DNA of 64,000 bases from Methylobacter sp. (GTDB lineage Bacteria; Pseudomonadota; Gammaproteobacteria; Methylococcales; Methylomonadaceae). A program made the translations under genes and the position numbers. Shown here piece by piece: positions 1-64,000 of this stretch. Each line of letters opens with the position of its first letter. Position 1 is the stretch's first letter. The notes under the pieces are model-generated. The model had not been told where the DNA came from and did no database searches. It saw only the letters and a list, made by a program, of their open reading frames with translations. The DNA is taken from the NCBI GenBank assembly GCA_024636505.1, contig JAGXGY010000023.1, forward strand, positions 1-64,000. Direction: 5' to 3'.

Positions 1-98
1 TGGCATCGATAACGTTGTGTCCCTTGCTCTGTGCGACCGGACTTTGTAATTTGGCTGCTGCCGCACTCGGGGCAGACGATTTCTTGATAGCATGTCAT
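1..98 (-). mobile_element. IS1-family-like transposase, InsA-like N-terminus (partial, runs off the left edge)
   Basis: Reverse-strand translation from 98: MTCYQEIVCPECGSSQITKSGRTEQGTQRYRC; InsA-type zinc-finger start (CPxCxS..I.K.G....G.QRYRC). Not in the ORF track. Confidence 0.65.
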
Positions 99-171
99 AC
101 GGCTAATAATACAACAAACTACAGATTTAACCCATTACCTGATTTATTACCTGCACCCGGCGAGCCGGGTT

Positions 172-1544
172 TTAAGGAGGCGCAATGAAATGATTAATAT
201 CCGGCTTGATAGCCATCAGCTTGGGTTCATCGCGCGGCGGGATTTTAATCCAGCGGCTAATGCTCAGATAACCGTTCGGGCTGATATGGCGCAGATATTC
301 CTGTATAGCCTGTTCGGTATAAAGATAGTTTTCAGCCATTGAATAAAGACCCGCCGATGCGCCAAACGCATCCAGCAAGGAAATATTGATCAGCTCATAG
401 GTTTTACGGGTTGTTGCAAGGTAGCCGCGCGCTTCATCGATATAAAGATTTATATTCGGTTGGGAATAAAGATGGCCGGTAAAATCGGCGTATTTTATCT
501 GCATCAGCTTGATGATTTGGGGGTTCAGTTCAACGGCATCGATGCGCTTAATGGCATGATAATTGGCCTGCAAAATATCGCTGCCGGTGCCGGCCCCGAG
601 AATCAGGATATCGGTTAATGGCTTGAGATGATAGGGCAGGGCGGACGTGGCTTGATCCAGATAGCCGAGCGTTTCAGGCTTGCCGTTATAGCGGGTGATT
701 GCGCTGATATTGTCCGCGTCGGTAAACACGGCCAGCTGCTCCGCGGTTCTGTTGTGGCATTAAGGCTCAGACCGGGCGCATGACGTAGCGGGGTAGTCTA
801 CGCTGATTAAACCCAGCGGGCTGGAATATCGGTTATGATTTTTGTGCCCGGTACTTACAGCAATTGATTCAGGCTCTTATAGGGTGAAACCTTCAGCGTT
901 GCCCAGCCGGTCGGTGTAAAAATAATCGTCAGCCCGATAATAACGGACGTGATGATCCGGTATTTTGACCGGTCAAAGCTATCAATCGACACCAGCAGGC
1001 TTGCGGCTATTCCCGATAACATCAATACGGTTAACAGCTGTTCGGGAAACACTGCGAACAGCAGCAAAATAACGCCTGCACTGCCCAAGCCCGCGCCCAA
1101 CAAGTCGGCCGCATAGATCGAAGCTACCTAGTTCCGATAGCGGTAAAGAGATAAACCGACGACATTGGCCGCGAAAAAGAACGGCAAGGTCAGTATCAGG
1201 TAAATACCGAATAAAAACAGCAGTTGTTGGGGCGCCCACAGAATTTCTGCCGAATTAAACGGGACTTGCTGAGCCAGCAAAAAACAGGCGGGTGCAAAAA
1301 GGCTGAACAGCAGCATATTGGTCATGATCGCCGCCGGGAAATGTTGCGCTAAGCGGTCGCGGTTCAGCGCCAGCAACACGCCGCTAACGCCATAACCCAA
1401 CAGCGCCAGGCTGATTATCATATAAGCGAAGTGATGCCACTGAATAATCGAAAACAGGCGCATCAATAAAATTTTATAGGCCAGCGACGATGCCGAGATA
1501 ATGCCGACAGCGGCTAACAGCGATAAGCGTGGTTTCATCGTCAT
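172..1544 (-). pseudogene. Spermidine synthase-like integral-membrane SAM methyltransferase, decayed
   Basis: ORFs 1128-1577, 855-1103 and 172-729 are consecutive pieces of one protein (TM domain, AADLLGAGLGSAG, SPLGLISV, FTDADNISAITRYNG, LILGAGTGSDILQA), separated by an in-frame TAG (1128-1130), an in-frame TAA (~855) and frameshifts between 730 and 855. Confidence 0.8.
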
Positions 1545-1551
1545 TTTCCTG

Positions 1552-2298
1552 TCAGTGCGTGCCGGTGAGCGGCACAAAACTGACCGGCAAAATCTGGCGA
1601 GAGGTGACTTTTCCGTCGCTATCTTTAGTCACCAAAACCAGATACTGCGTCATAAACCGGGCACCGACCGGAATGATCATGCGTCCGCCGGGTTTTAGCT
1701 GTTTAATCAGCGGCGGCGGTATATGACTGGCAACGGCGGTGACGATAATGGCGTCAAAAGGCGCGGCTTCTTCCCAGCCGTAATAACCGTCGCCGGTTCG
1801 GGTATGAACCGTATCATAACCGGTGCGTTTAAGATTTTCTGCGGCCTGTTTAGCCAGCGGTTCAATAGTTTCTAGGGTGTGGACATTATCGACCAGCTCG
1901 GCGAGTATGGCCGCCTGATACCCGGAACCGGTGCCGACTTCCAGAACCCGGTCGGTTTTTTTCAGCTTAAGCAGGTCGGTCATGATCGCGACGATATAAG
2001 GCTGGGAAATGGTCTGGCCGTGACCGATAGGGAGCGGCCTGTTTTGATAGGCATTGGGTCGTTCGGCGTCGCGGACAAATTCATGTCTCGGTACCTTGCG
2101 CAGGGCATTAAGAACCGGCTCGTCGAGCGCTTCCTAGTTCAGGTAATTGCGGGTCGACATTACATTGGCGTTGATGATGTCCACCATCTCAGCACGTTGC
2201 TGCCTATAGTCGTTTTTGGCGATCACATGGGTGGGAAACAATAGCAAAATAATGACGATAACCACCAGCCAAAAAATAAAATTTTTTACTCTTTTCAT
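1552..2298 (-). pseudogene. pcm: Protein-L-isoaspartate O-methyltransferase with one in-frame TAG at 2134-2136
   Basis: Continuous frame from ATG 2298 to TGA 1552: MKRVKNFIFWLVV...MSTRNYLN*EALDEPVLNALRKVPRHEFVRD...LPIGHGQTISQPYIVAIM...VLEVGTGSGYQAAILAEL. Only one stop interrupts it. Confidence 0.8.
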
Positions 2299-2526
2299 GT
2301 TCACAACCCCCTGGATTTATCGGGAAAGAATCGGCTGTTGAAATGGCAGTTTAAACCCATGAAAACGGGGGTGTCTGTAGGTCTTTTCTACAATTGTCAG
2401 CGGGTTGTAATAGGTTTACGGTTTAACGGCGAATGCGAATGTGCAGGGCGAATTTATGCGCTAGCGCATTGCCATTAAGTGAAGGATTTATCTAGTGTGG
2501 GCGTGATTTATTCGCGCTTTTTAATG

Positions 2527-2556
2527 CCTATAGCGCGAATAAATTCGCGCTATAGG
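2527..2556. repeat. Palindrome CCTATAGCGCGAAT-AA-ATTCGCGCTATAGG
   Basis: 14-bp perfect arms; core GCGCGAATAAATTCGCGC recurs at 54758-54775. Confidence 0.8.
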
Positions 2557-2575
2557 TTTACCGATGAGGTGATCA

Positions 2576-3145
2576 ATGAACCCAAGCAAACAGCCTGCTT
2601 TTATCCGTTTGATTTTTTTAGCTTGCAGCATTTTTTTTACCGCAGCCGCCATGGCTGCAGGAGCGCAAAACATGACCTTGAACCTCCAATCACCGGACTT
2701 TATTCATCAGGGGCAAATCCCCAAAACGTTGACTTGCGACGGCAATGACAGCTCGCCTGCCTTAAGTTGGTCTGGGCTGCCGCAGAACACCAAAAGCCTA
2801 GTGTTAATCGTTGACGATCCCGATGCGCCGGATCCTGCCAAACCCAAAATGACCTGGGTGCACTGGCTGCTTTACAACATTCCGCCGACTGTTACCGGAT
2901 TACATCAAGCCGTTGCTGTTTCTGATTTACCTACAGGCACGCAACAAGGCAAAAACGATTGGAAACGAACCGGTTACGGTGGTCCTTGTCCGCCTATCGG
3001 CCGGCATCGTTACTTTCATAAGCTCTATGCACTGGATATTGAATTGCCTGATCTGCATCAGCCCAATAAGACTCGGCTGGAAAAAGCAATGGCGGGGCAT
3101 ATTATCGGCCAGGCAGAATTAATAGGAACTTATCAGCGACAGTAA
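2576..3145 (+). CDS. YbhB/YbcL family Raf kinase inhibitor-like protein (PEBP fold), secreted
   Basis: Signal peptide plus DGNDSSPALSWSGLP...DDPDAP...WVHWLLYNIP...YGGPCPP motifs. Confidence 0.88.
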   Translation: MNPSKQPAFIRLIFLACSIFFTAAAMAAGAQNMTLNLQSPDFIHQGQIPKTLTCDGNDSSPALSWSGLPQNTKSLVLIVDDPDAPDPAKPKMTWVHWLLYNIPPTVTGLHQAVAVSDLPTGTQQGKNDWKRTGYGGPCPPIGRHRYFHKLYALDIELPDLHQPNKTRLEKAMAGHIIGQAELIGTYQRQ

Positions 3146-3221
3146 TGCGGAGCCCGTCTATAGAGACTGCTGATTTCAGCGGATATTGTTTTTTACCGTT
3201 GCGTTCTGCGTCTGTTTTCTT

Positions 3222-4436
3222 TTAGGGCTTTGTTGCCATAGCTTTTGAAAGGTTGCGGGCTATTGCCTCAATCAGGCCGTGAATATCTTCGGCAGACAGA
3301 TGCACGGTTAAGGTGAAACGGATGCCCGATTTACGCTGCGATACTGCCGGGTAAACAGCATGGTTAGTGTAAAAACCATCATTAAGCAGGTATTTGGCCA
3401 TTTCACCGGCAACCTCGGGATGTCCCAATTTGACATAAAAAATTGGCGACTTCGAACTGTTTGTGACGGGTATCTGGTAGGATCTGAGCAGATGATTGCA
3501 AAAAGCAATGCGATCTTGCAGTTCTCGTTGCAGGCGATTAATTTCGGGCGACAGGTGGATACGCGCCGAGGCAATAGCCGCACCCAGCATGGGGGGCTGT
3601 ATAGGGCCTGAAAAAATCATCGGCCCGCCGCAGTTTTTAACCTGTCGATGCATCTTTTCATTGGGGAAAATAAGCGCCCCGCCTCCCGCCGCGTAAGCTT
3701 TGCACAGAGAAGTCGCCACCACCATCCGTTCTTGAATCGGCAGGCAATCCAGAACATAACCGCAGCCATGGTTGCCTGTCCAACTCATGCCGTGAGCGTC
3801 ATCAAAATACAGATGCAGCTGTTCGTAACGGTTTACCAGTTTGCCTAATTCTTTAACCGGGGCCAGATCGCCAAACATGCTGTAAACGCCATCGGTCAGA
3901 TACCAGATATGGCGATACTGCTTGCTCAGGGCGTTGATCCGTTCCTCAAGCAATTCCAGGTTACCGTGAACCAGCGTTTCGACCGGAACGCCTTCAGTCT
4001 GCACCAGTTTGGCCGCTGTTTGGAGGCTGTTGTGAGCCATCTGGTCGATGAGTATTGCATCCCCTTTTTTAATGAGCACCGGCAAGGCGGCGATATGCCC
4101 TAATGTCGTGGTTGGGGTCGCCAGTACATGAGCGTCGAATAATTCGTCAAGCAGCTGTTCCAGTTCAGTATAAGGCGTTGCCGACATATAGGCTCTCGAT
4201 ATGGCGAATTGGGTGCCGTATCGAGTCGCGGCATCAATCGTTGCTTGCTTGAGTCGGGGATCCAGTTCCAATCCCAGGTAACTGCACAAGGAAAAGTTCA
4301 GCACATGCCTGCCGTTTAAACAGATAGTGCGTCCGTTGAAAGCCTCATCTTCTGTGGTACGTTGCACCAATTTATGCCTTAAGCCCATATCGACTATGCT
4401 GTCAATAGAGCTTGTCCAGTCTGATTGAGGATTCAT
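3222..4436 (-). CDS. PLP-dependent alpha-oxoamine synthase-type aminotransferase (class I/II; BioF/Kbl-like)
   Basis: LNFSLCSYLGLELDPRLKQA, YFDDAHGMSWTGNHGCG, ATSLCKAYAAGGG. Confidence 0.8.
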   Translation of the reverse strand: MNPQSDWTSSIDSIVDMGLRHKLVQRTTEDEAFNGRTICLNGRHVLNFSLCSYLGLELDPRLKQATIDAATRYGTQFAISRAYMSATPYTELEQLLDELFDAHVLATPTTTLGHIAALPVLIKKGDAILIDQMAHNSLQTAAKLVQTEGVPVETLVHGNLELLEERINALSKQYRHIWYLTDGVYSMFGDLAPVKELGKLVNRYEQLHLYFDDAHGMSWTGNHGCGYVLDCLPIQERMVVATSLCKAYAAGGGALIFPNEKMHRQVKNCGGPMIFSGPIQPPMLGAAIASARIHLSPEINRLQRELQDRIAFCNHLLRSYQIPVTNSSKSPIFYVKLGHPEVAGEMAKYLLNDGFYTNHAVYPAVSQRKSGIRFTLTVHLSAEDIHGLIEAIARNLSKAMATKP

Positions 4437-4742
4437 AAATACTTCTGATTGAATGGTCATTTTCTCATTTAGATAACAGTAGAGATGAGGGATACAAAAC
4501 CGAATGATATTGGAGCAATATAGCTTTCCTAGCTTAACCATAGCTTAATGCTTACAGCTGAGAAGGGGTGCCTGGAAGAGCAGAGGCAAAATGTGCAAAT
4601 CGCCATCAGCGGTTTTAAGGTAGCTAACAGTCCGACGATTGGGAAAGATTTTGGACGTCTTTTTGTTTTTTCCGGGGATAGCTTGATAGCCATAATTCAG
4701 TATACTGGGTCGCAACAATATAATGAATCAGCAGGAGTATTT

Positions 4743-5264
4743 ATGAATCGTACCATTTTATTTACGGTATTACTGGCCTTGAGTGCTTTTGCACTGACGG
4801 GTTGCGAACAGCAGAAAAAAACGGCAAAAACAACTCAAGCCGCAGTAAAAAAATATGTCAGGGCGACTGTTTTAGAGGGCGTAGTCAGTAATGACAGCGG
4901 TGTGATTAACACCGGCACAGTGGAAGTCATCGATGAAAACGGTCGTTTAATTAACCAAGTGACTGTGGACAAGGGTCATTACCGTATCGAAGTTCCAGCC
5001 AATACGGTTTTACCGATATTGTTGAGGTTTTCATCGGAGTTGGGCACGGAGACCTTGGTCACTGCAGTGATTCATGACACCATTACCCAGTATGAGATTA
5101 ACCCGTTAACGACGGCGATTGCCAAAGCGGCAAAAGCGATGGGGGGATATACGCATGCCAATATGATTCGTGCAGCGGATAGTTCCGTACATGCTCCCGA
5201 TGCCAACAAAACCACAACGGGCTGGCGCGGTGATCCGAGCATGCAATATGGCGGTTGGCACTGA
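4743..5264 (+). CDS. Putative lipoprotein
   Basis: MNRTILFTVLLALSAFALTGCEQ; lipobox LTGC. Confidence 0.65.
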   Translation: MNRTILFTVLLALSAFALTGCEQQKKTAKTTQAAVKKYVRATVLEGVVSNDSGVINTGTVEVIDENGRLINQVTVDKGHYRIEVPANTVLPILLRFSSELGTETLVTAVIHDTITQYEINPLTTAIAKAAKAMGGYTHANMIRAADSSVHAPDANKTTTGWRGDPSMQYGGWH

Positions 5265-5542
5265 TGGAATGCATAATTGTAATCCTTTTAGCATAATAGC
5301 CGCCTCCCGGCTTAAACCGGGACCGTTGAAACCAATGCGGTAGCGATAACTCTGCTAGCGCCGGTGAATCGCTATCCCATTGGTCTGGGGTCTGGATTGG
5401 CCTAATAGCTAAGTATCTGTTTTAAAATTAACAATTATTAGGTTAAATCGGTTTTTGAGTGTTTTTTTTAGGGAAAATAAAACTTGACCGGCTGATTAAA
5501 GTTATATATGGTTATTCATATATTCACAACTAAAACACCTTA

Positions 5543-5893
5543 ATGATTACACCGGCTCAATTTTTTAAATGTTTGTCCGACGATACGCGTTTGCGCTGTG
5601 TCACGTTGCTACAAAAAGAAGGCAAGCTTTGCGTCTGCGAATTAACTGCGGCGCTGGATCTGTCTCAGCCTAAAATTTCCCGGCATCTGGCGCAATTGCG
5701 TCAATACGGATTATTGCAGGACAGCCGTGAGGGACAGTGGGTGTATTACCAGATTAGCCCGAAACTGCCTGACTGGGCATTTCCGATTCTGGCAAATGCG
5801 TTAATGGCCGTCGATAACAGCGCCCAGTTTACTAAGGATCTGGAGCGCTTGCATCACATGGCATGCAGACCTGAAACAGCAATGTATTGCTGA
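5543..5893 (+). CDS. arsR: ArsR-family metalloregulator
   Basis: Winged-HTH with KLCVCELTAALDLSQPKISRHLAQLRQYGLL; first gene of the ars operon. Confidence 0.92.
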   Translation: MITPAQFFKCLSDDTRLRCVTLLQKEGKLCVCELTAALDLSQPKISRHLAQLRQYGLLQDSREGQWVYYQISPKLPDWAFPILANALMAVDNSAQFTKDLERLHHMACRPETAMYC

Positions 5894-5946
5894 TTTTTTT
5901 ATTTATAACATACGCTTATCCGTATATCAATTTAAAGGTATTTAAG

Positions 5947-6438
5947 ATGAAAAGATTCCACATCCACCTGGCGGTAGAAAATCTCGAACAGAGCATTCAG
6001 TTTTACAGCACCTTGTTCGCTACAGAGCCTACGGTGCGGCATGAAGATTATGCAAAATGGATGCTCGACGATCCGCGCATCAATTTTGCCATTTCCGATC
6101 GCGGCAGTAAATTCGGACTCGACCACCTCGGCATCCAGGCCGAAGACGAGCAGGAACTGCAGGGCATCAAACTGCGCCTGGACGCCACGCAACAGCCTGT
6201 CGAAACTCAGGAGCAGGCGGCTTGCTGCTATATGCGTTCCGACAAATACTGGGTCACCGACCCGCAAGGCATTGCCTGGGAGTCGTTTCATTCGCTGTCC
6301 GAGGTTCCCACGTTTAACGATCAAAACGCCCCGTCGGACGGCGAAAATCCGTTTGCCTGCTGTCCTGCCGAGGAGACAACAACGGCTTGCTGCCCTACAG
6401 CCGAGAAAACAACTTCATCGTGCTGCGGCGACCAGTAA
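5947..6438 (+). CDS. arsI: ArsI/CadI-family glyoxalase-fold protein with a Cys-rich C-terminal tail
   Basis: HIHLAVENLEQSIQFYSTLFATEPTVRHEDYAKWMLDDPRINFAIS...GLDHLGIQ...DPQGIAWESFH; tail CCPAEETTTACCPTAEKTTSSCC. Confidence 0.82.
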   Translation: MKRFHIHLAVENLEQSIQFYSTLFATEPTVRHEDYAKWMLDDPRINFAISDRGSKFGLDHLGIQAEDEQELQGIKLRLDATQQPVETQEQAACCYMRSDKYWVTDPQGIAWESFHSLSEVPTFNDQNAPSDGENPFACCPAEETTTACCPTAEKTTSSCCGDQ

Positions 6439-6567
6439 AAGAAGAACCGGATATTGATTACCAGACAGCCTGGTGATTGACTGATCGGTGCGGCTGTCAG
6501 GCAAAACCTCTGCACACCAAAAGATCAATCCGATTTTAAAAAACCATCAATGACCAAGGAATCCATG

Positions 6568-7047
6568 ATGTTAACTGTATTTGTGATTTGTACCGGTAAC
6601 TCCTGCCGCAGCGTAATGGGAGAGGCCTTATTCAACCATCTCGGCCAAGGCCGTATCCAAGCCTTTTCGGCCGGCAGTCATCCGATCGGACGGATCAACC
6701 AAGGCGCATTGGCCACCTTAAAACGCCACGGTTTACCGACGGAGGGTTATCAAAGCCAGTCCTGGGAGGAATTTGAAGGCCAGCCGATGGATATTGCCAT
6801 TACTGTCTGCGATAACGCCGCCGGTGAAACTTGCCCGGTTTATTTGACCAAGGCGGTTCGGGCGCATTGGGGGGTATCGGATCCTGGGCATGTGGAAGGC
6901 AGCGAGGAACAAAAAATTGCCGCGTTTGAACAGACTTTCCGTATCCTGACTTTGCGTATTAACAAAATGCTGGCATTGCCATTGGAAACGATGCCGCCCG
7001 AACAATTAAGCGCCGAACTTAACGCCATCGGCCAATTGACGGCTTAA
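6568..7047 (+). CDS. arsC: Arsenate reductase (LMW-PTP/thioredoxin-coupled type)
   Basis: [38 protein letters not shown]. Confidence 0.92.
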
Positions 7048-7061
7048 GCCGGGAGGACAGC

Positions 7062-8222
7062 ATGACTGAAACAAAAGGTGATATGGGTTACTTTGAGCGT
7101 TATCTGACGCTGTGGGTGGGTCTGTGTATCGTCATCGGCATTCTGCTTGGCGCTTATGCGCCGCAATTTGCCAAGACGCTCGACGGTATGAGCATCGATG
7201 TCAACGGCGCGCCGGTGGTATCGATCCCGATTGCCGTTTGCCTGTTCTTCATGATGTACCCGATTATGGTGAAGATTGATTTTGCCGAAGTGGTCAAGGC
7301 CGGTAAAAGCATCAAGCCGGTGACGCTGACGCTGGCCGTCAACTGGGCGATCAAACCTTTCACCATGTACGGCATCGCTTATGTTTTTTTAGGCGTGCTG
7401 TTTCGGCAATTGATAGGCATCGATGCGGTCGACCTGGTCAAGATGCCGTTCGGTCTGGACCTGCCGCTTGGCAGCGGCTATGGCGCCGGCACGGTAGTGA
7501 TGCACGAAGGCATTAAAATGCTGGAAGTGCCGTTATGGCGCAGCTATCTGGCCGGTTGTATTTTGTTGGGCGTAGCGCCTTGTACCGCGATGGTGCTGGT
7601 CTGGGGTTATTTGGCCAAGGGCAATGCCGGCCATACTCTGGTGATGGTCGCGATCAATTCGCTGGCGATGCTGTTTTTGTACGGCTTGATCGGCGGCTTT
7701 TTGCTTGGCGTCGGCCAATTGCCGGTGCCCTGGGAAGCCTTGTTATTGTCCATTGGCATCTATGTTGCGTTGCCGTTATTAGCCGGTTTCTATTCCAGGA
7801 AATGGATTGTCGCCCATAAAGGTCTGCTGTGGTTCGAGCAGAAGTTTTTGCATCTGCTGACCCCGATTACGATTATCGCGTTATTGCTGACCTTGGTATT
7901 GCTGTTTTCCTTCAAGGGCGAGGTAATCACCGCCAACCCGTTGACCATTGTATGGATTGCGATACCGCTGGCGATACAGACTGTATTGATTTTTACGATT
8001 ACCTATATGGCCGCCAAATTCTGGGGTTTTTCCTATGAAAACGCCGCGCCGTCGGCATTGATCGGCGCGTCCAATCATTTTGAAGTCGCCATTGCCACTG
8101 CCGTGATGTTGTTCGGATTGTCGTCTGGCGCGGCGTTAGCCACCGTCGTTGGCGTATTGATCGAAGTGCCGCTGATGCTGGCCTTGGTGGGATTTTGCCG
8201 GCGCACTAAAAACTGGTTTTAG
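7062..8222 (+). CDS. arsB: ACR3-family arsenite efflux transporter
   Basis: [67 protein letters not shown]. Confidence 0.93.
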
Positions 8223-8254
8223 GTCGAGGCAGCGCTTGCTCTAAAATACACAAC

Positions 8255-8863
8255 TTAAATAAGGCCTTCGTCTTTCATGGCTTTTTGTACGGCGGGACGC
8301 GCAGCAATTTTAGCGACATAATTCACCAGTACCGGCCAGCGCGAAATGTCCAAATTAACATAGGCCGCCCAGTTCAGCATGACAAATAAGTAGGCATCGG
8401 CGACTGTAAAATGATCATCGAGTAAAAAAGTTTGCATCGAAAGCTGTCTTGCCGCACTTTCCAGACGCAGATTCAGTATATCAAATGCTATTTTCTTAGC
8501 GGCTTTAGGTGTGTCGGCATTAAACAACGGCGCAAATCCTCTTTTATGGATCTCGGTTGAAATAAAATTCAGCCATTGCTGCAACTGATAGCGTTCAAAA
8601 GTACCCGCTAATGGGATTAAGTTTTTAGCGGGTACTTGGTCGGCAAGATATTGAACGATGGCGGGTCCTTCGGTGAGTTGATTGCCGTCGTCAAGTATCA
8701 GAACCGGCACATAACCGTCAGGATTTATCTGTACAAAATCCTCTCCGGTTTCGGTAAGCTTGCTTTGCAAATCAACTTTAATTAGCTCAATAGGCAATTC
8801 TGCTTCACAGGCTACGATATGGGGCGATAACGAAGAGGCACCTTTGCCGTAATAAAGTTTCAT
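8255..8863 (-). CDS. gstA: Glutathione S-transferase
   Basis: MKLYYGKGASSLSPHIVACEA...NPDGYVPVLILDDG..LTEGPAIVQYLAD. Confidence 0.88.
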   Translation of the reverse strand: MKLYYGKGASSLSPHIVACEAELPIELIKVDLQSKLTETGEDFVQINPDGYVPVLILDDGNQLTEGPAIVQYLADQVPAKNLIPLAGTFERYQLQQWLNFISTEIHKRGFAPLFNADTPKAAKKIAFDILNLRLESAARQLSMQTFLLDDHFTVADAYLFVMLNWAAYVNLDISRWPVLVNYVAKIAARPAVQKAMKDEGLI

Positions 8864-9145
8864 GGTTTTTTCCTCCGAATTGTATGAATAAATAAAGACC
8901 GATCAGCCTTTGGTCGGTTCAGTTTACAGCACTAATAGTGCATAGCTATCGACACAACTTAGAAAGGCTAGGCGGGATGGAACCTGGTTTCCATACGGAA
9001 CCCATAATTATCTATTGTCAGATGCGTGGGACTGGTCACACCGGGTATCGGAACAATGAAGGTAAGGTGTTCAAACAGCCCGGTCCCTTGATTTTCGCAG
9101 TTTGTTAATAACATTAACTTAGGTTTGCTTTTAAGGACAATTTGA

Positions 9146-9262
9146 TCACGATATACGCTGTTTGTCGAGAATGAGCAGTGCGATGCCGCTGAGAATGGCA
9201 GTGCCGACAAGTAAACCGTTATTGGACAACAATAAACTCAACAGTAAGACGTTAAATTTCAT
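9146..9262 (-). CDS. Small single-TM ORF downstream of the mxa membrane protein
   Basis: MKFNVLLLSLLLSNNGLLVGTAILSGIALLILDKQRIS; same strand and 41 bp downstream of 9304-9792. Not in the ORF track. Confidence 0.35.
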   Translation of the reverse strand: MKFNVLLLSLLLSNNGLLVGTAILSGIALLILDKQRIS

Positions 9263-9303
9263 GGCAACAATCCCGGTAAAACAAAAAATAAAAGATAATC
9301 GGC

Positions 9304-9792
9304 TTATTCGGCGGTGCGGTAATAACTGTAAGCCATGGCAACGGCCGCAAGCATCATTAACTGCCAGATGTAGCTATCGAAATAAGCCACGCAAACCGTT
9401 ATAAGACCCAGAAACAGTCCTACGAAAATACAGCGCCAATCTTTTTTTATGCCATCCAGATAAGTCGTTAACGCCAGTATTAACAGTACGATCAAACCGG
9501 CTTCTTCGTGGAAGATTCTTCCCGAACTGTGGTAAGAGTAAATAATGATGGCCGCGCACAAGCCGCCTGACCAATGCAGCAGCCGCTCGATAAGCGTCTT
9601 AAGATTATCGCCATGCTGCTTGAATCGATAATAGTCGGGAGCGATAGCGATAACGGTAAACAAGAACATCATCACAAACCAATAATCGTGGCTGGTATGC
9701 CGATAGCTATAGCCGATGTAGGCGCCGAGCACCGACAAAAATAAACGTAGCGTAAAAAGATGATGGCTTGACAGCAGGTTTTGTTTATTCAT
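9304..9792 (-). CDS. Integral membrane protein at the end of the mxa operon
   Basis: Several TM helices; co-directional with mxaL. Confidence 0.6.
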   Translation of the reverse strand: MNKQNLLSSHHLFTLRLFLSVLGAYIGYSYRHTSHDYWFVMMFLFTVIAIAPDYYRFKQHGDNLKTLIERLLHWSGGLCAAIIIYSYHSSGRIFHEEAGLIVLLILALTTYLDGIKKDWRCIFVGLFLGLITVCVAYFDSYIWQLMMLAAVAMAYSYYRTAE

Positions 9793-9828
9793 GGATGATT
9801 TTTCAAGAGGATGGATAACGAAAGGCGG

Positions 9829-10815
9829 TTACCGACGCCCAAACTGGAGCCTGGGAATCAGCGAAAAAAATTGACGGAATAGATAGACTCTCGGCAGGTA
9901 GACGAGGCTTAACATCAGCAATGCCAGCAACGCCGGTTGCCGGCGAATATCGGTCTGCACAATTTTTTCAGTCGCCAGTTTCGGGTTTTTTAATGCCCGA
10001 CTCAGGTTTTTTAAGTCGGTTAAGCGGGCGTAAGCCAAGCCGGATTCCGCGCCCAGTTTTTCTAAATAGGTTTCCTGTAAAGCGCTTAAATGCTCGTTGC
10101 CGGTGGCGGCTTCGCTGCCGAACGGGGCGTTGCGCGCGTTGTAGCCTTTCATTTGCGACGGGTCTAAATTGGATTGTCCGAATGAAGAACGGTGCGGCAC
10201 ATCGTCATGGCTATAAAACCCGGTTTGCTTGCCTTGACTGTCGAACTTGGGGATAGGCACGGCCTGTAAGCCGCCGACGCCGATAATCATGCCTTTTGCC
10301 TGTCCCTTTATCGTGGAAAAATCGGTCTGGTAATTGGGATTCACCGGCGGGGCTTCCTGGCCGTCGGTAATGAAGATCACCGAACTGTCGCTTTTTTTCA
10401 GCATGTCCAGCGTGCTCAGCAAGCCTTTGGCAATATTGCTGTCTGCGGCCCAGGCCATGCGCCAGTCGATTTTGCTGATCGCTGTGTCTATTTCCGTGTA
10501 CGCCGAACAAACTTCCAGTGGCTCGAATAACAAGGTTGAGCGCCTTTCGGTGAACAGGCCGAGGCCGACTTTGGACTCGCAAGGCAGGTCTCGTAACAGT
10601 TCGCGCAGGGTTTGCTTGACAAAATGCAGGCGGCTGACGGCCTGCTTGTCTTGTTGGTAGTCGGTCGCATTCATGCTGCGAGTAATGTCGATAATGAAGG
10701 TGTAGTTGTAAGTTGGTGATTTTTGTTGCTTGCTGGGATACAGAAACAGCACCAGCATGGCGATAAGCGCCGCCAGCAAGCACCCGATTCGATAATCTTT
10801 TAATAGTTTGCTCAT
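9829..10815 (-). CDS. mxaL: MxaL, VWA-domain methanol dehydrogenase accessory protein
   Basis: TFIIDITRSMNATDYQ...FITDGQEAPP; order C-K-L. Confidence 0.85.
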   Translation of the reverse strand: MSKLLKDYRIGCLLAALIAMLVLFLYPSKQQKSPTYNYTFIIDITRSMNATDYQQDKQAVSRLHFVKQTLRELLRDLPCESKVGLGLFTERRSTLLFEPLEVCSAYTEIDTAISKIDWRMAWAADSNIAKGLLSTLDMLKKSDSSVIFITDGQEAPPVNPNYQTDFSTIKGQAKGMIIGVGGLQAVPIPKFDSQGKQTGFYSHDDVPHRSSFGQSNLDPSQMKGYNARNAPFGSEAATGNEHLSALQETYLEKLGAESGLAYARLTDLKNLSRALKNPKLATEKIVQTDIRRQPALLALLMLSLVYLPRVYLFRQFFSLIPRLQFGRR

Positions 10816-10844
10816 TGCTTTCCTCGTTCCCATGCAATTTCTAG

Positions 10845-10892
10845 TCGCGACGTAGGCGTCGCTCCCACGTGGGAGCGACGCCTACGTCGCGA
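10845..10892. repeat. 48-bp perfect palindrome (REP-like)
   Basis: TCGCGACGTAGGCGTCGCTCCCACGTGGGAGCGACGCCTACGTCGCGA; near-identical copy at 49921-49968, half copy near 62303. Confidence 0.9.
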
Positions 10893-10932
10893 TTAATATC
10901 GAGTTATATATTGACTGTGATTGGCGGCGCAG

Positions 10933-11493
10933 TTAAGGCAAACTACGCGGAAAACCCGGCACTGTCGTCCACAACTGCGATTTTTGGTTCTTAGGTTCGT
11001 CGTCCGGCATGTCGACCCTGTCCATTTCCGGTAACAAGCGCATGGCGACTTCAAGGTTATATTTGGCATCCCAATTGCCGCTGTCCAATGCCAAGGCTTG
11101 CCGGTAGGCCTGTTTTGCCAATCCGGCCAAAGGCATGGCTTCATTGATATTTATGGCTTTTGCCTGCTGCACGGCTTGTTCCAGATACAAGTTGCCGAGG
11201 TTGTAGCGGGCTTTGGCCTGGAAGTTCCGGTCGCCTTTATCCATAATCAGGCTCAGGGTCGATAAGGCCTCGTCGTAGTGGTGTTTTTCCTTGAAATAAA
11301 AAGCCCGCGCCAGTCGTAATTCCGGTTCGCCACTAATCACTTTATTAACGGCCACATCCTTGCCCGAAATCAATTGCCGGATTAAATTATTGTCGTGATG
11401 AATGCCGTACAACGCGCCAGCGCTGTAAACGAAAGCCGCCAAGCTGAGCGCCAACGCGGCCCACAGCGTAAAATGCCTGATTGTTCTTATCAT
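10933..11493 (-). CDS. mxaK: MxaK, TPR-containing methanol dehydrogenase accessory protein
   Basis: N-terminal TM then ARYNLGNLYLEQAV...KQAYRQALALDSGNWDAKYNLEVA; between mxaC and mxaL. Confidence 0.82.
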   Translation of the reverse strand: MIRTIRHFTLWAALALSLAAFVYSAGALYGIHHDNNLIRQLISGKDVAVNKVISGEPELRLARAFYFKEKHHYDEALSTLSLIMDKGDRNFQAKARYNLGNLYLEQAVQQAKAININEAMPLAGLAKQAYRQALALDSGNWDAKYNLEVAMRLLPEMDRVDMPDDEPKNQKSQLWTTVPGFPRSLP

Positions 11494-12470
11494 CGTTTGA
11501 CCTCGCAAAATTTAACGCCGAATAGAACCAGCAGCAGGAAGGCCGCTACGCTGTAGCAGGCTGCCGACAAATCCTCTTTGGGGATGCGTTCGACATAGTG
11601 CATGGGCAGGTTTTCCAGCTGGTTGATGTCGGCAATCGCCTGTTTTAACGCATCCGGGCTTTCGGCTTCATAAGCCTGATAGGGACTGCCCAGCCCCAGA
11701 AAAAACTTGTGTAGATACAGTTCAGGCATGGCCCCAGCGTTGTCGTCGCGGCTGTCTTCAGGCTGATCGAAAATGCCGGGACTGCCTGCGGTGCGCAGAA
11801 AAATCCAGTACAGACGGATTTGTTGTTGTTTAAACCAAAGCCGCAGTTTTTGTTCGCTGTCGTGATCGATTGCCGCCGCGCCGTCCGAAACCAGCAGTAC
11901 GATACGCGAGCCGGTGACAGGTTGTTGTTCAAAAAACGAGATGGCCATCCCTAAGCCTTTGCTGACATGGGTAAAGCCCAGTGCCGGTGTCGCGGTCGCC
12001 GCAATCGCAGCAGTCACCGCGTTTTTATTTTCGGTCAGCGGCATCACGAATAGCGGCGAAGTGCTGAATTCCGCGAACCCGATCAAATCGTTTTGCCGCT
12101 GTTTGACAAAATCGGTTAATAAGCGCCGCGCCGCTGTGGACTTGGATTCATCGGAGCCGTTCGGCGCGTGCCCGGCAAAGGTGTTATCCATGCTGCTGCT
12201 GCGATCGAGCAGTAACACGATATGCGCGCCGTGGCCGATCCGCTTCCGGCTTTGTTCGGTGCGATGCAGACCCGCGATGCCCAGCACTAATCCGGCAATG
12301 GCCGCGACGGCGCATAGCCGCAAACAGCAGACGACAAAAGCCGACAGCGCGTCGCCGGGTATCAATGCCGTCCACGAGGCGGGGCTGGTACGCATACCGC
12401 TATTGAACAGCGGCAACAGGGCTAGCAGCAGGCCGGTCAAAGCCCACGGAGTATTAACCGCCCAATTCAT
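11490..12470 (-). CDS. mxaC: MxaC, VWA-domain methanol dehydrogenase accessory protein
   Basis: HIVLLLDRSSSMDNTF (MIDAS), TM helices at both ends. Confidence 0.85.
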   Translation of the reverse strand: MNWAVNTPWALTGLLLALLPLFNSGMRTSPASWTALIPGDALSAFVVCCLRLCAVAAIAGLVLGIAGLHRTEQSRKRIGHGAHIVLLLDRSSSMDNTFAGHAPNGSDESKSTAARRLLTDFVKQRQNDLIGFAEFSTSPLFVMPLTENKNAVTAAIAATATPALGFTHVSKGLGMAISFFEQQPVTGSRIVLLVSDGAAAIDHDSEQKLRLWFKQQQIRLYWIFLRTAGSPGIFDQPEDSRDDNAGAMPELYLHKFFLGLGSPYQAYEAESPDALKQAIADINQLENLPMHYVERIPKEDLSAACYSVAAFLLLVLFGVKFCEVKR

Positions 12471-12705
12471 CGGCTACCCCGTTCGATTTTGCGGCATTGC
12501 TCGCAGAGGTCTTTTAGCTGTTGCAAATCCTGCGCGACAACAATCATGCCGTCGGAAAAAAAGTAACGATTGGAGTAGGTGAAGAACCAAAGCAATTGGG
12601 CGTTTATTTGCAGATATTCCGGGTTGCGTCGGTAAAATTCGCCCAGCCGATTAAGGAACAGCGGCTGACCATTCAGGCTGTTCAGGCGTGATGGACAATG
12701 TTATA
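12467..12705 (-). pseudogene. mxaA: MxaA C-terminal remnant
   Basis: Reverse-strand frame ...LNSLNGQPLFLNRLGEFYRRNPEYLQINAQLLWFFTYSNRYFFSDGMIVVAQDLQQLKDLCEQCRKIERGSR*, overlapping the mxaC start (ATGA) as expected for mxaA. No N-terminal part present. Confidence 0.7.
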
Positions 12706-13350
12706 GGCGGTGGCGTAGCCTCTGACGCCTAATTCAGCGCCCGAGCTGCCGACAATGACTTTGTCCTTAGCCACAAAAGGTGCGACGGTCAGCGTAGAAC
12801 CCATCGCAATGTCGGAGTTTTCCATTTTCCACAACAACTCGCCGGTCTTCGCGTTTAACGCCACGATATGGCCGTCCAGTTGATTCTGGAAAATAGTCGC
12901 AGGATAACCCTCACCGGCAGGCGCATAAGCTAAGCCCCGATTGACCTCGTCGCAACAAGCTACGGCGCGGGCAGCCGGATTTTGTTTGGGTTTGTGTTCC
13001 CATAAAATCTTGCCCGGCTCATCCAGATCAATAGCAAAAATATTGTTAGGGTAGGGTGTATGCACGTACATAATTCCGTCAATAACCAGCGGTCCGCCTT
13101 CATGTCCGTTCAGTACGCCCGTAGAAAACGACCAGACCGGCTGTAGATGCTGAACGTTGTGGGTGTTAATCTGGGTCATTTCGCTAAAGTGGCTGGCATC
13201 GTAGTCTTTAGTCTGCATGGCCCAGTTAGTGTCCTCTTTCGACAGTCTGTCCAGGGCTTTGTTGGCCTGTGCCGGTATCGAAACCGATAATAAGGCACCG
13301 CTACAAACAGCTGACGCGACAGCGGTGCGGGTGAATTTGGAAATCCGCAT
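12682..13350 (-). pseudogene. mxaF: MxaF (PQQ methanol dehydrogenase large subunit), N-terminal fragment of ~218 aa
   Basis: Signal peptide, then NTHNVQHLQPVWSFSTGVLNGHEGGPLVIDGIMYVHTPYPNNIFAIDLDEPGKILWEHKPKQNPAARAVACCDEVNRGLAYAPAGEG...GSSGAELGVRGYATAYNI, then stops after VHHA*. Confidence 0.9.
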
Positions 13351-13675
13351 GGTTCCTCCAGGGGTTATAATTGTTATGCTTATGAGGCTATAAAGTCAGC
13401 CCGTGCGTATCAATAAAGGTGAAGTAAGTAACCCGCTTTCTTGATCAAAACGTTTGCAATGCTTCATTGAGCGGCAGGGCTGAACAGGTGCTCATGGTAC
13501 GGGAGCGCTTACTGACAGTGTTACGGAATAAGCCAGGAAATCGGCGGGAAAAATCCCGGAATAAACCAAGAAAACTTCCTGTGCCGTTGGGCGGGATAAA
13601 ACGGGGAAAGCTCCTATCGATTTGCCGTTTATAAACAGGCATGATGACTGTTTTGACGCGTTAAGGAGTAAAGTA

Positions 13676-14338
13676 GTGGCGGGTAAAATTAGTGTGTTAT
13701 TGGTCGATGATCATGCCGTGGTTCGGACGGGTTATAAAGCCTATCTTTCCTTATCCGATAAAATCGGACAGATTTATGAGGCGGATCGGGGCGAGGCCGC
13801 GTGTCAAATGTACAATCAACATCAACCCGATATTGTGGTGACGGATTTGTCGATGCCGGGTATAGGCGGTTTTGAGAGCATCAGACGGCTGCTCAACCGC
13901 GATCCGCACTGTAAAATCCTGGTATTCAGCATTCATAATGAACTGGTCTATGTGACGCGGGCGCTTGCGGCCGGAGCCAAGGGCTATATCACTAAAAGCA
14001 GCGTGCCTGAAACGCTGATTACTGCAGTGCATAAAATCGCCCAAGGCGGGACTTATGTCGATCCTGAAATTGCCCAGAAACTGGCCGTTTCTATAGCCGG
14101 CGGGCAGGATGAGTCGGAAAAATTAAAACTGCTTTCGCCCAGGGAGTTCGATGTGTTCTGTTTGTTGGCGAATGGCTACATGGCCCGAAAAGCTGCGGAA
14201 AAACTGTGTTTGAGTTATAAAACGGTATGCAACCACGGTACCGTGATCAAGGAAAAAATAGGCGCCAAAACGCTGGCTGAGTTGACCTTGCTGGCGAGCC
14301 AGCAAGGTCTTATTGAAGCGCATGAAAATTATAGTTAA
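13676..14338 (+). CDS. mxaB: NarL/LuxR-type response regulator, probably MxaB
   Basis: VLLVDDHAVVRTGYKAYL...LSPREFDVFCLLANGYMARKAAEKLCLSYKTVCNH; divergent from mxaF; GTG start with AGGAG upstream. Confidence 0.7.
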   Translation: MAGKISVLLVDDHAVVRTGYKAYLSLSDKIGQIYEADRGEAACQMYNQHQPDIVVTDLSMPGIGGFESIRRLLNRDPHCKILVFSIHNELVYVTRALAAGAKGYITKSSVPETLITAVHKIAQGGTYVDPEIAQKLAVSIAGGQDESEKLKLLSPREFDVFCLLANGYMARKAAEKLCLSYKTVCNHGTVIKEKIGAKTLAELTLLASQQGLIEAHENYS

Positions 14339-14380
14339 GTGCGTCGTTCGCTATAAAAACATTTCTCTGGAGGGAGCTTT

Positions 14381-14911
14381 TTATTTTTCCAGCTGTTGTT
14401 TTAGTCCTGCCAAACCGTTCTTAAAAAATGTATTCATCGCTTTAACCGCCGCTTCGTCATTCAATTTTTCGGGCGGCGTATTGCCGGTATCGCCGCGATA
14501 GAAACGGCTTTTTAGGGTAATCATGCTGGTGCCGCTATCATTCCCCGCTGTTACCTGAAGGTTGGTGGTGTACGAGCTGGCCGGAAATGCCGTTACATTT
14601 TCGGTTTTAAGCCGGTAATTGTATTCATGATCTTGGTCGCTGTAATAATCCAGGCTTTCCACTAGTTGCCCGTCATTTTGCAGGGTAAGGGTTCTAATAC
14701 CGTCAGAAGCGTTTTTTCCATCACCTGAACTGGCTTTGACATCGGGATGCCAGCTTGCAATGGCATCGAATTGCTTGACTGCATTCCAGACTGCGTCGAC
14801 AGGGGCATTAATGATGACGCTTTCTTTGGCTTTTTGTGGAGTTGGTCCGTGAGCAAGAGAGGTAACGGGGAACAATAGGAAACTCAATAATAGTAAGGGT
14901 AAACGGTTCAT
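14381..14911 (-). CDS. mxaD: MxaD-like periplasmic SRPBCC protein
   Basis: Signal peptide plus VIINAPVDAVWNAVKQFDAIASWHPDVKAS; linked to mxa genes. Confidence 0.72.
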   Translation of the reverse strand: MNRLPLLLLSFLLFPVTSLAHGPTPQKAKESVIINAPVDAVWNAVKQFDAIASWHPDVKASSGDGKNASDGIRTLTLQNDGQLVESLDYYSDQDHEYNYRLKTENVTAFPASSYTTNLQVTAGNDSGTSMITLKSRFYRGDTGNTPPEKLNDEAAVKAMNTFFKNGLAGLKQQLEK

Positions 14912-15151
14912 GTCAGTAATGTCATTAATTAAAATGGTTCATTATTCATAAAACCGGGTTAAAGGTATTGAGTAACTTTTCTGATAATGGTCGGGAATCT
15001 TTCCTTATATTTTAAAAGGTGTTCGGTTTTTTATTGGGCTTTGGACGAAAAACTAATCGCCTTGCAATGCTGTTTTTTAATATTTAGAAAATTGATCAAA
15101 TTTATAGTTGACAGAAGTCCGGATAAAAAGCATAATAAGCGTCTCAGTACG

Positions 15152-15228
15152 GCGCCTGTAGCTCAGCTGGATAGAGTACTCGGCTACGAACCGAGCGGTC
15201 GGGAGTTCGAATCTCTCCAGGCGCACCA
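15152..15228 (+). tRNA. tRNA-Arg (anticodon ACG)
   Basis: GCGCCTG...CTCGGCTACGAACCGAG...GTTCGAATC...CAGGCGC A CCA; acceptor, anticodon and T arms pair. Confidence 0.96.
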
Positions 15229-15244
15229 CACTGAAAAAGTTTAT

Positions 15245-15320
15245 TCCCCTGTAGCTCAGTCGGTAGAGCGGATGACTGTTAATCATTAGGTCGGCGGTTC
15301 GAGCCCGTCCGGGGGAGCCA
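15245..15320 (+). tRNA. tRNA-Asn (anticodon GTT)
   Basis: TCCCCTG...GATGACTGTTAATCATT...GGTTCGAGCC...CGGGGGA G CCA. Confidence 0.96.
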
Positions 15321-15496
15321 AGTAAATCAAAGCCTTACATGCAAATGTAGGGCTTTTTTTATGCCTGAAATTCCCCCACGTTGCACTCACGTTGCAATTG
15401 AAAATAAAAAGCCATAAAACACACGCAACACTTGCCAGTATTTCAGGCAAAAAAAAGGCCGGAATAATCCAGCCCTTAAATTGATTTCTTAATCCA

Positions 15497-15679
15497 TCAT
15501 TCAATGGTTTGTTCTTCGGCTCTGGTAAAAGTGACCGTTTTAATGCCCTGCCGGTTAAGCTCCGCTATTTCTGCGGCTTGCTCCGGTGTGCCGTCATGTC
15601 GGAAGAACTGCATCGGTTTTGCCAGCTTTGGGGCGGCCAGGGCTTCAAGCTGTACCAGTCGGGCTTTAAGGTTAGCCAT
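15497..15679 (-). CDS. Small element protein, paralog 1
   Basis: MANLKARLVQLEALAAPKLAKPMQFFRHDGTPEQAAEIAELNRQGIKTVTFTRAEEQTIE; start overlaps the upstream stop (TAATG). Confidence 0.7.
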   Translation of the reverse strand: MANLKARLVQLEALAAPKLAKPMQFFRHDGTPEQAAEIAELNRQGIKTVTFTRAEEQTIE

Positions 15680-15846
15680 TACTCAACCACTCTAAAAAGT
15701 CGAAGCTTCCCGCCCTGCTGCTCGATCATGGCGATTTCTTCGGCTTGTTCGTCTGTGCCGTCCAATACAAAATGCCGGACAGGTAAAAACTTTTTAATCT
15801 TTCGCGCCATTGCTTCAAGTGCAGCCAGTCTGTTCTTTAAGCTCAT
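15679..15846 (-). CDS. Small element protein, paralog 2 (absent from the ORF track)
   Basis: MSLKNRLAALEAMARKIKKFLPVRHFVLDGTDEQAEEIAMIEQQGGKLRLFRVVE; overlaps neighbours by ATGA and TAATG. Confidence 0.7.
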   Translation of the reverse strand: MSLKNRLAALEAMARKIKKFLPVRHFVLDGTDEQAEEIAMIEQQGGKLRLFRVVE

Positions 15847-16067
15847 AATTTATCACTCCATACCACACCATCTGCGCCAACCAACCAAACGCCAAGCGTA
15901 TCGCCTAGTGTTTGAAATATATAAACCTCTCGCCTGTCCAGGTGCGCCTCGGTCATTAGCTCCCATTGCTCCGGCGTTGGTTCGCCATTGACCTCGATAG
16001 TGAACCACGGCTTTTCAGGGTTCGCTATGATTTCCAATGCCATTAACCGGCTTTTTAAGCTGCTCAT
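15843..16067 (-). CDS. Small element protein, paralog 3
   Basis: MSSLKSRLMALEIIANPEKPWFTIEVNGEPTPEQWELMTEAHLDRREVYIFQTLG...; ATGA overlaps on both sides. Confidence 0.7.
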   Translation of the reverse strand: MSSLKSRLMALEIIANPEKPWFTIEVNGEPTPEQWELMTEAHLDRREVYIFQTLGDTLGVWLVGADGVVWSDKL

Positions 16068-16462
16068 TTTCTGCCCAACTCTAATTCTTCGATTCTTCGA
16101 GTCAGTTCATCAATTTCTATAATCTTGGACTGTGCCGCCAATGCCGTTATTAACTGGCTACCAATATCAGGCGGTATCTGTCCGGCCATTGTTGCCCGGA
16201 TAATTTCGCCGCCCTGTTCAGCCAATGAACCATTAACAGGCAGGCATATCGGCTGTGCTTGGGGTTTGAGCGTTGGGCATACCCTATCAAGCAAACACTT
16301 TGCCGCTGCCACATCGCCAGCTTTGGCCTGTTCAATCATACTTAAGATTATTTCCGGCATCGCTTCGGCAATGGATTTTCTTAAAAGGGTAGCCGGTGTT
16401 TTATCCTTTGGCCGTCCTTTTGGATTGCCTGATACTCCCGGTTTAAATTTTGGTCTGGTCAT
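16064..16462 (-). CDS. DUF5681-type phage-associated protein
   Basis: N-terminal KFKPGVSGNPKGRPKDK motif. Confidence 0.75.
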   Translation of the reverse strand: MTRPKFKPGVSGNPKGRPKDKTPATLLRKSIAEAMPEIILSMIEQAKAGDVAAAKCLLDRVCPTLKPQAQPICLPVNGSLAEQGGEIIRATMAGQIPPDIGSQLITALAAQSKIIEIDELTRRIEELELGRK

Positions 16463-16615
16463 GTTGTTTAATTCCTGTTGTTATCAGCTTAATTAATGTT
16501 TTTGGTGAAATTGCCCTTACCCCGCACCTACAAAACCTACAAAAGGGTTATATTTAAGTACCCCCTGAAATGAAAGGGGGTTTTGTAGGTTCTGTAGGCT
16601 TGGGGTAGGCGTGTT

Positions 16616-18796
16616 TTAGAGAAAAAAAGGGTTAATTGAATATTCCGGTAAAGGTGGCCGCCCGGTAGGTGGTTTTGGTTTTCTCTGCATCATCAGCCAG
16701 CTTTCTTCTATCAGAACATTACAGGCCGCTTCCACCTCCTGTTTTTCATTCAAGCCGTGCCAGCCCTTTTGCTGCACAATCCTGCTGTTAAACGGGTTAG
16801 GTAAAGCCCCTGCTTTTATCTTATCCGCCAGTCTTACCGCCGCTTCATGCTCTGGACTCTCAGCCATTGCATAAATACGCCTAGCGTGTGATTCCAGATA
16901 AACACACCACTCAACCGCCAGCATTGCCGCCTGTGCGGTGACATTACCCTGCGCCTTGCCGTCTGCAATGTCGATACAGTGGAATATCAAGGCCAATGAA
17001 GGCATCAATGAACGGAACTTCCCGAAGTGTTCAACCATCAAGGGGTTAGTTTCCTGTTGAATCTTGACGGTTTGCAAGTCCGTCAGCCATTCATTAAAAA
17101 CCGCCTGTCCAGCATCATCAAAACGAAAGTAGGGCCGGTCGTCATATTCAGATTGAACCGCACCGCATCCGATAAAATCCAGTTCAGCCAATGCCTTCAT
17201 AATATCGAAAGCTCGCCGCTTCTCTGCCTTATTCGGTATTGTGTCAATCAATCGCCAGCGTTCCGGCTCATCAGGCCACACGGCAAGCTGTAAGCGTTGC
17301 ATCAGGCCGTCATTACTTCCATTCTGCGCTTGATACAGATACCGCCGTAACTTGTCCGGCTGTATGCCACCTAATAGACTGATACAAATATTAGGTGCTT
17401 CGGTAAGGCCTCTACCAATCTTAAAATCTGTATAGCTGCCATTACCGTTCCAGCCTTCCAGAAAATAGGCGCGTTCGTCTGCTCCGTCCTCTCTGTCCCA
17501 TTTAACCAATAAGGCGGTTAATTCATCCCTGAATGTCAAAAGGCCGCGCGGGTTCTGGTTCTGTAAAACCGTCATGCTTTGCACGCTGGTTTCATTGGTT
17601 TTGAATAGTCGCCGGGTGGCTTCGGGTTCGGCGTTCTCTGATAACTCCATGTAATCAGCTTTTAACTTCTGCAAGTCATCACCTTTGACTACGCAATCTT
17701 TGCCCTTACCCTTGGCCGCCTTGGATAACTGCCCTTTTACATCATCAATCATGGCTTTGTTTGCCAGCATATCGAACTCAGCCCCGGCTTTGTCCTGCTC
17801 GTACTGTTCGCCATATTCAGCTTGCAGGCGTTCAAGTAGGCTCATTGGCTCTTTCATGCTGGGGGATTTCAGTACAACCGAAGGCCGCCCGATAGCCGCA
17901 CCCCATACATTCGGTATGATTTCCCAGTCATCCAAGCGTTTAGGCCTGATACTGCACCCCGCGCCAATGATAGAACCCACAATAACAAGGCTCGATATTG
18001 CTGCAAAGTCTGGGGGTGTCTGCATCCGGTGGCTAACATCAGCCAGCCAATGCCGGAACGGTTCGGGTATCAGTTCAGATTGTAATGCTTGAACGGGTGG
18101 CGTTTTGGTTTCAATTTCTCTCGGTTTTTCCCACAAATCGCCATACCCCGCACTGACAGAACCGACAAAACCCCATCCTTCCGGTATAGGCTCGGCGTTT
18201 TTCAGCTCTGCCCGTAGTTCCTCCCTTAATGCTTCATGCACATTTTCAGCAATCGGCGCGTAACCACCCCAATCATTAATGAAGGATTGCACCCAGTCCA
18301 CCACATCGCCTTTATATGGTAATCCAGACAACCGCAACACTTTAACCTGTGGCGGTTCTGGTAGTGCCATCAATGCCCCGTAAACATCTTTTATATAATG
18401 CTCGCCCGGCTCGTCTGCATCCGGTAACAGGTACACCAGCTTATAACCGTTTAAAGGTGTCCAGTCAGCCTGTTTTGCCGCTTGTGAGCCTCCAAGGCTG
18501 CTAACGGCTGCAATACCTACACTCTGCAAGGCCGCCGCACTCTTTTCGCCCTCTACGATAAAAACAGCTTTGTCCTTTGGATGTGCTGCCAGCTTATCAA
18601 GTCCAAATAAAGGCCGTGGGTTTAACTCGATACCAGCCGCCCAGGTTGCGCCGTTGCGTTTAAAGAATGGGACAACATCCTTTTTGCCTTCTTCATCCTG
18701 ATACCGGCCAACAACCCCGAAGGGTGCGCCATCCATAGCGCAATAGTTCCAAGCATGAATTAATGGTTTGCCGTTGTAACTCTTTGGGATGTTCAT
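16616..18796 (-). CDS. TOPRIM-containing primase/helicase-like protein (DUF3987-type)
   Basis: AVFIVEGEKSAAALQS...YLLPDADEPGEHY TOPRIM signatures; C-terminal SLLGGIQPDKL...GLMQRLQLAVWPD. Confidence 0.75.
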   Translation of the reverse strand: MNIPKSYNGKPLIHAWNYCAMDGAPFGVVGRYQDEEGKKDVVPFFKRNGATWAAGIELNPRPLFGLDKLAAHPKDKAVFIVEGEKSAAALQSVGIAAVSSLGGSQAAKQADWTPLNGYKLVYLLPDADEPGEHYIKDVYGALMALPEPPQVKVLRLSGLPYKGDVVDWVQSFINDWGGYAPIAENVHEALREELRAELKNAEPIPEGWGFVGSVSAGYGDLWEKPREIETKTPPVQALQSELIPEPFRHWLADVSHRMQTPPDFAAISSLVIVGSIIGAGCSIRPKRLDDWEIIPNVWGAAIGRPSVVLKSPSMKEPMSLLERLQAEYGEQYEQDKAGAEFDMLANKAMIDDVKGQLSKAAKGKGKDCVVKGDDLQKLKADYMELSENAEPEATRRLFKTNETSVQSMTVLQNQNPRGLLTFRDELTALLVKWDREDGADERAYFLEGWNGNGSYTDFKIGRGLTEAPNICISLLGGIQPDKLRRYLYQAQNGSNDGLMQRLQLAVWPDEPERWRLIDTIPNKAEKRRAFDIMKALAELDFIGCGAVQSEYDDRPYFRFDDAGQAVFNEWLTDLQTVKIQQETNPLMVEHFGKFRSLMPSLALIFHCIDIADGKAQGNVTAQAAMLAVEWCVYLESHARRIYAMAESPEHEAAVRLADKIKAGALPNPFNSRIVQQKGWHGLNEKQEVEAACNVLIEESWLMMQRKPKPPTGRPPLPEYSINPFFL

Positions 18797-18999
18797 ATAA
18801 GCAACTCCCCGTCAATTTCCCAGCCGTTACCTGTAAACGATTCGGCAATAGTTACCGTTTGCTTAGTTCCTGCATGGTTCGTTATTGTTAGGGTTAAGCT
18901 TAAAAGCTCGTCATCCTCTGCAATAACTCCTTTTTCACTCAAATCATCTGATAACAACTCGGCCAATATTCTTAATCTGATACTCATATTAACCCCCAA
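18793..18999 (-). CDS. Hypothetical element protein
   Basis: Tight overlaps with both neighbours. Confidence 0.5.
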   Translation of the reverse strand: MGVNMSIRLRILAELLSDDLSEKGVIAEDDELLSLTLTITNHAGTKQTVTIAESFTGNGWEIDGELLI

Positions 19000-19283
19000 T
19001 CATCAGCCAGCTTTGCCAGTGCTTCGACAAATTCAAGCCCGTACACGGCCATAGTGAAGGCGATAACATCACCGCCAGCAATCCCACAAGAAAAGCATTT
19101 AAACGCGCCTGTCGTCAGATTTACACGGAAAGAACCGGGCTTATTGTCTGCATGGAAGCAACACAAGCCGCCGTCATTCCAGCTATGCTTTTTGAGCGTT
19201 GCGCCGGGTAGTTCATGCCGGTAAAAGTCAAACGGTAAAAGTGAGCGTTTGATATAATCAGCATTCAGTTTTTTGTTAAACAT
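18984..19283 (-). CDS. CHC2 zinc-finger primase-domain protein
   Basis: CCFHADNKPGSFRVNLTTGAFKCFSCGIAGGDVIAFTMAVYGLEFVEAL. Confidence 0.85.
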   Translation of the reverse strand: MFNKKLNADYIKRSLLPFDFYRHELPGATLKKHSWNDGGLCCFHADNKPGSFRVNLTTGAFKCFSCGIAGGDVIAFTMAVYGLEFVEALAKLADDWGLI

Positions 19284-19515
19284 TATCGCCCCCTAAGTTC
19301 GCTGCTTGGGGGTTCCCCTTCAAATACGCTGGGTTAATCCACGGTGTATAGCCTGTAAACTCAAGTCGAACACTCCGCCGGTATTGTCTAAGAATTGCCA
19401 GCTTGTTGATTGCGTCCGTGTAGTCAAGTTCTTGGCTCAACACAACATCCCCGGCTTTACCTTTGGCAACCACTACAAACAGCTCTACTGGTTCGAAGTC
19501 ATCAAGGTTAATCAT
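19276..19515 (-). CDS. Hypothetical element protein
   Basis: Overlaps neighbours in the operon. Confidence 0.5.
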   Translation of the reverse strand: MINLDDFEPVELFVVVAKGKAGDVVLSQELDYTDAINKLAILRQYRRSVRLEFTGYTPWINPAYLKGNPQAANLGGDNV

Positions 19516-19928
19516 GCTGCCACCTTCGCCGCTGCCATTGCTTCAAATTCATCAACCGCTTTGCAAAACGCCTTAATCCGGTAGGCCAATTCCGGCGTAA
19601 ACTCTGCATAGAGTTCGTAGCGGGTAAAGATAAAAACACGATGCACAACATCCTTTGTTATTGCTGCCTCATCGTGATTAACAATCACCCACCCTTTATC
19701 CCTCAACTTGTCGATATAGCCGCCTAAACGATAGCTATGGGATGCAAAATCAAATTCTCGGTGTGACAGCATCACGCCAGCCGGTAACAGCCGTCTTAAT
19801 GCCCTAGATTGAAGGCTTCCGATTCTTGGGAATATCACATTGTCAGAATCTAACAGGGGCTTGGTGTCCTTGTAATCGGCGCGTGCAATACGGCGGCGGT
19901 TGTCTCTTATAACTTTTGAAGTAATCAT
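19512..19928 (-). CDS. Hypothetical element protein
   Basis: ORF with ATGA overlap to downstream gene. Confidence 0.55.
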   Translation of the reverse strand: MITSKVIRDNRRRIARADYKDTKPLLDSDNVIFPRIGSLQSRALRRLLPAGVMLSHREFDFASHSYRLGGYIDKLRDKGWVIVNHDEAAITKDVVHRVFIFTRYELYAEFTPELAYRIKAFCKAVDEFEAMAAAKVAA

Positions 19929-20143
19929 TACGCCACCGCCTTATTTTGAGCTGATACCCAATTAAAGAACTTGGTTTCATCTATAAGAACCTTACGGCCA
20001 ATGCGAACAATTGCGCCGGACTTAGCAAGTCCGTTGGTGTGTTCGTTGAAGATAAGGGAACGAAGGCCGCCCGTATTAAAGGCGGTATGCTTGGCTGTGA
20101 ATTGTTGGACTGTTAGATAAGCCCATGCTGTTTGTGTTGTCAT
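19928..20143 (-). CDS. AlpA/excisionase-like DNA-binding protein
   Basis: Small protein: LTVQQFTAKHTAFNTGGLRSLIFN...GAIVRIGRKVLIDETKFFNWV (MerR-like wHTH). Confidence 0.65.
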   Translation of the reverse strand: MTTQTAWAYLTVQQFTAKHTAFNTGGLRSLIFNEHTNGLAKSGAIVRIGRKVLIDETKFFNWVSAQNKAVA

Positions 20144-20249
20144 TTGTTATGTCTCATAGTTGCGTCCGGTGCGTTATTGCTCCGGCTCGATTAAAACTAT
20201 AAGCTATTGATTTTCATTAAAAAATACTGTGAATGCTGTCAATTTTTAC

Positions 20250-20345
20250 ACTCGCACCATTCGCACCATTCGCAAGGCTCTATAAATATGACACGCACAA
20301 AAAAGGCGACATTAAGCCGCCTTGTTAAATTCGCACCATTCACAC
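20250..20345. repeat. Iteron-like repeats upstream of the alpA-primase operon
   Basis: ACTCGCACCATTCGCACCATTCGCA at 20250-20274 and ATTCGCACCATTCACAC at 20329-20345, bracketing hairpin AAGGCGacattaaGCCGCCTT. Confidence 0.6.
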
Positions 20346-20347
20346 TA

Positions 20348-21067
20348 TTATGGCTTTTTAGACTTTCCCCCTTGGTTTCTTTTAAACTGCCATACGCTTT
20401 CGCCATTATCCATAATCCACCTGTCAGCTCCATTTGCCCATATATACTTATCCGTTTGCGGTGTAATGTTCGCCAGCTCTATTTTTATTTCTTCATTTGT
20501 TAAACGATTGAGTTCTTGAATAATGAGTTCACGGTTATTTTCGTGTTTATCACATAGGGCTACATACCATTCGGTAAGTATATTCATTCTCTTTTGGTTC
20601 TTTCCTTCTGGCTTCGTATCTGTTTCTGCATGACCAATCGCACCATCGGCTTCGGTGGCCAGCATCAGAATCGGTGTAATTTGAATTGATGGGTTAAGGT
20701 GGTCTGTGTTGTAACCTTTACTTTGTGCCCATGTTAACCAGTTTGTAGGTGTGTCAGTTTCTTTTAAAATGCCAATAGCAATTGCAGACTTGGCAAGCGT
20801 TAAAATCCTGTTCATTATTGTTATTAAAGCGTGCGCTCTATCTCGGCCAGTAGAGCCATCAGGGCAATGTTTGAGCCCGTACTCTATGGCTTCTTTTGTG
20901 TTTTCGTTAAATCCAAGCACAATCATTTTGCAGGCGCGCTCAATATCCCATGAATCCATTTGCAAGGCCACATCATCAGCGAACGTTCCAGAACTTACCA
21001 TCTGATAATTTTCATCGTGGTCAAGCCTTAGCCGTCCTTTGTCATCAATCCAAGTTTTACCCATCAC
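20348..21067 (-). CDS. Hypothetical element protein translationally overlapping integrase
   Basis: 239-aa ORF; start overlaps the integrase stop. Confidence 0.6.
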   Translation of the reverse strand: MMGKTWIDDKGRLRLDHDENYQMVSSGTFADDVALQMDSWDIERACKMIVLGFNENTKEAIEYGLKHCPDGSTGRDRAHALITIMNRILTLAKSAIAIGILKETDTPTNWLTWAQSKGYNTDHLNPSIQITPILMLATEADGAIGHAETDTKPEGKNQKRMNILTEWYVALCDKHENNRELIIQELNRLTNEEIKIELANITPQTDKYIWANGADRWIMDNGESVWQFKRNQGGKSKKP

Positions 21068-22131
21068 ACGCCCCCAAATATCTTGGCGTTCATGCTCTCA
21101 ATCACGCTGGACACATGACCATCTGATAAATGCGCGTAACGCTTAACCATGCTTAACGTCTTATGCCCTAGTATCTCGGCAATCTCAGCCAGTGACGCGC
21201 CATTCATAGCCAAATAAGACGCGGTGCAATGTCTCAAGTCGTGCCATGTAAAATCGGTTATCTCAGCAACCCTAAGCGCACTTGCAAAGGCTTTACGTAA
21301 ATCAATTGGCTTTTGTGGGTTTCTGTCGCTTGGGAATAATAGCGTAGTATCAAGCCGTCGAACCTTTGCATGTTCTTGTAACAGTGATAAGGCCAAACCG
21401 GATAAAGGAACGCGCCGCCTGTCCCCGTTCTTGGTTTCGTGCAGAATTAAAAAACCATCCTTAAGGTTTACATCCCTCCAATTTAGCCCCATCAGTTCGC
21501 CTTGTCTCATGCCGCTGGACAATGCCACAATCACACATGGATAAAGCAAAGGGTTTGGTGATTCTTTACAGGCTTGCAATAATTTTGCTCGGTCGTCATC
21601 ATCAAGATAGCGAACGCGCCCCCTTGACTCAGTTGGCTTTTTTACCTTCCGCATCGGTGAATCTTCGAGCCATTGCCATTCATTCACCGCCACACTGAAA
21701 GCATGGGATAAAGCCGCCAAATATCGAACTACCGTGGCCGGGTTTCTATGTTCACCGCGTGTAGTTGCGCCGCTTGCTAGTTCGTCCCGGTATTGCCCAA
21801 CCATAGCCGCTGTTACGTCTGAAAGAAGATAAGCCCCCATCTTGTCCTTCCACCATTCGAGCTGCTGCTTTTGTTGCCGGGCTTGTTTTGGCTTTGTTGG
21901 TAAAATGTCCTTGATGTACCTATCGGCCAAATCTGCAAAGGTGTGTTTTTTTGCTTCTGCTGTTTTGAAGTGTCGCCCCTCTCTTATTGCGCTTTCGGTA
22001 TCTTGCACCCACTTTTTTGCATCAGTGAGCCGGTTAAAGGTGGCCGTTTGTGCTGGATAACCTTTTAAGCGAATTTGCGCGGTGTAATAAGGCTTGTTGT
22101 CTGCGGTTTGTCTTTTGGTGATGGTCGCCAT
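21064..22131 (-). CDS. Tyrosine site-specific integrase
   Basis: SSGMRQGELMGLNW, HDLRHCTASYLAMNG, LGHKTLSMVKRYAHL catalytic motifs; abuts attR. Confidence 0.95.
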   Translation of the reverse strand: MATITKRQTADNKPYYTAQIRLKGYPAQTATFNRLTDAKKWVQDTESAIREGRHFKTAEAKKHTFADLADRYIKDILPTKPKQARQQKQQLEWWKDKMGAYLLSDVTAAMVGQYRDELASGATTRGEHRNPATVVRYLAALSHAFSVAVNEWQWLEDSPMRKVKKPTESRGRVRYLDDDDRAKLLQACKESPNPLLYPCVIVALSSGMRQGELMGLNWRDVNLKDGFLILHETKNGDRRRVPLSGLALSLLQEHAKVRRLDTTLLFPSDRNPQKPIDLRKAFASALRVAEITDFTWHDLRHCTASYLAMNGASLAEIAEILGHKTLSMVKRYAHLSDGHVSSVIESMNAKIFGGV

Positions 22132-22934
22132 GATTGCCCTCTATGGGATAGCAACCGGCTTTCTGATATGATGCTTTAGCCATTGCTTAACCCTGCTTGT
22201 TAAGTATCGGTAAGGCCTTGTTGGTGCTGATACACCCTCAAGGCCGCTTTGTTTCTAGGGTTTCATTATACACTCACGTTGCACTCACGTTGCAATTGAG
22301 TATAAAAAAGGGCAATAAATGGCAATAATGGACAACAAGACAAAACAGTTAAGTTATTGAATTATTTATTATTGTTTGTTGCCGGTTGTTGTTGATTATT
22401 GGATTAATAGGACTGTTAATCATTAGGTCGGCGGTTCGAGCCCGTCCGGGGGAGCCAAGTAAATCAAGGGCTTAGAGTTAAATCTAAGCCCTTTTTTTTG
22501 CCTGTTGATTTTACGCGGTCACTTTGTATATCAAAGGCTCGCTCGTCGATCATAAAACGCATCAATATCTTTTTACCCCACCGCAACCGCCTTTCCATTG
22601 CCGCTTTCGGGACATCGCCACGCAAACGCATTTTCGTCATTATTCAGATCCCCTTCCGTTAATCCGATGAAATTAAGTGACCACGACCCGCTATAACTAA
22701 CTGAAGAAGCATTACTGGATCGCTAGTCGAGGTTCAGAGCTGCTAAACACAGTCCGCGTCTTCGGCGAGCAAACACTTTGGCTACTGAATACACTAATTA
22801 AGGCGGTGTATGCGTTTCGGGAAAGGTAGCCAGATCAGGTGCTATCGATGACTTATAAAGGTATTACCTAATTGAACGGCTTGCTAAAACGGGCGAACTG
22901 TAACCAAGTATTGTATTATTCCAGCTTTATCAAA

Positions 22935-23056
22935 TTTCCTTGCTGGTTTGAGATCTCTTCCTTTAGGGGGAATCGTTAGATTTGACAATGCTGTATTCGC
23001 ATCGTTATCCTCTGGCAAGCTCCTCGTTCACGGGGAGGTCGAATGTGGATTGAAAC
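22935..23056 (+). repeat. Structured intergenic element, copy A
   Basis: TTTCCTTGCTGGTTTGAGATCTCTTCC-TTTA-GGGGGAAT...CTCCTCG-TTCA-CGGGGAG-GTCGAATGTGGATTGAAAC; homolog at 43141-43320. Confidence 0.7.
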
Positions 23057-23067
23057 ATGGGGCAGTT

Positions 23068-23208
23068 ATGAGCAATTATGAACAGGGAAAAAAAGCCAGG
23101 CGTATAGCCTCGGTAGTTTTTCTTTTAATAATGGTGGTGATTTTGGGGGGAACCTACCTGTCTGAACAGCAAAAAGCAGCGATTGATGGTAGTGAGTTAA
23201 CTTTGTGA
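23068..23208 (+). CDS. Small single-TM protein
   Basis: MSNYEQGKKARRIASVVFLLIMVVILGGTYLSEQQKAAIDGSELTL. Confidence 0.5.
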   Translation: MSNYEQGKKARRIASVVFLLIMVVILGGTYLSEQQKAAIDGSELTL

Positions 23209-23258
23209 AATGTATCAATAATTAGCTTATTCAGCGACGAAGGAGTTTTTAATAAAGC

Positions 23259-24104
23259 ATGACAGCAACCAATGAAATGTTAGTGATTTATCACGCCGAT
23301 TGCCTGGATGGATTAGGCGCGGCATGGAGTGCATTTTGTAAGCTGGGCTCCGGGGCCCGATACATTCCTGCTTCTCACGGTGATGCTATTCCCGATTTTG
23401 AAGCGGGAGCAATACTGTATATAGTCGATTTTTCCTATTCGCCGCAACTGTTGGTTGATGTCGCCGCAAAAGCCGGACGGATCATTCTGATCGATCATCA
23501 CATTACCGCAATGGAACAATGTGATGATTTTTTTAAGTCGCACCCGCTTCCTGAAAACTTGTCGATCAATTTCAACATGTCGAGGAGCGGTTGCATATTA
23601 ACTTGGCAGCATTTTTTCCACGATCAAAAGCCGCCTCAAATCCTGTTGCATATCGAAGATCGTGACATTTGGCATTTCAAACTGGACGGAACTCGAGAAA
23701 TAACCACGGCGTTGTTTGAGCGCATGCCTATCGATTTTTCCGAAATAGGTGCAATTGATCTTAAAGAACTGTTGGCGGTAGGCGCCATACAGTTAGCGCA
23801 ATTTACCGGCATGGTGAACAGGCTTGCCAAATATGCACACAGTGTCACAGTGGCTGGGCGGGTCGGACTTGCTGTTAATGCGCCGTCATTATTTTCCAGC
23901 GATCTTGGGCATGTGTTAGCAGAAAAATCAGGTACCTTTGGCATGACTTACCAATACGACGGCAGAAAACAGCGCTGGAATTTCTCGATTCGCTCAATCG
24001 GCGATTATGACGTGGGTCATCTGGCATTAGGTTTTGGCGGTGGAGGACATAAGAATGCGGCGGGTTTCGCGTTGGATTACAATCCATTTTTAACTATTGG
24101 GTAA
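23259..24104 (+). CDS. DHH-family phosphoesterase
   Basis: VIYHADCLDGLGAAW...LIDHH...FGGGGHKNAAGF. Confidence 0.85.
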   Translation: MTATNEMLVIYHADCLDGLGAAWSAFCKLGSGARYIPASHGDAIPDFEAGAILYIVDFSYSPQLLVDVAAKAGRIILIDHHITAMEQCDDFFKSHPLPENLSINFNMSRSGCILTWQHFFHDQKPPQILLHIEDRDIWHFKLDGTREITTALFERMPIDFSEIGAIDLKELLAVGAIQLAQFTGMVNRLAKYAHSVTVAGRVGLAVNAPSLFSSDLGHVLAEKSGTFGMTYQYDGRKQRWNFSIRSIGDYDVGHLALGFGGGGHKNAAGFALDYNPFLTIG

Positions 24105-24191
24105 ATGCTTTTTTCCAGAGTTAGGCCATAAAACTATTCAAGATACAATAATCATAACTGAATTTATCGCAACCCAATAGCAGGAGCCCTG

Positions 24192-25739
24192 ATGAGTATT
24201 ATTCGTCAAGACGATCTTATTCAAAGCATTGCCGATGCTTTGCAATATATTTCCTATTATCATCCGCTGGATTTTATCAAGGCTATGCACGAGGCCTATC
24301 AAAAAGAAGAGAATCCGGCTGCCAAGGACGCAATGGCGCAAATCCTGATCAACTCCCGCATGTGTGCCGAAGGTCATCGCCCGATTTGTCAGGATACCGG
24401 TATTGTCACGGTATTTTTAAAAATCGGCATGGATGTCCGCTGGGATGCAGAACTGAGTGTCGCCGATATGATCAACGAGGGCGTTAGACGTGCTTATCTG
24501 CACCCTGATAATGTACTGCGGGCTTCAATACTGGCCGATCCTGCCGGAAAGCGCATCAACACCAAAGACAATACCCCGGCGGTGATACACATGGAAGTTG
24601 TACCCGGTGATACGCTTGACATTGAGATAGCCGCAAAAGGCGGCGGATCTGAGGCCAAAGCAAAGTTTGCGATGCTTAATCCTTCGGACAGCATCGTCGA
24701 CTGGGCGCTGAAAACCGTGCCAACCATGGGCGCGGGCTGGTGTCCGCCGGGGATTCTAGGCATAGGCATAGGCGGTACCGCCGAAAAAGCGATGCTCCTG
24801 GCTAAGCAGGCGTGTATGGGCTCTATCGATATCCAGGAGCTAATCGCACGCGGCCCCAATAATGCGTTGGAAGCGTTGCGCCTGGAGCTGTATGACAAGG
24901 TCAATGCGCTGGGTATCGGCGCTCAAGGTTTGGGCGGTCTTACCACAGTGCTGGATATTAAAATCAACGATTATCCGACGCATGCAGCTAATAAACCGGT
25001 TGCTATCATTCCTAACTGCGCCGCCACTCGTCATGTGCATTTTGTGCTTGATGGCAGTGGCGCGGCCGAATTTAAACCGCCTCGCCTGGAAGATTGGCCG
25101 CAAATTACCTGGGATGCGGGCGCTACTGCCCGCAGCGTTAATCTGGATGCCGTGACCCAGCAGGACTTGGAAAGCTGGAAGCCCGGAGAAACGTTGTTGC
25201 TCAGCGGCACCATGCTGACCGGAAGAGATGCGGCACACAAACGCATGGCTGAGTTTTTTGAACGGGGCGAAACATTGCCTGTCGACTTTACCAACAAGTT
25301 TATTTACTACGTGGGACCGGTCGACCCGGTTGGTGATGAAATAGTAGGCCCCGCCGGCCCAACTACAGCAACGCGCATGGATAAATTTACCGAAATGATG
25401 CTGGATAAAACCGGTTTGCTCGGCATGATTGGTAAAGCCGAGCGTGGGCCTGAGGGAATTGCGGCGATTAAAAAGCATAAAGCCGTTTATTTAATGGCAG
25501 TTGGCGGCGCGGCTTATCTGGTATCGAAGGCCATCCGCAAATCGCGTATTGTCGCTTTTGAAGATCTCGGCATGGAAGCCATACATGAGTTTGTGGTTGA
25601 AGACATGCCGGTCATGGTTGCTGTTGATACAGCGGGCGTCTCGGTGCATCAAACCGCGCCAAAGATCTGGCAAGACCGGATAGGCAAAATTCGTTGTGGC
25701 CCAGTAGGGGCGATCCGGCAGATTGCCGGTGATAGCTGA
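24192..25739 (+). CDS. fumA: Fumarate hydratase class I
   Basis: CQDTGIVTVFLKIG, KGGGSEAKAKFAMLNPSDS, GPAGPTTATRMDKF, GKAERG. Confidence 0.93.
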   Translation: MSIIRQDDLIQSIADALQYISYYHPLDFIKAMHEAYQKEENPAAKDAMAQILINSRMCAEGHRPICQDTGIVTVFLKIGMDVRWDAELSVADMINEGVRRAYLHPDNVLRASILADPAGKRINTKDNTPAVIHMEVVPGDTLDIEIAAKGGGSEAKAKFAMLNPSDSIVDWALKTVPTMGAGWCPPGILGIGIGGTAEKAMLLAKQACMGSIDIQELIARGPNNALEALRLELYDKVNALGIGAQGLGGLTTVLDIKINDYPTHAANKPVAIIPNCAATRHVHFVLDGSGAAEFKPPRLEDWPQITWDAGATARSVNLDAVTQQDLESWKPGETLLLSGTMLTGRDAAHKRMAEFFERGETLPVDFTNKFIYYVGPVDPVGDEIVGPAGPTTATRMDKFTEMMLDKTGLLGMIGKAERGPEGIAAIKKHKAVYLMAVGGAAYLVSKAIRKSRIVAFEDLGMEAIHEFVVEDMPVMVAVDTAGVSVHQTAPKIWQDRIGKIRCGPVGAIRQIAGDS

Positions 25740-26043
25740 AAAGAGTGATGATGCGAATAGTGCGGTCGCATAAAGCCAAATCCTTAATTTAATAGCAGTG
25801 GCGCAGCAGCGAGGAAAATAACGGCAAAAATAGTGTTGAAGGGGCGAAAAGACAGGGTAACTATGCTTGAATTCATAAAAAGGCACCCCATTATATTTTT
25901 CGGTTGTCAGGTTACGTCAGCAAAATTCAGAACATAGACAATTTTAGATAAAAAACAGTCTGAAGGTGGAGTATTGAATTGTGTTGATTGGTAATTGCAG
26001 TTATCTTAAGCAGTAATTATTAAAAATAATAAGGAGAAATCGG

Positions 26044-26283
26044 ATGTCAAAAGGTCAAAATTTACAGGATAATTTTTTAAATGCGCTTCGAAAAGAGCAT
26101 ACGCCTGTGTCTATTTTCCTTGTTAACGGGATAAAGTTACAAGGCAAGGTGGACTCATTCGATCAGTACGTGGTTATGCTGAAAAACACATCGAGCCAGA
26201 TGGTTTATAAGCATGCCATATCTACTATTGTCCCGAGTAAAGCCGTAAAAATGCCGCAAGAAAATGAAGCTCATGAACAATGA
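26044..26283 (+). CDS. hfq: RNA chaperone Hfq
   Basis: [49 protein letters not shown]. Confidence 0.98.
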
Positions 26284-26388
26284 TTAACCCTTTAGGTGAA
26301 TGTTTTTCGCTGCAGGAAAATCAGCAAGGCAGCGGTCTCTGTAGAAAAAATAAACATTTTTTCATAATCACGCCCATGAGGTATTTAC

Positions 26389-27654
26389 TTGTTTGATCGT
26401 CCCGAATCAGGTGAACGAGCCGTCCTTGTTCATCTGACACTTCGTTCCATGCATGAAGATCTTTTAGAATTAAAAGAATTGGCCAAGTCCGCAGGAACCG
26501 ACCCTGTCTATGTGCTAACAGGCAGTCGCAAAAAACCTGACCCAAAATTTTTTGTCGGCAAAGGCAAGCTCGAAGAGCTTAAAGGTATTATCGAAACCTA
26601 TGAAGCCGACATCGTCTTATTTAATCACCCGCTTTCGCCCAGTCAGGAAAGAAATCTTGAGGGTTTTTTAGGCGTTCGAGTGGTCGATAGAAATGGGCTG
26701 ATTCTGGATATTTTTGCCCAGCGCGCACAAACCTTTGAAGGTAAATTACAGGTCGAATTGGCGCAATTGCAGCATTTGTCGACCCGACTGGTTCGCGGCT
26801 GGACGCATTTGGAGCGTCAGAAAGGCGGTATCGGCCTCCGCGGGCCGGGGGAAACTCAGCTGGAAACCGATCGGCGCTTATTGGGTTTGCGCATCAAGCA
26901 GATTCAACAGCGTCTGGATAAAGTCGATAAGCAAAGACACCAAGGTCGCAGCAAACGCAAAAAAGCCGAAGTACCATCAGTTTCTTTAGTGGGTTATACC
27001 AATGCCGGTAAATCAACCTTGTTTAATAAACTGACCGGTGCCGACATTTACGTGGCCGATCAGTTGTTTGCCACCTTGGATCCGACCTTGCGTAACTGCC
27101 AGTTGCCCAATAATAGCGAGATTGTACTGGCCGACACCGTAGGTTTTATACGGCATTTGCCGCATGAGTTGGTGGCGGCGTTTAAATCGACCTTGCAGGA
27201 AGCCAGCGAAGCGGATTTGTTGTTGCATGTCATCGATGCCAGTAGCGATGACCGGGCAGAGACTGTTTATCAGGTCAATCAGGTACTTGAAGATATTGAT
27301 GCCAATGAAGTCAGACAACTTGAGGTGTTCAATAAAATTGATTTATTGGAGAACATTCGGCCGCGCATTGAACGCGATGATGTCGGCAATCCGGTGCGGG
27401 TGTGGTTGTCTGCCGAAACCGGAGCCGGGGTAGACTTGCTTTATCAGGCCTTGGCTGAAATATTTTCAAATACTAAAATCAAAAGAAAGTGTTATTTACA
27501 GCCTGATCAAGGCGAAATAAGGGCGAAACTATTCGCCTGCGCCAAGATAATCAGTGAGAAAACCGATGATTTCGGCGGCTGTGAGTTAGTTATTGAAATT
27601 GATACCAAGTATTCGGGATTGCTGAAATCGGTTGACGTCGAAGAGATACTTTAA
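26389..27654 (+). CDS. hflX: GTPase HflX
   Basis: GRSKRKKAEVPSVSLVGYTNAGKSTLFNKLT; TTG start; follows hfq. Confidence 0.96.
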   Translation: MFDRPESGERAVLVHLTLRSMHEDLLELKELAKSAGTDPVYVLTGSRKKPDPKFFVGKGKLEELKGIIETYEADIVLFNHPLSPSQERNLEGFLGVRVVDRNGLILDIFAQRAQTFEGKLQVELAQLQHLSTRLVRGWTHLERQKGGIGLRGPGETQLETDRRLLGLRIKQIQQRLDKVDKQRHQGRSKRKKAEVPSVSLVGYTNAGKSTLFNKLTGADIYVADQLFATLDPTLRNCQLPNNSEIVLADTVGFIRHLPHELVAAFKSTLQEASEADLLLHVIDASSDDRAETVYQVNQVLEDIDANEVRQLEVFNKIDLLENIRPRIERDDVGNPVRVWLSAETGAGVDLLYQALAEIFSNTKIKRKCYLQPDQGEIRAKLFACAKIISEKTDDFGGCELVIEIDTKYSGLLKSVDVEEIL

Positions 27655-27717
27655 ATAAATAGCACCACTCAAAATAGTGGGGCAAGTAAGAGCCTGCCCC
27701 ACTATTTTTTTGTTAAC

Positions 27718-29109
27718 TTAGCCCTTTAACGCCTTCAATACCGCTTGCATCGTCGCGTTGGCATCGCCAAACAGCATGCGGGTGTTTTCCTGTACGAATA
27801 ACGGATTGCCGACACCCGCATAGCCTGATGCCATGCTGCGTTTAAGCACGATGGTAGTTCCGCCTTTCCAACATTCCAATACCGGCATGCCGGCAATCGG
27901 GCTGTTGGGGTCATCCAGCGCTGACGGATTGACAATATCGTTGGCGCCGATCACGATCGATACGTCAACACGCGCCCAATCTTCATTGATTTCGTCCATT
28001 TCATAAACGATGTCGTAAGGCACTTTGGCCTCGGCTAACAGCACGTTCATGTGGCCGGGCATTCTGCCTGCGACCGGATGGATGCCGAAACCGACTTTCT
28101 TGCCTTTATCGCGCAACAGCTTGGTGATTTCATTCACAGTATGTTGAGCTTGAGCGACCGCCATACCGTAGCCTGGAATAATGACGATATTTTTTGCAGC
28201 CAATAATAACTGTGCGGTTTCATCTGCATCGATAGGCTGAACTTCGCCTTCAACGACTGCGGCTTCTCCGCCGGAACCGGTACCGAAACCACCGGCAATC
28301 ACGCTGATAAAATTGCGGTTCATCGCGCGGCACATGATGTAACTCAAGATTGCACCGCTGCTGCCGACCAATGCGCCGGTCACAATCAACAAGTCGTTGC
28401 TTAACATAAAACCGGTTGCCGCCGCCGCCCATCCCGAATAGCTGTTGAGCATCGACACCACCACCGGCATGTCGGCGCCGCCGATCGCCATCACCATATG
28501 TACGCCGAACGCCAGCGCAATTACAGTCATCAGCAATAACGGCAAGGTGCCGCCGCCGGTTTCGGTTTGTTGCAAGAACAGCCGACCTAAAAAGATGGCT
28601 GCAACCAGTAAGCCCAGATTTAACCAATGGCGACCCGGCAGTAATAGCGGTTTGCCGCTGATACGCTCGCTGAGTTTGCCAAAAGCAACTACCGAACCTG
28701 AAAAGGTCACCGCGCCGATCAGAATGCCGATGTAAATTTCTATTTCATGGATATTTTTTTCTACGCCGCTTAAACTCAAAGAGCTGTCCATAAAATTGGC
28801 ATAACCGACCAATACCGCAGCCATACCCACCAGGCTGTGCATGATGGCAACCAATTCCGGCATTTGCGTCATTTCAACTTTTAATGCGGCTCTAGCGCCA
28901 ATCGCGCCGCCGATTAACAGGGCGATAATCAAAATAACGTAGGAAGTGACCGATGCGCTTAATGCGGTAGCGACAATCGCAATCGCCATGCCTAACATGC
29001 CGTAATAATTGCCTTTACGGGCGGTTTCCTGGTTGCTTAAACCACTCAGGCTGAAAATGAACAGAATGGTGGCGACGATGTAAGACATCGTGACTAAACT
29101 TTGGGACAT
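27718..29109 (-). CDS. pntB: NAD(P) transhydrogenase subunit beta
   Basis: [57 protein letters not shown]. Confidence 0.96.
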
Positions 29110-29121
29110 CTCTTTCTCCGG

Positions 29122-30675
29122 TTATTTTCTGAACATTTCTAACATACGACGGGTGACTAAAAAGCCACCGGCAATATTGATAGATGCAATAAGTATTGCC
29201 AATCCGGCCAGGACGCTGATCACGAAGCCAGGCGCGGAAACCTGCACGACAGCGCCGATAACAATAATGCCGCTGATCGCATTGGTTACGCTCATTAACG
29301 GGGTATGCAGTGATGCAGAGACGTTCCAGATCACCTGATAACCGATGAAACAGGCCAGCACAAATACGGTAAAGTGCGACATGAACGATGTAGGGGCAAC
29401 TGAACCGATGCCGAACAGAACCAAGCCAGCAATAATTAATGGGATAGATTGCTTAAGGGCGTTTGGTTTTTGTTGTTCTTTTGTCGGCGCATAGGCAGGC
29501 GCTTCGGTTTGCGGGGCAGGGGCGGCAGACAGCTTGGGAGGCGGCGGCGGCCAGGTGATTTTGCCTTCTTTGATGACCGTGGTGCCGCGTATCACCTCGT
29601 CGTCCATATTGACGTTAATGGTGCCGTTTTTTTCGGGGCAAAGCTCGGTTAACAAGTGCCTGAGGTTAGTCGCATAAAGCTGGCTCGATTGGTTAGCCAA
29701 GCGACTGGGTAAATTGCTGTAACCGATAATGGTCACGCCGTGTTTGATCACGACTTCATCTTTCTCGGTCAATGCGCAATTGCCGCCTTGTTCGGCAGCC
29801 AGATCGACAATAATACTGCCCGGCTTCATGGATTTAACCATGCCTTCGGTAATCAGCTTGGGCGCCGGTTTGCCGGGAATCAGCGCGGTGGTGATAATAA
29901 TGTCCACGTCCATCGCCTGTCTGGCAAACAAGGCCATTTCAGCTTCGATGAATTCCTTGGACATGGTTTTGGCGTAACCGCCGGTTCCGGCGCCTTCTTC
30001 TTTAAAGTCCAGCAGCAAAAACTCGGCATCCATGCTTTCGATTTGTTCTTTCACTTCGGGTCTGGTATCGAAAGCCCTGACAATAGCGCCCATGCTTTTT
30101 GCGGTACCGATGGCGGCAAGACCTGCTACACCGGCACCGATCACCAGCACTTTAGCGGGAGGGACTTTACCGGCGGCGGTAATCTGTCCGGTAAAAAATC
30201 GGCCGAAATGCTGCGCCGCTTCAATAACTGCCCTGTAACCGGCAATATTGGCCATGGAACTGAGTGCGTCGAGCTTTTGCGCTCTGGACATGCGCGGTAC
30301 GCTGTCCATAGCCAGCACTGTGGCTCCTTTGTCTGCCAATTGCTGCATTAAGGCTTCATTTTGCGCAGGCCAGATGAAGCTGATTAAACGACCGCCTTTG
30401 GAGAGCAGGTCGATTTCGTCAACTGCCAGTTCGGGGTGACGTTCGGGGGCGCGAACTTTCATGACAATATCCGCTTTTTTCCATAGCGCCTTGGCATTGT
30501 CAATAATTTCGACGCCGACTTCTTTGTAGGCTTCATCAGAAATATTTGCGGCAAGTCCGGCGCCTTTTTCGAGTAGTACCGAAAAACCCAGTTTTATAAT
30601 TTGTTCGGCAGCATCAGGGGTGGTGGCTACACGTTTTTCACCCGGGTGAATCTCTTTAGGTATACCAATCTTCAT
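29122..30675 (-). CDS. pntA: NAD(P) transhydrogenase subunit alpha
   Basis: [48 protein letters not shown]-terminal TM domain. Confidence 0.96.
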
Positions 30676-30900
30676 AAAATCTCCAAGGGGAGTAGTTTAG
30701 AGTATAGTGAGCAAAGGTTTTAACCCTCAGTCAAAACCTCAACAGGGAGCATAGGAGATTAAGCCCTGCTTTTCAATAAAAAACATAAATAACTCAAATA
30801 CATTAATGGTCAGCGCGTCCACTCAAAACAGCTTATTAATCCCCGTTGGAATTTGAGCGTGAATTCTATAAAAGCGGGAGGCTTAAGAACGCGACATGTT

Positions 30901-31974
30901 TTAATCGGTCGTTAGTTGGGCTAAGGCCCATTGTACGTGCTCCCTAACCATATCGGAGTCGTGAGTCAGCATAGGCTTTAAGGTGTCTACAATCAGCGCT
31001 GATTTAGGTGCATTGCCCAACGCCACGGCGATATTTCTCAGCCAGCGCTGATGACCGATTCGGCGTATCGCCGAGCCTTCGGTTTTTGCCAGAAATTCGG
31101 TTTCGCTCCAGGCGAAGACATCCAGTAGTTGCCGGGTATTAAGCCGATGTCTGGGGCTGAAATCCTGTTCACCGGTTGGCTTGGCAAAACGGTTCCACGG
31201 GCAGACGATCTGGCAGTCGTCGCAACCATAGATGCGGTTGCCGATCAACGGTCTTAGATCTTCCGGAATTGAGCCGTGCAGTTCGATCGTCAGATAGGAT
31301 ACGCAGCGACGCGCATCGACCTGATAGGGTCCGATAATCGCCTGGGTCGGGCAAACATCCAGACAGGCGCGGCATTCGCCGCAATGTGCGGTGGCAGGCG
31401 TATCGGTCGGTAGCGGCAGGTTGGTGAACAGTTCGCCGAGAAAAAACCACGATCCGGCTTTGCGGTTGATAACATTGGAATGCTTGCCTATCCAGCCTAA
31501 ACCGGCTTTTTCGGCCAAGGCTTTTTCCAGAACCGGGGCGCTGTCGACAAAGGCCCGCATTGAACCTGGAAGATCGGCGCCGATTTCGGCTTGAATTTTA
31601 TCGGCCAGTTTTTGCAGGCGGTTACGCATCAGTTTATGGTAATCGCGTCCCAGCGCATAGCGGGAAATATAGGCCGAAGTGGGATCGGCCAGTGATTGAT
31701 TCATAGTCGCAGCAGATTCAGTCTGGTAATCCATGCGCACGGAAATAATGCGGATGGTATCCGGGTGCAATAACCCGGGTCTGCTGCGTTTAAGGCCGTG
31801 ACGCTGCATATAGTTCATTTCGCCGTGAAAGTTATTGTCCAGCCAGTTTTCCAGGCGGGCTTCCGCTTCCGGCAAATCGGTGTCGGTAATACCGACTTGA
31901 TCAAAGCCCAGTTGCAGACCCCATTGTTTAATTTGCAAGGCTAAGCTCGCCATTTTTTGACTGCTGATATCCAT
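30901..31974 (-). CDS. queG: Epoxyqueuosine reductase
   Basis: CGECRACLDVCPTQAI...YGCDDCQIVCPWNRF 4Fe-4S motifs. Confidence 0.95.
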   Translation of the reverse strand: MDISSQKMASLALQIKQWGLQLGFDQVGITDTDLPEAEARLENWLDNNFHGEMNYMQRHGLKRSRPGLLHPDTIRIISVRMDYQTESAATMNQSLADPTSAYISRYALGRDYHKLMRNRLQKLADKIQAEIGADLPGSMRAFVDSAPVLEKALAEKAGLGWIGKHSNVINRKAGSWFFLGELFTNLPLPTDTPATAHCGECRACLDVCPTQAIIGPYQVDARRCVSYLTIELHGSIPEDLRPLIGNRIYGCDDCQIVCPWNRFAKPTGEQDFSPRHRLNTRQLLDVFAWSETEFLAKTEGSAIRRIGHQRWLRNIAVALGNAPKSALIVDTLKPMLTHDSDMVREHVQWALAQLTTD

Positions 31975-32186
31975 AATTGTTGACAGAAATGAAGAGAATT
32001 CAAGACAAAGGGCGAAACTACCGCTTCGCCGACGTAGAGGTAAACTTTTTTATGCGGATGGCGCAACGCACAATCTATTTATTATATTTTTCAGAAAGCA
32101 ATATACTTTTAAAGTGGTTTGTCTTTCTTCCTTCGCTTATAGTATCTCTTAAATTAAAAATATTTATTTTATCAGTGTTTAATGCT

Positions 32187-33653
32187 ATGCAAAATTTACC
32201 CGTAAAGCTCTATCGTGCGGCGCAAGTCAGGGAAATGGATCGCGTTGCTATACAGGAACGCGGCATTCCCGGTTTTGAATTAATGGGCCGGGCGGGAGGC
32301 GAGGTTTTTCAGTGCATCAAACAACACTGGCCGGATGCCGGGACTGTAGCGGTTTTTTGCGGTTCCGGCAATAATGCGGGCGATGGTTATATGATTGCCG
32401 GATTGGCTCTAGCGGCAGGGTTGACCGTTTGCGTCTATACGCTTTCACAACCCGAAAAGCTTAACGGCGATGCGTTGCTCGCTTACCGAAAATATAGTGA
32501 AACATCTGGAATGGTTATGCCATTTCAGGCTGGGCAGATCATTCATGCCGATGTATTAGTCGACGCATTGTTGGGTACCGGGCTAGATAGGCCGGTAACG
32601 GGACTTTACGCGGAAGCGATACAGGCCATTAATGCCCATTCATCCCCCGTGGTTGCCGTGGATATTCCCTCCGGCTTAAATGCCGATACCGGTAATGTAA
32701 TGGCTTGTGCGGTAAAAGCCGATTGTACGGTGACCTTTATCGGTTTAAAACAGGGCTTATTTACCGGTCAGGCGGCTGACTATTGCGGTGAGATTTGCTA
32801 TGCCCAATTAGCGGTGCCCGATGAGGTATTTTCCGGATTTAAAGCGACTGCGACCCGTGTCGTTAAAACCCGGTTTCCGCCGCGTGACCGTTGCGCGCAT
32901 AAAGGCAGCTGTGGACATGTGCTGATCATAGGCGGTGATCTGGGTTATTCCGGTGCCGCCAGAATGGCGGGCGAGGCGGCTTTGCGCGTGGGCGCTGGTT
33001 TAGTTAGTATAGCGACGCGGCCTGAACACTCCGGGCTGATGAACCTGAACAGGCCGGAATTAATGTGTCATGGCGTGGAAACCGTCGCACAACTTGCGGC
33101 ATTTTTGGAAAAAGCCGATATTGTTGTGCTGGGGCCTGGGTTGGGGCAAAGTACTTGGGCCAAAATCTTATTTAATGCGGTGAGAAATACTGAAAAACCG
33201 ATGGTTATTGATGCCGATGGTTTGAACCTGTTAGCTAATGCACGGGCAACAAAACCTAACTGGATTTTAACGCCGCATCCGGGCGAAGCCGCCCGGCTAT
33301 TGAATTGCACGATAGCCGGTATACAGCAAGACCGGTTTGCGGCCGCCGCATCCATTCAGGCCAACTACGGCGGAGTTACCCTTCTTAAAGGTGCCGGCAC
33401 ATTAATTGCATCCGAACAGCAGCTTGCCGTTTCCAACAGCGGAAATCCCGGCATGGCATCGGGGGGCATGGGCGATGTACTGGCCGGTGTGATTGCGGGC
33501 TTGCTGGCTCAGGGCTTGTCTTTGCAGGATGCAGCCCAGCAAGGGGTTTATCATCACGGTTTGGCAGCCGATTTAGCCGTAGCGACAGACGGGGAAAGAG
33601 GTTTGCTGGCGAGTGATTTAATGCCTTATCTTAGACAATTGGTCAACGGCTGA
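32187..33653 (+). CDS. nnrE: Bifunctional NAD(P)H-hydrate epimerase/dehydratase
   Basis: FCGSGNNAGDGYMIA; KGSCGHVLIIGGDLGYSGAARMAGEAALRVGAGLV; GNPGMASGGMGDVLAGVIAGLLAQG. ORF-track start (31977) is too far upstream. Confidence 0.93.
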   Translation: MQNLPVKLYRAAQVREMDRVAIQERGIPGFELMGRAGGEVFQCIKQHWPDAGTVAVFCGSGNNAGDGYMIAGLALAAGLTVCVYTLSQPEKLNGDALLAYRKYSETSGMVMPFQAGQIIHADVLVDALLGTGLDRPVTGLYAEAIQAINAHSSPVVAVDIPSGLNADTGNVMACAVKADCTVTFIGLKQGLFTGQAADYCGEICYAQLAVPDEVFSGFKATATRVVKTRFPPRDRCAHKGSCGHVLIIGGDLGYSGAARMAGEAALRVGAGLVSIATRPEHSGLMNLNRPELMCHGVETVAQLAAFLEKADIVVLGPGLGQSTWAKILFNAVRNTEKPMVIDADGLNLLANARATKPNWILTPHPGEAARLLNCTIAGIQQDRFAAAASIQANYGGVTLLKGAGTLIASEQQLAVSNSGNPGMASGGMGDVLAGVIAGLLAQGLSLQDAAQQGVYHHGLAADLAVATDGERGLLASDLMPYLRQLVNG

Positions 33654-33732
33654 AGGTTCAAGGCGAAAAGTGAAAAATATCTTTCGTCCCTTGCCTTGGG
33701 TTTGATTTTTTAACGGGTGAGTTGTTACAACT

Positions 33733-34155
33733 ATGAAGACATATTTAAAAGATACCGAGGCAACGGAACAACTTGGCGCTAAGCTTTGGGCGGAATTACC
33801 GCCAAAGTGCCTGATATTTTTGCAGGGCGAATTGGGGGCGGGTAAAACCACGCTTGTCAGAGGCTTCCTGCGTGCGGCAGGCTATACCGGCGCGGTGAAA
33901 AGTCCGACTTACACATTAGTTGAAGAATATACCATCGGCGACCGCAAGATATGCCATTTTGATTTGTATCGGGTTGCCGATCCGGAAGAATTGGAGTGGA
34001 TTGGAATACGGGATTATTTCGATCAGGATAGCATCTGTTTTATTGAATGGCCTGATATGGGCAAAGGTTTTTTACCTGATCCGGATAGGATTATTAGCTT
34101 GGTTGCCGATGGATTTGGTCGATCAGCAGAGCTACGTAGTTCTACTGATCGTTAA
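33733..34155 (+). CDS. tsaE: tRNA t6A biosynthesis ATPase TsaE
   Basis: LQGELGAGKTTLVRGFLRAAG...VKSPTYTLVEEY. Confidence 0.95.
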   Translation: MKTYLKDTEATEQLGAKLWAELPPKCLIFLQGELGAGKTTLVRGFLRAAGYTGAVKSPTYTLVEEYTIGDRKICHFDLYRVADPEELEWIGIRDYFDQDSICFIEWPDMGKGFLPDPDRIISLVADGFGRSAELRSSTDR

Positions 34156-34230
34156 AAAATAAATATAACTGCTCTGGAAAAACAACTACATACTGCTATA
34201 ATCTAATCCGAATTGTTACTTTTTGGATTG

Positions 34231-35511
34231 ATGGCGATGAGAAGTTACTGGAACATTTTTATTATTATTGGATTGCAGTTATTCTGCGTCCCCGGTTACG
34301 CGCAACAGATCGATATTGGTTCATTGCAATATTGGAATACGCCTGATCAAACGCAAATGCTGTTTGAGGTAAGTTCTTCACCTGAACACCGGGTTTTTCT
34401 GATGAAGAATCCGGCGCGCTTGGTGATCGATATGCGTGATGCCAATCTTAAGCAGGCATTAAAACAGCCGCCGTCATCTCACCCGTTATTTTCTCGAGTA
34501 CGTTTTGCAGCCAGAAATAAAATCGATTTAAGGATTGTCGTTGATTTAAAAAGAGATATAAGTTCAAAAGAGATGTCATTAATCACCAGTAGCAGGAATG
34601 AACGCCGCCTGGTTATTGAATTATTGCATAAAGGTTCGAATAAAAAAGAGGCAGTGACGGCAACCGCTGCTACGGCTAAAACAACGAACAGCAAACAACG
34701 CACCGTAAAACCCATTGTTAAAGAATCCGAGGCAATAGCCAGTAAAAAAGTTGAATTCGCTTCGGTTAAATCGACAAAAGCGTCTCGACGAAATAAAAAC
34801 ATTGTTATTGCGATTGATGCAGGTCATGGGGGAAGTGATCCCGGTGCTCATGGGGCAAATGGTACCGAGGAGAAAAAAATCACCTTAGCTATTGCCAAAA
34901 AACTCGCGTATTTAATCAATAAACAGCCGGGCATGAAAGCCGTTATGGTTCGTAAAGGTGATTATTACGTGGGTCTGAGAAAAAGAATGCAAATAGCCAG
35001 AGCAGCTAAAGCCGATTTATTTATTTCGATTCATGCCGATGCCTTTCATAACGAGACTGTTAAAGGAGCCTCGGTGTTTACCTTGTCCAATAAGGGCGCA
35101 ACCAGCGAAGCGGCGCGTTGGTTAGCCAACAGTGAAAATGCATCTGAACTGGTTGGCGGCGTTAGTCTGCACGATAAAGAAGATGTGCTGGCTTCAGTGT
35201 TATTGGATTTGTCGCAGACTGCTACGGAAGATGCCAGTGTGAATGTTGCCGGAAAGGTGTTGAAGAATTTTGAACGCATCGGTGGATTGCATTCTAAATC
35301 AGTACAAAAGGCTGGGTTTGCGGTATTAAAATCGCCCGACGTGCCGTCTATTTTGATAGAAACGGCGTTTCTCTCTAATCCATCAGAAGAGCTTAAGTTA
35401 GTCAATGCCAGACACCAGTCAAAAATAGCGCTGGCTATATTTGATGGTGTACGCAGTTATTTCAGTAACCTTTCCCCGGTGGAAAGCAAGGTTGCAGCTT
35501 TGGGTATGTGA
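34231..35511 (+). CDS. amiC: N-acetylmuramoyl-L-alanine amidase, AMIN + amidase_3
   Basis: VIAIDAGHGGSDPGAHG; FISIHADAF; PSILIETAFLSNPSEE. Confidence 0.93.
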   Translation: MAMRSYWNIFIIIGLQLFCVPGYAQQIDIGSLQYWNTPDQTQMLFEVSSSPEHRVFLMKNPARLVIDMRDANLKQALKQPPSSHPLFSRVRFAARNKIDLRIVVDLKRDISSKEMSLITSSRNERRLVIELLHKGSNKKEAVTATAATAKTTNSKQRTVKPIVKESEAIASKKVEFASVKSTKASRRNKNIVIAIDAGHGGSDPGAHGANGTEEKKITLAIAKKLAYLINKQPGMKAVMVRKGDYYVGLRKRMQIARAAKADLFISIHADAFHNETVKGASVFTLSNKGATSEAARWLANSENASELVGGVSLHDKEDVLASVLLDLSQTATEDASVNVAGKVLKNFERIGGLHSKSVQKAGFAVLKSPDVPSILIETAFLSNPSEELKLVNARHQSKIALAIFDGVRSYFSNLSPVESKVAALGM

Positions 35512-35624
35512 TTTTAAGGCTAAGGATGCATTGAAGGTGCGACCGGATCGGTTGGTTTGCGCAAAGGAACGCTGAAAAATCCCCCCCAGTCATATAAAAT
35601 ACGTTATTTGTTTTAGGCTTGCCG

Positions 35625-37499
35625 ATGCGTATCCATTCACTCCCCACTCAACTGATTAACCAGATTGCCGCCGGCGAAGTGGTCGAAAGACCCTCTTCGG
35701 TCATTAAAGAACTGGTTGAAAACTGCTTTGATGCGGGAGCCAGTCAAGTCGTTATCGAGATAGAGCAGGGCGGTACAAGGCTGATAAAAATCAGAGACAA
35801 CGGCTGCGGCATCGTCAAAGAAGATTTGCCGTTGGCTTTGTCCCGACATGCGACCAGCAAAATTTCCAGCTTAAAAGATTTGGAGCAAGTGGTCAGCATG
35901 GGCTTTCGCGGTGAGGCTTTGCCCAGCATCAGCTCGGTTTCAAGGTTGACGCTGATTTCGCGCATTAGCGATGCCGATTGCGCTTGGCGCGTGAGTGCCG
36001 ACGGCACCGAGCAGAATTTCGATCCGCAACCCGATCCGCATCCGCAAGGCACCACCATTGAGGCGCGCGACCTGTTTTACAACACCCCGGCCCGACGCAA
36101 ATTCTTAAAAACCGAAAAAACCGAATTCGCCCATATAGAAACCTTGATCAAACGCATGGCGCTGAGCCGTTTCGATATTGGCTTTAGCCTGGCGCACAAT
36201 CAAAAGGAAATCCTCAAGTTAAAACCGGCGGTAACGGACAGCGAGCAACAGCAACGCATTGCTGGTATTTGCGGATCGGCTTTTATCGAAAATTCGATAA
36301 CCATCGACTTTGCAGCATCGGGGCTGCAATTGACCGGTTGGGTTGGCTTGCCGACCTTTTCCCGCAGTCAGCAGGATATGCAGTTTTTCTATGTTAATGG
36401 CAGGCTGGTTAGGGATAAACTGGTTTCCCATGCCGTCAAGCAGGCTTATCAGGATGTGTTGTTTCACGGACGGCATCCGGTCTTCGTGCTGTACCTGACG
36501 CTCGATCCGGCCCTGGTTGATGTTAACGCGCACCCGGCAAAGCTTGAAGTCCGGTTCAGGGAAGGCCGTCTGGTCCATGATTTTCTGTTTTCGGCCTTGC
36601 ACCGGTCATTGGCTGATTTAAGGCCGGGACACGGTGCCACTCAGCAATTGCATTCCGAATCGCTGCCGCAAACACCTGCCGTTTCGGGTGTTACAAACAA
36701 TTGGCTTACGACTGCACCGATACAGGAGGTAGAGCAGTGCAGGGAGCAACTGCCGAGCGATAGCGTAACGAAACCCCGTTTTGACGCTAAATCGTCTTAC
36801 CGTTCAAGTCCGCCGCAACAAGCCTCATTGCCTTTGCATGTGGAAGAAGCCACCCAAGCCTATGCCACGCTGTATCCAAAGCGCGAATCGATAGTGCAAG
36901 CGGCGCAATTGGAAGCCATGCCGCTAGGCCATGCCATCGCGCATCTGCACAATATCTATATCCTGTCCGAAACCCCCAGCGGCATCATCCTGGTCGATGC
37001 CCATGCGGCGCACGAGCGGGTTACCTACGAACGACTGAAACAGCAATATCAACAGGGTACGGTACCCAGTCAGCCCTTATTGCTACCGATTAAAATAACC
37101 GTCAGTGCAGCCGAAGCGGATTTAGCCGAAGACCAACACGCATTTTTCAATACCCTGGGTTTTGAGATTAATCGTTCCGGACCGGAAACCATCGTACTGC
37201 GCTCAATACCTGTTTTATTGGGCAATAGCGATATGGAAACCCTGATTCGCGATGTGCTGGCCGACCTGATCGAACACGGCATGAGTCAGCGTATTCAGGA
37301 AAAGTCCAATGAAATCCTGGCTAAAGCGGCCTGTCATGGCTCGGTACGCGCACACCGCCGTTTGACCGTCGATGAAATGAACGCTTTGTTGCGGGATATG
37401 GAACAAACCGAAAGAATAGGGCAGTGCAATCACGGCAGACCCACCTGGATAGCATTGTCGACGAATGATCTCGATAAATTCTTTTTGCGCGGCCAATGA
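35625..37499 (+). CDS. mutL: DNA mismatch repair protein MutL
   Basis: LPTQLINQIAAGEVVERPSSVIKELVENCFDAGA; MGFRGEALPSI; CNHGRPTWIAL. Confidence 0.97.
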   Translation: MRIHSLPTQLINQIAAGEVVERPSSVIKELVENCFDAGASQVVIEIEQGGTRLIKIRDNGCGIVKEDLPLALSRHATSKISSLKDLEQVVSMGFRGEALPSISSVSRLTLISRISDADCAWRVSADGTEQNFDPQPDPHPQGTTIEARDLFYNTPARRKFLKTEKTEFAHIETLIKRMALSRFDIGFSLAHNQKEILKLKPAVTDSEQQQRIAGICGSAFIENSITIDFAASGLQLTGWVGLPTFSRSQQDMQFFYVNGRLVRDKLVSHAVKQAYQDVLFHGRHPVFVLYLTLDPALVDVNAHPAKLEVRFREGRLVHDFLFSALHRSLADLRPGHGATQQLHSESLPQTPAVSGVTNNWLTTAPIQEVEQCREQLPSDSVTKPRFDAKSSYRSSPPQQASLPLHVEEATQAYATLYPKRESIVQAAQLEAMPLGHAIAHLHNIYILSETPSGIILVDAHAAHERVTYERLKQQYQQGTVPSQPLLLPIKITVSAAEADLAEDQHAFFNTLGFEINRSGPETIVLRSIPVLLGNSDMETLIRDVLADLIEHGMSQRIQEKSNEILAKAACHGSVRAHRRLTVDEMNALLRDMEQTERIGQCNHGRPTWIALSTNDLDKFFLRGQ

Positions 37500-37589
37500 A
37501 ATGATAGGCGAAAGGCGTTTTTTTACCCTCCGCCTTGGTTGCCTTTTCTAATCTGCGTCCCGTCTCTCTATAAGCTGAATAGTTGAATT

Positions 37590-38558
37590 ATGCAGAATCA
37601 ACCCTATCCCCCCGCTATTTTCCTGATGGGGCCTACCGCCTCAGGAAAAACCGCGCTATCCGTGCAACTCGCCCAGGCGCTGAACGGCGAAATCATCAGC
37701 GTCGATTCCGCCCTGGTGTTTAAAGGCATGGACATCGGCACAGCCAAACCCTCGATGGATGAACGGGGCGGCATTCCGCATCATTTGATCGACATACTCG
37801 ACCCCGCAGAAGCCTATTCCACCGGCCAGTTCAGGAAACAGGCGCTGGCGCTAATGGGCCAGATAAGTCGGCGCGGAAAAATCCCGATACTGGTCGGCGG
37901 TACCATGTTGTATTTTAAGGTACTGAACAGCGGTCTTGCGGTCTTGCCCGAAGCCGATCCGCTCATCAGGGCCAAACTTGACCGGGACTTGGCGCAGCTG
38001 GGTAAGGAAGCGCTGCATCAGCGACTGGCGGGGATAGATCCGGAAGCGGCGGCGAGAATTCATCCCAACGACCCGCAACGCGTACAACGCGCACTGGAAG
38101 TCTACGCAATCAGCGGCAAACCGCTAACGTCTTTTTTTAGCGCTGCTCAGGCGCAAGACATCCCTTATCAAAAAATAAAGCTGATTATCGCCCCGCAAGA
38201 TCGCGCCCTATTGCATGGCATTATCGCTCTACGCTTTAAACAAATGCTGGAGCGGGGCTTTATCGATGAAGTCGAGGCACTGTATCACCGAGGTAATTTA
38301 ACCGACAAAATGCCGTCGATACGAGCGGTCGGTTACCGGCAGGCCTGGTCGTATCTGCAAGGCGAATATAACCTTGACACCATGACCGAAAAAGCCGTTA
38401 TCGCTACCCGGCAACTGGCCAAACGCCAATTCACCTGGTTGCGCCGGGAAACCGATGCAGCAAACTTTCAAACCGGCCAGAGGGATTTGTTGGTAAAAGT
38501 GTTGGCGGAAATTAATAATCGGCTGTCTGGATTAAAAAAATCGAGAAACACAGAGTAG
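37590..38558 (+). CDS. miaA: tRNA dimethylallyltransferase
   Basis: [50 protein letters not shown]. Confidence 0.97.
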
Positions 38559-38593
38559 ACTCTTGCTAATAACTACATCACTTAAGGTAAATA

Positions 38594-39337
38594 ATGGAAC
38601 TGTTTGTATTTCTTGATCTTGACGATACTATTTTTCAAACCCGGCGAAAATGCCCTGCTAATGGGGACATTACGCCGGCTGCATTTCTAAAAGACGGCTC
38701 ACCGATTTCATTTTTTACCGAAAAACAACGGTATTTATTTGATTTACTCAATGCTAACACCCGATTGGTGCCGACTACTGCGCGTAATAAAGATGCTTTT
38801 TCCCGGGCTTGCGTTGAAGCATTTGATTATGCAATTATTAATCATGGCGGTATTATTTTAAATGCTGATGGCAGTGTACATCAAGGCTGGCTTAAGCAGA
38901 TAGAATCAAAAACTGTATTGTTATTGCCCGCATTACAAGCGTTGGAAGCACAAGTGCAAGGCTTTTCCGAGGCGCAAAATATTCCGTTTAAAGTTCGCTT
39001 AATTACCGATTTCGGATTAACTTTTTATTTGTCGGTGAAACATGAGTATCGTGATAACCAAGCACTAAAATATTTACTTGATACCGTGGTTAATCCTTAT
39101 TTAAAGTTGCAGAACTTGGATTTTTACTGCCATTTAAATGATAATAATTTGGCGGTATTACCCTTGTTTTTAAATAAAGCGCCGGCGGTAAGTTATATAC
39201 AACAGCAATTGGATAAAGAGCACCGGGAATATTTATCATTTGGTATCGGGGATAGCCTAACTGATATGGGTTTTATGAAGCTTTGCGATTATTTTATTAC
39301 GCCGAAAAATAGTCAAATTATGCAACAGGTTTTTTGA
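38594..39337 (+). CDS. HAD-superfamily hydrolase
   Basis: MELFVFLDLDDTIFQT (DxDxT), FGIGDSLTDMGFM motif. Confidence 0.75.
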   Translation: MELFVFLDLDDTIFQTRRKCPANGDITPAAFLKDGSPISFFTEKQRYLFDLLNANTRLVPTTARNKDAFSRACVEAFDYAIINHGGIILNADGSVHQGWLKQIESKTVLLLPALQALEAQVQGFSEAQNIPFKVRLITDFGLTFYLSVKHEYRDNQALKYLLDTVVNPYLKLQNLDFYCHLNDNNLAVLPLFLNKAPAVSYIQQQLDKEHREYLSFGIGDSLTDMGFMKLCDYFITPKNSQIMQQVF

Positions 39338-39420
39338 TTTATCCCATAAATTTTATTGGTATTATTCGATAATAGTTTGCCTGTTTATAAGATTTTTTAA
39401 TGATTAATCGCGAGGTATAA

Positions 39421-40524
39421 ATGTCAATTTTTTCGGGTAGTTATTTAACGGGCGATGTTCAGATTTTGTTAAAATCGATTAATATTAAAGATACCCCGAT
39501 AATTGAAAAAGAACGGCTGATTCAGGTGGAAAAACGCCATTATAGCGAAATGATTACCCGTGAATCTTTACCCTCAGAACAATATTTGACGTTATTCCAA
39601 TCCATATTTGCGCAAAATCAACACCGCCTTGCGGTAGATTTAATTATTCTGGCATTAAAAATTTGTCAGTGTAAACAAGGAGAAATTACTTTAATTTCAT
39701 TGGCGCGGGCCGGTACGCCAATAGGCGTATTATTAAAACGAATTTTACAACAATATTTTAATCGTATTTGTCATCATTATTCGATCTCAATTATTAGAGA
39801 CAGGGGGCTTGATGTCAATGCGTTGCGGCATATTATTAAACAGCATCCTAACCTGGACAGCTTTACGTTTATTGATGGCTGGACGGGAAAAGGCGTAATT
39901 ACTCAAGAGCTGCATAAAAGCGTGACTGACTTTAATCAGCAATACCATACGAACATTAGCTCCGATTTGTATGTCTTAAATGATATAGCCGGTGTTGCCG
40001 CAGTCACAGCAAGTTTTGATGACTATTTAATTCCATCGAGTTTATTGAATTCGACTATTTCAGGTTTAATCAGTCGCTCAATTTTACACCGTGATTATAT
40101 TAATGAAGACGATTTTCACGGCTGTCTTTATTATGAAGAATTTTTACAACATGATTTAAGTAACTGGTTTGTTACTGAAACCATGCGCTCGGTTGCGGAT
40201 GTTGCGGCGATTACTATAAAAAACTTTAGCGGTCAAAATGACAGTGCCATTAAATGGGAGGTGCAACAGCGTTCGATTAATTTCATTAATCAAATAAAAC
40301 AAGATTATGGCATAAGTAATATTAATCTGATTAAACCCGGTATTGGCGAGGCGACACGGGTATTATTACGGCGAGTACCGGATTTGGTCATTTTAAAAAA
40401 CCTGCAAGCACAAGAAACCAGGCACTTAGTGTTACTGGCTGAAGAAAAGCAGGTGCCGCTGCTGGAAGATCCTGCAATGTCATATCAGGCATTATCGATT
40501 ATTAAGAATGTAAGTCATGACTGA
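39421..40524 (+). CDS. StiP/PRTase-type protein of the Ter-associated family
   Basis: EKRHYSEMITRESLPSEQY; LARAGTPIGVLLKR; FIDGWTGKGVITQEL; directly follows the HAD gene. Confidence 0.65.
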   Translation: MSIFSGSYLTGDVQILLKSINIKDTPIIEKERLIQVEKRHYSEMITRESLPSEQYLTLFQSIFAQNQHRLAVDLIILALKICQCKQGEITLISLARAGTPIGVLLKRILQQYFNRICHHYSISIIRDRGLDVNALRHIIKQHPNLDSFTFIDGWTGKGVITQELHKSVTDFNQQYHTNISSDLYVLNDIAGVAAVTASFDDYLIPSSLLNSTISGLISRSILHRDYINEDDFHGCLYYEEFLQHDLSNWFVTETMRSVADVAAITIKNFSGQNDSAIKWEVQQRSINFINQIKQDYGISNINLIKPGIGEATRVLLRRVPDLVILKNLQAQETRHLVLLAEEKQVPLLEDPAMSYQALSIIKNVSHD

Positions 40525-40611
40525 AGATACAGGTTATGTCAAAAATAACCTGTCCTCAAACGACAAACGCTTCAATTTAATAGCGGCATTTGTTCTTATG
40601 TTGCTGCCGGT

Positions 40612-41664
40612 TTAGGGTTTGTGGAAGTTTGTACGTTCAGTTTTTTTCCTGCTGATGGTTTTGGTCTTTTTGAGATTAGTTTTTTTAGCCGTTTTCTTAT
40701 TACGCGCCTTAATTTTGGTTTTTATTCGGCGAGTATTTTTATGCTTGATGGGAGCGGATGTCAGTTTTGGAGGGGCAGCCGTTCGATTGCCGCAATCCAG
40801 TTGGTAGGGGGGAGTGCCTGCTGAGTTTGTAGGCATGGTGGTAATGTTTTTTACTGGATTACCGTTCGTTTGATAGGCGAACCCCGCATCCATTTTTTGC
40901 ATCATTAATTGATAACGTTCTTTGCTGGACATGCCGCCCATCACTACGCCGATCAGATGTTTGCCGTTTTGATGAGCCGCACCGATCAGATTAAAACCCG
41001 AGCCGCAGGTGAATCCGGTTTTCATGCCTTCGGCGCCGGGATAATTGGCTGTAAACTTGTTGATGCTGCGCAGTACCGTGCCTTTGTAATTAAAGTTGTG
41101 CGCAGAAAAATAGTGGTAATATTCGGGGAAATTGCGCTGGGCTTTCCATGCCAGAACGGCCATATCTCTGGATGTGGTTACTTGCCAGTTGTTGGGAAGG
41201 CCGGTTGCATTTTTGAACCGGGTATTGTACATGCCTAATGAGTGTGCTTTTGTGGTCATGTTAACGGCAAAATGTTCTTCCGTGTCGCCTAAATGTTCTG
41301 CAAGAACAACGGCCGCATCATTTGCGGAACGGGTAATTGTGGCTAAAATGGCGTCTTCGACGCTCAAATGTTCGCCGCGTCTTAAGCCTAGTTTGCTATT
41401 GGGTTGCCTTGATGCATGCGTTGATACGGTTAAGGTGTCGTGCAGATGAATTTGACCTGATTTCAAGGCGTCAAATGTCATGTACAGTGTCATTAGCTTG
41501 GTTAGAGAGGCTGGATACCATGACTGAGTTGCTTCTACTTCATGTAAAACATCGCCGTTATTTGCGTTAATGATGATGGCGGTATAGCGGCCATAGCTGA
41601 CCTCCGACACTGCAAATAGCCCTATAACATTTAGAATAAGTAGCGTTAATTTAACTTTAGTCAT
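40612..41664 (-). CDS. D-alanyl-D-alanine carboxypeptidase (peptidase S11), Lys-rich C-terminus
   Basis: WYPASLTKLMTLYMTFDAL (SxxK), SAND, KTGFTCGSGFNL. Confidence 0.92.
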   Translation of the reverse strand: MTKVKLTLLILNVIGLFAVSEVSYGRYTAIIINANNGDVLHEVEATQSWYPASLTKLMTLYMTFDALKSGQIHLHDTLTVSTHASRQPNSKLGLRRGEHLSVEDAILATITRSANDAAVVLAEHLGDTEEHFAVNMTTKAHSLGMYNTRFKNATGLPNNWQVTTSRDMAVLAWKAQRNFPEYYHYFSAHNFNYKGTVLRSINKFTANYPGAEGMKTGFTCGSGFNLIGAAHQNGKHLIGVVMGGMSSKERYQLMMQKMDAGFAYQTNGNPVKNITTMPTNSAGTPPYQLDCGNRTAAPPKLTSAPIKHKNTRRIKTKIKARNKKTAKKTNLKKTKTISRKKTERTNFHKP

Positions 41665-41795
41665 TTAAAAAAATTTTCTCAAAAGATGGGTAATTAAAAA
41701 CATAAGTGCGGTTTTTATCAGCGCTCCCTTTAAAAGCGTCTGAGCAACACAACCAACCGCGCTATGTACCTGAAGGATTTATCGCTAAGTAGCGT

Positions 41796-42154
41796 AAAAC
41801 CCCGCCGTTCAGGGCGAGGATGTCAGCGGCTCAATTCCGAATATTTCATAATATGCACAATATATCCTGCGTTAGAATTATACCAAGATTGCTAGCAGAG
41901 GACGCTTAGGCTCGCTCTATGACGGCAACTTAAAAGTAAAGACTTCAACATCACAATCAGCAAAAACCAAGCGATCGGTGTGAAGTCTCGAATAATCGTA
42001 CAAAAGTAAAACAACCGTCGGATAGACGGGGCTGGTTTGTGAAGTGAACGGTGCAACAATGCCGTCAGCAGCAGAAACCCGTGAGCAGTAGCGATGCACA
42101 CTCGCTCTTAGACAACTAGGAACCCCCTTCCTTTAGCTGGGGGAGAATGTCAAG
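41796..42154 (+). mobile_element. IS200/IS605-like remnants: two right-end-type hairpins
   Basis: AAAACCCCGCCGTTCAGGGCGAGGATGTCAG (41796-41826) and AACCCCCTTCCTTTAGCTGGGGGAGAATGTCAAG (42121-42154); no intact tnpA/tnpB. Confidence 0.55.
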
Positions 42155-42155
42155 A

Positions 42156-43136
42156 CTAAAAATCGATGCAAGTGTAAGGGGGTTCTCCTTTGCATATTCC
42201 CCAAAAACTGCCGAAGTCACCTTCGGCGCCAGATTTCCAGTTCTCTGAAAACGCTTCGAATACTATGCCGTCCCAGCCTTTTTCAGCCAATTTTTTGAAG
42301 GTAGAGGTGACCACCAGTGCCTGGTTTTTCTTACCGGCAACACCGCAACGTTGCCGGGTCAGCTTATTGGTCTCGGCGCCGCCTTCGGGGGCATTCGGCC
42401 AGCCGAACTCAGTTAGGACTACCGCTTTATCCGGATAAGTCCGGCGTATATCCTCAAGTCGGGCAATATGGAACTCAGCGGCTTTTTTTGCCGGAATACA
42501 GGGAAAAATGCCGGAATATTGGTTCTCCCACCAGGGAAAAACGTTGATGCCTATCCAATCGACTTGGGCGCCGAAATTGGTTTGTTGGCAGGGCGTGCTG
42601 CGGTTACACCATTCCCACCAAGTATCGATGGTGGTGACCGGTTGGGAAATGCCCGCTTCGCGCAGCGCATCAATGCAACGGCTGATTTCGCCGTCAAAGG
42701 CATAGCCATGACGGGTTCTGACTTCGGAACCGCAGCTTAATTTGATGATGGTTTTGGGAAAGGCTTTAGCGGCTTCAATACCGGCGGTTATCGAGCGTGA
42801 ATTGACGGCGATATCGTCATCGAGCCAGATAATCGCAATAACTTTAAGATGCCTCGCCTCGGCGGCGGCAAAGGTGTATTCCAGTCCATTCATAACACCG
42901 TAGGTCATGATGCAGCGGAAAGGCGTGTCTTTGACTAATTTATCCAGCAGTTGATCGATTAACTCTTTGGACGGGTGCGCGCCGTAATCGGGATTGAGTT
43001 TGCCGACATAAGGGCTAAAGGCGGCGCATTGCAAGGCGTCTTGTTTGGCGGGTTGGGTGGTTTTTTCACGCGCCGATGCGTTCTGGCAAATAACTAGGGC
43101 TATGAAAAATATAATGAATGACAGTAACTGTTTCAT
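42156..43136 (-). CDS. Secreted glycoside hydrolase (GH17-like)
   Basis: Signal peptide; FSPYVGKLNPDYG; WIGINVFPWWENQ; VVLTEFGWPNAPEGG; FEAFSENWKSGAEGDFGSFWGI. Confidence 0.7.
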   Translation of the reverse strand: MKQLLSFIIFFIALVICQNASAREKTTQPAKQDALQCAAFSPYVGKLNPDYGAHPSKELIDQLLDKLVKDTPFRCIMTYGVMNGLEYTFAAAEARHLKVIAIIWLDDDIAVNSRSITAGIEAAKAFPKTIIKLSCGSEVRTRHGYAFDGEISRCIDALREAGISQPVTTIDTWWEWCNRSTPCQQTNFGAQVDWIGINVFPWWENQYSGIFPCIPAKKAAEFHIARLEDIRRTYPDKAVVLTEFGWPNAPEGGAETNKLTRQRCGVAGKKNQALVVTSTFKKLAEKGWDGIVFEAFSENWKSGAEGDFGSFWGICKGEPPYTCIDF

Positions 43137-43140
43137 AAAA

Positions 43141-43320
43141 TTTCCTTGTTGGTTTGAGACCTCTCTCTTCAGGGAGAGTCGTTTAACGTTGACAGCGATG
43201 CTTTAGCATCGTTATCCTTCCGAGTAATCTCGTCGTTTACGGCGAGGCAATCCACTGACCTCTATCTGTCGATGGATGGTCGTAAGACAAGTCATTTGGC
43301 AGATGAGGTCGAATGTATTG
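43141..43320 (+). repeat. Structured intergenic element, copy B
   Basis: TTTCCTTGTTGGTTTGAGAC-CTCTCTC-TTCA-GGGAGAG...GATGCTTTAGCATCGTTATCC...CTCGTCG-TTTA-CGGCGAG; GAGGTCGAATGT after a ~58-bp insertion relative to copy A. Confidence 0.7.
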
Positions 43321-43343
43321 GCGCGTACGCTACGAACTATTGG

Positions 43344-44006
43344 CTATTTTAACCATTTGTTTTTTATGGTAAAAAATGGAGTTATGCCGCCTATCAATAT
43401 GCAAATAATCAATGCTGACCAAGCGGTTTGGTTCCAATCGACCGGATAAATGTCGGCCTTGACCGGCTTGCTGATGCCGGGAATGCTGGGCAAATCGCCA
43501 TCGCCGCCATCGACTTTCAATTGCGCTTTCATGCCTTTTTCCATGTGCTGTGCCAGTTCGCAATGCACCAGGTAGGTTTTTTTCTGGCTGGGCACAATCA
43601 GCGAAGCTTTCAATTCGCCCTGGCCGTAAAGCTCCAGATGAAACATGCCCTGCGGATAGATATAACCGGGTAGGCCGTGAATCATCAATTGGTGGCGGAT
43701 CTGGTCGTCATTGATAAAGGTGATATTGATCCGGGAGCAGGGCGCAACATCCCATTCCTGAGTGTCGAAGGCAAACATTTTTCCGGGGAATTTCAGTGCG
43801 TGTTTGTGACCGGCGCGGATAGTGATGTTGACGTCGCCGGACACTTTCGGGCAATCTTTAGGCAGATTATCGCTGTTGGCGTTCATGATCATACCTTTTT
43901 CGTCCATCATCATGCTGCCGTGATGCATCATGGCCATGGTGTCGTCGGCTGTTGCCACGTAACTGTGCAAGCCCAGTAGGATTAACAGTGTGCTTAAACC
44001 TTTCAT
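43344..44006 (-). CDS. Cupredoxin-domain protein with Met/His-rich N-terminus and C-terminal TM
   Basis: TMAMMHHGSMMMDEKGMIM...IRHQLMIHGLPGYIYPQGMFHLE...TYLVHCELAQHMEKGMKAQL. Confidence 0.8.
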   Translation of the reverse strand: MKGLSTLLILLGLHSYVATADDTMAMMHHGSMMMDEKGMIMNANSDNLPKDCPKVSGDVNITIRAGHKHALKFPGKMFAFDTQEWDVAPCSRINITFINDDQIRHQLMIHGLPGYIYPQGMFHLELYGQGELKASLIVPSQKKTYLVHCELAQHMEKGMKAQLKVDGGDGDLPSIPGISKPVKADIYPVDWNQTAWSALIICILIGGITPFFTIKNKWLK

Positions 44007-45676
44007 TGCTTTTGTTTCCGTTGGTAAACCAGCACCACAAAAACAGACAGTCCTATGGCCAAGCCGGCCGCTAGGCCGAATACGATGATGCTGACATAAT
44101 CGGGCGCAATCAATCCGGCTTCGCCAAGCAGCGGCGCGACATCGCCTGTACCCCAGACTGCTTGTTTTTTGGCGTAGTAATCTTTGTTAAATACCTGGTC
44201 GAGCAAGGTACCATGCATTTTCGGCATACCTTGCTTATCGATTAACGGCTTGTAGGCAAGAATGGCCATGTTGCCGCCGGGTTCCATGCCGTCGGTGGTA
44301 GTGCCGGTGGGGACGTGGTCATGGAACATCCACAGGCCGGGGCCGTAGCTGTTTAAGCCGTTGTTTTCGGTGCGCAAACGCAGGTTAAGCCGTTGCGCCG
44401 GTGCAATGTCGAACACGTCGCGCGTTACTTGTGACGCTGCCGGTAGCTCAACGCCGTCGAAAGCGGTGATGGTGGCTTTATGTCCGTGGATGTGCAGCGC
44501 GACCGGAGAGCGCTGGGTATTGGCGATATGCAGTTTGATGTCTTCGTTGTCATCGGCGACGATGACGCTGTCCCTGAGCGTGTAAGGGAAGGAATGACCG
44601 TTCAGTAAAAAATAGTTTTCAAACGATTCGTTCATGTTGTAGTCCCGGTTCATGTGCTGTGCGATCAGTCTGGGGTCGTTGGCATTTTGGATGATATGCG
44701 CCAGTTGTTTATCGACCGACTGATAATGCAAATCGTATTCCCGGCTGTAGGATTCTTTCACCGCAACGGCGGGGTGGCGGACTTGCCCGGCGCCGATATT
44801 AAAACTCTGCATCCAGTTATTGGGCCGGTTTTCTTCGACAATAATCATGCCGCTCAAGCCCATCATGGTGTGCTGGGCGGTTTGTACGTGGCAATGGTAA
44901 AGCATGGTGCCGGCATGACGGGGCTGGATTTCATACGTGTGGCTTTTGCCGGGGAATACCGGGTGTTCTTCCATGCCGTCATTATCGTCACCTGCGGCGG
45001 TTTTCCAGGGATGGTCGATGCCATGTAGATGGATGGTATGCGGCAGATAATGGGTGTTTTCCAGGGTGATGTAAACCTTGTCGCCCTGTTCGACACGAAT
45101 TACCGGCGATGGCGCACGCAACAGCGGATTGGCTACAACTGAATTGAAATTTTTAACCGCCATGCCGTTGCCCTTGGGCGCGAACACCCAAAGTCCCGGC
45201 TGAATGCCGGGGGCGATGTCAAAGGTGTTAATCAGAAAATCGCCGTCGGGACTGGCGCCGTTAAGTTCGACGACTTCAAGCTTGATGCGGATGATGTCGG
45301 GATCGCCGTCGCCATCGAGGTCGTCGGTTTTGGTCAGGGCATCCTGGGCGATATGCGTTTGCATCAGCGTCTGCATCGATACGTTGTTGGCACCTTTGAC
45401 CGCGAGGGCAATGTCGTAAGGATTGTCCGGCTCGCAGGACAGCGCTTCGTTGATACTGACGCCATCGACAACTTGCGCCGACCGCCATTCGGGATGCTCG
45501 TTAGAGCAAGGCTTTTCTACCGCGACAGTTTCTCCCGAATGGTTAAAAACGGTCTCAGGTGGCGTAATACCGGCTTTTTGTAACGGAGTTGGTACAAAAT
45601 AAACGGTAACCGCGATGAATACCGCGATAAGCAGAATGGCTAAAAGAAGAAAGAAACTTTTGGGCATAAACGACAA
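44003..45676 (-). CDS. Multicopper oxidase
   Basis: HTIHLHGIDHPW; GTMLYHCHVQTAQHTMMGL; ALHIHGHKATI; GLWMFHDHVP. Confidence 0.9.
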   Translation of the reverse strand: MSFMPKSFFLLLAILLIAVFIAVTVYFVPTPLQKAGITPPETVFNHSGETVAVEKPCSNEHPEWRSAQVVDGVSINEALSCEPDNPYDIALAVKGANNVSMQTLMQTHIAQDALTKTDDLDGDGDPDIIRIKLEVVELNGASPDGDFLINTFDIAPGIQPGLWVFAPKGNGMAVKNFNSVVANPLLRAPSPVIRVEQGDKVYITLENTHYLPHTIHLHGIDHPWKTAAGDDNDGMEEHPVFPGKSHTYEIQPRHAGTMLYHCHVQTAQHTMMGLSGMIIVEENRPNNWMQSFNIGAGQVRHPAVAVKESYSREYDLHYQSVDKQLAHIIQNANDPRLIAQHMNRDYNMNESFENYFLLNGHSFPYTLRDSVIVADDNEDIKLHIANTQRSPVALHIHGHKATITAFDGVELPAASQVTRDVFDIAPAQRLNLRLRTENNGLNSYGPGLWMFHDHVPTGTTTDGMEPGGNMAILAYKPLIDKQGMPKMHGTLLDQVFNKDYYAKKQAVWGTGDVAPLLGEAGLIAPDYVSIIVFGLAAGLAIGLSVFVVLVYQRKQKQ

Positions 45677-45929
45677 AAAAATTGCTACAAAGTACCGCTA
45701 TTGTAAAGGCCTGTCAGGTTAAAACCTAGGCGCATTTTTAAATGCGGAAAATCGATAAGATGTCGAAGCGATAGGTTTTGCAAACACAGTGTTATTTTAA
45801 ATAACACTGTCGCGCATTATACTTGTTATAATCTTATGAGGTTTTATGTTCATCAAGTGGATTCTTAATTAGAAGAACAGCCCGCTTTTTCAGTCTTTAT
45901 TCGTACAAATGTTTACTTGGTATTAATGC

Positions 45930-46490
45930 ATGTCTACTTCGAACCCGTATAATTCTAATTCGAACTCGTATAACCCTGATCTTGATTGGACCCAGGTAAG
46001 AGAAACATCAAAAATGCTCATCTTATCGGCTATTCAAGTAGAAGATATGATGGTTGCAGCTGATTTATCAGTCAATACGCTGACCGAATCGTTCACCTCT
46101 ATTGTTGAACATATGCAGTCTATTAATGAACATCTGCTCTTGCTTGATTCTTGCGATATAAGGGATGAAGCCTTGGTATGCTGTGCGGAAACAACCGATA
46201 AGATTCAGGCCTCCATTGTCGCTTTCCAGTTTTATGATCGGATGCAGCAATGCTTGCAGCATGTCACTTCAAATCTAAAAGGATTGTCCGAACTGGTAGA
46301 AAGCCCTAAGCGCCTTTATAATCCGGCCGAATGGCGACAATTTCAGCATGAAATCCGTTCCCGTTACACAATGGAATCAGAAAAACTGATGTTCGATGCC
46401 ATTGTAGAAGGTAAGTCGATAGATGATGCGCTTTCGATAAAAAATGCCCATCAGGAAGAAGATCAGTCCGATAATATAGAGCTTTTCTAA
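45930..46490 (+). CDS. Hypothetical protein, helical, CheZ-like character
   Basis: TDKIQASIVAFQFYDRMQQCLQHVTSNL. Confidence 0.5.
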   Translation: MSTSNPYNSNSNSYNPDLDWTQVRETSKMLILSAIQVEDMMVAADLSVNTLTESFTSIVEHMQSINEHLLLLDSCDIRDEALVCCAETTDKIQASIVAFQFYDRMQQCLQHVTSNLKGLSELVESPKRLYNPAEWRQFQHEIRSRYTMESEKLMFDAIVEGKSIDDALSIKNAHQEEDQSDNIELF

Positions 46491-46497
46491 AAGATTC

Positions 46498-47139
46498 ATG
46501 TCACTTAAACGCATCGTTATCATTTGTACATTATCCTCTTTTCTTGCCGGTTGCGCTGGATTATACGGTTCTCAGCCACCTGCTCCTGTGTATGGCGGCC
46601 AATCCAAGAGTCAAAAGCCTCCCGTCAGTGTACCCAAAAAACCCACAGTGCATAAACCGGTTGTTAAAACACAACCGCTTAAAGACTTTTCGTTAATAAA
46701 GCCGGAACCCTTGTCATCTTCAGATCCGGTTACGTTAGAAGATATGGAGTCCTCAGCGCCGCCGCCACCGTCTCCTTCAGAATTAACGCCGTTTTACCCG
46801 ATAGAGGCCACAGTCCGGTTATCGCCGGTAGTAAGCGCTTTAGTTTCAGCAGCCAATCAAAATACCCATGCCGGTGATCTTGATTCGGCGGCTACCTCGA
46901 TAGAAAGAGCGATCAGGATTGAACCAAGAAATGCGACTTTGTTTTATAAGTTGGCGTTATTAAGGCTAAAACAATCAAAGCCCCGTTTGGCAGAAGATCT
47001 GGCAAAAAAATCGGCATCATTGACGGCGACCGATAATACCTTAAAAAAACACTGTTGGTTATTGATAGCTCATGCCCGAGAAATACAACAGGATTTTTCC
47101 GGAGCAAGGGCGGCACGTGCAAAGGCTAATAGTTTTTAA
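46498..47139 (+). CDS. Pro-rich lipoprotein with TPR
   Basis: LSSFLAGCAG lipobox; AGDLDSAATSIERAIRIEPRNATLFYKLALLRL. Confidence 0.7.
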   Translation: MSLKRIVIICTLSSFLAGCAGLYGSQPPAPVYGGQSKSQKPPVSVPKKPTVHKPVVKTQPLKDFSLIKPEPLSSSDPVTLEDMESSAPPPPSPSELTPFYPIEATVRLSPVVSALVSAANQNTHAGDLDSAATSIERAIRIEPRNATLFYKLALLRLKQSKPRLAEDLAKKSASLTATDNTLKKHCWLLIAHAREIQQDFSGARAARAKANSF

Positions 47140-47251
47140 ATAGGGTAATGCTCGGTCATTAATCAATCTTCCTTATTGCTAATCCCAAAGCAGGCGCATT
47201 CATGTGCCTGCTTTGGGAATTTGCGTTGCATTTTTAATCTACAATGCAATC

Positions 47252-49858
47252 CTATGCGTCATCGTCAGTCTTTTGCCGATAACTTTCCATTTTATCAAAG
47301 TTCAAATAACGATAGGTATCGTCAGCGGTTTCGTTAATCTGACTGGCATAGTGCATATACTGGTCAAAAGTCGGAATCTTGCCCAAAATCGAACACACCG
47401 CCGCCAGTTCCGCCGACGACAAATACACATTCGCGCCATCGCCCAAACGGTTGGGGAAGTTGCGTGTTGAAGTCGACACCACGGTAGCGTTTTCGGCGAC
47501 CCGCGCTTGATTGCCCATGCACAACGAACAGCCCGGCATTTCGGTGCGCGCTCCTGATTTACCGAAAGTGCTGTAATAGCCTTCTTCAGTCAATTGGGTC
47601 TGATCCATTTTGGTGGGCGGTGCTACCCATAACTGGGTCGGCAATTTACCGGGGTGTTTTTCCAGTAATTTACCGGCGGCACGGAAATGGCCGATATTGG
47701 TCATGCACGAACCCAAAAACACTTCGTCGATTTTGGTTCCGGCGACAGCGGACAGGGTTTTTACGTCATCCGGGTCGTTGGGGCAGGCCAGCAGCGGTTC
47801 CTTGATGTCACTCATATCGATGTCGATGACTTCAAAGTATTCGGCATCGGCGTCAGCTTCCAGCAATACCGGATTAGCCAGCCATGCTTCCATGGCTTTT
47901 ATCCGGCGCTCAATAGTGCGCACATCGCCGTAACCCTCGCTTATCATCCATTTCAGCAGAGTGATGTTCGAGTTCAGATACTCTCGGATCGGCGCTTCAT
48001 TCAAACGTACCGTGCAACCGCCTGCGGAACGTTCGGCCGAGGCGTCGGACAATTCAAAAGCCTGCTCCACTTTTAAATCCGGCAAACCTTCGATTTCCAG
48101 AATGCGCCCGGAAAATACGTTCTTTTTGCCTTTCTTTTCAACGGTCAGCAAGCCGCGTTGTATCGCTGCGTAAGGAATGGCATTGACCAGATCGCGCAGG
48201 GTGATGCCGGGCTGCATTTTGCCTTTAAATCTAACTAAAACCGATTCCGGCATATCCAGCGGCATCACCCCGGTGGCGGCGGCAAATGCAACCAGACCGG
48301 AACCGGCCGGAAAGGAAATGCCGATAGGGAAACGGGTATGCGAATCGCCGCCGGTGCCGACGGTATCCGGCAACAGCATCCGGTTTAGCCAGGAGTGAAT
48401 AATGCCGTCGCCGGGGCGTAGCGATACGCCGCCGCGATTCATAATGAAATCCGGCAAGGTGTGCTGCATGGTAACGTCAATCGGCTTCGGGTAGGCCGCC
48501 GTGTGGCAGAACGACTGCAACACCAAATCGGCGGAAAAACCCAGGCAAGCCAAGTCTTTCAGCTCGTCGCGGGTCATAGGTCCAGTGGTGTCCTGAGAGC
48601 CCACGGTGGTCATGTGCGGTTCGCAATAGGTATTGGGACGGATGCCGATAACGCCGCAGGCTTGACCGACTATTTTTTGCGCCAGGGTAAAGCCTTTGTT
48701 ACTGTCTTCGGCTGCAACCGGACGGTTAAAAACCGTGGAGGCGGGCAAGCCCAGTACTTTACGCGCGCGGTCTGTCAAGCCCCGGCCAATGATTAACGGG
48801 ATACGGCCGCCGGCGCGCACTTCGTCTAAAATCACCTCGGTTTTCAGTTCGAACTTGCAGATCAGTTCGCCGGTAGTGTGATTTTTAACTTCACCTTGGT
48901 AGGGATAAATGTCGATTACATCGCCCATCGCCATTTGCGTTACGTCGCATTCAAAGGGCAGGGCGCCGGAATCTTCCATGGTATTAAAGAAAATCGGCGC
49001 GATTTTGCCGCCGATACAAACCCCGCCTTCGCGCTTGTTGGGGATGTACGGAATGTCATTACCCATGAACCACAATACCGAATTGGTCGCCGACTTGCGC
49101 GATGAACCGGTACCGACCACGTCGCCGACATAAGCCACCGGAAAACCTTTTTGCTTGAGTTGGTTAATTTGCTGTTCGGCGTTGCTGATGCCCTCGCGCG
49201 GCATTTTCAGCATTGCCTTGGCATGTAACGGAATATCAGGTCGCGACCAGGCATCGGGAGCCGGTGATAAATCATCGGTATTGGTTTCGCCGGTTACCTT
49301 GAACACGGTCACCGTCAGTTTTTCAGGCACTTTGGGTTTGCTGGTGAACCATTGCGCTTCCGCCCAGGAGTTAAGTACCTGTTTGGCGAACGGGTTTCCT
49401 GCATCGGCTTTTTCCTGCACGTCGTGGAAAGCATCGAAAATCAGCAGCGTATGGGACAGCGCCTTGGCGGCAATCGGCGCCAGCGCTTCGTTATCCAGCA
49501 AGTCGATTAACGGCGCAATGTTGTAACCGCCCAGCATCGTGCCCAAGAGTTCGGTGGCGCGTTCGGCATTCAGGATTGGCGAACTGACTTCGCCTTTGGC
49601 GACGGCAGCCAAAAATCCCGCTTTAACATAAGCGGCCTCGTCAACACCGGCAGGGACGCGGTTGGCCAGCAGGTCGAGGATGAATTCTTGTTCGGCAACT
49701 GCTCCCTGCGTTGCTTTACCTCCTGCATCATACAAGTCTCTAGCAGGCGGTTGTTTAATCAGCTCGACTAAAGAGGCGACTTGTTCAGCATCCAGCGGCT
49801 TGGGCACGATGCCGTCGGCTGCGCGTTCTGCTACGTGTTTACGGTATTGTTTTAGCAT
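47252..49858 (-). CDS. acnB: Aconitate hydratase B
   Basis: 868 aa; [66 protein letters not shown]. Confidence 0.97.
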
Positions 49859-49913
49859 AAGGAGTTCCTTGGGAAAAGGTTGGATTAGGATTAGACGACA
49901 CCTAAGAATACGC

Positions 49914-49975
49914 GTTCCAGTCGCGACGTAGGCGTCGCTCCCACGTGGCAGCGACGCCTACGTCGCGACTGGAAC
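49914..49975. repeat. 62-bp near-perfect palindrome (REP-like)
   Basis: GTTCCAGTCGCGACGTAGGCGTCGCTCCCACGTGGCAGCGACGCCTACGTCGCGACTGGAAC; same family as 10845-10892. Confidence 0.9.
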
Positions 49976-50006
49976 GAAAGGCTTTTTTCGTGGACGCTAT
50001 CTTTTA

Positions 50007-51020
50007 CTATTTCATCGCCTTAACAATCGCATTACCCATTTCAACCGTTCCGCAGTTCGATTGCGGGTTGAGATCCGGGGTCACAAACTTGCCTTCGTTC
50101 ACCACTTTTTCAACGGCTGTTTTTATTTTAGCAGCGGCTTCATGCTCGCCGAGATGATCCAGCATCATCACGCCGGCCATAATCACGGCAGTAGGATTGG
50201 CCAGGTTTTTTCCGGCGATGTCCGGCGCGCTGCCGTGTACGGCTTCAAACAACGCGGCATCCGCACCGATATTGGCGCCGGGAATCAAGCCCAGTCCGCC
50301 GACCAAACCTGCGGTCAGATCGGACAGGATATCGCCGAACATGTTGGTGCAGACGATCACATCGAATTGCGTCGGATCCATCACCATGTGCATGCAGGCG
50401 GCGTCGATAATTTTTTCGTCATACTGAATATCGGGGTATTTCGGCGCGATTTCACGGGCAACATCCAGAAACAGGCCTTGGGTGTATTTTAAAATATTGG
50501 CTTTATGGCAGACGGTGACTTTTTTACGATTGTTGTCGCGCGCATAGTTAAAGGCGTATTCGATAATCCGTTCCGAACCGGCCCGGGTGACCACGGCCAG
50601 GCTTTCGGCAATATCTTTTTTCGGCGTCAGGTAATGCTCAAGTCCGGCATACAGTCCTTCGGTGTTTTCCCTGACGATGACAATATCGACATTGTCGAAA
50701 CGGGTTAAGACGCCCGGCCAGTTTTTGGCAGGACGCACATTGGCGTATAAATCATATTTCTGCCGCAACGCTACATTGATGCTTCTGAAGCCGTTGCCGC
50801 CAACGCCGGTGGTTAACGGGCCTTTAAAAGCCAGCCGGGTTTTGTCGATGGATGCCATGGTTTCGTCGGGCAATGGGGTGCCGAATTGTTCGAAAGCGGC
50901 TAAACCTGCATAGGCTTCCTCCCATTGGATTTTTACGCCGGACGCGTTAATAATTTTAACAGCCTCATCCATGATTGATGGGCCGATACCATCACCTTTT
51001 ATCAACGTAACTGCGTGCAT
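50007..51020 (-). CDS. Isocitrate dehydrogenase, NAD-type (IDH3/LeuB-like)
   Basis: LIKGDGIGPSIMDEAVKII; VRENTEGLYAGLEH; VHGSAPDIAGKNLANPTAVIMAGVMML. Confidence 0.85.
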   Translation of the reverse strand: MHAVTLIKGDGIGPSIMDEAVKIINASGVKIQWEEAYAGLAAFEQFGTPLPDETMASIDKTRLAFKGPLTTGVGGNGFRSINVALRQKYDLYANVRPAKNWPGVLTRFDNVDIVIVRENTEGLYAGLEHYLTPKKDIAESLAVVTRAGSERIIEYAFNYARDNNRKKVTVCHKANILKYTQGLFLDVAREIAPKYPDIQYDEKIIDAACMHMVMDPTQFDVIVCTNMFGDILSDLTAGLVGGLGLIPGANIGADAALFEAVHGSAPDIAGKNLANPTAVIMAGVMMLDHLGEHEAAAKIKTAVEKVVNEGKFVTPDLNPQSNCGTVEMGNAIVKAMK

Positions 51021-51220
51021 TCATTTCTCCAAAAGTTAAAAAAACAGACAATTATAGTGCTTTAGGCCGGTCTTTAGCCAGTTGCACCGGTTAAATGCTG
51101 CAAATCGCTGGGCTTTTGTTATGATGCATTCAGTCTATAGAGACGTTGCGGCGCGATGTCGCACTATCTTGTGTGGCATTACTTACCAAGTGGATTCTTA
51201 ATCTAGTATCAGGAGTTATT

Positions 51221-52522
51221 ATGGCTAATCTTATCCCACCCAAAAACGGCAGTGCTATCATCCTAAAAAACGGCAAACTTGTCGTGCCGGATAATCCCAT
51301 TATTCCTTTTATTGAAGGTGACGGTACCGGGCCGGATATTTGGCGTGCCGCCGTTCGCGTTCTGGACGCGGCTGTTGCCAACGCCTATTCCGGGCAAAAA
51401 AAAATTCATTGGATGGAAGTCTACGCAGGAGAAAAAGCCCATCGATTGCTGGATACTTGGCTGCCTGATGAAACCGTCGATGCCTGTAAAAATTATTTGG
51501 TATCGATTAAAGGCCCGCTAACTACGCCGGTAGGCGGCGGTATCAGATCGCTGAACGTGGCTTTGCGTCAGATGCTGGATATGTACGTGTGTTTGCGGCC
51601 GGTAAGATGGTTTAACGGCGTACCGTCGCCGGTCAAAAATCCCGGATCCGTTGATATGGTCATATTTCGGGAAAATACCGAGGACATCTACGCCGGTATC
51701 GAGTTTGAACAAGGCAGCGATGACGTAAAGACTTTTTTAAATCTATTGAAAGAGAATTTTCCCGAGCAATACGCCAAAATCCGTTTTCCGGAAACATCGG
51801 GCATAGGCATAAAGCCAGTGTCGCGAGAGGGTACCGAGCGCCTGATCCGTTCGGCTATTGATTATGCTATTGCCAATAAACGCAAATCGCTGACGATTGT
51901 GCATAAAGGCAATATCATGAAATTTACCGAAGGGGCGTTTCGTCAGTGGGCTTATCAGTTGGCCGAACGCGAATATTCCGAGCATGTCTACACTTGGGGA
52001 CATTGGGAAAAAACCCGCGCCGAGTTTGGCGAAGTTGCAGCAAATAAGGTAAAGGACCAAGCCTTGGCGAAAGGTCTCATTTTAGTTAAAGACAGCATTG
52101 CGGATATTGCCTTGCAGCAAGTGCTGACCCGGCCGGAAGATTTTGACGTGATCGCTACCTTGAATTTGAACGGCGATTATTTATCCGATGCCTTGGCCGC
52201 GCAAGTCGGCGGAATCGGCATTGCTCCCGGCGGCAATATCAACTATCAAACCGGCACCGCTGTTTTTGAAGCCACGCATGGCACAGCACCCAAATACGCT
52301 GATTTGGATAAAGTCAATCCGGGTTCATTAATCTTGTCCGGCGAAATGATGTTGCGCTATATGGGATGGACCAAGGCTGCCGATGCGATCATTGATGCGA
52401 TGGATGCCGCCATTGCCGGTAAACGGGTGACTTATGATTTTGCCCGGCTGATGGAGGGGGCGACACAAGTCAAATGCAGCGAGTTTGCCGATGTATTGAT
52501 TGAAAATTTAAATAAGCAATAA
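51221..52522 (+). CDS. icd: NADP-dependent isocitrate dehydrogenase
   Basis: [73 protein letters not shown]. Confidence 0.95.
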
Positions 52523-52639
52523 ATTGTAGCAGCGGTTGCTTAACGCCGAGATAAGCTTAGGTAATGATACCAATAGATGACAGTTGGCTTTAGTCTTATT
52601 ATTGCCAACAGGTCATCAAGCGTATCCGGAGCAGACGTT

Positions 52640-53074
52640 ATGGCAGAAAAAACCAAACGAAAACAAGTCCGCTATGAAAGAAACGACATTGATGCGGTTT
52701 TTAGAAAAACGCCGGTTTTTTTTAACCAGGTGCAGCCGGTTAAGATTATTAATATCAGCAAACAGGGTATTGCCCTCTGCAGCCATCAGGCGTTAAAAAA
52801 AAATCACCACCTTAAAATAATGCTGAGTTTTATCAGGGGTGAAAGTTTTTTTCTTAATGGGCAGGTTGTGCATTCGTTTAATCAGCATAACAATTCCCCG
52901 TATGATGAGTTTATAGAATTATATGCCGGCGCTTTGTCGGTACCTGTTCCGCTGCCTTTTAAATACGGCATCCATTTTGAGAGGAATTACCCGCGATTTA
53001 TGGATTATCTGATTGAATCAGGTTGTAAAAACGGCTTTGAAGTCCAGCGCCGCGATCTCAGTCGGGGGAGGTAA
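52640..53074 (+). CDS. PilZ-domain-like protein
   Basis: RKQVRYERNDIDAVF...VKIINISKQGIALCS...YGIHFE. Confidence 0.65.
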   Translation: MAEKTKRKQVRYERNDIDAVFRKTPVFFNQVQPVKIINISKQGIALCSHQALKKNHHLKIMLSFIRGESFFLNGQVVHSFNQHNNSPYDEFIELYAGALSVPVPLPFKYGIHFERNYPRFMDYLIESGCKNGFEVQRRDLSRGR

Positions 53075-53125
53075 GGATGTTCTTGATTAATCTTTCTTTC
53101 CGGTTTTAGACCTCGGCCTTCAGGC

Positions 53126-53274
53126 CATAACTATCTACACAAGTCATCATAGCCGGACGGGGCAACGCTCCTGCGTGGGAACGCATATGTAAGCATGATG
53201 ACATTCAGTATGGATTCCCACGCAGGAGCATGGGAACCAGACCCGCGACTCTTTAACTTGGGTAGATAGCTATG
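53126..53274. mobile_element. 149-bp MITE-like element
   Basis: TIRs CATAACTATCTACACAAGT / revcomp CATAGCTATCTACCCAAGT (17/19), flanked by 9-bp duplication CCTTCAGGC (53117-53125, 53275-53283). Confidence 0.85.
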
Positions 53275-53469
53275 CCTTCAGGCGGGGAGGTAAGGCTGCT
53301 CTTGATCTGCTTTGTTTTCAGGTATTCCGAATGCTGTTATCCACTTAGGAATGCGCACAAAATAACGTGAGCAAGTTGCCAATAGCGGGAGTGCAGGCTT
53401 GCGCTCCAGCTGAAAATTTACGCCGCGAGTTGTTCAAATTGTTTCATATTCATTCCTTAGCTATTGAAA

Positions 53470-53850
53470 TTAATCTTTACTGCCTAGCAAAGACTTTAGG
53501 TCTGCAAACGGATTGTGAGTAGAAAGCGGGGCGGTCGATTTGTCGGCTGCCGAACTGCCGAAGCGGGTTTCCTCGTATCTTGAATGCTCATTGTCATGGC
53601 AGTAAATACACAATAACTCCCAGTTACTGCCGTCGGATGGGTTGTCGTCGTGGTTATGGTTTTTATGATGCACCGTCAATTCGGTCAGGTTTTTATGATC
53701 GAATTCACGGGTGCAGCGACCGCATACCCACGGGTATAACTTGAGTGCTTGGCCGCGATAAGACTGTTCTCTGAGTTCCTGATTACGTCGTGCATCAGTG
53801 ACGATTTGATTCAGCTTATTTTTATCGGCTTGGTTTTTTCTGACGGTCAT
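53470..53850 (-). CDS. yajD: HNH nuclease YajD-like
   Basis: CGRCTREF...TVHHKNHNHDDNPSDGSNWELLCIYCHDNEHSR. Confidence 0.85.
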   Translation of the reverse strand: MTVRKNQADKNKLNQIVTDARRNQELREQSYRGQALKLYPWVCGRCTREFDHKNLTELTVHHKNHNHDDNPSDGSNWELLCIYCHDNEHSRYEETRFGSSAADKSTAPLSTHNPFADLKSLLGSKD

Positions 53851-53965
53851 AAAATATCTTCTGTAATAGTGGAAATTCGCGCTAGACTTATACAACTAAA
53901 TTTTAACAGAAAAACAGTAAAGAACAGAAACCGACCTTTGTCCGGACGAAGGTTAACAGCTGATT

Positions 53966-54748
53966 TTGAAAAATAAAACCTTAAGGTGGCGTGTGGACAA
54001 ACGAACATTTACCAATCGACTGATCGTTCTCGATACCGAAACGACCGGATTAAATCCGCAGGAAGGGCATAGAATTATTGAAATCGGCTGTGTGGAGTTG
54101 GTTAACCGTCGCTTAACGGGCAAGCGTTTTCATACCTATATCAATCCACAGCGGATTATTGATGACGGCGCCATTGAGGTTCATGGTATTACTAATCAGT
54201 TTTTAGAGGATAAACCCTGTTTTGCGGATATTGTTAAGGATTTTATTGCGTTTATTCAGCAGGGTGAGCTGGTTATTCATAATGCGCCGTTTGATGTCGG
54301 TTTTATTAATTATGAGTTTTCACGGCTGAAAAACCAGGCCGGAACGGTCGCCGATTACAGCGAAGTATTCGACACGCTGACCTATGCCAGAAAAAAACAT
54401 CCGGGACAGCGCAATAGTCTGGATGCATTGTGTAAGCGTTATGGTATCGATAACAGCCATCGGGATTTACATGGCGCCTTGCTGGATGCTGAAATTCTGG
54501 CCGATGTGTTTTTATTGATGACCGGCGGGCAGTCTTCGTTGCTGGATGAAGTGCAGGGAAAGGCTGATGGAATGACCACGCATAGCGCGGTTAAGTATTT
54601 GTCGACGGATCGTGCCGCCTTAAAAGTCATCGCTTGTACGGAACAGGAATTAAACGCCCATCAACAGCGCCTGGAGGCTATTGAAAAAGCCTCAGGCACT
54701 TGTCTCTGGAACGTAGGGGCGACCGGCGGGTCGCCCACAGAAATGTAG
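53966..54748 (+). CDS. dnaQ: DNA polymerase III epsilon subunit
   Basis: RLIVLDTETTGLNPQEGHRIIEIGCVELVNR; VIHNAPFDVGFINYE; HGALLDAEILADVFL. Confidence 0.93.
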   Translation: MKNKTLRWRVDKRTFTNRLIVLDTETTGLNPQEGHRIIEIGCVELVNRRLTGKRFHTYINPQRIIDDGAIEVHGITNQFLEDKPCFADIVKDFIAFIQQGELVIHNAPFDVGFINYEFSRLKNQAGTVADYSEVFDTLTYARKKHPGQRNSLDALCKRYGIDNSHRDLHGALLDAEILADVFLLMTGGQSSLLDEVQGKADGMTTHSAVKYLSTDRAALKVIACTEQELNAHQQRLEAIEKASGTCLWNVGATGGSPTEM

Positions 54749-54790
54749 GGTTAAAAAGCGCGAATAAATTCGCGCCCATAACGTTGCAGA

Positions 54791-56584
54791 TTACTCTTCA
54801 GATTTCGGCTTTGCCCGTCTGGAGGTTGAACCTACCCTTTTTTTGCTTTTGTCCGCTTTTTTAGCATCGTCGTCTTTCGCCGATTTTTTAGCGCCTTCAT
54901 CCATTTTGGATATGTTAAGTTGCTGGCCGACTACCCTGACTTTTTTCAATTCCTGAAATAATTCCTTTGGTATGCCTGCCGGTAACTCAACGGTGCTGTA
55001 GTCGTCCTGAATTCTAATGCGGGCGATATGGTCGCCGTCAATCCCCGTTTCATTGGCTATGGCACCCACAATATTGCCGGGTTTTACGCCGTGATTGTGG
55101 CCGACTTCAATACGGTAGGTTTCCATTTCAATATCAGCTCCGCCGAATGCACGTTTTGGTTTGCGTTCTTTTTGCGGTCTGTCGGATCTGTCGGATCGTG
55201 AAGATCTGTCATCCCTGGATGGCCGATCATCACGGCTATCTTTAGCTCTTTTAGGCAGATTTTGCATTAACAAAGGCGTGTCGCCTTGCACCAGTTTTGC
55301 CAGTGCGGCTGCTATTTCCAGCGCGGTAACATTGTGTTCTTGTTGGAATTGTTCGATCAGTTGATTGAAGAAGCTCAGTTCTTCGGCGGCCAGCGTATCG
55401 GAAATGTTCTGTTTAAAGCGGGCAATACGTTTGTTGTTAATGACCTCAGTTGAAGGCAAGCCCATTTCTTCAACTTTTTGCTTGGTCGCTCTTTCAATAT
55501 TGGCCAGCAGATTTCTTTCTCTGGGGGCAATAAACAAAATCGCGTCGCCGGTACGACCTGCGCGGCCTGTTCTGCCGATACGGTGAACATAAGATTCGGT
55601 ATCGTAAGGAACGTCATAGTTAACGACGTGAGTGATGCGGTCTACATCCAGCCCGCGTGCAGCAACGTCAGTGGCAATTAGAATATCCAGTTTGCCGTTT
55701 TTTAGATGGGCAATAGCCCGTTCACGCAAGGATTGAGACATGTCGCCGTTAATCGCAGCAGCCGAATAACCGCGCGCTTCCAGCTTTTCTGCCAGTTCAA
55801 CCGTTGCGGTTTTGGTTCTGACGAAAATAATCATGCCGTCAAAGGTTTCGGCTTCCAGAATGCGGGTTAGCGCGTCCAGTTTATGTACGCCGCTGACCAT
55901 CCAATAGCGTTGGCGGATGTTTTCAGCCGATGCAGTGGTCACCTTAATAGTGACATGTTCAGGCTCATTGAGGTATTGCTGAGCGATTTTACGGATAATC
56001 GAAGGCATAGTCGCAGAAAATAAGGCGATTTGTCTTTGTTTTGGAATTTGCTCAAGAATCCATTCCACATCATCAATAAAGCCCATGCGCAGCATTTCAT
56101 CGGCTTCGTCAAGTACCAGAAAGCTGAGCCCTTTCAGATTTAGCGTACCTTTGCGCATGTGATCCATCACCCGGCCCGGCGTACCGACAACCACATGAGC
56201 GCCGCGTTTTAACTGACGTAACTGGGTGCTGTAATCCTGTCCGCCGTAGATAGGCAGAACATGGAAACCTTTCAAATGCGAGGCATAACGTTGAAACGCT
56301 TCTGCCACCTGAATGGCCAGTTCGCGGGTTGGCGCCAGTACCAGCACTTGCGGGTCTTTTTGCTTCAGGTCGATGAGCGATAAAATCGGTAAGGCAAAAG
56401 CGGCGGTTTTGCCGGTTCCTGTTTGTGCTTGTCCCAGAACGTCTTTGCCTTGCAGTAGCAGTGGGATGGTTTGTGCTTGTATGGGTGAAGGTGTTTCATA
56501 ACCGACATCTTTCAGTGCCTTTAGCACCGGTTCAATCAGAGCTAAATCACTAAAAGAGGGTAATGTAGAAACATCATTGGACAT
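54791..56584 (-). CDS. deaD: DEAD-box RNA helicase (DeaD/CsdA-like)
   Basis: AQTGTGKTAAF, VLDEADEMLRMGF, SATMP, HRIGRTGRAGRTG; C-terminal RNA-binding domain. Confidence 0.92.
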   Translation of the reverse strand: MSNDVSTLPSFSDLALIEPVLKALKDVGYETPSPIQAQTIPLLLQGKDVLGQAQTGTGKTAAFALPILSLIDLKQKDPQVLVLAPTRELAIQVAEAFQRYASHLKGFHVLPIYGGQDYSTQLRQLKRGAHVVVGTPGRVMDHMRKGTLNLKGLSFLVLDEADEMLRMGFIDDVEWILEQIPKQRQIALFSATMPSIIRKIAQQYLNEPEHVTIKVTTASAENIRQRYWMVSGVHKLDALTRILEAETFDGMIIFVRTKTATVELAEKLEARGYSAAAINGDMSQSLRERAIAHLKNGKLDILIATDVAARGLDVDRITHVVNYDVPYDTESYVHRIGRTGRAGRTGDAILFIAPRERNLLANIERATKQKVEEMGLPSTEVINNKRIARFKQNISDTLAAEELSFFNQLIEQFQQEHNVTALEIAAALAKLVQGDTPLLMQNLPKRAKDSRDDRPSRDDRSSRSDRSDRPQKERKPKRAFGGADIEMETYRIEVGHNHGVKPGNIVGAIANETGIDGDHIARIRIQDDYSTVELPAGIPKELFQELKKVRVVGQQLNISKMDEGAKKSAKDDDAKKADKSKKRVGSTSRRAKPKSEE

Positions 56585-56716
56585 GGATTTACCTGTTGTA
56601 GATATAGAATGCGCGTAAGCGCGGGGGAATGTGTTTGTATATCAGGGCATTATAACCCACTATGTGAATATGTGTATAAAAATTAAGGCTACCAACCCAA
56701 GGCGGGACAATTTTAC

Positions 56717-56745
56717 AGATAACATCCCTTTTAGGGATGTTATCT
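56717..56745. terminator. Stem-loop AGATAACATCCC-TTTTA-GGGATGTTATCT
   Basis: 12-bp perfect stem in the deaD/57036 intergenic region. Confidence 0.5.
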
Positions 56746-57035
56746 GTTCCATGGACAGGCCATTAGGTATTTATACTAATTGTAACCGTCAGTAAAGCGA
56801 GAAACAATCAACGCTAACGAAAGCAGCGCAATTGGAATGTTAGTCGTTATTATTTTTATAGGTGTGTCTCCCTACACTCGGTCTGGGGTGCAAAGGATGT
56901 TTTTAGACTACCCAAACCGGCTATAGTAGCCTAGTATTAAGTCGGTATTGCCATTCGGCTTCGTAGATTTGAGCGCAAATTATGACGATTGGAAGATTAT
57001 TTCAACATATAAAAAACAATTAGGAATGCAATACA

Positions 57036-57455
57036 ATGAAAAATAAAACAAAATATTCTCCGGTAATAGGATTTGCTTTACTGCTTGGCGTTGTCGGGCA
57101 GGCAATATTCCCCCCTGTCGCGATTGCTGCCCCTTTAGTCGATCAGGATCAATCGCTTGGCGGTTTGTCAGCACATGGTGTTGGAGCTGAAAGAAAACAT
57201 ATTGCCATGGTCGAGACGCAAGGCATTGATACGGTATTGGACATACCGTTACGTCTGGGAGGATTTGCGGCAACACTAATTGGCACAGGCCTTTTTATCG
57301 GCACAAGCCCTATTACCGGCTTGATGACGGCATTACATCCACATAATGCCATACTAAAAGCGGCGGATTTTCTGGTAGTCAGGCCGGGTAACTACACTTT
57401 TGTTAGGCCCAGTGGTGACTTTGATTTTGATTCACGATCTGACGATGAAAAATAA
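57036..57455 (+). CDS. Hypothetical secreted/membrane protein
   Basis: Signal peptide and Gly-rich TM segment LGGFAATLIGTGLFIGTSPITGLMTAL. Confidence 0.5.
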   Translation: MKNKTKYSPVIGFALLLGVVGQAIFPPVAIAAPLVDQDQSLGGLSAHGVGAERKHIAMVETQGIDTVLDIPLRLGGFAATLIGTGLFIGTSPITGLMTALHPHNAILKAADFLVVRPGNYTFVRPSGDFDFDSRSDDEK

Positions 57456-57608
57456 CCAGCTTAGGCTATAGTTATAGTCGATGTCATTAACGTAGAGTGA
57501 CTTGTTTGTATTTAATTAATAGGCTTCAAAATTTAAATGCAAGTTATTCTTCAATAATCCGATTAAAATAAATCGCCTTAATGCAAGACAATTGATGAGA
57601 GCCTATCC

Positions 57609-59015
57609 ATGGAATTAAAAACAAGAATGCAAGGTTTTGGCTGGTCCAAAGCCGAAATAAATATGGATAATAAAGCGACTAAAACAGGCCAGCTCAATGA
57701 AAAACCGGATCAAGCTTTTGCGCCACTGTCACTAAAAATACTTTCCCCGGTGGAGTTGGCGCTTAAAGAGGCTATACATTCCAAGTTGCTTGATATTCTT
57801 GATTTGTCGTTGATCAGCGGCATAGAAGAGAAAGAAGCCAGAAAACAGATTCGGGCGGTTGTTCAAAAATTAATCGACGAAGAATCCCTGCCTTTAAATA
57901 CCCAGACCCGGCATCAAATCATTAAGGAAATTGAAGATGATGTACTGGGGCTTGGGCCTTTGGAAGCCTTGTTGTACGACCCGACCATTGCCGATATTCT
58001 GGTTAACGGCTACAAAAGAATATATGTCGAACGTTTCGGCAAGCTGGAATTAACCCCGGTCAGATTTAACGACAACAATCATCTGATGAAAATTATCGAC
58101 CGGATTGTGTCAAAGATTGGCCGCCGGATTGATGAATCATCGCCGATGGTAGATGCCAGATTACAGGACGGTTCGCGGGTAAACGCCATTATTCCTCCGT
58201 TAGCGCTGGACGGTCCTTCCCTGTCGATTAGACGCTTTGCCGTCGATAAAATGGCGCTGGATGATCTGGTAGTCAGGGGGGCCCTAACCGATTACATGGC
58301 GGAGTTTCTCAAAAACACGACCAAGGCCAAACTGAATATACTGATTTCGGGGGGGACAGGCTCGGGTAAAACCACGATGTTGAACGCCATCTCAAATTTC
58401 ATTCCCAGCAATGAAAGAGTCATCACCCTGGAAGATTCCGCCGAGTTACAGCTACAGCTGCCCCATGTTTTACGCCTGGAAACCCGACTGGCAAATGTTG
58501 AAGGCAAGGGCGAAGTCACCTTGCGCGATTTGGTGCGTAACAGCCTGAGAATGCGACCGGATCGTATCGTGATCGGCGAAGTCAGAAGCGGCGAGGCCTT
58601 CGATATGCTGCAGGCGATGAATACCGGACATGAAGGCTCACTGACCACCGTCCATGCCAATAATCCCAGAGATGCGCTGGCGCGTCTGGAGAATATGGTT
58701 TCCATGGCGGGACTGGATATGCCGGCTAAGGCGATTAGAAAACAGATAGTCTCGGCCATTCACATTATTATTCAACTGAGCCGACTCGAAGATGGCAGCA
58801 GGCGGATCGTCAGCATCCAGGAAGTCGACGGCATGGAAGGCGACGTGATTACCTTAACTGAAATCTTTAAATACCACAGACGCGGCATAGACGAAAAAGG
58901 CGTTGTCCTGGGGCAATATTGTTCAACAGGACTGATTCCCAAATGCATGGCCAATTTCAAACAACGAGGGCTCAACGCAGATCTGGCCATTTTTACCCAT
59001 AATCTCAGTGAATAA
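57609..59015 (+). CDS. tadA: TadA/CpaF secretion ATPase
   Basis: ILISGGTGSGKTTMLNAISNFIPSNERVITLEDSAELQL; MNTGHEGSLTTVHANNPRDAL. Confidence 0.95.
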   Translation: MELKTRMQGFGWSKAEINMDNKATKTGQLNEKPDQAFAPLSLKILSPVELALKEAIHSKLLDILDLSLISGIEEKEARKQIRAVVQKLIDEESLPLNTQTRHQIIKEIEDDVLGLGPLEALLYDPTIADILVNGYKRIYVERFGKLELTPVRFNDNNHLMKIIDRIVSKIGRRIDESSPMVDARLQDGSRVNAIIPPLALDGPSLSIRRFAVDKMALDDLVVRGALTDYMAEFLKNTTKAKLNILISGGTGSGKTTMLNAISNFIPSNERVITLEDSAELQLQLPHVLRLETRLANVEGKGEVTLRDLVRNSLRMRPDRIVIGEVRSGEAFDMLQAMNTGHEGSLTTVHANNPRDALARLENMVSMAGLDMPAKAIRKQIVSAIHIIIQLSRLEDGSRRIVSIQEVDGMEGDVITLTEIFKYHRRGIDEKGVVLGQYCSTGLIPKCMANFKQRGLNADLAIFTHNLSE

Positions 59016-59027
59016 CAGGAGAACGAT

Positions 59028-60002
59028 ATGACCAGTGATATGGTGACACTATTTGTTGGCTTAGTCTTTTTAACAGTCTTGGTGGCCTCGCAAATTCTGG
59101 TGTTGCCGACCTTGGGAACCAGTCGGGCAGACAGCCGTAAACTGAAACAACGGCTGGAAGGTGTGATTCTGGCGCATGGCGATTCTGACGCCTCGATTAT
59201 CAAAGCAAAATATCTTAAACGCTTGGGGCCTGTTGAACGCAGCCTTGAGCGTTTTCCCGGTATGGGCGCATTAAAAACATTGCTGGACCAGTCCGGAAAA
59301 CAGCAAATGGCTTATCGCTTTGCCTTAATGTTATTACTGTTGGCCGCCGGTATCGCGTCAATAGTGTGGCTGTACTCGCATCAGCCGATATTCACTCTGG
59401 GTGCGTTCATTTTTGCCGCCGCCTTACCGATCGTCTGGCTAAAAAAACAAAGAACCAAACGCCTGGACAAGTTTGAAGAGCAACTGCCCGAAGCCTTGCA
59501 AATGATGTCCAGAGCCTTGCGCACCGGCTATCCGTTTGTCGAATGCATGAAAATAGTCTCCACCGAAATGAGCGAACCTATCAGTCAGGAATTTGGCATG
59601 ACCTATGAGGAAATCAATTACGGCCGCGATATTGAAGTGGCGTTTGCGTTGATGATAGAGCGGGTACCCAGCCTCAGTTTAATCGCGATGAGCACCGCAA
59701 TTATTATCCAGCGGGAAACCGGCGGCAATCTTGCCGAGGTGCTGTTAAAAATCAGCGCGGTACTCAGCGGGCGTTTTAAATTGCAACGCCGCATCAAAAC
59801 ACTGTCGGCAGACGGCATATTCTCGGCCTGGATTTTGCTGTTATTGCCAATGGCTTTATTTGCCATATTGAACCTGATGGGGCCGGATTACTTTAAGCCG
59901 GTCTATGATTCGCCCGATAGAATGATGTATCTCTATGTCTTTATGGGCCTGGAGTTGGTCGCCGCTTTCTGGATACGGCTGATTATTACTATTGACGCCT
60001 GA
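59028..60002 (+). CDS. tadB: TadB-like type II secretion F protein
   Basis: EEQLPEALQMMSRALRTGYPFVECMKIVSTEMSEPISQEFGMTYEEINYGRDIEVAF. Confidence 0.92.
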   Translation: MTSDMVTLFVGLVFLTVLVASQILVLPTLGTSRADSRKLKQRLEGVILAHGDSDASIIKAKYLKRLGPVERSLERFPGMGALKTLLDQSGKQQMAYRFALMLLLLAAGIASIVWLYSHQPIFTLGAFIFAAALPIVWLKKQRTKRLDKFEEQLPEALQMMSRALRTGYPFVECMKIVSTEMSEPISQEFGMTYEEINYGRDIEVAFALMIERVPSLSLIAMSTAIIIQRETGGNLAEVLLKISAVLSGRFKLQRRIKTLSADGIFSAWILLLLPMALFAILNLMGPDYFKPVYDSPDRMMYLYVFMGLELVAAFWIRLIITIDA

Positions 60003-60012
60003 GGTAACGTGA

Positions 60013-60957
60013 ATGGACTTTTTGATGCAATTGTTGACAGGGCTGATGGCTAGTCAGTGGGGCGTAGTGTTGATGGTGTCCGGCGCCGTTTTTATTTTTG
60101 CGTTGGCGCTGATGTCGTTATTCGATGATTTTTTTAATCCGGTACGCTCCCGTTTTAAGCGGGAAATCAATGCCGATGCAATGTCGACAACCGATACCAA
60201 CGATTTATCGGACAAGCTCCGTAAATATAATAATCTGTTCACGCCTTCCGATAAATCATTATTGCAAAGAACCACCATGCGCCTTCATTATGGCGGTTTT
60301 CATGCTAGGAACAGTTTATTGCATTATTATGCGATACGCATGCTGTTAATGATTTCATTGCCCTTGTTAGCGCTGATAGTCACGGGATTTATTCCGGGCA
60401 TAAAGACTATGATCATCGGTCAATCCCTATTAGTCGCGCTCGCAGTCGGTTATATGGCGCCCAGTTTTATATTGGATAGAATCATTGTCAACAGACAGAA
60501 AACCATTCGCCGGGCTTTTCCCGATGCGCTTGATTTACTGGTGGTCTGTTCCGAGGCGGGCTTAAGCCTGGATGCGGCGATACAAAAAGTCACCACCGAA
60601 CTCAGCATCAGCCAGCCGGTATTGGCTGACGAACTGGATATTGTGATTGACGAGACCCGTGCCGGTATTGATCGGCATAAAGCCTTGCAAAGACTGGTTG
60701 ACAGAACCGGGGTGGAAGACGTCAAAGGCTTGGTGTCCGCGCTGTCGCAAAGTATGCGTTTTGGCACCAGTATTGTCGAGACCCTCAAGGTCTATTCCGA
60801 AGAACTCAGGGACAAAAGAACCCAGGCCGCCGAAGCCGTGGCCGCAAAAATCGGCACCAAGCTGATCTTCCCCTTGGCGGTTTGTTTATTGCCGGCGTTT
60901 TTGCTGGTCGTGATGGCGCCAGCCCTGATTATATTTAAAAAAATGGGCTCTATGTGA
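60013..60957 (+). CDS. tadC: TadC-like type II secretion F protein
   Basis: AFPDALDLLVVCSEAGLSLDAAIQKV; LVSALSQSMRFGTSIVETLKVYSEELRDKR. Confidence 0.92.
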   Translation: MDFLMQLLTGLMASQWGVVLMVSGAVFIFALALMSLFDDFFNPVRSRFKREINADAMSTTDTNDLSDKLRKYNNLFTPSDKSLLQRTTMRLHYGGFHARNSLLHYYAIRMLLMISLPLLALIVTGFIPGIKTMIIGQSLLVALAVGYMAPSFILDRIIVNRQKTIRRAFPDALDLLVVCSEAGLSLDAAIQKVTTELSISQPVLADELDIVIDETRAGIDRHKALQRLVDRTGVEDVKGLVSALSQSMRFGTSIVETLKVYSEELRDKRTQAAEAVAAKIGTKLIFPLAVCLLPAFLLVVMAPALIIFKKMGSM

Positions 60958-60981
60958 AAGGCAAAATAGTAGGAGCAGGCC

Positions 60982-62184
60982 ATGCCCGCGACTTTTCTCG
61001 TTCCCACGCTCCTGCGTGGGAATGAGGTGACATTTAATAACTTGAGCATTATAAAAATGAATAAAGTGAATTACCCCGACCTAAAGGAAGGAGCTTCCAG
61101 CTTCAACAGGGCGATGCTCGGCATAATGCGGAGTCTAAAGTCCCTTCGACTGGCAGTACCGGATATTCCCTCCGGCAGGCTGAATTATCAGCACGGAAAA
61201 AATCGTACACGGATGCAAAGGCAAAATCAAGAGCATTCTTACATCCCCCACCTGAAGGAAGGGGTTTTACGAACAAAATGGATAAAAAAACCAACCAAAA
61301 ATATTTTTTGGGTTATTTCAAGTCTGATGCTGCTGACCGCCTGCAATCCCGGCAACATTAAACAAGCGGAAAACCGCAGCCATCAGGAAACCGAAGATAT
61401 CTTGCAAAGCGCGGGGCTTAACGTAACGTCGGTCGATGAAGCGATAGTCAAAGCGGAAAAAGCCCTCCAAAGCGGCAAAACGGACCTGGCGCAGCTCTAT
61501 TATATAAAAGCCTATAACCTGGAACCGGATAATGTTCAGGTTTTGCAAAAAATGGCCGACTTATATATCGGGCTGAAAAAATATGATCTGGCGGAAGTTA
61601 GTTTTAAATTGATAGTCAAGCAGCAGCCGGATGACGTAAACACCGCAGAACAATACGGACTGTTGTTGATCAAGCGGGGAAAATACCCGGACGCAGCAGA
61701 AAATCTCAATCGGGTTATCGCCAAACGGCAAAGCTGGCGCGCTTATAACGGCTTGGGCATTATCGCCAATTTGCAGGGCGAGCCGCTGAAAGCCGAGACT
61801 CTGTTTAAAAAGGCCGACAACATCCTGCCCAATTCACCCGAATTGCTCAATAATATCGGCTTTGCGCTGTATTCAGCCGACAAACTGGATGAAGCTGCAT
61901 CCTATTATAGTAAAGCCCTGCAAATCAATCCCGGTTTTAAAAAGGCAATCTATAACTACGGCTTGCTGCAGGCGCGCTTGAAACACTATGAACAAGCTTA
62001 TACCGCCTTTGCTAAAGTCGCATCACCGGCCGAAGCCCATAATAATATCGGTTATATTGCGATGATGAATGGCGATTACCCCGAGGCGAACAATTATCTG
62101 CAGGAGGCCATAAAGTTATCGCCCCGGTTTTATAAAAAAGCCAATGATAATTTGGCCCGGCTGGAAATGCTGGAAAAACAGTAA
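60982..62184 (+). CDS. tadD: TadD-like TPR lipoprotein, N-terminus altered by repeat insertion
   Basis: WVISSLMLLTACNPG lipobox and TPRs; residues before ~61275 come from an IS200/IS605-like relic. Confidence 0.75.
   Translation: MPATFLVPTLLRGNEVTFNNLSIIKMNKVNYPDLKEGASSFNRAMLGIMRSLKSLRLAVPDIPSGRLNYQHGKNRTRMQRQNQEHSYIPHLKEGVLRTKWIKKPTKNIFWVISSLMLLTACNPGNIKQAENRSHQETEDILQSAGLNVTSVDEAIVKAEKALQSGKTDLAQLYYIKAYNLEPDNVQVLQKMADLYIGLKKYDLAEVSFKLIVKQQPDDVNTAEQYGLLLIKRGKYPDAAENLNRVIAKRQSWRAYNGLGIIANLQGEPLKAETLFKKADNILPNSPELLNNIGFALYSADKLDEAASYYSKALQINPGFKKAIYNYGLLQARLKHYEQAYTAFAKVASPAEAHNNIGYIAMMNGDYPEANNYLQEAIKLSPRFYKKANDNLARLEMLEKQ
61070..61271 (-). mobile_element. IS200/IS605-like right-end relic
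   Basis: Reverse strand: GTAAAACCCCTTCCTTCAGGTGGGGGATGTAAG and GAAGCTCCTTCCTTTAGGTCGGGGTAATTC, same type as 41796-42154. Confidence 0.55.
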
Positions 62185-62226
62185 GCGGATATGCATTCCC
62201 ACGCGGGAGCGTGGGAACGAGCGAAA
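62088..62226 (+). repeat. 139-bp direct duplication, copy 1
   Basis: Identical to 62378-62516; spans the 3' end of tadD and a REP. Confidence 0.95.
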
Positions 62227-62377
62227 GGCGATTAACCTAAGCCTGACGGTTTCCGGTTTCCATGCTCCGGCTTGGGAACTAAGCGTGACGGGGGTTGGTA
62301 GTGGGAGCGACGCCTACGTCGCGATAAGGGCGCGTTTCGGATGGGGTTCTGGTTCCATGCTCCAGCGTGGGAATGAT

Positions 62378-62516
62378 GAACAATTATCTGCAGGAGGCCA
62401 TAAAGTTATCGCCCCGGTTTTATAAAAAAGCCAATGATAATTTGGCCCGGCTGGAAATGCTGGAAAAACAGTAAGCGGATATGCATTCCCACGCGGGAGC
62501 GTGGGAACGAGCGAAA
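62378..62516 (+). repeat. 139-bp direct duplication, copy 2
   Basis: Identical to 62088-62226. Confidence 0.95.
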
Positions 62517-63017
62517 CCCCGTCCGGCTGGGTAATAGCTGGAGTGCAGGCTTCGCCTGCAAGCGCAAGCACCAAAAGTAGGCGCTTTAGGCGAAGCTTGC
62601 ACTCCCGCTTCCGGTTCCTATGCTTCCGTATGCGTTCCCGCGCGGGAGCTGGGAACGAGCGAATGACTAAGATAACATGTCAGCAGAACCTGGGTGGTAG
62701 GTATTGATACTACTGTTTTTTTCTATTTTTATACCTATAATATTTACCAATGATTGAATAACCGATTCGAACCTGTATAACGCAGTATTTAAACGTTTCG
62801 GACGGGGTTGCAAACCCCGTCCGGCTTGGCGTCAAAGCGTTAAAGAAAAAACAAATCTGAATCTTAAATCATCCTGTTTGCTGTCATAGGCAGGCTGCGT
62901 TTAAGGGTTTTACTGAAAATGGGAGGTTTTTTTAGAGAGGGATCTTTAATCAAGTGGTTTTTGACCGGCAATAAAGTCGGTCAAAAATAGTTTACATTTT
63001 GCATTGAGGAACACGTC

Positions 63018-63206
63018 ATGAAAAACATAATTAACAAAGTAAAAGCATTTTTAGCCGATGAACAAGGTGCTGAAACGGTGGAATGGGTGATGATTGCTGC
63101 CGCCTTGGCGATTGTTATTGCTGCAGTTTATGCAGGTACCTTACAAGGGGGTCTTGAAACCGCTATGAAGAGCCTATCTAACACACTTACTGGTACTACT
63201 CCATAA
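63018..63206 (+). CDS. flp: Flp-family type IVb pilin
   Basis: MKNIINKVKAFLADEQGAETVEWVMIAAALAIVIAAVYAG. Confidence 0.92.
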   Translation: MKNIINKVKAFLADEQGAETVEWVMIAAALAIVIAAVYAGTLQGGLETAMKSLSNTLTGTTP

Positions 63207-63227
63207 TCTGCTGGTAAGCTAGAAACA

Positions 63228-63310
63228 GCGCGCCTCCCCTCGACCTAGTCGAGGGGAGGCGCGCCCTGTTATCCTAAGCGCCTGAACCCGTCGGACGCTT
63301 AGGATAACAG
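63228..63310 (+). terminator. Double hairpin downstream of flp
   Basis: GCGCGCCTCCCCTCGAC-cta-GTCGAGGGGAGGCGCGC (17 bp) then CTGTTATCCTAAGCG-...-CGCTTAGGATAACAG (15 bp). Confidence 0.7.
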
Positions 63311-63399
63311 TTGATTTTGATCCATCTGCAGGCGTTGTTCGCAACTAAAAACAGCGGTTTTTATTTTCCACATAAAGCCTGGATGGATACTAAAATAAT

Positions 63400-63427
63400 A
63401 CCTTGTACCTTGTACCTTGTACCTTGT
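63400..63427 (+). repeat. (ACCTTGT)x4 tandem repeat
   Basis: Direct reading. Confidence 0.95.
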
Positions 63428-63468
63428 ATCAATAGCGCTATTAAAATTTATAATAAAAAGCCCACGTT

Positions 63469-64000
63469 ATGCTGATACTTTATGCGATATTAATCCTGTG
63501 TTTAGTGCTGGCGTCTGTTTTCGATGTCCGCATGAAAAAAATACCCAATTGGCTTTCCCTGGTGCTGATGGTATCCGGTTTGATCGGGAACGCTGTTGCC
63601 GTCAAGGGACTGAGTTTGGGTGATAGCGGCGCAGGGCTTGTTGTAGGTTTATTGCTGATGCTGCCCGGCTATATTTTCGGCAGTATGGGCGCGGGCGATG
63701 TCAAACTGATGGCGGCGATAGGCAGCGTGCTCGGCATTACCCAGATAGTGGACGTGGTCATTTACAGTTACCTAGTGATGTTGGTGTTGGCGGTCTTGTT
63801 TGTGATCATCAAAGGCGATTTAATCCGGCTGTTGCGTCGCTATCAGGCGCTGCTTTACGGTTTGTTTTCCGGCATCGTGTCTTACCAAAAACCCGACAGC
63901 TCTGAAGCGGCGGGCCAACGGGTGCCGCTGGCGCCGGCCATCGCCTTGGCGACCTGTTATGTTGTATATCCGACCATCAGCAAGGTAGACTTTATGGTGA
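63469..64000 (+). CDS. tadV: Prepilin peptidase, TadV/CpaA type (partial)
   Basis: VLASVFDVRMKKIPNWLSL...GYIFGSMGAGDVKLMAAIG (A24 peptidase Asp motifs). Not in the ORF track. Confidence 0.9.
   Translation, partial: MLILYAILILCLVLASVFDVRMKKIPNWLSLVLMVSGLIGNAVAVKGLSLGDSGAGLVVGLLLMLPGYIFGSMGAGDVKLMAAIGSVLGITQIVDVVIYSYLVMLVLAVLFVIIKGDLIRLLRRYQALLYGLFSGIVSYQKPDSSEAAGQRVPLAPAIALATCYVVYPTISKVDFMV

Follow-up and report, generated by a model that had tools for sequence, protein, structure and literature searches.

The methanol dehydrogenase operon of a Methylobacter genome contains a junction at which the start of mxaF runs directly into the end of mxaA. In our view this is probably the trace of a single, recent microhomology deletion of about 6 kb in this lineage, one that would leave methanol oxidation to XoxF and orphan mxaB, mxaC, mxaK, mxaL and mxaD. 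If true, the locus captures a recent halfway stage in the switch, made repeatedly by methanotrophs, from calcium and lanthanide methanol dehydrogenases to the lanthanide enzyme alone, and loss of the calcium enzyme can start with one deletion in mid-operon. It would also be a warning—surveys of gene presence could mistake incomplete mxa genes for a Ca-dependent route.

The window discussed here is the whole stretch of DNA analysed, 64,000 nucleotides at the start of contig C44; its genome is a draft of 2.83 Mb in 69 contigs, 86.7% complete. The window matches Methylobacter from the M. tundripaludum group most closely.

The junction and its surroundings

The features of the mxa locus in the window are as follows.

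9829..10833, minus strand: mxaL, intact, with a VWA domain (open along its whole length; Pfam domain)
10933..11490, minus strand: mxaK, intact (open over the full length seen in relatives)
11490..12470, minus strand: mxaC, intact, with a VWA domain (91% identity over 326/326 aa; Pfam VWA_2)
12467..12696, minus strand: mxaA remnant, the last 230 bp (about 76 codons plus stop), one base short of the mxaF frame (alignment to L006 and to mxaA of relatives)
12693..12700, minus strand: junction of the putative deletion, with 2-4 bp common to both sides
12697..13350, minus strand: codons 1-218 of mxaF, a remnant that covers the signal peptide and the beginning of the PQQ beta-propeller (match to positions 1-179 of the 595 in the Pfam PQQ profile PF01011)
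13622..14338, plus strand: mxaB, response regulator of the mxa operon, intact (REC and LuxR domains; 81-89% DNA identity to relatives)
14381..14911, minus strand: mxaD, intact (Pfam PF10604; 81-91% DNA identity to relatives)

The original prediction, made from the letters of the DNA, was of an mxaF N-terminus fused to an mxaA C-terminus, and alignments to both genes of L006 (Methylobacter sp. C3_concoct.bin.75, genome G015; order mxaF-J-G-I-R-S-A-C-K) bear this out. Read on the minus strand, codons 1-218 of mxaF (13350-12697) join directly to the last 230 bp of mxaA (12696-12467), placing the join at 12697/12696. The open reading frame at 12682-13350(-) is the MxaF N-terminus: over codons 1-218 it shares 91% DNA and 96% protein identity with the intact mxaF of L006 in a gapless pairwise alignment, beyond which similarity breaks off abruptly. 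The mxaA match begins at the first base past the mxaF part, at about residue 216 of 291, and ends at the mxaA stop at 12467; as in L006, this stop and the start of mxaC (12470) overlap.

The bases common to both sides of the join are CATT in the best-matching relatives (G009 and G020) and TT in others. Across the join the window reads TAT-AAC-ATT-GTC-CAT-CAC-GCC-TGA; at this site mxaF of relatives reads TAT-AAC-ATT-AAA, and mxaA of G009 reads ACC-ATT-GTC-CAT-CAC-GCC-TTG-AAC. The mxaA part had been described as one base out of frame. The frame does end at VHHA*, four codons past the join, but the fusion itself is in frame; the offset comes from one T missing 13 bases downstream (GCCTTGAAC in most relatives, GCCTGAAC in the window), and it is through this missing T that the fused frame closes. 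With that single base kept, the frame would have encoded an MxaF(1-218)-MxaA(C-terminal) fusion protein. The window encodes 218 of the 604 residues of MxaF, then a stop, and not the full-length protein of a functional MxaFI operon.

The mxaFJGIRSACKL operons of Methylobacter, as in L006 and M. tundripaludum SV96 (L016), have the same gene order and the same flanking mxaB and mxaD, and the window matches them at 87-91% DNA identity on each side of the join. In contrast to these operons, it lacks the 5.7-7.5 kb that begins at mxaF codon 219 and stops shortly before mxaA ends (5,683-7,542 bp between the two join points in the eight complete-operon relatives measured). The 3' part of mxaF, mxaJ, G, I, R and S, and the 5' part of mxaA are thus absent, and mxaB and mxaD upstream of the junction and mxaC, mxaK and mxaL after it remain, both as originally proposed; each of the five is open along its whole length. 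The mxaC here is the sole copy in the genome, and the genes of the locus stand in standard order.

Recombination between repeats was considered as the cause and rejected: the join has just its 2-4 bp in common, and the intact L006 operon has its dispersed repeats elsewhere (query positions about 3616-3733 and 4757-4832 in the search of the window's own genome). These sequences, at about 11616-11733 (the mxaI/mxaR gap) and 12757-12832 (the mxaR/mxaS boundary) of L006, are short, recur widely in the window's genome and resemble dispersed palindromic repeats. Single-strand folding at the join is unremarkable (z = -1.3), giving no sign of a hairpin there.

Beside mxaD lies a 7.1 kb integrative element in tRNA-Asn (15274-22504), with the 3' part of the tRNA gene present as an exact direct repeat of 57 bases at 15274 and 22411. 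Its translations, read by eye, include a primase-like protein (726 aa, 16616-18796(-)) and an integrase-like frame (21064-22131(-)). The element resembles a phage satellite or something similar.

Gene content for methanol oxidation

Searched at the DNA level with the L006 operon, the genome matched the two flanks at this locus; within the missing span the sole matches were the xoxF paralogue and dispersed short repeats, and the missing ~6 kb is not on other contigs. Protein searches of the same 86.7%-complete assembly returned one truncated MxaF plus XoxF for MxaF, a sole MxaJ-like protein that is XoxJ (34%), and no match for MxaG, for which a positive control was run. The assembly holds no DNA matching MxaI, MxaG or MxaJ, all parts of a functional MxaFI operon, and no second intact mxa operon, the presence of which would have spoken against the original prediction.

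On contig C60, xoxF is an intact frame of 618 aa carrying RDAD, in XoxF the catalytic Asp and, two residues on, the extra lanthanide-ligand Asp. The gene is followed by xoxJ; on its other side (L126 11010-13006) stands a pair of genes for a histidine kinase and a LuxR-type response regulator, which may have a connection with the MxaY/MxaB lanthanide switch. The genome also holds pmoA and pqqC, so that methane monooxygenase, PQQ synthesis and a XoxF with its lanthanide-ligand Asp intact are all present, as in a XoxF-only methanotroph. The search located no xoxG; its query was MxaG, which is too distant to detect that gene. With no intact mxaF, mxaJ or mxaG and with intact xoxF, xoxJ, pmoA and pqqC, methanol oxidation would have to rest on XoxF, subject to the 86.7% completeness. 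This gene content supports what had been proposed, namely the loss of the Ca-dependent methanol dehydrogenase and dependence on a XoxF-type enzyme, and it fits the idea of orphaned maturation genes.

Relatives and the age of the probable loss

Comparison with related Methylococcales, in a genus sample of 23 genomes and a family sample of 206, finds intact operons in the closest relatives and a XoxF-only state in others. Three or four of the 23 genus genomes have no full MxaF. XoxF is present and MxaF, MxaJ and MxaC are absent in G004 (100% complete), G017 (99%) and G006 (81%); an MxaF-type match is also absent from G008, which is fragmented and 89% complete. In G005, mxaF seems to be missing only because its contigs end at that place. 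About 97 of the 206 family genomes (a hand count) have a full-strength MxaF match, and the rest have XoxF only, fragments or nothing, partly owing to incompleteness. The junction itself was seen in no other of the 23 genus genomes.

In the xoxF tree the window's genome is sister to G010 plus G020 (support 100) and groups with these and G011 (support 100), all three of which have complete mxaF. As the sister genomes have intact operons, the loss lies on the window genome's own branch. G004 and G006 sit elsewhere in this tree, and G017 branches close to its base; if xoxF follows the species, this would mean at least three losses of the operon in the genus.

The XoxF-only outcome is already known, common and published; the scar is less common. 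Genomes of the OWC lineage of Methylobacter yielded no mxaF, even with unbinned contigs included (PMC6222125), and they, like G004, G006 and G017, resemble the window in having xoxF and no usable mxaF. The window differs from the latter three in keeping the scar and intact mxaC, K, L, D and B, whereas in those genomes MxaC is gone and other mxa DNA was not found among 13 first-look candidates scored per genome, a DNA search in which absence of mxaD, B, K and L is weaker than that of MxaF, MxaJ and MxaC. Most of 97 surveyed Methylobacter genomes have both enzymes (PMC12810054). Outside the genus, the part of PMC8788690 considered here gives XoxF as the sole methanol dehydrogenase of Methyloprofundus INp10 and endosymbionts, and cites Vekeman 2016 for XoxF5-only methanotrophs of the North Sea. 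According to the same part, Methyloprofundus is like the window in having xoxJ adjacent to xoxF, xoxG not beside it, and MxaB/MxaY-like genes kept; unlike for the window, no deletion scar is described there.

Mean pairwise dN/dS, for the window against relatives and for relatives among themselves, is 0.057 and 0.057 for mxaF, 0.121 and 0.113 for mxaC, 0.133 and 0.145 for mxaK, 0.163 and 0.156 for mxaL, 0.161 and 0.142 for mxaD, and 0.105 and 0.084 for mxaB. Decay of the remnant genes is ruled out by these relative-like values, which extend even to the dead mxaF fragment. The window and G020 differ by 8-15% of DNA in these genes; with dN/dS still like that of functional genes, most of this divergence therefore arose while the operon worked. 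The remaining genes are open and evolve no faster than in functional relatives, so the loss is recent or polymorphic or, with lower probability, a product of the assembly.

Weighing the explanations

In the explanation that we favour, one microhomology-mediated deletion of roughly 6 kb would have taken the 3' two thirds of mxaF, mxaJ, G, I, R and S, and most of mxaA, and a 1-bp loss 13 bases past the join would have closed the fused frame. The join would be present in the living genome; the MxaFI enzyme and its cytochrome cL would no longer be made, and a single XoxF, with PQQ and a lanthanide, would carry the flux of methanol from methane. The five orphans would be undecayed because the loss is recent, and their dN/dS is as expected on that account. 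The 2-4 bp overlap fits end-joining or slippage at microhomology. The scar looks real, and the loss is probably recent.

What counts against a fixed deletion is that undecayed remnants, the dead mxaF fragment included, are equally expected if the join is chimeric or belongs to a minority strain, that the draft is 86.7% complete, and that the genus holds no independent copy of the junction. There is a small chance that the deletion is real in some cells while much of the population keeps the operon and the assembler gave one variant; the source was probably a mixed community, but other contigs carry no intact or partial second mxaF, mxaJ or mxaG. It is unlikely that a chimeric read or gap filling joined two parts of an intact operon. 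Draft multi-contig assemblies do break here (the mxaB and mxaJ contigs of G005 both end at or beside mxaF), and the single-base difference so near the join may point to a fault in the reads or the assembly at that spot. Against such an artefact, the shared 2-4 bp are far below any assembly k-mer, making a de Bruijn join by a shared word improbable; the join lies well inside the contig and has no N run, and the missing 6 kb appears on no other contig.

We think it quite improbable that selection maintains mxaC, K, L, D and B for a role beyond MxaFI maturation, for example in lanthanide or XoxF handling, the operon being trimmed and not abandoned. The XoxF-only state is viable in the genus, as G004, G017 and G006 attest, and there MxaC went along with MxaF and MxaJ, which argues that mxaC is of no use once MxaFI is gone and will decay. 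That the locus is a broken second copy, with an intact operon in the missing 13% of the genome, is highly improbable: the completeness leaves room for it, but all 16 of the genus members with full-length MxaF hold exactly one, and mxaC here is single and its neighbours are in standard order.

Elsewhere in the family, a single-contig genome (G100; L163 6603-8409) has an otherwise complete mxa operon in which a frameshift near codon 176 splits mxaF—possibly another early loss, or a sequencing error. In G019 and G005 (L140 and L142), about 0.6 kb or less separates xoxF from mxaD, so that the loci of the two methanol dehydrogenases adjoin in some species and are separate in others.
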